Shown here: piece by piece, positions 1 to 33,014 of the stretch
How the letters are laid out: every line of letters begins with the position of its first letter
Numbering within the stretch: position 1 is the first letter of the stretch
From: a virus
IMG/VR virus record: IMGVR_UViG_3300008267_011356
Coordinates: 1-33,014 of that record
Length of the DNA: 33,014 nucleotides
Direction: 5' to 3' (one strand)
Made by a program: the position numbers and the translations under genes
Notes under the pieces: model-generated
What the model was told of the DNA's origin: nothing
The model's input: the letters and a program-made list of their open reading frames with translations, nothing else
The model's database searches: none

Positions 1-1
1 A

Positions 2-1396
2 ACCAATGGTTCTCAAATATTCAAAGTTGAAGGAGATACATATTTGACATTATTTATTAGAAACAAAAATTATTGTTCTACTTTAGAAAGAGGTCAAAAA
101 GACATGAATAACTCGGGTGGTTGTGGTAATAAAAATGAAGAAGAAGAATATACCAAAACTGGCGCTTGGAGTTACGCTGTTGTGTTAGAAACTATGGTTG
201 AACCTAAATTGACATATAAAGATGTTTTTTGGAGAAAACAAAACTCATGGGATTTTGATGGTGTTGGAGAACAAATCAATGAATGTTATTTACAAGAAAC
301 TTCTTTGAAATCTAGTATATCAAGACCATTTAGATTTAAAGATGATCCAAACCAAAACAATGTTATTGCAGCATCTAATCCTAAACTAAATGGAAATTAC
401 TATGATGATTGGTCCGTTTTTGAACCAAATAATTTTTATGAAATTGATAAGGATAAAGGAACTGTTTTTAATCTTGGTAAATTCTTAGATGAGGTTTACG
501 CTATTCAAGAACAACAAACATCAAAATTATTAATTGATGAAAGAACAATGATACCAAGTAATAATGGCGAGTTATCAATTAAAGAAGGTAGTGGAAATGT
601 TATTGCAAGCCATCAAGTAGTTTCTGATTTTGGAACCTCTATTAGACGCGCATTAGCAGAAATTATTAGTTCAGGTCAAATAAAAGGATTTTCATTTTTT
701 GATGAAAAAAGAAATGAATTCGTTAGAATAGATAAGCCATTATTAATAGACAATCAACTTCATTTATCAATTATAGAAAAGTTTATTGATAATCCGGTTA
801 TTGATACCGAAGGTTATTTTGATGATGAATTCAAAGAATCTAATATCAGATTAAGAACTAAAAATGGAACAAATATTATTCTTTCTTTTAATGAAGTTTT
901 CCAATGTTTTAACGGTTGGGTTGAATATGATAATGATTTATATATTATGTGGAATAGTGAAGTGTATGCACCAAAAACTACCGAAGTAGATTTTGAAGAT
1001 ACTACTAGACCAGATAGTTCTAAATTATTTCAATTAAATAAGGGAGATTATTTGAACTTCTTTGAAGAACAAAAAACAATAAAGCTTGGTGTTATAGTAA
1101 ACCAAGAAAGCGGTAAGATTAAGATATTCAAACATTGGGGAGGAAATATTAATATTCCTTACAATGTAAAAAGCATTACATCAAAAACCTCAACTAATCA
1201 AGTTAGAGTAGTTCAAGGAACGCACCATAGATATAAAATCAGAGAAGAATATCATTCTGTTCCTTTAAAAAATAGAACTGACTGGGAAGATTTGCGAGGA
1301 AAATGGATGTATTTAGAAGTTGAAATTGAAAGTATTAATAATCAAAAAATTGATATCTTTAGTTTTATTAACTTTGTAAGAGAAAGTTACATTTAA
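2..1396 (+). CDS. C-terminal part of a phage structural protein (tail-tip/muzzle-like, by position)
   Basis: The frame is open from the first bases of the window, so the gene begins upstream and only about 464 residues of its C-terminal part are seen. An internal TTG at 44 could be taken for a start, but in-frame codons continue before it (...VEGDTYL), so this is a truncated gene and not a new start. The protein is rich in Asn, Asp, aromatic residues and beta-strand-like stretches, with no signal peptide or membrane segment in the visible part. It lies 12 bases upstream of the glycine-zipper and transglycosylase genes in the same direction. In crAss-like phages the gene before the ejected cargo proteins usually encodes a tail-tip (muzzle) or other tail protein. 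The structural role is inferred from position; the family was not recognised from residues. Confidence 0.5.
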   Translation, partial: TNGSQIFKVEGDTYLTLFIRNKNYCSTLERGQKDMNNSGGCGNKNEEEEYTKTGAWSYAVVLETMVEPKLTYKDVFWRKQNSWDFDGVGEQINECYLQETSLKSSISRPFRFKDDPNQNNVIAASNPKLNGNYYDDWSVFEPNNFYEIDKDKGTVFNLGKFLDEVYAIQEQQTSKLLIDERTMIPSNNGELSIKEGSGNVIASHQVVSDFGTSIRRALAEIISSGQIKGFSFFDEKRNEFVRIDKPLLIDNQLHLSIIEKFIDNPVIDTEGYFDDEFKESNIRLRTKNGTNIILSFNEVFQCFNGWVEYDNDLYIMWNSEVYAPKTTEVDFEDTTRPDSSKLFQLNKGDYLNFFEEQKTIKLGVIVNQESGKIKIFKHWGGNINIPYNVKSITSKTSTNQVRVVQGTHHRYKIREEYHSVPLKNRTDWEDLRGKWMYLEVEIESINNQKIDIFSFINFVRESYI

Positions 1397-1408
1397 AATT
1401 AGACAGTT

Positions 1409-2200
1409 ATGTACGGATTTGGAGACGATGAATTTAAAAAAAGACAAGACGAACTTCAACAAATGAAGTTCGGATTAGATGATTTGCAAAAGTCATTTAG
1501 TGAAATGCCAGGAATGAAAATGGGTAACTATGATGTTACAGGTAGAGAGAATAAAAATCCTGATACTACATTGGGAAAATTTGATTTATCTAGTTTTGCA
1601 AATAAAGATAATGTAGGTTCTATATATGAATCATTTCAACCACAAAATACAGATTTTAAATCTGAATCAAAAGGTGTAGAATCTTTAGTTAGTGGATTTA
1701 AATCGGGTGGTTCTGAATCTATTAGTGGAGAAGCTGGAGCTGAATCTTTAGGTGGATTAGATTCTTTACTTGGTGGTTTAAAATCAGGAGGGGCAGAAGG
1801 AAGTACAGATGCATTAGCATCGGCATCAGGAGGAATGGATATTGCAAGTTCTTCTGTAGCTGCAGGAATGAAAGCTTTAACAATGGCTAAAACTACTTCA
1901 AATAATGATGGTGAATCAGTTATGAATGGTATAGATATGACCATGAAAGGAACTAAAGCAGGAATGGCTATTGGCGGTCCTTGGGGTGCAGCTATTGGTG
2001 GAGCTGTTGGTTTAGGATATGGAATTTATGATGGATTTGCTGATGCAAACCAAAGAGGTCGCAATGAAAGAAATGAAGCTAAAGAAAAATTTAAAGAAAA
2101 CAAACTTCGTAGAGAGCAAGAGTTTAGAATTTCGGAAGGAGAAGATGCTTTGAAAAATCTTTCTAAATTGCGTAAAGCACAAATGGATTATTTAATTTAA
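1409..2200 (+). CDS. Gly/Ser-rich virion protein with a glycine zipper (candidate ejected channel protein)
   Basis: This 263-residue protein has a low-complexity Gly/Ser/Ala middle (about residues 85-155) in which a short unit recurs (SLVSGFKSGG near 92 and SLLGGLKSGG near 118). A glycine-zipper hydrophobic stretch follows at about 181-209 (GxxAGMAIGG...GAAIGGAVGLGYG), then a highly charged Arg/Lys/Glu C-terminal helix (about 215-263). Glycine zippers of this kind pack transmembrane helices and occur in small proteins that phages eject with their DNA. There is no signal peptide. The gene lies 12 bases after the structural gene and 12 bases before the transglycosylase gene, with an A-rich leader and no Shine-Dalgarno sequence. 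The role as an ejected membrane or channel protein is inference from the motif and from its neighbours. Confidence 0.6.
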   Translation: MYGFGDDEFKKRQDELQQMKFGLDDLQKSFSEMPGMKMGNYDVTGRENKNPDTTLGKFDLSSFANKDNVGSIYESFQPQNTDFKSESKGVESLVSGFKSGGSESISGEAGAESLGGLDSLLGGLKSGGAEGSTDALASASGGMDIASSSVAAGMKALTMAKTTSNNDGESVMNGIDMTMKGTKAGMAIGGPWGAAIGGAVGLGYGIYDGFADANQRGRNERNEAKEKFKENKLRREQEFRISEGEDALKNLSKLRKAQMDYLI

Positions 2201-2212
2201 AAATATATAGTT

Positions 2213-5032
2213 ATGCCTAAGACAAAAGATCCAAGATATGAGCAATTTGTAAAAGAATTTAAAGCAGGATTAGTTGGAGCCGAATCAGGTGGAGATTATT
2301 CCGCTATTAATCAAGCTGCTGTAAAAAAATATGGAGCAAACAGTAATATGGTTGCTCGTGGTAAATATCAAATGGTTCCTAAATACCATTGGGAAGATAT
2401 TAAAAACATCGCAAGAAAAAATAAAAGACCTGTTCCAGCTAATTATGATGATTACCTAAAAGATACTGTTTTACAAGAATTACATTTTGATTGGTACACT
2501 GAAAATAAAGTTTGGCCGACTGTAAATAGAGATTCTACAAAAGCTGTAAATGCTGGTTTATCTTTAGGTGCTTATGGTTATTATAATCATTTTGATCCAT
2601 CAGCTGCTAAAAAATTCATAACTACTGGAGAACATAGAAAAGCTACTGATTTAAATCCAAGTGGTAAAAAAGTTATTTCAAATTTTGAAAACTCTAGAAA
2701 TAAATCTGGAGTACAACCTTATTACGGATATAGTGAAGCTGATTACGAAAGAGAGTATAATAATTACACTTCTCAAATAAAAAATATCGATTCTAATGAA
2801 AATTATTCAGAAGAAATAAAAGGGCAGTTAAAAGGAGAGCTTTATAATAAATATCGTAATCAAGGATATATTCAGCCAAATGGTCCAAATGGAACTCCGA
2901 ATGGATTCAATATGATTATTGATAAAAGAAATAAAGCAAAACAAAAAGAATTTGAGGAAGCAAAAAAAAGTTTATCTGATGATTTAGATATTTTAAATAA
3001 ATCAGAAGTTCTTTATGTTACAAAAAACGGTAAAGTAAAAATTCAAAGTTTAAATAATTCTCCAATGACTGTTGATGATAAAAAACAGTTAGAAAAAATA
3101 ATTGAAAAAAATCCTGGATTATTTAAAAGAGGAATGAATGCTCGTAATGACATTGATTTAAAGTATGTAAAAAATGTTGAAAAAAAATACGAAACTTTAA
3201 CTGGAAAAAAATTAAATCTTTTAAATCCTGATAATACAAAAGGTAAAGATTTGGATTTAGATGTAAGTAAGTTTTCTGTTTTGGGTAAAAAATTTGGAGA
3301 TATGCTTGGGGAATCATCTTCATATTCTGGAACTCCAATGTTATCTAAAGATTTTGAAGTTGGTGAAGTAAAAAAACAAAGCTTTATAGATTATATTCCT
3401 TCAACAGAAGAAGAAGAAACTCCTGCAGAAGTTACTCCAGAAGAAAAAGCGCCAGTAGTTGATGCTACTAATGCTACTGCTAAAGAAATTGAAAAAGCTA
3501 AACGTATGAGTATGGAAAAGAAAGAAGTTCCTACTACGTTAGCAAGCGATGATTTTTTTAGAAATAAAGAAGAAGTTCCTCAAGGTGTAGATAGTCAAGA
3601 TTTTAAAGATAACTTTCCTTGGGCTGAGGTGTTGGGAAATGCGGCTGGAGCTTTTGCAGGACTATCAATGGCCGATAAAAGAATTCCAATGCGTGATGAA
3701 CAAGTTTCTGATGCGTTTAGAAATTATGCTGCTGAAATTAAAAAGTTATCTGAAATAGGTTTACGACCTGAAGAAGAAGCTTATGCAAAAAGAATGATTA
3801 CTGAAAGTTATAGTGGTTCTATCGATCAACTTGTAAAAGCTTCGGGTGGTGCTCGTAATTTAGTTTTAGGAAATCTTGGTCGTATTGATGCTCAAAAAGG
3901 AAAATCATTAATGGAATTGGCCGTTGCTGATGCTTCTGCTAAAACAGATGCTTTACATAAGTATGGTGAAGCAATGCAATACATTAATGAATTTGATGCT
4001 CGTAGGGATATTGCTAATAACGAAAGAAAGTACAAAGAAGTATTAATGACTAAAGAAGCGGGTGCTCAATTAGCTCAAGTAGGTTTTTCAGGAATGATGG
4101 ATTCATTAAATGAATATCGAGATAACAAACCGGGTTCTGTAAACCATGCTTATAAGTCTATGATGTACAGAAAAATTCATGGTTATGATCCTCAATTAAA
4201 AGATGATGGAACTGGTAATACTAAGTATACTTTTTCTTGGATGAAAAAGCAAAACGAAAATATTTCCAAAGCAGCATTAGAGCATAATGAAATTGCAGAT
4301 ATGTATTGGAAAATGGATGATAATGAAAGAAAGCAAATGAATGATTTCATGATTAAGAACAATTTTCAAGGATATAAAGAATTTGCAAAAAAAATATATA
4401 ATAATAGAGTTTCAAGTGAAAATGGAGATGGCATTGTTTTAACACCTGAACAATTAGCAGATGATAGTAGTGGATATGACAATCCAAATTATATTGGTCC
4501 TGATGGTAACAAGGCTAAAAAAAGTGTTTATAATTCGGTTTTAAATGGTGTTGAAAATGGTGTTTCTGCTAAAGAAAATGGAATTATAACATCTGACAAA
4601 GGTTATTTAAACAACACTAATTTGGACCAAGATATGCTTGCTAAATATCCACCTGAGAAAGCTTATCAAAATGTTTTAGAACAACATAAAAAAGGTGCAT
4701 TAAATGGAGAATTACCAACACAAGAAGAATTTACTAAAGACTATATTAAGCAATTTGAATTTGCTGTTGATGGAAAACAGAATCCTAATATTGTAATAGG
4801 TAAAGGTATTCCTGGAACAACCATAACCGAACAGGATATTAAAAATGAACAAAATAAATATCCTACTATTTTATTTTCAAATGAAAATGAAACTCCAGAA
4901 CAAAAAATGCAAAGGTTAAATCAAGAAGCAGAACAGTATCTAAAAAAAGATAAATCTTCAAATACTTTAGATTTATTGATTAATGATACATTAAAACAAA
5001 CAGAAGAATTAATTAAAACAACTCAAAAATAA
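2213..5032 (+). CDS. Virion-associated lytic transglycosylase/lysozyme-like protein
   Basis: The protein has 939 residues. The N-terminal ~150 residues look like a lysozyme-fold transglycosylase: ESGGDYSAIN at 24-33 gives the likely catalytic Glu24, GKYQM at 50-54 matches the conserved G-x-Y/M-Q strand, and an AYGYYNHF helix lies near 125. This domain cuts the glycan strands of peptidoglycan. The rest shows no recognised domain: a Lys/Asn-rich section, an acidic Glu/Pro/Thr-rich linker at about 400-440, and a long helical, charged region. Position between the glycine-zipper protein and two other large proteins suggests an internal virion protein that opens the wall during DNA entry, not the late lysis endolysin. 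The domain call is good; the packaging inference rests on synteny with crAss-like phages. Confidence 0.75.
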   Translation: MPKTKDPRYEQFVKEFKAGLVGAESGGDYSAINQAAVKKYGANSNMVARGKYQMVPKYHWEDIKNIARKNKRPVPANYDDYLKDTVLQELHFDWYTENKVWPTVNRDSTKAVNAGLSLGAYGYYNHFDPSAAKKFITTGEHRKATDLNPSGKKVISNFENSRNKSGVQPYYGYSEADYEREYNNYTSQIKNIDSNENYSEEIKGQLKGELYNKYRNQGYIQPNGPNGTPNGFNMIIDKRNKAKQKEFEEAKKSLSDDLDILNKSEVLYVTKNGKVKIQSLNNSPMTVDDKKQLEKIIEKNPGLFKRGMNARNDIDLKYVKNVEKKYETLTGKKLNLLNPDNTKGKDLDLDVSKFSVLGKKFGDMLGESSSYSGTPMLSKDFEVGEVKKQSFIDYIPSTEEEETPAEVTPEEKAPVVDATNATAKEIEKAKRMSMEKKEVPTTLASDDFFRNKEEVPQGVDSQDFKDNFPWAEVLGNAAGAFAGLSMADKRIPMRDEQVSDAFRNYAAEIKKLSEIGLRPEEEAYAKRMITESYSGSIDQLVKASGGARNLVLGNLGRIDAQKGKSLMELAVADASAKTDALHKYGEAMQYINEFDARRDIANNERKYKEVLMTKEAGAQLAQVGFSGMMDSLNEYRDNKPGSVNHAYKSMMYRKIHGYDPQLKDDGTGNTKYTFSWMKKQNENISKAALEHNEIADMYWKMDDNERKQMNDFMIKNNFQGYKEFAKKIYNNRVSSENGDGIVLTPEQLADDSSGYDNPNYIGPDGNKAKKSVYNSVLNGVENGVSAKENGIITSDKGYLNNTNLDQDMLAKYPPEKAYQNVLEQHKKGALNGELPTQEEFTKDYIKQFEFAVDGKQNPNIVIGKGIPGTTITEQDIKNEQNKYPTILFSNENETPEQKMQRLNQEAEQYLKKDKSSNTLDLLINDTLKQTEELIKTTQK

Positions 5033-5037
5033 TAATT

Positions 5038-7134
5038 ATGGATTATGGTGTAGCAGTTGGTTTGCAAGGACTATATGGTAAGAGTAACTATATAGAAAGA
5101 AATAGAACGGAAATGGCAACATTATCCGCTATGGGTGCTGAAAAAGAAAAAAGTGATGCCATGAAAGAGCAAGCTCAATTAAAAGAGCAAGCTTACATGG
5201 AAGAAATCAGTAAATTTTCAGATACGCTTCTTGGTCCTGATAGAGATAAAATCAACGAAAAAGCTAAATTTCTTCAAGCTAGAATGAAAGAAAAAATATC
5301 TTACTATGGTGGAGATATGCAAAAGTTTTTTTCAGAGGGTGGTCATAAGTTTTTAGGAGATTACAAACGTTCTTTAATGACTTCTCCAGAAACTACTCAG
5401 TATATGGAAAACAAGAAAAACATGACAATGCTTTTAGAAATGATGGGTAAAAAGCAAGGTCATTTAATTAATGCTCGCGATTATCAATCATTAGTTGATT
5501 ATCAAAATAATGGCGGTGGAGCAATTAGTTTTACTGGTATGTATAATGAAATTGAACTTCCTGATTTAGATGCTTACGATTATGGTTCTGAAATTCCAGC
5601 TCAAGATATTTTAGATAAAAACTTCATGGCTATTTATGGAAATTACATTATTGATAATCCTGACAAAGCTGATTTAGATCCTCAAGATTTAAAACATGAT
5701 TTAGTAGCTTACACGCAATTAAATTATGGTGGAAAAGGTAAGAACTGGCAAAGACAACAACAAGCTATTGAAGAGAAGAATCGTCATGAAGAATCAATGG
5801 CTAAGTTGATGAATGAAAAAATGAAAATTTCAATGGGTGCCAAAACTAAAAAAATGATTGATGTCAACGGAAACGAAGTTGAAGTTTACGATGATACTCA
5901 ACCAGAAGATAAAGGTTATAGCAACTTACTTTCTAATGAAGTATTAAGAGGTATTCATAGTATTTCTCCAGCTGAAAAAAGATTCACAATAGATGAATTT
6001 ATGGATGGTTATAATGTAAAAGATAACGCTACTTTTAACGAAATGTTTGAACCTATTAATGCTGGTTCTTTAGTTGCGGAACATGTTGATATGGCAGAAG
6101 AAGGAATAGATTGGTTTGGTAGAGAAGATGCTTCTAAAGTTGGTATATTACCAAATTTTGCAAATGATTATTTTGTTCCTGCAAATGCTTATAATGTAAA
6201 AGGTTTTCAACCGCATAAAGATAAAATTGCAGAAATGTTTTTTAGTGGACTAAAAGTTGTAAATGGTAAAGTTATTGGCTTAACTCCAACTAATGATATG
6301 TATTTACCTGATGGCGCTTCATTAGATGCTCACGCTAAACAAGAAACTCCTTTAGATATTAATGCTTATACTGGAGATTATACAATTAAAAATATTTTTG
6401 TTGGAGGTGTTACCGAAACTAAAGATGGTAAAGAAATTGTAATGAATAGAACTAATTCTAAAGGTGAATTAGATGAAGATTGGAAAAAAGAAGCTAGTGC
6501 AAAATATACTGGTGACATCAAAGGAAACCAATTGATTGTTCAAGTTGAAGATGATAAAGGTCAAGTATTCTACAAAGCAATGGAATATACATCTGTTCTT
6601 TCTCAAGAAATTAATAAAAAACTTGGAGCAAGTAATCAGTTAGCGCCTGTTGATAAAGATTATTCTCAAAAATCAAACACTCAACAAGCTCAAGTTAAAT
6701 TAGCTAAAGAAGAGAAAGAACAATATGCACAATCTTGGAATATTGTAAATGAACAAGCGGGTAATGTGTTTAAGCAAAAAACATCAGAAGCTATCATGTT
6801 GTCACCGCAAGGAACTTACGACCAACAATCAGCTAATTTTGTTAAATCATATTATGTTGCTTTAGCAGGTATGGTTGATGGACAAATCAAAAACGCTAAT
6901 ACATTAAAGCAAATGGTTGAAACGCCAGGTGCAAGTGTAATGAATGTTGTTAAAGAAGCTAAAGATGAAGGATATGATGTTAAAGGTAGAATTGCTCAAG
7001 GTGCAAGTGCTTTAGAAGTGATTGATGATTTAATTAAATTAGAAGTCAATAAAACAGATTCTAATCCGGGCAATGTACAAGTTCTTGAACTTTGGAGAAA
7101 AAACATGATGTTCCTCAATGACTTAGGAAAATAG
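5038..7134 (+). CDS. Large helical virion protein of unknown function (candidate ejected cargo)
   Basis: This 698-residue protein was not recognised. The first ~90 residues are strongly helical and charged (many Glu, Lys, Met, Gln). The middle is Asp/Tyr-rich and more mixed, with a possible strand-rich section at about 440-520. The C-terminal part is helical again (about 545-698). No membrane segment, signal peptide or catalytic motif is visible. It starts 5 bases after the transglycosylase stop, so the two are probably co-transcribed. It ends with TAG and is followed at once by an intrinsic terminator, which shows TAG is read as a stop here. Its place between the transglycosylase and the giant polymerase protein suggests a virion cargo protein; that is inference only. 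Confidence 0.6.
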   Translation: MDYGVAVGLQGLYGKSNYIERNRTEMATLSAMGAEKEKSDAMKEQAQLKEQAYMEEISKFSDTLLGPDRDKINEKAKFLQARMKEKISYYGGDMQKFFSEGGHKFLGDYKRSLMTSPETTQYMENKKNMTMLLEMMGKKQGHLINARDYQSLVDYQNNGGGAISFTGMYNEIELPDLDAYDYGSEIPAQDILDKNFMAIYGNYIIDNPDKADLDPQDLKHDLVAYTQLNYGGKGKNWQRQQQAIEEKNRHEESMAKLMNEKMKISMGAKTKKMIDVNGNEVEVYDDTQPEDKGYSNLLSNEVLRGIHSISPAEKRFTIDEFMDGYNVKDNATFNEMFEPINAGSLVAEHVDMAEEGIDWFGREDASKVGILPNFANDYFVPANAYNVKGFQPHKDKIAEMFFSGLKVVNGKVIGLTPTNDMYLPDGASLDAHAKQETPLDINAYTGDYTIKNIFVGGVTETKDGKEIVMNRTNSKGELDEDWKKEASAKYTGDIKGNQLIVQVEDDKGQVFYKAMEYTSVLSQEINKKLGASNQLAPVDKDYSQKSNTQQAQVKLAKEEKEQYAQSWNIVNEQAGNVFKQKTSEAIMLSPQGTYDQQSANFVKSYYVALAGMVDGQIKNANTLKQMVETPGASVMNVVKEAKDEGYDVKGRIAQGASALEVIDDLIKLEVNKTDSNPGNVQVLELWRKNMMFLNDLGK

Positions 7135-7145
7135 ATTGAAAAATG

Positions 7146-7172
7146 GCTACTCAAAAGAGTAGCTTTTTTTTT
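7146..7172 (+). terminator. Intrinsic terminator after the 698-residue virion gene
   Basis: A perfect 7-base-pair stem, GCTACTC / GAGTAGC, with an AAAA loop is followed directly by nine T residues. It starts 12 bases after the TAG stop of the gene before it. It would end the transcript of the structural/cargo genes and so separate it from the giant polymerase gene. Confidence 0.9.
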
Positions 7173-7173
7173 G

Positions 7174-7181
7174 TAGTTTTG
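7174..7181 (+). promoter_or_regulatory. Candidate Bacteroidota-type -7 element before the giant polymerase gene
   Basis: TAGTTTTG fits the Bacteroidota -7 consensus TAnnTTTG. It sits just after the terminator and 23 bases before the ATG, which suits a short leader. No TTTG is seen at the expected -33 distance, so only half of the promoter pattern is present, and a single TAnnTTTG is expected by chance about once per kilobase or so in DNA this AT-rich. The position between a terminator and a start codon is the main support. Confidence 0.45.
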
Positions 7182-7204
7182 TTTGTCACTTAAAATTAAA
7201 AATT

Positions 7205-10200
7205 ATGCCTGATTTTATGAGTAAAATAGCTGCTATGCAAGAGCGTACAGCTGAAATTAAAAAACAAGAAGAAACCACTAAAGTTAAAAGTGGAAATGAA
7301 CAGACAATTCAAAGTCAGTTTGATTCTATGTTTAGTGGTGGTGGAAATGGCGCTAAGCCAAAACAAGAAGAAGAACCAACATTAAATTTTAATCCTGATT
7401 CATTAGGAGATATTGTAGGTGGTGTTTCTGTTGAAAATACTGCTAGACGCAGACAAGTAGCAAATCAATCTTATGGTGGAGATGAAAGTTTAGTTCAAAC
7501 AGATCCTAACAAAGTTGGTGGTTGGGGAGCTACTGCTTACTATCAAGATTTCTTATCTAAATCTGCAGATAATATTATGGTTGGTATTGGGAATTCTATT
7601 TTCAAATCAACTGGAGATATGATTGATGCAATTGGAGCAATGGCTTCTGATGAATATTCGGGAAATCCATTTTCAGAAGCAATGCGTGAAATTGGTACTG
7701 ATATGGCAGAAAAATATAAAACGTATGTTTCTCCAGAAATTTTAGATCCTGAATTTAAAATATCAACATTTATGAATCCCGAATTTTGGTCGGTTCATGG
7801 TGCTCAATTTATTCCACAATTATTAGAAATTCTTTTAACTAAGAATATTGCTAAAGCTGGTGCCAAAAAAGTATCTCGTATGGGAGCTAAATCTGCATTA
7901 GAAATTGGAGAAGAAGGAATGGAAAAACTTGCTAAATCAGGAGCAAGAACTACTACTACAAAATCTATTGGTGGAGCTGTAAGTGAAGTTGAAAGCAATT
8001 CTTTAAAATGGTCAGGTAAATTATTTAGAGATACTGGGGAACTTACAACATTTGGTAAAGGAGTTGTTGAAACAGGTATTGGAGGTTTAACTACCAACTT
8101 ATCTGTTGGTTTAAAAAATGCTGGGGAACTTTGGAATACTGTTAATGAAATGACAAATGAAGATGGTTCTCCAATGTTTACTAAAGAAGAAATGGGCCAA
8201 ATGACAGCTGGTGCGTTCACTAATAATTTAAAGTATTTAGGTATAGATACTTTGTCTTGGGGAATGACTTTTGGAGGTGGTTGGAATAAACTTTCTAAAG
8301 CAGCTAAAACTTTATCTCCAGCGAGTCAATTAAAAATGACTTCGGGAATGTTTACTCATTCTGTTTCTCCAATTTTTTCTAAGTTAGGTAAGTTAGCTGG
8401 AAAAGCAATTCCTGAAGGTATGGAAGAAACTGTTCAAGAAACTTGGGAAGAATGGTCAAAAATGAAAGCATACAAAGATGTTACAGGAACATTAAAAGGT
8501 TATCCTGGTATATCTAAAGATTATGATACGGAAGGTTTTCTTGGAAACTTTTGGGATTATTATAGTTCAAAAGATTCAGAAGCTATTCGTGCAATTTCAT
8601 TTGGTTTAGGTGCAGCTGCAGGTGGAGGATTTAATTTTAAATCAATCATCAATGAATCGGCTGAACAAAATTATGCTTACTATTCAAAAGCAGAAAACTT
8701 AAAACAACGTTTTGAGAAAGGAACAACTGGTAAAGCATATCAAGATACTCACATTAGAAATCAAATGGCAGAAATTGTTTTTGAAGATAAAGATTATGCT
8801 TTTGGAAGTTTTATGGGAGAACTTGAAAATAGAGGTGTTATTTCCAAAGATGAAATTGTTCACTACAATAATTTGTATTCTGAAATGAAAGCTCAAAAAG
8901 ATAATATTGAGTTTTTGAATATTTCGGGTAAAAGAGCTTTTATGAATAATATCACTAAAGAAATGGATATTGTAAATAAAATTAATATTGCTCAACAAAA
9001 ACACGAAAAAAATACTTCTGTATTAAAAGAAACTTTCAAAGGTGATGAAGATGGCTTCAATAAAGCCATGAAGAAAGAACTTAAATCTTACAATGAAGAA
9101 GTTTCCATCTTTGGTAATATCTTATCACAAATCCAACAAAACAAGCGTAATATTTTAAAAGGTGAACCCGCTGTTCAAGTTGAATATGAAACTAAATTTG
9201 ATGAAAACGGAAATGAAATTGTTAGTCAAGTTGAATCAACTAAATCTGAAAAGGTTCAAGAGGAACAAAACGCTGATGTTCCGGTTGAAGTAATGAAAGA
9301 ATCGATGTTTAATAGATTGAGTAAGCTTGGAAAAGAAGCTCTTAAATCTGTTGGTATTGATTTAGATGTATTGAATGGAAATGAATCAGAAAATCAAAAT
9401 GATGCAAGTTCTGATGCTACCTCTGATGTAAATGATGATACCTCTACTGATTTTACACAAGATCCAGAATACATGGATTTGGAACAAGAGCGTATTATGT
9501 ATGAATCGCAAAATGATGAAAGTTATTTAGAAAATGAAAATAAAGCATTAGAAAAAGAATTGGCTACAATAAAAGATGATAACGATCCTCGTATTGCAGA
9601 AATTGATGCTTTAATGTCGTCTAATGAAGAACAAATTCAATTAAGAAAAGAAGCTGAAAATTTAGATAAAGAAATAGCTTCATATAAATCTCCTGAAACT
9701 ATTGTTGCGAGAAGTGCGGCTCAAGACAAACTTCAATCTGTTAAAAATAAAATCAAACCTGTAAATAAAAAATCTTGGTCAGAAACTGAATCAGGAAAAC
9801 GCCAGGAAGAAATAAAAAATAAATCTCAAGCTGATGTAAAAAATGATAAAATCATTGAAGATGAAAAAACCACATTATTAGATGATGAGGTTTATAAATC
9901 ATTTGTTGATAATGGTACCATTCCATCAGGTGTAATTAATTCTTTAGTAGATAAAATTTCAAGCGGACAACAACTTACTGCAGAAGAAGAATCTGTTAGA
10001 CAAGCTTTTTCAAAAGAGATTGAAAATTTATTAAAACAAAAAGCCGAAGTTACCGAAGATTATGATAAAGAAATTGAAGATGATTACGACATGTCTGACG
10101 ACGAACAAGCGGCTATTGCCGATTACGAGAAAAAAGCAGTTCGTAGAAAAAAAACCAAAAAATCAATATCTGAAGATGCTGAACAAAAAAGCAAAGAAGT

Positions 10201-13200
10201 CTTAAAAAAAGCACCACCTAAAAAAGATGGTCCTTCAAATATTTTTGGTTCTGGTCGTGCTAAGGTTATAAGTAATCCTACTCAAGTAGCAGCAATAGCT
10301 GTTGAAAAAACTAAAACAGTTTTTGGTGGAATTATAAATAAATTCAAAACTGCTTATGAAAATGATAAAGCTGATTTGGGTATTGGTAAAAAATACAAAT
10401 TAAAAGAATCTATGGGGCCAATGATTAATCCTAACAATATGGATGAATGGCTTAAAGACTCTTTAACTATTGGACAAGAATTTGCTGTTAATATCATAAA
10501 TCATGGTTTGAAAAATAAAAAATTAGTTGAGCAAATTAGAAAAGAATATGCTCATCAAGTTTTCTATAAATTCAGAAATGGTAAAAAAGCAATGTATATG
10601 AATATGCTTGAAGAAGCATTAAAACAAGGTGTTACTGTTGAACAATTTGATTTAAGTTTTCAAAAATCTTTGGCTTCTGGAGCAATAAAAGAATTGCCTA
10701 TGTCAGAGCAAGATATTCTTAAAGAAGAAATTTTTGCTTATGGATTAGAAGGTCCTTTAAGTAGAAAATTTGGAAATTTACTTGAACCATCTTTAGAAAA
10801 TACAAGACAGTTTTTTGCTAAAAAATGGTGGAATAAAATCAAAGAAAAAGTAACTGGTGCTAATTCTGAATATACTGAAAATGAGAAATTATTTTTAGCA
10901 AATTTATCTGATAGTCAGTTAAAAGATTTTGATAAAGCTAAAGAGAAAATATTTGAAAACTTTCAAAAAGAATTAAAAGGCCGAGGTGTAAACATGTCGG
11001 CTGTTGGTAAGTTAAAAGCTATTGAAAATTTTGAAGCTGAAATCAAACAACAACAAGAAGAAATTCAATTTAAACTTGAAAAACAATTAGAGAAATTTGA
11101 TTACAAAAAGAAAACTTTAAGTGAGGAACTACAAGATGAAATTGATTTGGAAAAATTGATGGAAAATCAAGAAGAAGAAGATACTCAAAAATTCTTTGAC
11201 CATGATCGTTTGAAATATGGACAAAAAGCTTCTGAAATGATTCGTAAGTTTTTCCGTAGTCACAATAGAGTTATCCGTAGAAAATTTATGGATAAGAATC
11301 AAAAAGCCGGAAGTAAAATCAATTGGTTTAATATTCCATTTTCTGATAAAGATAAATTTGAAAGAATACTTATTTCTGCTGCTAAAGATTCTCCAAGTAA
11401 TTTAGAGTTTATTCGTAGAATTGAAAATAGTGATATTGCTGAAATAGATGAATTCAACAAATTTTTAGATACTGTTCGACCAAATGATAAGTATTTGATT
11501 TTATCATCTATGAAATTCATTTACGGGAATCAATCTAAAGTCAATTCTTTGATTGGTAATATGGATTCTAATGGTAACTATCAGGTACAGAATAATCTTT
11601 CAGCACGCGAAGATTCTATGGTTGAATCAGCTATATCTCAAATGATGTTAAATGGTGGTGCATATTTTGGAAGTACAAAAGGTTTTCCTGCAGATCCAAA
11701 ACGTGTAGCTGCTTATACTGATTTTATGTCTTTAATTGACAGAATAAAAAGTGATAATTATACTAATCAAGATTTAAGAAGTTTCTTAAAAGCATTTTCA
11801 TCTAAATCAGTTGAGATAGATGAAATTTTAGAACAAAATTCAATTAATGTAAATGGAAATAATTATACAGTTGACCAAGTTGTACGAGAGATTGTTAAGA
11901 AAGGTTTTGATGCAAAAACAAGTCAGGGTAACAATGCTTATTCTATTAATGATTCAAAAGGAAACTTCAAGAATATTTTTAGACAATTCGCAAAAGCAAT
12001 AGCTGTAACTAATCGTCGTTTTACAAACACCAATACAGTTCTTAATGCAATGGGCGACCAAGTTCCTGTTCGTGTAATTGATAACATGTTTATTCGAACT
12101 AATGAGCAAATGAATGATGATGCTCAAGTAATGAATAAATCAGAATTTATAAAAAAATATTCTGCTATTCATACTTCAGGGAAAGGTTCTATGAGTAATA
12201 GATTGTTAAATCATTTTTGGGATAAGGTTCAAGAAGGAAATAAGATTGAAGTAAATCTTTATCATGGAACTAAAAACGAAATGACTAAAAATAATAGTGT
12301 AGTTTCTGATAGTAACTCAACTGAGCAATCTATTATGGAAACTCTTTCTTATTTCTCTGATAATCGTACAAATGAATATTTGATGGAAGCAGGTCGTTTT
12401 GCTGATTCTCCAGTGTCATATATGATTCGAGTTCCTAGAACTAAATTAGATGAATTAGGTAGATTAAAAAATGATGTTTTTGTATTTAGACAAGATATGG
12501 CACCAACATTAGAAAATGCTTTGGCAACATATAATGGAATTACAAAATCAAAATTATCTATGGCTGAATTTAAAGTTAAATTGAACGAAGAAATTCAGAA
12601 AGAAATAGAGTTTGTTATTAATAATAGAGAAGCTTTTGAGAAAACAAAAGTTGGAAATGATATGTTTGATGCCAATGGAAAAATTACAGATAAAGGAAGA
12701 AATATGATTTCTGAATTTGTAATTAATCAATCATTAAATTCATTAGCTTTTAATGATATATTCATGCCATCTTATTCTGGAAAGGATATTGTTAAAAGAC
12801 AAAAATCATTGCATTCTCCAATATTTTCATTTGGAAAACATGTTCGAGTGGAACCGATTTATTATGTAGATAAATCTATTGAAGAAGGACAAAAATCTGT
12901 TTCTGATTCATCTATGTATGTTCTTAGAGAAGATGCTGAACTTATTCGTAAAGCTGGTGGAGATATGATGCCACTTAATAATTCATATAAAATTTTAATG
13001 ACAGGTAGAGAGTATGAAAATAAAAACTTTGCCAAAGGAAATTTATATGATAAAGGTTACGCTACAATCATTGATGATGAATTTGTTGCTAAAAATCCTG
13101 AATTAAAAGGATTGTATGAGTTTATGAAAGCTCGTAGAAAAAGATTTAATAATAGAAATTCAGAAACAAATAATGCTCCTGCAATGCATTGGGGGCCAAA

Positions 13201-16200
13201 TACACCAGATTTATTAAATGGTGAATCAGCGCATATTATGTTTGCTGCTCCAATATCTTCTGTTAAGTCAGATAATATGCCTATTGAATTAGTTGAAAAA
13301 GGAAGTTATAATCCAACTGAAACAGGACAAATGTTTACTCTTGAGGGATTGAATAGTGGTGTTGATTCTAATTTTGAAGAACAATCTAAAATATATGACC
13401 AATGGCATTATGGTAAAGTAGAAGGAACCAATTGGGAAAAATTTGTTGGAATTAATGGTTCTAACTTTGGAGTTCAGCAAGTAATGGATATGAAGAAAAC
13501 TTCTACTAATACACCTATTCAAGCAATGAGAGCAATATTAACTAATGCTTCTTTATTTGATGGCGGTGTTCAAGTGGCCGAAGAAATTCAAAATTTGCTT
13601 ACTGAAAAAATGCAAGAAAATTTAAAGCCTTATAAAAAGATTTTAAAAAGTAGAGATCCACAAGCGATTAGAAAATTTATCATGGATAATATGTCTATGA
13701 TGGATGTTGATGCTCGTCAAAGATTTTTAATTGAAGATGATAAATCTTCTATGAGCTTACCTGATTTACAAAATTTAGCATTGAATACAATGATTAATAA
13801 AATTCGTAAAACAGGAAACAAACTTTCTACTCCAGGTACAATTGCACAAGCTAAATCAGATACTTATCAAAAACCATATTCAACTAACGGAAGTTCTTCT
13901 TTAGCTTTCTATACTGACAAAACAATTACCGATGAACAAGGAAATGTTAAGACAGTTTACAATCAAGGAGAAGCAGTGGTTCCAAACCACATGCAAGACA
14001 AAATAAAAGCAAGAAAGTATTATACTTTGAATGATTTAGACGTTCAGCGTGTTGCTCAAAAATACAATAACCTTTCAGAAGAAGATTTCTTGAAAGTCAT
14101 TGAAAGTTTAGCTAAAAAAGAAGCTATGCATCGCGGAACAAGTGTTGGAGAAGTTAGAGATAGTGGTGGAGATATTATTGGTTATTATGCTTCTGGTGAT
14201 ACAATTATTGCTACTCGTATTCCATCGCATGGACCTCAAACAACAGGTGTATTTGAAGTTATCGATTTTGACACAACGGGAGGTTCTAATATTCAATTAC
14301 CATCTGAATTTGCTTTAGATATTACTGGAGGGGATTTTGATGGTGACCAATTCTTTGTTCAGCATAAAGGAAGAGGTAATGAAAATCAAAAATGGAATAA
14401 AGCTTTTGATAAACTTACTAATTTATGGTTGGGAGAAACCATGAGAAATGAAGTTAGATTGGCTATTGATTTTAAAGAAGAAGCTGAAAAAGCGGTTAAA
14501 GCTATTCATGGAAATGATTTTGGTAAAGAACCAACATTCCATTTTTCACCGCAAGGCCGTAGAGAGTCGTACAATAATACTTTAGTTTCTAAAAATAATA
14601 TTGGTGTTGCTGCTAACTTGCATTCATTGTTAGGTATGCTTGCTGGATATGAAACAAAATTAGTTTCTCCAATTAGAATTAATGGATATCAAGATGTTTC
14701 TACAATTAAAGATATGCCGAATGAAAGTAGAACTATTAATTCAGCAAAAATATTCAACTTAATATTAGACAATGCTAAAAACCAATATGCTGATGCTTTA
14801 GGTATTAATGAGCATACGGTATCTCATGCTATTATTTTAAGAAACATGGGAATTAGTTTAGAAGATATTGGAAGAATTTTAAATTCTGATGTTGTAAAAG
14901 AAATGAATAAACTGCTTTCTAACAACGAAAATATATTCAAGGATAATAAGAGTGTGAATGATATAGAACGTATCATACGAGCTAAAATTCCAAGCAAATC
15001 GAAAGGGTATAATGGAGTTGTTAATATTGAAAAAATTAATAGTGCTGATTCGCAACATGCTGTTTTGGATTTAATGGCACAATTAGGTTCTATCAATGAA
15101 GATATAATGGCTGTTTCCGCAATTATGTCAGGGCACAATAAAATTGAAACCAATCCATTTATATTAGATGAACAATATAAACGCTTTAGAGATAAAGTAA
15201 TGAATGTTGATAATAAAGGAATTGAGTATAATAAAGAATTTTTACAAAATCCATTATTACAGAACTACGTTTCTACATTTGAATTTGCACGCGAAGTAAT
15301 GCGTGAATTAGATCCGGTTTATAGTTCATCTGGAGTAAATGTTTTCAAAAGATTAACTCAAGGAATTGGTAGAAATTTATCGAATAAAGATATTCATAAA
15401 ATTCATAGTCAAATTCAAATGTTAATGACAGCTCGTTCTATGGGATTGAATAATATTCCTGAAAGTAGAATGAATGAATTGGTTCGTAAATCAGAAAAAG
15501 ACAATCCAAATCCAAACAATATTTTTGAAAGATTAGAAGATTATAAAAATATGTTAGGAAGTATTGCGGTTGAATTCAAAAGCGATAACGTTCAAAAAAC
15601 AGTTAGTGCATTGCAACATAATTTATTGTTTTCTAAAGGTCTTATGATTAACTCAAAAGGTAATAATAGATACATTGCTCTTAATAGTTCTTATTTCAAT
15701 GAAAATATGACATCAGAAGAAAGAGATAGAATGGTTCAAGAGTTTACAGATTTACCTACTGAATTGAAAAATGACTTAATGATTTACGACATGTTTACCA
15801 ATGGATTTAAAGGTCCTCGTTCATTGTATTCTATTTTCAGTGATGGATTTAAAATGGAATTATCATTGGCTTCTGATAATTTAATCAGTCAAAAACAATT
15901 GGGTAATTATCAATTAAGTCCAAAACAAGAATCTAAATTAGCTCAAAGAATTGTTCAAACTAATTCTCAAATGTTTGTTCATGTAAATAATACTGAAAAC
16001 ATTTTAGATGCCAATGGAAACTTTACTGAAGCTTTCTTGAAAAAAAATGGAAACATTTTCAAAAGAATGGCAAAGGGTGAAGAAGTTATTTTTAGATACA
16101 AAGAATTTTCAAAAAATAGATATACTGAAAAGATATTCCATTTTGGTGGTATTACAGAGAAACAAGCTGAAATGATGGGTGGGTTTAAAGAAGATATTAT

Positions 16201-18841
16201 TAAATCTTACTTGAAAAGCAAATTGAATAATAATAAAGAAGGTATTAAATTCTACGGTACCTATAATGCAAATGTTTATTCAAATGGAATTGGAGTTATT
16301 TCAATACCTGATGAAAGTACTGGCTCGCCTAGATTAATTGATGATGGTACAGGTGGATTTAATATTGAAGAAATTTTTGATAAAGCAGCTGATGGAGATA
16401 CTTCAGGTCGAGCTAAAGTAGCTTTTGCAAAAGATTATTATAATTACACAAAACAGTTATCTAAAGATGAATTGATAAGCGCTTTAGGTGTTAATCCAAA
16501 TAATTTAACTGAAACAAAAATTGATAATATTTATAAAAAATATTTGAAAGAAGAAAAAAAGGCTGATGCTATTTCCAAAACCGTAAATTCTGAAACCGTA
16601 AAAGCAATGAGTGATGAAAAACTTATTGAACTTTATTCAGGCAAAAAATTAAGTGATGGTGAACCAGGTTATGGTCATAGGGATAAAGTTGCTTATGCTA
16701 AAGTCATAAGACCTATTATTTTGGAAATAGCAAAAAGGGCCGGAGTAGAACAAGCTCAATTAGCAAAAACTAATTCTGATAAAGAAATTGGTTACGCTAA
16801 TGAAGATTTAGGTTTTTTTCAAAGTTATTTGATGGCTAATAATATACCTTCAAATCAACCAGAAATTCAAGCTTTGGTTAGAAAAATGGAAACTGAATTT
16901 AAGAAGTTCCAAAAAGAAAAAGCAAAATTAACAATAGATATTCAGTCGGCTACTGAAGAACTATACAAGGAAAAATATGGTTTTAATCCTGGCGTTAATA
17001 AAGTTTTTTCTAAAGATTTTTGGAAGAATATTTTCAATCAAATTTATACTAACAAAGAAGATATGTATAAAAACCTATATGGTTCTTTGATTGAGTTTCA
17101 GAAAGTAACTGGAGATAATGGACAAGTAATTAATAACATGAAGTATAAAACTGCTGAACAAATTGAAGCAGATTTTAAAGCAGGAATTGTATCTCCAGCG
17201 CAATATAAATTCTATAAGGCTACTACTGAAATGACTAAAAAAATGAAGCCATTTGTTTTAGGAACAGAAGAAGGTGGTCGAGTAGATTATATTCCACATT
17301 CGGCACCAACAATGTTAGAAATTAAATCAAGACGTGGTTTGTTAGGAATGGCTGTAAATTCAAGAAACATCAACGAAAGAATTGGTGATGTATTAATGAC
17401 TTTTACAAATCCTATTAATAATAAAGTTGAAGAAAATGTTTCGTTTTCACACATACAAAATGTTTACAATACATTATCTGCAACAAATAAAAAAGAGGGA
17501 TTGGCAAGAACTAAAGAATTTTTGTCGCTTAAAAGAAAAGCTATTATCCTTGCTAGAGAAATGAAAAACCAAGATGGTTCAGCATTAAGAATAAGTGAAG
17601 TTGAAGCTGGTTCTGCAATCGGTGATGTCTTTTTAGATAGATTTTCTAACAGCAGAAGTATTGCTGCAACCGATTTACCAACTTTAGATTTGAATAAAGC
17701 ATTTATGGATTATGCACATTCTACTTTATTTAATCATGGTAATGAAAACTTTAAAGGAATGAATAAAATGATTCCTTTGGTAGATGGTGTTATTGCATTA
17801 TCTGATTCAAGAAAAGATATTAATGCAAAAAAATACGTTGAGAAAGTTTGGAAAGATTATTTCTTATCAGGAAAGAAACAAGATAGTTTTAAAAATTCTG
17901 CAACGTTAGAAACCATAGGTGTAACCAATGATAAAGTAATCAATTTATTGACTCAAACAAGTTTGGTATATTGGTTAGGTTATCAAGGTTTATTAGTTGG
18001 TGGTGGTGTTTATGCATTAGGAAATACTCTTGTTGGAAAATACATGAACATCAAAAACAATGGTGGTGTTGCCTGGGCTTTAGGAGAAAAAAGATTTTGG
18101 GGAGGTATCGGTGGTTTTAATCCTTTGAATCCGTTTAAAGGTGTTAAAGAAGCAAGTGCTATATTAAAAAACACTGGATTCATGGATGTAAATGTTTACG
18201 ATGATGTTTCTATTGCTGAGAAATCATCTATTGAAAAATCATTTATGAATATGGCTTTATTCCCGATGATTTATTCAGAGAAGTGGGTTCAAGGTGTTGA
18301 TTTCTTAGGTAGATTAAGCGAGGAAGAATGGAATGTTTTAAAAGATGGCGGTAGCCTTTCAGAAGATAGAATGGCTATGTTGGAAGATGAGGTTAAAACA
18401 AATCATGGAAAAGGATATCAACCAACTGACCAACGTATGATACAAATGTATTCTTGGGGTAAAAATCTTATTCAGTTTTCAAGATATATACCTACTCTGT
18501 TTTATGACCAATTTGCAAGTAAAGATGTAAATATCTATGGTAAAAAACATATCGGTTCTTATCGAGCTGTTGGAGAGGCTGTTCAAAAAATGGTTCGAGG
18601 AGAAGTTAAGCCTGCTGAATTTTTACAATACAGAAAAAATTTAGATGCTTATGACAGAAGTAGATTAGACCAGGGATTAATTGGTTTTGGTATGTTATCT
18701 TTAATGTGGGGATTAAACATGTCTGGAGATGAGCATGGTGATAACAAATATTTTGCTGATGCTAATCCATTATTGAACTTAGATAAGATGGAAGGAAAAC
18801 TAACATCGCCTACTTACGATATGATTGATAAAGTTTTTTAA
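7205..18841 (+). CDS. Giant virion-associated RNA polymerase protein (crAss-like, DFDGD loop)
   Basis: The protein has 3878 residues. Residues 2377-2381 read DFDGD, preceded by GG and followed by Q: the metal-binding loop of two-barrel (double-psi beta-barrel) RNA polymerases, with Asp2377, Asp2379 and Asp2381 as likely Mg2+ ligands. About 45 residues earlier TRIPSHGPQ resembles the R-x-P-x-x-H segment that precedes this loop in cellular beta' subunits. This is the single-chain polymerase carried in virions of crAss-like phages such as Cellulophaga phi14:2, which transcribes early genes after ejection. The first ~480 residues resemble internal virion proteins (hydrophobic and Gly-rich patches, EGMEETVQE near 400); about 640-1010 is charged and coiled-coil-like; a glycine-rich hydrophobic segment lies at about 3577-3613 and another at about 3825-3838. 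The chain is much longer than the roughly 2200 residues I recall for phi14:2, so other cargo domains are probably fused to it. The ATG at 7205 has an A-rich leader. Confidence 0.88.
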   Translation: MPDFMSKIAAMQERTAEIKKQEETTKVKSGNEQTIQSQFDSMFSGGGNGAKPKQEEEPTLNFNPDSLGDIVGGVSVENTARRRQVANQSYGGDESLVQTDPNKVGGWGATAYYQDFLSKSADNIMVGIGNSIFKSTGDMIDAIGAMASDEYSGNPFSEAMREIGTDMAEKYKTYVSPEILDPEFKISTFMNPEFWSVHGAQFIPQLLEILLTKNIAKAGAKKVSRMGAKSALEIGEEGMEKLAKSGARTTTTKSIGGAVSEVESNSLKWSGKLFRDTGELTTFGKGVVETGIGGLTTNLSVGLKNAGELWNTVNEMTNEDGSPMFTKEEMGQMTAGAFTNNLKYLGIDTLSWGMTFGGGWNKLSKAAKTLSPASQLKMTSGMFTHSVSPIFSKLGKLAGKAIPEGMEETVQETWEEWSKMKAYKDVTGTLKGYPGISKDYDTEGFLGNFWDYYSSKDSEAIRAISFGLGAAAGGGFNFKSIINESAEQNYAYYSKAENLKQRFEKGTTGKAYQDTHIRNQMAEIVFEDKDYAFGSFMGELENRGVISKDEIVHYNNLYSEMKAQKDNIEFLNISGKRAFMNNITKEMDIVNKINIAQQKHEKNTSVLKETFKGDEDGFNKAMKKELKSYNEEVSIFGNILSQIQQNKRNILKGEPAVQVEYETKFDENGNEIVSQVESTKSEKVQEEQNADVPVEVMKESMFNRLSKLGKEALKSVGIDLDVLNGNESENQNDASSDATSDVNDDTSTDFTQDPEYMDLEQERIMYESQNDESYLENENKALEKELATIKDDNDPRIAEIDALMSSNEEQIQLRKEAENLDKEIASYKSPETIVARSAAQDKLQSVKNKIKPVNKKSWSETESGKRQEEIKNKSQADVKNDKIIEDEKTTLLDDEVYKSFVDNGTIPSGVINSLVDKISSGQQLTAEEESVRQAFSKEIENLLKQKAEVTEDYDKEIEDDYDMSDDEQAAIADYEKKAVRRKKTKKSISEDAEQKSKEVLKKAPPKKDGPSNIFGSGRAKVISNPTQVAAIAVEKTKTVFGGIINKFKTAYENDKADLGIGKKYKLKESMGPMINPNNMDEWLKDSLTIGQEFAVNIINHGLKNKKLVEQIRKEYAHQVFYKFRNGKKAMYMNMLEEALKQGVTVEQFDLSFQKSLASGAIKELPMSEQDILKEEIFAYGLEGPLSRKFGNLLEPSLENTRQFFAKKWWNKIKEKVTGANSEYTENEKLFLANLSDSQLKDFDKAKEKIFENFQKELKGRGVNMSAVGKLKAIENFEAEIKQQQEEIQFKLEKQLEKFDYKKKTLSEELQDEIDLEKLMENQEEEDTQKFFDHDRLKYGQKASEMIRKFFRSHNRVIRRKFMDKNQKAGSKINWFNIPFSDKDKFERILISAAKDSPSNLEFIRRIENSDIAEIDEFNKFLDTVRPNDKYLILSSMKFIYGNQSKVNSLIGNMDSNGNYQVQNNLSAREDSMVESAISQMMLNGGAYFGSTKGFPADPKRVAAYTDFMSLIDRIKSDNYTNQDLRSFLKAFSSKSVEIDEILEQNSINVNGNNYTVDQVVREIVKKGFDAKTSQGNNAYSINDSKGNFKNIFRQFAKAIAVTNRRFTNTNTVLNAMGDQVPVRVIDNMFIRTNEQMNDDAQVMNKSEFIKKYSAIHTSGKGSMSNRLLNHFWDKVQEGNKIEVNLYHGTKNEMTKNNSVVSDSNSTEQSIMETLSYFSDNRTNEYLMEAGRFADSPVSYMIRVPRTKLDELGRLKNDVFVFRQDMAPTLENALATYNGITKSKLSMAEFKVKLNEEIQKEIEFVINNREAFEKTKVGNDMFDANGKITDKGRNMISEFVINQSLNSLAFNDIFMPSYSGKDIVKRQKSLHSPIFSFGKHVRVEPIYYVDKSIEEGQKSVSDSSMYVLREDAELIRKAGGDMMPLNNSYKILMTGREYENKNFAKGNLYDKGYATIIDDEFVAKNPELKGLYEFMKARRKRFNNRNSETNNAPAMHWGPNTPDLLNGESAHIMFAAPISSVKSDNMPIELVEKGSYNPTETGQMFTLEGLNSGVDSNFEEQSKIYDQWHYGKVEGTNWEKFVGINGSNFGVQQVMDMKKTSTNTPIQAMRAILTNASLFDGGVQVAEEIQNLLTEKMQENLKPYKKILKSRDPQAIRKFIMDNMSMMDVDARQRFLIEDDKSSMSLPDLQNLALNTMINKIRKTGNKLSTPGTIAQAKSDTYQKPYSTNGSSSLAFYTDKTITDEQGNVKTVYNQGEAVVPNHMQDKIKARKYYTLNDLDVQRVAQKYNNLSEEDFLKVIESLAKKEAMHRGTSVGEVRDSGGDIIGYYASGDTIIATRIPSHGPQTTGVFEVIDFDTTGGSNIQLPSEFALDITGGDFDGDQFFVQHKGRGNENQKWNKAFDKLTNLWLGETMRNEVRLAIDFKEEAEKAVKAIHGNDFGKEPTFHFSPQGRRESYNNTLVSKNNIGVAANLHSLLGMLAGYETKLVSPIRINGYQDVSTIKDMPNESRTINSAKIFNLILDNAKNQYADALGINEHTVSHAIILRNMGISLEDIGRILNSDVVKEMNKLLSNNENIFKDNKSVNDIERIIRAKIPSKSKGYNGVVNIEKINSADSQHAVLDLMAQLGSINEDIMAVSAIMSGHNKIETNPFILDEQYKRFRDKVMNVDNKGIEYNKEFLQNPLLQNYVSTFEFAREVMRELDPVYSSSGVNVFKRLTQGIGRNLSNKDIHKIHSQIQMLMTARSMGLNNIPESRMNELVRKSEKDNPNPNNIFERLEDYKNMLGSIAVEFKSDNVQKTVSALQHNLLFSKGLMINSKGNNRYIALNSSYFNENMTSEERDRMVQEFTDLPTELKNDLMIYDMFTNGFKGPRSLYSIFSDGFKMELSLASDNLISQKQLGNYQLSPKQESKLAQRIVQTNSQMFVHVNNTENILDANGNFTEAFLKKNGNIFKRMAKGEEVIFRYKEFSKNRYTEKIFHFGGITEKQAEMMGGFKEDIIKSYLKSKLNNNKEGIKFYGTYNANVYSNGIGVISIPDESTGSPRLIDDGTGGFNIEEIFDKAADGDTSGRAKVAFAKDYYNYTKQLSKDELISALGVNPNNLTETKIDNIYKKYLKEEKKADAISKTVNSETVKAMSDEKLIELYSGKKLSDGEPGYGHRDKVAYAKVIRPIILEIAKRAGVEQAQLAKTNSDKEIGYANEDLGFFQSYLMANNIPSNQPEIQALVRKMETEFKKFQKEKAKLTIDIQSATEELYKEKYGFNPGVNKVFSKDFWKNIFNQIYTNKEDMYKNLYGSLIEFQKVTGDNGQVINNMKYKTAEQIEADFKAGIVSPAQYKFYKATTEMTKKMKPFVLGTEEGGRVDYIPHSAPTMLEIKSRRGLLGMAVNSRNINERIGDVLMTFTNPINNKVEENVSFSHIQNVYNTLSATNKKEGLARTKEFLSLKRKAIILAREMKNQDGSALRISEVEAGSAIGDVFLDRFSNSRSIAATDLPTLDLNKAFMDYAHSTLFNHGNENFKGMNKMIPLVDGVIALSDSRKDINAKKYVEKVWKDYFLSGKKQDSFKNSATLETIGVTNDKVINLLTQTSLVYWLGYQGLLVGGGVYALGNTLVGKYMNIKNNGGVAWALGEKRFWGGIGGFNPLNPFKGVKEASAILKNTGFMDVNVYDDVSIAEKSSIEKSFMNMALFPMIYSEKWVQGVDFLGRLSEEEWNVLKDGGSLSEDRMAMLEDEVKTNHGKGYQPTDQRMIQMYSWGKNLIQFSRYIPTLFYDQFASKDVNIYGKKHIGSYRAVGEAVQKMVRGEVKPAEFLQYRKNLDAYDRSRLDQGLIGFGMLSLMWGLNMSGDEHGDNKYFADANPLLNLDKMEGKLTSPTYDMIDKVF

Positions 18842-18861
18842 CCAACGTAACAAAAAAGTTG

Positions 18862-18869
18862 TATATTTG
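18862..18869 (+). promoter_or_regulatory. Possible -7 element in the gap before the two-way terminator
   Basis: TATATTTG fits TAnnTTTG and lies on the plus strand in the short gap between the giant polymerase gene and the terminator. There is no gene after it on this strand before the terminator, and no clear -33 TTTG. If active it would make an RNA of about 70 bases. It may be a chance match. Confidence 0.2.
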
Positions 18870-18913
18870 AATCAATCTTTCTGTTGCTGTCATTGATATA
18901 AAATGAATTGCTG

Positions 18914-18945
18914 AAAAAAAAGCCACTTTAATTAGTGGCTTTTTT
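18914..18945. terminator. Two-way intrinsic terminator between the convergent blocks
   Basis: AGCCACT / AGTGGCT form a 7-base-pair stem around a TTAATT loop, with a run of A before it and of T after it, so both strands read as stem plus T-run. It would stop rightward transcripts of the polymerase gene and leftward transcripts of the replication block. The TAA stop of the last leftward gene lies inside the loop. Confidence 0.92.
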
Positions 18946-19269
18946 GTTTTTTTGTCCTAAATATTTTGTCCAAATATGTGGCGCGATGTTTAATCGGTCC
19001 ATTACAATTTGAATTTCAAAAAATGTTAAATTATAAACGCACCATTTAGCCAATTCATGTTCTGCTTCTCCATCTGTTTTTTCAGATAAATAATAAGCAC
19101 TAACTAAATGGTTTGGAATCATCTCTTTAAACAATTTATTTATAATATTGTTTTTTTGTTCGTCTGCAGCTAATTGTTGTATTGCAGGAATTTTTGAAAG
19201 AAACACTACTAAATCTTCATGTTCCATTTTTTTTAAATATTCTTCAGTTGATAATATTTTCATAATCAT
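18928..19269 (-). CDS. Small helical protein of unknown function, last gene of the leftward block
   Basis: The 113-residue protein was not recognised. It is mostly helical and mixed-charge, with no membrane segment or metal motif. It begins MIMKIL, so either the first or the third codon (19263) may be the true start. The start overlaps the end of the next gene upstream by 20-26 bases, which points to coupled translation. Its stop codon is inside the loop of the shared terminator, so it closes the operon. Length and codon use match the neighbouring genes. Confidence 0.65.
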   Translation of the reverse strand: MIMKILSTEEYLKKMEHEDLVVFLSKIPAIQQLAADEQKNNIINKLFKEMIPNHLVSAYYLSEKTDGEAEHELAKWCVYNLTFFEIQIVMDRLNIAPHIWTKYLGQKNKKATN

Positions 19270-19687
19270 TAAAATCTAGTTTACTTTGAAATCCCTCGGA
19301 AAAGCCTCTTTCGTTACATTCAACTAAAAAAGCTTCGGGTGTTTTTACGTTATACTTCATGTCCTCGTTCTGAACCATTAATGGAGAATTGTAATTCCAA
19401 GATTGAAACCTTCTGTTGTTACAACCAAAATTTTGAATTATTTCTTCAAACTCAATATCTGAAATATCGCGTGTACAAATAATTTCCCAATGATTCATTA
19501 CTCCAGATTTGCGTGGCGCAAAATAATCTGAATCAATAATAAACATTATAGGGTATTTGCTTTTTTTTCGATAAAAAGCATAGTAGCATTTATAACTACT
19601 TCTTTTTGGTGTAAGATACTTTTTTACAAAATTGTATTCTTCTTTTGTAAAAGGTTCTTTCTTGTTATACAGTTCCATTATATCCAT
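19244..19687 (-). CDS. Unknown 147-residue protein
   Basis: No family was recognised. The protein is rich in Lys, Tyr and Phe, with a basic aromatic patch near residues 25-50 (many Lys, Tyr and Arg) and a mixed strand/helix pattern. There is no signal peptide or membrane segment. It overlaps the gene upstream by 10 bases and the one downstream by 26, in keeping with one transcript. Two Met codons (1 and 4) could start it. Confidence 0.65.
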   Translation of the reverse strand: MDIMELYNKKEPFTKEEYNFVKKYLTPKRSSYKCYYAFYRKKSKYPIMFIIDSDYFAPRKSGVMNHWEIICTRDISDIEFEEIIQNFGCNNRRFQSWNYNSPLMVQNEDMKYNVKTPEAFLVECNERGFSEGFQSKLDFNDYENIIN

Positions 19688-20139
19688 ATTATTTCTTCTG
19701 CGTGTTTAAGTTCTATATCACTTTGTTCTGGACCAAACCTAACGTTATAATATCCGTTCTGTTCGTTTTTTTTAATAACAATACCTATTTCTGTTCTTTG
19801 ATTAATACATCGATTTTTAACAAAATCACACAATTCATATTTTATTGCCCTGGCTTTTTTAGATTCAATATGATTTTCAAATAAACAACAATGGCATGAA
19901 TACATTCCATGTGCCGGCATCTCTCCAACTTCTTTTGCTTCTTTCCATAAAGTAGGATAATCAAGCATGTATTTTTTTAAGTATTTGATAGCAGATTGTT
20001 TTAAATCTTTGATATCAGGAAAGTATTGTTCAAAAACAAATAAGGGAACCGATTGCTCGTTTCCCTTATTTAATATAACTTCATAGAGAGTTTTGTTTTC
20101 TCTATCAAATCGTATATGATTTTCAGATTTATAAATCAT
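19678..20139 (-). CDS. Unknown 153-residue protein with a Cys/His cluster
   Basis: No family was recognised. A CHCC cluster lies at about residues 82-85, with further Cys residues near 122 and 128, which could bind zinc but does not form a clear CxxC pair pattern. The C-terminal part (NGYYNVRFGPEQ...) looks like a short beta-rich unit of the kind seen in small phage proteins that track nucleic acid or protein partners. The gene overlaps the MazG-like gene upstream by 11 bases. A terminator-like hairpin lies within its first 105 bases (20038-20071, listed separately). Confidence 0.65.
   Translation of the reverse strand: MIYKSENHIRFDRENKTLYEVILNKGNEQSVPLFVFEQYFPDIKDLKQSAIKYLKKYMLDYPTLWKEAKEVGEMPAHGMYSCHCCLFENHIESKKARAIKYELCDFVKNRCINQRTEIGIVIKKNEQNGYYNVRFGPEQSDIELKHAEEIIWI
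20038..20071 (-). promoter_or_regulatory. Terminator-like hairpin inside the 5' end of the 153-residue gene
   Basis: An 11-base-pair perfect inverted repeat (AAATAAGGGAA / TTCCCTTATTT) with a 12-base loop lies 68-101 bases into the coding sequence, and in the direction of the operon it runs into GTTTTTG. It reads like an intrinsic terminator or attenuator within a gene. A chance repeat forced by the codons is possible. Confidence 0.45.
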
Positions 20140-20530
20140 GTTTTTTAAATAATTGACTTAAATCAACTGGAACAAATCCTTCTGGTTTTAAAATCTTTCC
20201 ATCAGGATCTCTTAAACATTTTCCGTCAGGACCAACTTTAGTCATGTTGTTTTTATGAACTAAATCAAAAGCTGGCCCGATTAAGTCTTGTAAACCATGA
20301 GCATTGATTGTTCCAAGTAAAACATATAACTGATCGGCACAAGCATCAAGAACTTCAGTTTTACTTTTATCGTAAATATTAGCATCGCGATATTCGATGT
20401 TTTCTTCACGCATTAAGTTGTAACGTAATTCAACTTCTTTTGCATCAAGAATAGTTGGTTTTCTATTTAATACTTGTCCTGAAGCTTTTTGAAAACTTCG
20501 CACTGATTGTAACATTTTCTTAATATCCAT
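20129..20530 (-). CDS. MazG-like (all-alpha) nucleotide pyrophosphohydrolase
   Basis: The 133-residue protein has the motif of the all-alpha NTP pyrophosphatase superfamily (MazG, phosphoribosyl-ATP pyrophosphohydrolase, dUTPase-like): REENIEY at 41-47 gives the first Glu pair, and EVLDACADQ at 59-67 gives the second acidic set (Glu59, Asp62, Asp66). These residues would hold Mg2+ and cut (d)NTPs to (d)NMPs and pyrophosphate. The tail NNMTK...G...DPDGKILKPEGF is typical of the phage subgroup. Such enzymes tune the nucleotide pool or lower (p)ppGpp during infection; which substrate applies here cannot be read from the sequence. It starts 30 bases after the KOW gene and just below a palindrome with a candidate promoter, so it may head its own transcript. 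Confidence 0.85.
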   Translation of the reverse strand: MDIKKMLQSVRSFQKASGQVLNRKPTILDAKEVELRYNLMREENIEYRDANIYDKSKTEVLDACADQLYVLLGTINAHGLQDLIGPAFDLVHKNNMTKVGPDGKCLRDPDGKILKPEGFVPVDLSQLFKKHDL

Positions 20531-20550
20531 AAGTGTTTTTAAATTTTTGA

Positions 20551-20579
20551 TGTCACAAATTTATACTTTATTTGTGACA
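20551..20579 (-). promoter_or_regulatory. Candidate promoter with overlapping palindrome before the MazG-like gene
   Basis: TGTCACAAAT and ATTTGTGACA form a perfect 10-base inverted repeat with a 9-base spacer. On the minus strand the match TAAATTTG (20556-20563) to the TAnnTTTG -7 element overlaps its inner half, which puts the likely start of transcription about 20 bases before the ATG at 20530. The TAA stop of the KOW gene lies in the spacer. It could be an operator for a repressor, or an RNA hairpin at the end of the KOW transcript. No clear -33 TTTG was found. Confidence 0.5.
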
Positions 20580-20773
20580 ATAGTTAATGAATCAAAATAT
20601 CCTGTAATCTGAACTTTGAAAGATGGTATCGTGATTTTAGAACCATTTTCTTCTAATTCAACAATAAGAGTTCCATCTTTTGGAGATTCCTTATTGTAAA
20701 TTTTTCCTTTTTTATCCTTATATTCGCCATCAGTTATGATAACAAATTTACCTATTCGCTTATGCTTGCTCAT
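20561..20773 (-). CDS. Small KOW-motif-like protein
   Basis: The 70-residue protein has IGKFVIITDGEYKDKKGKIY at residues 7-26, which fits the KOW pattern (basic/hydrophobic strand, Gly, xx-hydrophobic-xx-Gly) of NusG, L24 and related RNA- or ribosome-contacting proteins, followed by a beta-rich remainder. KOW units bind RNA, ribosome or RNA polymerase; what this one binds is unknown. Phage versions of this size are common and poorly studied. Its 5' end overlaps by 12 bases, head to head, with an opposite-strand gene starting at 20762. A candidate -7 element lies 33-41 bases upstream. Confidence 0.65.
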   Translation of the reverse strand: MSKHKRIGKFVIITDGEYKDKKGKIYNKESPKDGTLIVELEENGSKITIPSFKVQITGYFDSLTIVTNKV

Positions 20774-21013
20774 AATGTTCCAATTTACTACGCTAATTTA
20801 TTTGTACAAAAATACAAGGTTAATAAAAACCGAAGTACAACCGATACTGATTTGGTAATCATTGATAGAATTGTAATCAAAGGATTCCATGTTAATAACA
20901 TGAAAGAAACTTTGAAACAAAAAATCAAATCAAAATTTAAATTGTCGGAAGATTTCAGAATTACTAAAATTGAATTAATAACTCAATTAGGTTTTGGTGT
21001 TGATGATTTATAA
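20762..21013 (+). CDS. Lone plus-strand small protein within the leftward block
   Basis: The 83-residue frame reads convincingly: codon use matches the neighbours, and a basic helical section (MKETLKQKIKSKFKLSEDF) is followed by a strand-like ITKIELITQLGFGVDDL end. The minus strand has no frame of comparable size across 20774-21007, so this is probably the true gene of the interval. The exact start is uncertain. ATG 20762 would overlap the KOW gene start by 12 bases; an in-frame TTG within TDTDLVII is another choice. Its stop overlaps the stop of the converging 133-residue gene by 3 bases. No plus-strand promoter was seen before it. Function not recognised. Confidence 0.6.
   Translation: MLAHNVPIYYANLFVQKYKVNKNRSTTDTDLVIIDRIVIKGFHVNNMKETLKQKIKSKFKLSEDFRITKIELITQLGFGVDDL
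20807..20814 (-). promoter_or_regulatory. Candidate -7 element before the KOW gene
   Basis: On the minus strand TATTTTTG fits TAnnTTTG and ends 33 bases before the ATG at 20773, similar in spacing to the candidates at 20551-20579 and 24004-24035. The -33 box is not convincing. If used, the promoter lies inside the opposite-strand gene 20762-21013. Confidence 0.35.
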
Positions 21014-21409
21014 TTCGAATAAAATTTCACATTTAGAAATATCTACTTTCAAAAAACGTAATTGTTTTTCAGAAATTTTCAAAGCACAATGAGTATTGTT
21101 TATTCTTTTAATTTCAGTACCATATTTTGAATGTGTCCAAACTAAATTAGAACAACTTTTTTTATCTACACCAAAATAAGAATAGAAACCAAAATGTTCT
21201 TCTGTAATATGGTAATAACCAACAGCGATGATATAAATTTTCTCTTTTGGTTTTACAAGTTCTGGATTATTTACTTTAATCAAATCAACTTTCATTCTCT
21301 CAAAAGTTTTTTGAATTAAGTTAAGTGCTGCTCCTTCGTTTTCTACTTTGAAGCCTGATTCCTTTTTAAGTAAGGAATAAAAATTTTCTGTTTCTTTTGT
21401 TGAGTTCAT
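21008..21409 (-). CDS. Unknown 133-residue protein
   Basis: No family was recognised. The N-terminal ~50 residues are helical and charged; the rest (about 55-133) looks beta-rich with aromatic strands (IYIIAVGYYHI, FGFYSYFGV). There are no membrane segments. The gene is separated from the nuclease gene upstream by a 40-base gap holding a strong hairpin with a GAAA loop, and its end overlaps that of the converging plus-strand gene by 3 bases. Confidence 0.65.
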   Translation of the reverse strand: MNSTKETENFYSLLKKESGFKVENEGAALNLIQKTFERMKVDLIKVNNPELVKPKEKIYIIAVGYYHITEEHFGFYSYFGVDKKSCSNLVWTHSKYGTEIKRINNTHCALKISEKQLRFLKVDISKCEILFEL

Positions 21410-21422
21410 GATAATAAAAATT

Positions 21423-21446
21423 AAAGGCCCGGTTTCCCGAGCCTTT
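21423..21446 (-). terminator. Hairpin with GAAA tetraloop after the nuclease gene
   Basis: On the minus strand AAAGGCTCGG and CCGGGCCTTT pair over 10 base pairs (one G-T) around a GAAA loop, 3 bases after the stop of the nuclease gene, followed by AATTTTTATT. It is either a weak intrinsic terminator or an mRNA-stabilising end. The next start codon is only 13 bases further on, so it may also shape translation of that gene. Confidence 0.7.
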
Positions 21447-21449
21447 GGT

Positions 21450-22094
21450 TTATAATTTAATTTCTTTTTTTAACAACCAATCTTCTATTGTATCAAATTT
21501 TCCTTTGATTTTTCGAAGTTGTTGTCCAGCATCGGTATATCGATATCTCTTTGGCATAAATGTCTTGTTAAACAAGCTCGATTGGCTTCCAATAGGAACT
21601 ACTTTATTTAATAAGATATTTTCTTTCTGAAATAACATAGCTCTTTTTAAAGGAAAATCTCTTGAGGAACCAAGTTTACCACTAAATTGAATTGCTTTAG
21701 ATGGAGGTTTGACATCAAAATAAATTGTGTATTTATCAAATTCTCGACCAAGTTCTGTGCAATAGAATAAAGTTTCTTGATAATAGTTTCCTTTTTCAAG
21801 AGGTTGGTATTCAACAAGCATTTTTTGTGAATCAATCATTCCAAATATTTTATTGAATAACTTTTCTGAAAATACTACTCTATAATCGGCTGTGTAAGTA
21901 ATAGAATCAATCAAAGTGAAATCTCTAATTATTGGTTGCTTCTTAACAAAGTGTTGATTGTAAAATCCAACAACAGCATCGTGTACAACAAATGTTTTAG
22001 GTTCTCTTTCGTATTCAATAACTAATCCTGATTTTTTTAGTTCTTCTAACCACCATTCAAAGTAGGTTTCGAACATATTTTTTTCAGTAGCCAT
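21450..22094 (-). CDS. Putative PD-(D/E)XK nuclease
   Basis: The 214-residue protein has a layout typical of phage PD-(D/E)XK endonucleases (DUF1064-like or T7 endonuclease I-like): an N-terminal helix with Glu13 in FEWWLEEL, then IEYEREPKTF, then YTADYRV with Asp70, and YFDVKPP with Asp127-Val-Lys129 as the D-x-K arm. Such enzymes cut branched DNA or act in recombination and packaging. The C-terminal third (about 145-214) is basic and may bind DNA. It is coupled to the gene upstream by a TAATG stop-start overlap at 22092-22096, and lies in a run with exonuclease, helicase and SSB genes, which suits a recombination role. The family call is from motif reading only. Confidence 0.6.
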   Translation of the reverse strand: MATEKNMFETYFEWWLEELKKSGLVIEYEREPKTFVVHDAVVGFYNQHFVKKQPIIRDFTLIDSITYTADYRVVFSEKLFNKIFGMIDSQKMLVEYQPLEKGNYYQETLFYCTELGREFDKYTIYFDVKPPSKAIQFSGKLGSSRDFPLKRAMLFQKENILLNKVVPIGSQSSLFNKTFMPKRYRYTDAGQQLRKIKGKFDTIEDWLLKKEIKL

Positions 22095-22738
22095 TATTCT
22101 AAAACTTTTTGAGTAAGTTCTCTAACGTATGTTTCAATTTCTTTGAAGTTGTACATATCGTTTGCTGCATCGTAATCCAATGGAATCAAACCAAAAATGT
22201 AATCTTTCTTCTCTCCTTGAAACAATACGGGAACGTCTTGTCCAGAAAATTTCAAATTCAAATGAAGTCCTTTTAATTCTTTTTTGAAAGCACTTGTCAC
22301 TTTTACTAATTCATTGAAATTAACAGCAACATTTTCTAATGCCATTCCATCTTTATTTAAGTTTTGAATTAATAAGTTCACAACATTAATAAGAACTACT
22401 GGAGCATCTGTGTTATGTAGTGTTTTTGTATAATTCAAACCTTCTAAAGTAACCGAGTTTTCATTTAATGAAACTTCGTGAGGAACGGTAAATTCTTTCC
22501 AATAATCTGCAGTAAAAGAACGGCCTTCGAAAAAAGCTAAAATTTCATCTAATGTTTCAAAATCTTCTGTAATTTCACATTCTTGTTTGATGTACTCTCT
22601 CAACTTTACAACTGTAAATGATTTGTTAATTACAATTGCATTACCACCAATAACGTGAATATACTTTCTGATATCGTCGTCATTTGATTTAGCATCTTTG
22701 TTTACTAATCCGTCTAATTTTGGAAATAAAATTTTCAT
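22094..22738 (-). CDS. Unknown 214-residue protein, tail faintly like a sliding clamp
   Basis: No family was firmly recognised. Residues about 150-195 read LHLNLKFSGQDVPVLFQG followed by DYIFGLIPL, a strand pattern that recalls the last domain of the DNA polymerase III beta clamp (hydrophobic strand, P-x-h-h, then h-h-x-P). The protein is about half the length of a bacterial clamp (~370 residues), so if the likeness is real it would be a shortened or two-domain form. The middle has strand-rich and helical parts with no catalytic motif. Its position between the recombination genes and the nuclease supports a DNA-metabolism role. The start at 22738 follows a 32-base AT-rich gap. Confidence 0.6.
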   Translation of the reverse strand: MKILFPKLDGLVNKDAKSNDDDIRKYIHVIGGNAIVINKSFTVVKLREYIKQECEITEDFETLDEILAFFEGRSFTADYWKEFTVPHEVSLNENSVTLEGLNYTKTLHNTDAPVVLINVVNLLIQNLNKDGMALENVAVNFNELVKVTSAFKKELKGLHLNLKFSGQDVPVLFQGEKKDYIFGLIPLDYDAANDMYNFKEIETYVRELTQKVLE

Positions 22739-22770
22739 AATGTTTAAGTGTATTTAATTAATATTAATTT

Positions 22771-23166
22771 TTAAGATAATGCTTGTTTTACAGCTTCAAA
22801 TTTATTTGATGAATAAGTTTGAAGTTTAGTTAAAAACTCAAGAACATTTCCATGTTGTCCTTCGCTGTATTTTTGTTTCAATTGCTCTAATGATTCATTA
22901 TCAAATTTCAATTGATTGATTTCTTCCATTCCTGCTTTATACATATCAAACATTCTTTTGTCAAAATCAGCAATTACTTGAAATCTTTCAATGTCATTTG
23001 TTGGAATGAATGGTTGAGGATCAGATTTTACTTCATCAAAAGATTGTGAAATTGGAGCTGCAGGTAATTCTGTTTCTGCTTCTTCAAAGATTGTTGGAGC
23101 AACTGGTGTTCCATCATTTAAAATAGGATTTGGTTGTTCTTGATTTGGATTTGGAATACCTCTTTG
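22771..23166 (-). CDS. Displaced C-terminal part of the coiled-coil protein (frame +1 relative to 23114-23980)
   Basis: The frame is open for 131 codons down to the TAA at 22771, but has no ATG until 22953, 71 codons in. Those 71 codons read like real protein: an Asn/Pro/Gln linker, then FEEAETELPAAPISQSFDEV and IPTNDIERFQVIADFDKR, running straight into MFDMYKAGMEEI. The last 60 residues are helical. The reading begins exactly where the upstream frame turns into a Ser/Lys/Arg-rich tail. The simplest view is that both pieces belong to one protein of about 400 residues, split by an extra base near 23160-23166 or joined by ribosomal frameshifting. A separate gene starting at ATG 22953 is possible but would leave the coding-like part unexplained. 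Confidence 0.6.
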   Translation of the reverse strand, partial: QRGIPNPNQEQPNPILNDGTPVAPTIFEEAETELPAAPISQSFDEVKSDPQPFIPTNDIERFQVIADFDKRMFDMYKAGMEEINQLKFDNESLEQLKQKYSEGQHGNVLEFLTKLQTYSSNKFEAVKQALS

Positions 23167-23980
23167 TTATTTTTGATTTGAATAAATCAATAAACTCTTG
23201 TTGTTTTTCTCCACCTATAATAACGCCATGAACAGGTGTAATGTAATCGGTATCTTTTTGTGCTTTAAGTGCTGTAATCATAGCGTTCAAACCATCAAGA
23301 TTTAATGTTGGAATTTTCTCAATTACATTTGTTAGAATTTTATTTATTGTATTTTCTAATTCCAAACAAGTTTTTTCAAATTCAGATTTTTTAAGAATTT
23401 CTGCTTGTTCTTCATTTGATTGTTGAAGATTATTGATTTGCTCAAGTTCTGCAGCTTTTTTCTTCTTATCTTTTTCAAGTTTAACTTCTTCTCTTTTATC
23501 TACAATTTCTTTGAAGTTTTTCTCAAGAGCATTTCTAGTATTAGTTGCTTCTGTTTCAAAAATCTTAAATAAATCATCAACCATTTTATTGAAGTTAACG
23601 TGTGGTTCTTTGATGATTTTTTTAGCTTTTGCTAAACTTGAATTAAATGAACCAATGATTTTATTATTATCAACTAAAGTTCTTTCATTGACTTTAAAAT
23701 CTTCTTCTGAATCAGGAATAAGAATTTTTATATCTTGTAGTTGATTGACTGCATTTATCAATGGATTGAATTGAACAATATCTCCAGCCTTGAAATTAGG
23801 CATTATAGATAATAGTTTTTCTTTAAAATCTTTAGTAAGATTCTCGCTTAATTCAAATCTTAATTTTTGATTTTTTGCGTCATAAAGTTCAGCAATTTCA
23901 GGATTGCTTTGTAAATCATTTTCAGAGATTAATACTTGTACTTCTAAAATCTCTTTCGTGTTTTCTGTTGAATTTTGCAT
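23114..23980 (-). CDS. Coiled-coil protein, possibly DUF1351-like, with displaced end
   Basis: The listed frame has 288 residues. Residues about 1-75 are mixed; about 100-215 form a long charged helix pattern (KEIVDKREEVKLEKDKKKK, with many Glu and Lys), like the coiled-coil proteins that sit beside recombinases or exonucleases in phages (DUF1351 type); then a helical and strand part (about 215-270). The last ~16 residues (RYSKSKSRTTKSYFK) look like an out-of-frame reading, while the +1 frame continues as sensible protein to 22771. So the true end is probably not at 23114. A well-formed promoter lies 24 bases upstream of the ATG, so this gene heads its own transcript. The DUF1351 likeness is by pattern only. 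Confidence 0.6.
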   Translation of the reverse strand: MQNSTENTKEILEVQVLISENDLQSNPEIAELYDAKNQKLRFELSENLTKDFKEKLLSIMPNFKAGDIVQFNPLINAVNQLQDIKILIPDSEEDFKVNERTLVDNNKIIGSFNSSLAKAKKIIKEPHVNFNKMVDDLFKIFETEATNTRNALEKNFKEIVDKREEVKLEKDKKKKAAELEQINNLQQSNEEQAEILKKSEFEKTCLELENTINKILTNVIEKIPTLNLDGLNAMITALKAQKDTDYITPVHGVIIGGEKQQEFIDLFKSKITKRYSKSKSRTTKSYFK

Positions 23981-24003
23981 TTTGATTATTTTTAAATATT
24001 AAA

Positions 24004-24035
24004 CAAATATATAATGTTGAAATTATTTCAACAAA
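24004..24035 (-). promoter_or_regulatory. Bacteroidota-type promoter before the coiled-coil gene
   Basis: On the minus strand TTTG (24032-24035), then 20 bases, then TATATTTG (24004-24011) matches both parts of the Bacteroidota promoter (TTTG at -33, TAnnTTTG at -7). The likely transcript start is about 20 bases before the ATG at 23980. It is the best promoter seen in the window. The -33 box is within the last codons of the exonuclease gene. Confidence 0.7.
24016..24032 (-). promoter_or_regulatory. Operator-like palindrome between the -33 and -7 boxes
   Basis: GTTGAAAT and ATTTCAAC form a perfect 8-base inverted repeat around one base, lying between the two promoter boxes and over the exonuclease stop codon. 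This is where a repressor would block RNA polymerase. AT-rich palindromes do arise by chance, and no regulator gene was identified in the window. Confidence 0.4.
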
Positions 24036-24877
24036 TTTCTAATTAAGTATTCTTTTGTGTCGAACATTTTCTGATGTGTTCTTGTGAATTCATTTCCACG
24101 ATTTTCTCTCATTTTAATTAAATTCCAAGTTTCGACAAACATATCAGTTCCTTTAAAAATTCCATGTCTTTTTTGATAAAGCAATAGTATTTTATAAATG
24201 TAATGCGATGGCTTATCAATTGCTATTAAAAAATCGGTAGCTTTTTTAGGCCCTATCTGCGGTAGTCCTGTGATATTATCAGTTGTATCTCCAGTAAGTA
24301 ATTGGAGTGCCAAATAATAAATAGCTTGTTCGTTACTGATTGTATATAACTTATTCAAAGACCAATCGTAATGTTCGCCAGGAACTTGTTTCAAATCTTT
24401 ATCCTTAGACATGATATATGTATTTTCATCTTGAAGTACAGAAACAATATCATCGGCTTCTAAATCATCAAATATCAATGAAGGATAATTTTTGATAATG
24501 TATTCAACAATTAATCCAGCATCTCTAAATTGTCCGGGATATGATTCATCTGGATCAGCTCTATTCCCTTTGTATTTTTTGTCAAAAGAAACATAGTTTC
24601 TAAATGTGTTATAAGACTTTCCACTGAAACAAAACAAAATGGTATCTTCTATTTTTTCAAAAATACTTTCATATAAAAAGTTTTTTGTCAAAGTAATAAT
24701 CGGTTCTTCTTTAATAAAGATTTCCGCTGAATTCTGTCCATTTTCTAGCTCTGTTTGAAGTATCTTTCTTCTTCGGTCACAAACTATGTATTTTATAAAA
24801 TCTGCATCTAAAAGGGCTAATTTGCCTGTTTTTAGTTTTTGAGTTTTTATATCATTGAAACTAAAATTATTTTCCAT
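24023..24877 (-). CDS. 5'-3' exonuclease / flap endonuclease (FEN/PIN-like)
   Basis: The 284-residue protein has the layout of phage and Pol I-type 5' nucleases: Asp24 in LLDAD at the N-terminus, YKGNRADPDESYPGQF at 102-117 (the basic arch region), LEADD at 139-143 and SKDKDL at 157-162 (metal-binding acids), and GDTTDNI followed by GLPQIGPKKA at 204-213, the helix-hairpin-helix that grips DNA. The enzyme removes 5' flaps or RNA primers and degrades duplex DNA from the 5' end, using two metal ions. All main acidic residues appear present. The start overlaps the helicase gene end by 11 bases, so the two are co-translated. About 284 residues is the usual length for T5/T7-type stand-alone members. 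Confidence 0.88.
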   Translation of the reverse strand: MENNFSFNDIKTQKLKTGKLALLDADFIKYIVCDRRRKILQTELENGQNSAEIFIKEEPIITLTKNFLYESIFEKIEDTILFCFSGKSYNTFRNYVSFDKKYKGNRADPDESYPGQFRDAGLIVEYIIKNYPSLIFDDLEADDIVSVLQDENTYIMSKDKDLKQVPGEHYDWSLNKLYTISNEQAIYYLALQLLTGDTTDNITGLPQIGPKKATDFLIAIDKPSHYIYKILLLYQKRHGIFKGTDMFVETWNLIKMRENRGNEFTRTHQKMFDTKEYLIRNLLK

Positions 24878-26267
24878 TGCGTTTTATTAAAATTATTAAA
24901 TCAGTTGCTCTTGTAATTGCAGTATAAATGGATTGTAATTTTCTTTTGTTAGAAATAGGTCCTACTGAAAGAATATCACTTATATCCACAAAAATATTCT
25001 TGTAACCTGAACCTTGTATTTTGTGTCCAGTGAAACAATATCCATAAGAAACATCGGCCCATTTTTTTTTGAAATTATAAAATGCCGCCCATTTTTTACC
25101 TCTGTATTTCGGGTTCTGTTCTTGCTTAGCATAATAAACCATTTTTGATAGTTCATTTTCAAACCTTGATTGTTCTGAAGGATGAATAATTGGCAAAAAT
25201 CTTTTATCATCAACATGAAGAATAAGACTTCTATATCCTTCAATTTTCTTTTCAAATACAGATTCAATAATAAACTCTTGTGAATTATAACACATGAACT
25301 TAGGTTTATCTTCGTGATAAAAACTATCATTTAAATAAATGATTTCTTGTGGTATAAATTTTTCGTCAGGATTATTGTGAATATATCTTCTGATATTTTG
25401 ATTAAAACCTCTCACTGTTTCATTTCTATATGCAACAACTTTTGTGTCTAAATAATTATCAGAAATGTTTTTATATTCTTCTAAGAAATTAGTCACCTTA
25501 ACATGTTTTACTCCTTTTCCATCGGCATAATTTTCAACATTTAAAGCTTCAATAACTCTTTCCATATTTTGATTTCCAAATATTTCTTCATAGATAATAT
25601 CTGATAATTCTAAAATTGGGTTTCCAGAAGTTTGTCGAACTCTTTCAATTAAAGTATGCTTGTTACTTTCATTTAAGTCTAAATCAAATACCGGTGAATC
25701 TCTATCAGGAAATCCTTCATCGATTGGAGGTATCTGTCCAGGATCTCCCATGAAAATAATTTTGCTCGAATAGTTTGTATCTTTCAAAACATAGTTAAGC
25801 ATTTCTTGGCTATACATTGAACATTCATCATGAACAAATACTTTTATTGGATATCGGCATACTGCTTTATCTGAAATGAATTTACTTGTTCTTTCAAAAG
25901 TTCTTTTCCCTGTTTTGTTATCAATCTGTTCTTTTAAATCAAAAGCAGAAGCAAAAGTTCCGCAAGCCCATAGAGATTGCATTAGAACCATTTTAGCTTT
26001 GTGTGATTGAGTAATACCAAAAACATTTGGTAGATTAAACATATCAAAGAAAACATCGTGAGGATTAATATTTTCCTTGTCATGTTTTAACTGCTTTTCT
26101 AAAGCATATCTAATAATGGTAGTTTTACCAGTTCCCGCTTTTCCTTCTAAAAGGAATACTCTTGTATTGATATCATTAATATCAATTTTTGTAGATAAAA
26201 AAGCCTCTAGTTTTAAGAGGCCTTCTTCTTGTGATTTAGTGAAATTATCTATTTTTTGTTTTATCAT
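24867..26267 (-). CDS. SF1 DNA helicase, Dda/RecD-like
   Basis: The 466-residue protein has a full set of superfamily 1B motifs: Walker A GKAGTGKTT at 42-50, Walker B VFVHDECSM at about 143-151 (Asp147, Glu148), motif III FMGDPGQIPP at 172-181, a motif V-like TGHKIQGSGY at about 414, and YTAITRATD (motif VI, with its Arg finger) near 450. Proteins of this type (T4 Dda, RecD2) move 5' to 3' on single-stranded DNA and help start replication, clear bound proteins or drive recombination. It sits between SSB and exonuclease genes. Its first 24 bases overlap the end of a small membrane-protein gene in another frame, and a terminator-like hairpin lies about 46-70 bases into the coding sequence. Confidence 0.9.
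   Translation of the reverse strand: MIKQKIDNFTKSQEEGLLKLEAFLSTKIDINDINTRVFLLEGKAGTGKTTIIRYALEKQLKHDKENINPHDVFFDMFNLPNVFGITQSHKAKMVLMQSLWACGTFASAFDLKEQIDNKTGKRTFERTSKFISDKAVCRYPIKVFVHDECSMYSQEMLNYVLKDTNYSSKIIFMGDPGQIPPIDEGFPDRDSPVFDLDLNESNKHTLIERVRQTSGNPILELSDIIYEEIFGNQNMERVIEALNVENYADGKGVKHVKVTNFLEEYKNISDNYLDTKVVAYRNETVRGFNQNIRRYIHNNPDEKFIPQEIIYLNDSFYHEDKPKFMCYNSQEFIIESVFEKKIEGYRSLILHVDDKRFLPIIHPSEQSRFENELSKMVYYAKQEQNPKYRGKKWAAFYNFKKKWADVSYGYCFTGHKIQGSGYKNIFVDISDILSVGPISNKRKLQSIYTAITRATDLIILIKRNGK
26197..26221 (-). terminator. Terminator-like hairpin inside the 5' end of the helicase gene
   Basis: On the minus strand GCCTCT, a 7-base loop and AGAGGC are followed at once by TTTTTT. The outer AAGAAG before the stem can also pair with the T-run. 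This is a full intrinsic-terminator pattern in the direction of the operon, within codons 16-24 of the helicase. It may set how much helicase is made, or be masked by translating ribosomes. Confidence 0.6.
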
Positions 26268-26409
26268 CTGTTTTCTTTTTTATTTCTAAAATTGCAAGTA
26301 AAATAAATATCTGAGCTGATGTCATAAAAATCTTTTTTGTCGTAGATTTTTTAGCCCATATTACTGCAATTCTTGAACCTGCTATTAAAATAGGATATAA
26401 ATAAATCAT
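26245..26409 (-). CDS. Small membrane protein (54 residues), two hydrophobic helices
   Basis: The frame begins at ATG 26409, overlapping the stop of the gene before it as TAATG, and ends in TAA at 26245, 23 bases inside the helicase gene. The product has two hydrophobic stretches (about residues 2-19, with IYLYPILIAG and IAVIWA, and 28-43, with IFMTSAQIFILLAIL) joined by a basic turn, and a charged Lys/Asp tail. It fills the whole 141-base gap between two genes that are otherwise tightly packed, which supports it being real. It looks like a small inner-membrane protein or hairpin. The function is unknown; superinfection exclusion or a link of replication to the membrane are only guesses. Confidence 0.6.
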   Translation of the reverse strand: MIYLYPILIAGSRIAVIWAKKSTTKKIFMTSAQIFILLAILEIKKKTDDKTKNR

Positions 26410-26801
26410 TACATTTTTTGGTTTTTAAATTGGTCATTTTCTAAAACTATATTTAATCCAAAAAATTCATTTGCAAAATTTGTAGAATAAGCTAACAAGT
26501 TTTGGAATTCCTCATTACTTAATTCTTCAACAATTCTTTTTGTTGGAGAAAAGTTATCCAAAAGTGTTTGTTCTACTGTTTTCCAATCATTACCTGATTC
26601 TTCTGATATAAAATGCAATAACACTTTCCATAGTTTAATTTGGTTTGTATTTATCTTTTTTACATGTGGAGAAATCGTCATGACAAACAATGAATTCCTT
26701 TCTTTATAAGCTAATAAAAGCGACTCGAAAGTCGCCTTATCAGCTTTATCGACAAAAGTGGGTTTACCATTTTCGTCGTGTTTCATAATAAAATCTTTCA
26801 T
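26409..26801 (-). CDS. Unknown 130-residue protein, possibly NinB-like
   Basis: The protein is not firmly recognised. The part FVMTISPHVKKINTNQIKLW followed by a helix recalls NinB-type recombination proteins (strand, basic patch, then Q-x-x-x-W at the start of a helix). That likeness is weak. It is linked by TAATG overlaps both to the SSB-like gene upstream (26799-26803) and to the small membrane-protein gene downstream (26407-26411), a pattern that points to coupled translation. It carries a terminator-like hairpin with a TTCG loop in its early codons. Position next to SSB and the SF1 helicase suggests a DNA recombination or repair role. Confidence 0.65.
   Translation of the reverse strand: MKDFIMKHDENGKPTFVDKADKATFESLLLAYKERNSLFVMTISPHVKKINTNQIKLWKVLLHFISEESGNDWKTVEQTLLDNFSPTKRIVEELSNEEFQNLLAYSTNFANEFFGLNIVLENDQFKNQKM
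26713..26735 (-). terminator. Terminator-like hairpin (TTCG loop) inside the 5' end of the NinB-like gene
   Basis: On the minus strand GCGACT / AGTCGC pair around a TTCG loop, extended by G-T and A-T pairs, and run into CTTTTATT, 66-88 bases after the start codon. The TTCG loop is a very stable one. The pattern fits a sense-strand intrinsic terminator or attenuator within the coding sequence. Confidence 0.5.
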
Positions 26802-27853
26802 TAGAAAGGCAAATCATCATGTTCTTCTTCAAAATTGAAATTAGTGTTTTCAGGTTGAACAGGTGTTGCCATTGGATTTTGAATTGGCGCACTTGGCATT
26901 GGTGGTCCAGCTGGTGGAACATTAACTGGTGGCGCTTGAACAATTACTTTTGCTAATCCTTGTTGAACTAAAACATCATCTGTCCAACCATTTGCATAAA
27001 ATGCTTGCAAAGTATGATCTCTACCAATCAATTCAATTTTTCCGTTTGAATAAGGATTTGTTTGTTGAACAGGAATATTTGCTGGTGCTGGAGATGGAGC
27101 AAAACTTTGAGGTTGTTGCTGTTGAACAGGTGCTTGTTGTTGTTGAGCTCCGTTTTCTTGTTTTGGATTTTCAGCAAACTTCCCTCCTGCAGCTGCATAC
27201 TTCTTACCTTCTTCGCTATCCATGATTTTCTTTCTCAAGTAGAAAGGTAAATCAGCAAAATTCTTTGTTTTGAAATTCTCTCCTTGTTCATCAATTACAA
27301 AGAATAAATAAGGATTTTGCGGAACAAAGTTTGCAGGAATAGCAAGTCCTTGTGCTGATGCAACGTATTTTACATTTTCATAAAACTTAGTAGCATCTTT
27401 TTTACCTTGTCTATGTTCAATTACAGAATTAATTCTTTTACCTAATAAAAGTGCAATATTATATTTATCTGCTTGCTCATTAGAAAGGTTTCCTTCGGTT
27501 GCTGCAATCAAAGCTCTAAGTCTTGATTTTTCTCCAGTGTTGAATGTTGATTCAAAAGAAGAAACCGTACTTCTTAAAGTAGGATCGTCCATATAAAATT
27601 GTTGAGGATATTGAGGGTGCTCAATCATAATTTTAATTTGTCTTTTCAATTCTGGAGCAGCATTGTTAAAAGATACTGATTGAGTTCCTAAATCAACAAT
27701 ACCAAAAACAACACCTAAATTGTTTCCAGCTGGTAGTAATTGAATATTTGGATTCTTAGGTCTTTCAGTGTAATTGCTTGGTGCTGTAAAGTTTCCTGCA
27801 TTTAAATTGATTTCTCCCATTGGAGCTACGAAATTTGGATTTTGATTTTCCAT
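26801..27853 (-). CDS. Single-stranded DNA-binding protein (phage SSB-like)
   Basis: The 350-residue protein ends in EEEHDDLPF, the acidic tip with terminal Pro-Phe by which SSBs recruit replication and repair partners. Residues about 40-190 look like the OB-type core of phage SSBs: GVVFGIVDLGTQ, a Lys/Arg-rich strand, LLGKRINSVIEH, then a section with aromatic residues ending in LPFYLRKKIMDSEE. A Gln/Pro-rich flexible linker (about 220-260) follows, then a small extra segment (KIELIGRDHTLQAFYANGWTD, about 272-292) that may be a further binding unit, and a Pro-rich stretch before the tail. It would coat single-stranded DNA during replication. The length is well above the ~170 residues of bacterial SSB because of linker and insert. 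Confidence 0.75.
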   Translation of the reverse strand: MENQNPNFVAPMGEINLNAGNFTAPSNYTERPKNPNIQLLPAGNNLGVVFGIVDLGTQSVSFNNAAPELKRQIKIMIEHPQYPQQFYMDDPTLRSTVSSFESTFNTGEKSRLRALIAATEGNLSNEQADKYNIALLLGKRINSVIEHRQGKKDATKFYENVKYVASAQGLAIPANFVPQNPYLFFVIDEQGENFKTKNFADLPFYLRKKIMDSEEGKKYAAAGGKFAENPKQENGAQQQQAPVQQQQPQSFAPSPAPANIPVQQTNPYSNGKIELIGRDHTLQAFYANGWTDDVLVQQGLAKVIVQAPPVNVPPAGPPMPSAPIQNPMATPVQPENTNFNFEEEHDDLPF

Positions 27854-27863
27854 GATTAAAAAT

Positions 27864-28142
27864 TTAGTTTTTGTTAATATTTTTGTTATAATGCTTTTTT
27901 GTAATGTTAATGAATCCGAAACAAGAAACTCTTGTTGTGATTCTTTTTAAGAATAAAAATTTATTCAGAGTAGTAATAAAATGTTTGATAACAGCTTCCA
28001 CAACATCAATTGGGATTTTTTCTGTTTGAGAAGTTTCTAAAATCATTCTTTTAAAATCCTGATCTGTAAAAACATTTTCCTCAACATCTTCTTTTACTGA
28101 ATCTCTGTAGTTTTTATTGCTTCTGGTTCTTAATCTTTTCAT
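27864..28142 (-). CDS. HU/IHF-like protein lacking the DNA-binding arms
   Basis: The 92-residue protein has a basic N-terminal tail (RLRTRSNKNYRDS) and an acidic patch, then the HU-like helix pair FTDQDFKRMILETSQ and IPIDVVEAVIKHFITTLNKF, and the start of the beta sheet (RITTRVSCFGFINITKKH), where FGFI stands for the usual GFGxF. It stops soon after, so the two long beta arms that wrap DNA are absent. It could dimerise with the full-length HU-like protein encoded just upstream, whose gene it overlaps by 29 bases. The HU call is by pattern and position. Confidence 0.6.
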   Translation of the reverse strand: MKRLRTRSNKNYRDSVKEDVEENVFTDQDFKRMILETSQTEKIPIDVVEAVIKHFITTLNKFLFLKRITTRVSCFGFINITKKHYNKNINKN

Positions 28143-28422
28143 TGATTAATTTTTTTAAAACCGCAGAAGTTTTGAATTTGATTCTAAATCTTTCAACTTC
28201 TTGTTCTTCGATTTTTAGTTTTCCATTAAGTCTTGTTTTAAACGTTTGTAGACTTGATGAAAAAGTACCAATCCCATTAATCAATACAGTTTCTCCTTTT
28301 ACAATTGAATTGGTAACTGTATTTTCATAACAAGTAGATATTAAATCACATTCTGTTCTGGTGAGTTTAATACCTTTTTTCTTGAGTTCTTCTTGGAACT
28401 CTTTAATAAGCTTATTGTTCAT
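28114..28422 (-). CDS. HU/IHF-like DNA-binding protein
   Basis: The 102-residue protein shows the HU family layout: two N-terminal helices (about 3-40), then KGETVLINGIGTFSSS at about 42-57 matching the KGexVxIxGFGtF strand, an arm region (TFKTRLNGKLKIEEQ) and a closing helix with FRIKFKTSAVLKKLINEK. The usual Pro at the arm tip is not seen. Such proteins bend DNA and are known from crAss-like phages, where IHF-like genes lie in the replication region. It overlaps the gene upstream by 11 bases and the arm-less HU gene downstream by 29. Confidence 0.75.
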   Translation of the reverse strand: MNNKLIKEFQEELKKKGIKLTRTECDLISTCYENTVTNSIVKGETVLINGIGTFSSSLQTFKTRLNGKLKIEEQEVERFRIKFKTSAVLKKLINEKIKNQKQ

Positions 28423-28621
28423 AATAAGTAAAAAAATAAATTAATAAATTACTCTTGATTTTCTCTAAGATTTCAGCCGAAACCGATTTTTTTAAATTGT
28501 AACAAATATAATAATCATCAGTATAACTTGAAATTATTTCAATATCATTTTGAAAGCCATTCATAAATGATTTGACTTTAATTTCATTTTTAGTATTGAA
28601 TCTAATTTCTAAGTAATACAT
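28412..28621 (-). CDS. Unknown 69-residue protein
   Basis: No family was recognised. It has a short beta/alpha pattern rich in Ile, Tyr and Lys, with no membrane segment. It sits 3 bases after the DnaB gene and overlaps the HU-like gene by 11 bases, so it is part of the same transcript. Confidence 0.6.
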   Translation of the reverse strand: MYYLEIRFNTKNEIKVKSFMNGFQNDIEIISSYTDDYYICYNLKKSVSAEILEKIKSNLLIYFFTYYEQ

Positions 28622-28624
28622 ATT

Positions 28625-30055
28625 CTATTTGTTTATCGGTGGTGGTGGCGGTGGTGGTTGAGATATTGGTTTTTTAGGACCATAATCTTGATGTTCAAAT
28701 AAAGTTGAATTTGATATCTCATTAGTTTTGAAATCAATATGGCAATCAAATTTCCTTGTACCATACTCCCTACCTTTGGCTAAATTCATTTCGAAATTTC
28801 CTTCTTCCGTTTCAGGAACTACTTGACCGTTCATCTTTTTGTAATAAGCATCACGATAATAAAAAATCACATTATCGGCATCTTGTTCTAATGAACCTGA
28901 TTCACGCAAGTCTGAAAGCATAGGTCTTTTATTTGCTCTTAATTCAACGGCTCTTGATAATTGCGACAATGCAATTACAGGTATATCAAGTTCAGTTGCT
29001 AAAGCTTTAAGTCCTCTTGAAATTGTGGAAATTTCTTGTTCACGATTTGTTACTTTACCTCTAACGCTTTCATTTGTTAATTCAATTAATTGTAAATAAT
29101 CAATAACTATGAAAGCTGGCTTTTCTTTTTTTACAAGCTCAATTATTTTGTATAAAGTAGCAGCATCAGTTCTATCATAAACTCTCAAAGGACTATGTTC
29201 AAAAAACCATTTATATCCATCTTGCAATTTGTTAAATTCTTCTTGAGTTAAATTTAGAGATTTTATTTTTTGATAAGATATCCCTAAATCAGGTGCAAGA
29301 ACTCTATTTATTAATTGAAGTTTTGTCATTTCTAATGAAAGAAATAATCCTTTGTTGTTATTATTAAAAGATGCTTTTTTAGCAATAGCCATAGTAATAG
29401 AAGTTTTTCCCATACCTGGTCTGCCTGCTATAATCGTAAGTTCTGCTGGATGCCAACCACCTCCCGTAAATTCATCAAACTCATCGATTGATGTAGGAAT
29501 AGTGAAGTACTCTCCTTTTTGAATTTTCTCAAACTTTTTTCTTTGTATCTCAAGAATGTCATTTCCTGATTGAGTAATTCCATTTACAAACTTATTTTCG
29601 ATTTCTTTATATCCATCGATAATATTGTTTGAAACTTGGAATACATCTCTATCATTCCAATCGCTATTAATAATTTCATCAGCTCTATTATTCCAATAAT
29701 CAAATAATATGTATTGTTTCATAATTAGAATATGAAATTCTATATGAGCTGAAGAAGATATTCTTTGACACAATTGAATTGATTTTAAATCAAAAAGTTT
29801 TGAATCGGCACTATTAGATTTTACTTTTTCGTATTTGTATTTCGTAATAGAAATCAAATCTACTTTCTCATTGTTTTCCCAACACTTGAGAATACAGTAA
29901 AAAATCTTTTGGTGCATTTCTTCAATAAAAAATTCTGTTTGGTCTAAACCATGTTTTAAGACTATTTCTTTAAGTCCTCTATCGCCATCAATAAGTATTG
30001 AACCTAATACGGCTTCTTCTAAATCTTTTCTGTTCTGCGTGTCATAATTTGGCAT
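28625..30055 (-). CDS. dnaB: DnaB-type replicative DNA helicase
   Basis: The 476-residue protein has the two-part DnaB structure. The N-terminal helical domain starts with DLEEAVLGSILID at 11-23. The RecA-like motor follows, with Walker A GRPGMGKTS at 211-219, LSLEMTKLQL (H1a-type motif) near 250, Walker B FIVIDYLQLI at 305-314, and the LSQLSRAVELR...LSDLRESGSLEQDAD block with the Gln switch and Arg finger region. It would form the hexamer that unwinds the replication fork 5' to 3', loading primase. The C-terminal end is unusual: a run of seven prolines just before INK. The length is normal for DnaB. It begins 7 bases after the upstream gene and is followed 3 bases later by a small gene. Confidence 0.95.
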   Translation of the reverse strand: MPNYDTQNRKDLEEAVLGSILIDGDRGLKEIVLKHGLDQTEFFIEEMHQKIFYCILKCWENNEKVDLISITKYKYEKVKSNSADSKLFDLKSIQLCQRISSSAHIEFHILIMKQYILFDYWNNRADEIINSDWNDRDVFQVSNNIIDGYKEIENKFVNGITQSGNDILEIQRKKFEKIQKGEYFTIPTSIDEFDEFTGGGWHPAELTIIAGRPGMGKTSITMAIAKKASFNNNNKGLFLSLEMTKLQLINRVLAPDLGISYQKIKSLNLTQEEFNKLQDGYKWFFEHSPLRVYDRTDAATLYKIIELVKKEKPAFIVIDYLQLIELTNESVRGKVTNREQEISTISRGLKALATELDIPVIALSQLSRAVELRANKRPMLSDLRESGSLEQDADNVIFYYRDAYYKKMNGQVVPETEEGNFEMNLAKGREYGTRKFDCHIDFKTNEISNSTLFEHQDYGPKKPISQPPPPPPPINK

Positions 30056-30061
30056 AGTTTT

Positions 30062-30424
30062 TTATTGTTCTAATAAAACATCGTTAAGATTATCCCAACT
30101 AATAACCTTGCAAGTATATCTTAATATGATTCCTTTTTCAAGTCTTTTAGCATGGATATCTATCTCCTTAATTTTAACTTCTAATTCTTGATTTAACTCT
30201 AAAGCTTCAATTTGTTTTTGATAACGATCGCGAAGCTGTTTTGCAAAAGCAAAAGAAATTTTAGAGGAATCAGAAATTAAAATGTGTTTTTCATTGCGAA
30301 TCATATACGCAAGGTTGTCAGTCTTTAGTTCCTCTGGAAATACACCTGTTTCTTTCCATTGAACAATCAATTCTCTAGGGTAACGATAGTTATAATCGTT
30401 AATGTTTATTTTACTCATAATCAT
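30062..30424 (-). CDS. Unknown 120-residue protein before the DnaB gene
   Basis: No family was recognised. It opens MIMSKININDY, so the third codon (30418) may be the real start. The middle is helical, with a region (AFAKQLRDRYQKQIEALELNQ) that looks like a short coiled coil, and the ends are more mixed. Six bases separate it from the DnaB gene, so a role as a helicase partner is conceivable but not shown. Confidence 0.6.
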   Translation of the reverse strand: MIMSKININDYNYRYPRELIVQWKETGVFPEELKTDNLAYMIRNEKHILISDSSKISFAFAKQLRDRYQKQIEALELNQELEVKIKEIDIHAKRLEKGIILRYTCKVISWDNLNDVLLEQ

Positions 30425-30465
30425 GTGATTTATGTGGTAAATTTAATGTTTTTTTATTTGGATTT

Positions 30466-30846
30466 TTAATCGCCTTTTAATTCCAACGATTTAATTGCCG
30501 ATTCAGGGCATTTCTCGTTATTCATAATTTGCTGTATTGCAGATTGAAAATTTCTTGCATAAACAGTAAGTTCAAATTTACCATCGTCATGCTTTAATAC
30601 AGCTTTATATCTATTCATTTTAGAATTGATTGAAAACACTTTTCTATATATTTCTGATATAGAATCAAATCCTAAATTGTTCCAAAAATCCCAAGATTTA
30701 GAATCTAATTTATTTTGGTCAAAAACTTTTTCTTCAGAATGATTTACTTGAAATCCATCTGATTCAATTTCCTGTTCTGCTTGTGATTGGCTATACGCTT
30801 CAATCGTTCCAAGTTCTATTCGAACTACTGTAAATACTCTTTTCAT
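30466..30846 (-). CDS. Unknown 126-residue protein
   Basis: No family was recognised. The first ~35 residues (FTVVRIELGTIEAYSQSQAEQEI) and the last ~45 (YKAVLKHDDGKFELTVYARNFQSAIQQIMN) both look like small beta-hairpin plus helix units of the type h-x-h-x-x-x-x-h-x-A-x-S-x-x-x-A found in many small phage proteins, so the gene may hold two related halves. There are no membrane segments or metal motifs. It starts 2 bases after the gene upstream. Confidence 0.6.
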   Translation of the reverse strand: MKRVFTVVRIELGTIEAYSQSQAEQEIESDGFQVNHSEEKVFDQNKLDSKSWDFWNNLGFDSISEIYRKVFSINSKMNRYKAVLKHDDGKFELTVYARNFQSAIQQIMNNEKCPESAIKSLELKGD

Positions 30847-30848
30847 AA

Positions 30849-31061
30849 TTACTTTTCTATTTTATGTATTTGTATAAGTTTTAAATCTCCCGACCAAGAG
30901 CCAGGATAGTCGTCTACTAATGTTTGAGTTTCATTTTCGTCTAAATTGTAAGCTTCTTGAATAGTTTCAAACAAATGTGTCATAATAAAAAATCCTTTTC
31001 TCATTTCATCTTCCGTTCCGGAATGAATACAGCCGTTATTGTCAATTATTTCCCAATGCAT
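30849..31061 (-). CDS. Unknown 70-residue protein
   Basis: This small acidic protein (many Glu and Asp) was not recognised. It starts MHWEIIDNNG, and a helix (EDEMRKGFFIMTHLFETIQEA) follows. A C-terminal strand pair with DYPGSWSGDLKLIQIHKI closes it. It sits between two genes with gaps of 2 and 4 bases. Confidence 0.55.
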   Translation of the reverse strand: MHWEIIDNNGCIHSGTEDEMRKGFFIMTHLFETIQEAYNLDENETQTLVDDYPGSWSGDLKLIQIHKIEK

Positions 31062-31065
31062 ATTT

Positions 31066-31392
31066 CTAAAAATTAACGGTTACTGTTGGTCTATATAACA
31101 CTTGAACGTATAATTGAGATTTATCTCCCATTCTTACTAATTCCATTTGCATAAATTGTTTTGCTAAAGTTGGAAAATCTAATAATGTTCCTTTTTGAAC
31201 AAATGTTATTCCGTTGGAATTCGTAAATCTGAACTTATAGAAATATTCAGAATCAGTTCTTTTACAAGTGTATTTTATACATTGTTGTTTTAACAATTCT
31301 GATAATGGTCCTTCAAAACTTAAAGTTTTTTTACCCATATTCCACCAATGCAATTCGCAATAGGTTTTAAGTTGTTCTTCTAATTTTTTCAT
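31066..31392 (-). CDS. Unknown 108-residue protein
   Basis: No family was recognised. It has a helical N-terminus with a Trp pair (YCELHWWNMG), then a beta-rich remainder with several Phe and Tyr and four Cys-less strands towards the end. There are two Cys (about residues 38 and 43) but no metal site can be built from them with confidence. It is followed by a 4-base gap. Confidence 0.55.
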   Translation of the reverse strand: MKKLEEQLKTYCELHWWNMGKKTLSFEGPLSELLKQQCIKYTCKRTDSEYFYKFRFTNSNGITFVQKGTLLDFPTLAKQFMQMELVRMGDKSQLYVQVLYRPTVTVNF

Positions 31393-31393
31393 A

Positions 31394-31645
31394 CTAAATC
31401 TGTTTAATTAATTTATTGATTTCCCATTCCTCAACAATGTAATTTTCATTACGGTCTTGAGTTTGTTTAAGTCTTGTTAATAATAAATTATCATCAATAG
31501 ATATTCTACCTTCTTTTGACGTTTTTGCAAATTGATTTGCTCCTTTAAAAGCTTTATCAAAACTTTCAAATATTCCAGCAATTCTTTTGCTGTCGTGTGT
31601 ATGGTGTAAGTCACACCAAAACAATACAAATACACTATTCTTCAT
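31394..31645 (-). CDS. Small protein resembling DUF7336-type phage proteins
   Basis: The 83-residue protein reads VFVLFWCDLHHTHDSKRIAG, then FESFDKAFKGANQF, then a closing EEWEINKLI. That is the pattern of small alpha/beta phage proteins which begin with a strand, have a GxFxSxxxAxxA helix and end in a strand. The role is unknown. It overlaps the gene upstream by 11 bases and is 1 base from the next. Confidence 0.55.
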   Translation of the reverse strand: MKNSVFVLFWCDLHHTHDSKRIAGIFESFDKAFKGANQFAKTSKEGRISIDDNLLLTRLKQTQDRNENYIVEEWEINKLIKQI

Positions 31646-31901
31646 ACTTTAAAAAATATTCTATGCTACTATGAACATAAATTAATAATCCCTCTTTTTT
31701 TACACATTGATTTTCGTATGGATTGTAAAACTCTAATCCTAATTGATAATACAAATCAGGTAAGTGTAATTTAATAAGGCTTCTGATAATTGAACCAGAA
31801 GCCTTTGTTGTGTTTTCCATTAACGAATCCCATTTGCGTTGTCCTATACCTACACAAGTTGCAATTAATTTTAGTTTTTTAACTTTCTTCGGAGTTTGCA
31901 T
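31635..31901 (-). CDS. Unknown 88-residue basic protein
   Basis: No family was recognised. A basic N-terminus (QTPKKVKKLKL) is followed by a helical middle with IIRSLIKLHLPDLYYQLGLE and an aromatic end. It overlaps its neighbours by 23 and 11 bases. A perfect 10-base inverted repeat lies in its early coding region (31776-31805). Confidence 0.55.
   Translation of the reverse strand: MQTPKKVKKLKLIATCVGIGQRKWDSLMENTTKASGSIIRSLIKLHLPDLYYQLGLEFYNPYENQCVKKEGLLIYVHSSIEYFLKYEE
31776..31805 (-). repeat. Perfect 10-base inverted repeat inside a leftward gene
   Basis: AAGGCTTCTG and CAGAAGCCTT pair exactly around a 10-base loop, 96-125 bases after the start codon of the 88-residue gene. On the minus strand it runs into ATTAAATT, not a full T-run, so terminator activity is doubtful; an mRNA hairpin is clear. 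Confidence 0.6.
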
Positions 31902-32487
31902 AATATTCCATTAATTTAATTAATTGCTCGTTGGTTCCAGAGTAAACAAATCTTTTTTCATGAGAAGTATGATTAGAATAAGTTTGCATTTTATTTGTGA
32001 ATTTTTCAACCAAATCTTTTAGTAAAAATGGTTGCATAAATATATCAGGAACTTTTTTGTTATGATTATAAGTTACAGGATATGTATCTGAAATTTCCTC
32101 TGGAAGTTTAACCGATAATTTGAAATCTTTTGATTCATAAATTAAATCATTACCATGACTTGAAACATCAATTTTCCAACAACCATCACAATCAATAGCA
32201 TCTCTTCCAGCAAATGTATATTGGTAATTTGGCTGTTTTTTATCAATTGGAAAGTTTTCTAATAAAAAAGAAAATACTTTTTGTAAACTATGTTTATCTC
32301 CAGTGTTCCAAGGATATCTATTTCTAAATTCAAAACCAACAGCATCTCTTTCGTAATGCGTGTAACAAATTGGTTTTATACCACATAAATTATAAACCTT
32401 ATCAGTTAGTTTTAATGCTCTGATTTGTTTTTGATGTTTAACTTCTAATTCTTGAAGTTCTTGTTCTAAGTTGAAATCTTTTTTCAT
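31879..32487 (-). CDS. Unknown 202-residue protein
   Basis: No family was recognised. The first ~28 residues form a charged helix (QELQELEVKHQKQIRALKL), then comes a mixed alpha/beta region with aromatic residues, a DCDGCW segment at about 97-102, and a C-terminal helix. The start overlaps the HNH gene stop as ATGA, so translation is coupled. Its end overlaps the next gene by 23 bases. Confidence 0.6.
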   Translation of the reverse strand: MKKDFNLEQELQELEVKHQKQIRALKLTDKVYNLCGIKPICYTHYERDAVGFEFRNRYPWNTGDKHSLQKVFSFLLENFPIDKKQPNYQYTFAGRDAIDCDGCWKIDVSSHGNDLIYESKDFKLSVKLPEEISDTYPVTYNHNKKVPDIFMQPFLLKDLVEKFTNKMQTYSNHTSHEKRFVYSGTNEQLIKLMEYYANSEES

Positions 32488-32897
32488 TTTACTTTGTTTT
32501 TAAGATATTTATTAATTTCGTTTTCAATGCTTTCTCTTGTAAATTCTATTGGAATTCGATTACTATTTAATCTCATAAGAATCCCTCTTGGAACGATTAT
32601 TAGATTTTCAATATCATCGTTGTCTTTATCTTTGTCCAAATGAATTACGCACCAACCATTAGGTATTTTTCCTTTGTGACATTCGTAAACGTGTTTTGGT
32701 CTGCGAACTCTTTTGTTTGGACCGGCATACAAGTGAGTGCAATCGGATTTTGGTTTTTGAATACCACCTTTCCAAGTGTTAGATTTTTCTCTAACTCTTT
32801 GTCCTGGTTTAAATTCTGTTTCAGGAGAAAGGTGTATTCCTTTTAAGCCTTTATTCCAAGGCACGTTTCCTGATTTGAAAGAACCTTTATTTCCCAT
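32484..32897 (-). CDS. HNH endonuclease with NUMOD3-like DNA-binding motif
   Basis: The 137-residue protein has a NUMOD3-like PWNKGLKG segment at 13-20 (a short DNA-contacting motif found repeated in homing endonucleases), a TWKGG turn at 41-45, and a compact HNH core: HVYECHKGKIPNGW from His69, VIHLD with His86, then DNDDIENL with Asn98. This is the HNH_3-like form in phages; it nicks or cuts DNA with one metal ion. The usual NN pair before the final Asn is ND here. The gene is not inside an intron or intein as far as seen, so it looks like a free-standing mobile gene or a working phage nuclease. It starts 1 base after the previous stop. Confidence 0.8.
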   Translation of the reverse strand: MGNKGSFKSGNVPWNKGLKGIHLSPETEFKPGQRVREKSNTWKGGIQKPKSDCTHLYAGPNKRVRRPKHVYECHKGKIPNGWCVIHLDKDKDNDDIENLIIVPRGILMRLNSNRIPIEFTRESIENEINKYLKNKVK

Positions 32898-32898
32898 C

Positions 32899-33014
32899 TT
32901 ACATACATTTAAAACATTCTATTGTTTTTTCTTTCAATTCTTTTTGTGATACTTCTTTACCACATTCTTTGCAATTGAATTTCCAATTTTCCCTAAACCC
33001 TTTGAAAAGTTCTT
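32899..33014 (-). CDS. C-terminal end of a zinc-ribbon protein (partial)
   Basis: The gene enters from beyond the right edge; the last 37 residues are visible, ending in TAA at 32899. They hold two Cys pairs, CKEC and CFKC, 14 residues apart, a zinc-ribbon or zinc-finger pattern. What the full protein does cannot be told. The stop is 1 base from the ATG of the HNH gene. Confidence 0.65.
   Translation of the reverse strand, partial: ELFKGFRENWKFNCKECGKEVSQKELKEKTIECFKCM

Follow-up and report, generated by a model that had tools for sequence, protein, structure and literature searches.

What is contained in a single 11.6-kb reading frame that carries the catalytic loop of an RNA polymerase, and what are the long stretches that flank this loop on either side? 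The window, by which we mean the whole 33,014-bp stretch of DNA that was analyzed, is an entire virus record, and coordinates within it refer to the plus strand unless marked otherwise. The giant single-chain RNA polymerase gene (7205–18841) encodes a protein of 3878 aa and 437.7 kDa. ORF analysis gives an ATG start, zero internal stops and 3878 codons, an open run with P of about 1e-160 at the local base composition, and GC content differs strongly between the three codon positions (0.43/0.32/0.16). Because the giant gene also reads through without interruption in six related contigs (L200, L247, L250, L251, L252 and L254), its length is not an assembly artefact. The single frame described in the original prediction is therefore confirmed, with TRIPSHGPQ at residue 2337 (R at 2338) and DFDGD at residues 2377–2381. 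The membrane-like segments proposed at residues 3577–3613 and 3825–3838 did not hold up: the 19-residue Kyte–Doolittle mean, for which the usual cut-off is 1.6, peaks at 1.22 (at residue 3587) and is not above 1.0 in 3825–3838. Searches of the giant chain against Pfam, PHROG and NCBIfam found nothing significant, and with the giant protein as query, no solved structure was matched by sequence.

The RNA polymerase module spans residues ∼1051–2900 (10355–15904), with outer limits drawn from conservation. The catalytic part of the second barrel (14216–14347) consists of R2338-x-P2340 followed by G2375-x-DFDGD (2377–2381), and in an alignment of 24 sequences R2338, P2340, G2375, the three loop aspartates (D2377, D2379 and D2381) and D2522 are invariant. 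This region aligns column by column with crAss001 gp50 and phi14:2 gp66, the offset from R-x-P to D-x-D-x-D being 39 residues in all three, and homology extends past the loop, where DNAK and the segment after it are conserved. The fold was modeled with AlphaFold2 for residues 1560–2740 (pLDDT 62.8, pTM 0.61), the comparison by which the original prediction had proposed to check its claim of a crAss-type two-barrel enzyme. The model, built from an alignment that contained crAss homologues, matches the double-psi barrel fold of phi14:2 gp66 (PDB 6VR4; VIA Z 18.9, 673 residues, rmsd 4.2 Å; Foldseek E 7e-15), with model residues 228–1175, or 1787–2734 of the protein, forming the matching part. The entries after 6VR4 are RDR2 (Z 9.8) and QDE-1 (Z 8.5), and gp64 and Thermus phage P23-45 gp96 give Z 6.7 and 4.0, respectively. 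A very strong sequence match to 6VR4 came from a profile that includes other crAss proteins; a profile of the window and two relatives alone, searched against PDB sequences, gave no match. Predicted fold, motif spacing and profile match all identify the core as a single-chain two-barrel RNA polymerase of the crAss type, and the claim is borne out.

A nucleotide search and tblastn with three pieces of the window, run against 50,697 phage records, gave no match, and an IMG/VR locus search with the single sequence produced no confirmed relative; IMG/VR relatives were recovered only via degenerate loop patterns combined with alignments. The bacterial and archaeal genome contigs searched held no relative and hence no clue to the host. 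The resulting group, whose members are 25–34% identical to the window in the alignment, comprises the giants of L200 (also G007; 3954 aa, contig of 82,432 bp), of L247, L250, L251, L252 and L254 (3775–3834 aa, most of these frames being cut at the 5′ end by the edge of the fetched locus) and a fragment, L253. A Pfam search of L200 found nothing. The metal loop varies within the group: the window and L200 have DFDGD and the other five of the seven have DNDGD, with the three aspartates kept and the phenylalanine replaced. More distant single-frame chains that carry the polymerase loop are G002 (6102 aa) and L210/G009 (4729 aa), both with C-termini related to gp76/gp49 or to the C-terminus of the window group. 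Besides the polymerase, the G002 chain (L075/L076) contains several HExxH motifs and, at residues ∼1345–1501, a helicase-type ATPase domain (AAA_30; Pfam 1.2e-7); the chain is followed by two more large ORFs, of 951 and 1169 aa.

To identify the flanks, we compared profiles of the window, L200 and L247, divided into four segments, with the families of three crAss transcription proteins. The N-terminal, polymerase and C-terminal segments each match their own family only, with cross matches of at most 1.7% and reversed decoys of at most 0.9%. With E-values that apply to single comparisons, hhalign pairs the N-terminal segment with the gp47/gp78 family (92.7%, E 4e-7; 71% with a broader family), the polymerase segment with gp50/gp66 (93.1%, E 3e-7, ∼400 columns) and residues 3513–3840 with gp49/gp76 (94.3%, E 1e-7, ∼330 residues). 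The N-terminal module (residues ∼110–480, 7532–8644) thus appears to align with crAss001 gp47 and phi14:2 gp78, a modest match that rests on a short stretch of sequence; hmmsearch scores it at 12.4 bits at residues 327–434. The C-terminal module (residues ∼3050–3878, 16352–18838), of which residues 3513–3840 align with crAss001 gp49 and phi14:2 gp76, has independent support from hmmsearch against the gp49 family, both with L200 alone (4.5e-6) and with G002 (2.4e-6), and in blastp phi14:2 gp76 matches the G002 chain (2e-11 and 3e-5). Conservation within the window group peaks at residues ∼3450–3800 (17552–18604), above the catalytic loop. The predicted fold of residues 2950–3878 has pLDDT 50 and pTM 0.29, and a viral structure search with it gave no match below 1e-3.

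The order of modules in the giant chain is the gene order of phi14:2, gp078-gp077-gp076. Since its N-terminal part relates to gp47/gp78 and its C-terminal part to gp49/gp76, the giant chain is very probably a fusion of all three proteins of the crAss transcription block in colinear order, with a gp47-like protein, the RNA polymerase and a gp49-like protein making up a crAss-type virion polymerase. The block has been compacted in the process, from ∼5400 to 3878 residues. The original prediction of extra proteins fused to the polymerase stands insofar as both flanks are added modules; their identity is different, however, being gp47/gp78-like in front and gp49/gp76-like behind rather than channel or ejection cargo. 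The excess is also smaller than the ∼2370 and 1500 residues that had been counted before and after the loop, as in phi14:2 gp66, too, 1360 residues precede the loop and ∼815 follow it. A search by blastp only for crAss001 gp45 and gp46 and the phi14:2 cargo proteins inside the giant found none below E 1, and the genes in the cargo position are separate ORFs upstream of the giant gene, which together with the muzzle gene span 2–7134.

Conservation troughs at residues ∼750–1050 and 2900–3050 mark the predicted module junctions. The first of these lies in a polar, poorly conserved stretch (residues ∼700–1050, 9302–10354) that is likely to separate the N-terminal and polymerase modules; between residues ∼750 and 1050, identity among three orthologues is 0–4% per 50 residues and 54–68% of residues are polar or disorder-prone. 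Such junctions raise the possibility of a polyprotein, a single translation product cleaved during assembly at both weak junctions to give three virion proteins as in crAss001. A zincin-like HELSH block occurs at the first junction in L200 (residue 1165) and L247 (residue 993), and the HExxH motifs of the G002 chain could be read in the same way. However, HELSH is absent at residue ∼1080 of the window and from four of the six relatives, and a zincin origin of this junction was rejected because the match to the zincin region of gp47 is not significant. Comparable chains also argue against cleavage: that of P23-45 gp96 is found full-sized in virions (PMC10770324), and N4 vRNAP is one ejected chain of 383 kDa (PMC12633501). 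We consider processing of this kind unlikely.

A polymerase that has merely acquired lineage-specific insertions, with flanks unrelated to gp47 and gp49, would fit the modest N-terminal match (71–93%) and the lack of any significant Pfam, PHROG or NCBIfam model on the chain. It does not account for the C-terminal match, which was obtained repeatedly with L200, G002 and phi14:2 gp76, or for the colinearity of three separate matches, and we judge it improbable.

The genes around the giant place it in a crAss-type virion context. At the left window end lies the C-terminal part of a crAss muzzle protein, cut by that end (2–1396; PF25731, E 1e-18, 67 bits against a cut-off of 27; the PF25729 match, at E 0.0018, is below its cut-off). 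It is followed by a 263-aa protein with a Gly/Ala-rich segment (1409–2200), which resembles the N-terminal region of crAss001 cargo protein gp45 (blastp 8.7e-6 for gp45 residues 116–186 as query, 0.084 in reverse) and matches phrog_934, ‘tape measure’, at 1.9e-5. Two separate cargo-position genes come next, encoding 939 aa (2213–5032; blastp 6e-44 to a 1210-aa G007 protein) and 698 aa (5038–7134; blastp ∼4e-25 to a 699-aa G007 protein in the same position). The 939-aa protein has only residues 446–710 in common with its G007 counterpart, its N-terminal part being different, as if exchanged; a lysozyme-like start suspected by eye found no support. A terminator-like hairpin with a long T tail, identified by consensus match only, separates the 698-aa gene from the giant (7145–7164). 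With it, the giant could be made in smaller amounts compared with the cargo proteins; in G007 only 22 nt separate the corresponding genes, and the hairpin is not conserved there. A second such hairpin, again a consensus match only, lies between the giant gene and convergent minus-strand genes (18916–18945). These belong to a replication-type block with MazG, an exonuclease, a Dda-like helicase and DnaB. On the minus strand at 30466–30846, a weak PHROG match to ‘RNA polymerase inhibitor’ (3.4e-4) marks a product that might act on host RNA polymerase.

The same arrangement is seen in G007, where the order is TerL, portal, capsid (PF23898), muzzle, cargo-position genes and giant, followed by a replication block ordered as in the window. 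The muzzle is found in six of the seven related records and the crAss capsid protein PF23898 in four, and the G007 portal and TerL match crAss001 in blastp (1e-15/1e-13); capsid, portal and terminase are seen in the relatives only, as the window stops short of these genes. By these markers, the phage is a relative of the gut crAss phages (order Crassvirales). In G010, the muzzle gene is split across the ends of an 82,833-bp contig, which is therefore probably circular or circularly permuted and complete.

Gene position and homologues together suggest that the giant chain is located in the virion. The alternative that it is a non-virion early polymerase, made after infection, draws on phages such as P23-45, which also carries a second, non-virion enzyme (PMC10770324). 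Here, however, the giant gene comes immediately after the muzzle and cargo-position genes and points the same way as these, opposite in strand to the replication genes. Moreover, crAss001 gp47, gp49 and gp50 are present in virions, from which ejection involves partial unfolding (PMC10172136), and the phi14:2 counterparts are annotated as structural proteins from MS/MS proteomics, making synthesis after infection very unlikely. Least credible is a tail-tape-fused polymerase of the P23-45 gp96 type, in which the extra length would be tape measure: gp96 is likewise a giant virion chain with a DFDGD loop, but the neighbors here are a crAss muzzle and crAss-type cargo-position genes in a short-tailed context, the core is far closer to 6VR4 than to gp96 or gp64, and the C-terminal module matches gp49/gp76.

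How might a fused virion polymerase of three modules work? By extrapolation from crAss001, phi14:2 and N4, the giant would be made late, alongside the virion proteins, and packaged into the head with its domains arranged like a string. It would then be threaded, partly unfolded, through the tail and channel after the smaller cargo proteins, refold in the host and transcribe the early genes. Fusion would fix the three modules at a copy number of 1:1:1 and deliver them jointly. As a more tentative proposal, which we put forward as a possibility rather than an expectation, a crAss-like lineage with ∼82-kb genomes may have compressed the block into an obligatory, N4-like chain of 3800–4000 residues in which the C-terminal module is a partner or regulator of the polymerase and not passive cargo.

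Three otherwise separate proteins joined in a set order amount to a natural experiment, from which proteins of the gp47, gp50 and gp49 types would be expected to cooperate and to be deliverable as one chain. The giant chain is also a compact structural target for two poorly understood crAss virion proteins, and its N4-like layout makes C-terminal regulation of the polymerase a directly testable question. Giant RNA polymerases of Crassvirales (up to ∼6000 aa) and two-module fusions are already known. The novelty lies in three modules sharing one compact chain within a small lineage whose genomes measure ∼82 kb, in a C-terminal module conserved above the catalytic loop and in the DNDGD loop of most relatives; in the literature covered, we found no earlier description of the three-module layout.

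Among known systems, phi14:2 gp66 (gp077 in GenBank) shares with the giant the two-barrel single-chain core and the spacing of R-x-P and D-x-D-x-D, and the phi14:2 block has the same module order and likewise follows the muzzle and cargo genes in the genome. Phi14:2, however, has three proteins, gp078, gp077 and gp076 (1797, 2180 and 1421 aa), whereas the window has one 3878-aa chain, and the loop of gp66 is DFDID instead of DFDGD. According to a review, the phi14:2 virion enzyme carries out early transcription (PMC10136315). In crAss001, the same three modules are gp47, gp50 and gp49, but these are encoded by three genes on two strands and sum to 694 kDa, compared with 438 kDa here. P23-45 gp96 is a virion two-barrel polymerase in a giant chain fused to the tail tape measure (PMC10770324); it resembles the giant in its two-barrel polymerase and DFDGD loop, but belongs to a long-tailed phage and its fold is much farther from the giant core than is 6VR4.

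The vRNAP of N4 and other schitoviruses (gp50) is similar in layout only, with ∼3500 residues in one chain, an N-terminal domain, the polymerase and a large C-terminal domain. The N4 polymerase is of the T7-like type, whereas the giant here is of the two-barrel type, and the genes around the giant are those of crAss phages, not of a schitovirus. A beads-on-a-string model has been published for the packing of N4 vRNAP and its ejection through the tail, and the C-terminal domain of N4 vRNAP represses the enzyme (PMC12633501). The RNA polymerases of crAss-like phages reach ∼6000 aa and have been called a hallmark of the group (PMC10136315); given these enzymes and N4 vRNAP, the chain size of the giant is not unusual. 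In Suoliviridae and Fpv1, the first two modules are fused (gp47-like and polymerase, 4400–5800 aa), and in Intestiviridae the last two (polymerase and gp49-like), as in KP06_gp44 of p-crAssphage (Carjivirus communis; 4070 aa), annotated as ‘RNAP catalytic subunit fused to unknown RNAP subunit’. Further IMG/VR loci carry the same two-module layouts as the annotated crAss genomes. The annotated giant crAss polymerases that we examined (4000–5800 aa) fuse two modules, whereas the window fuses three in a shorter chain. The three-in-one chain is a compact variant that extends a known trend, rather than a new kind of system.
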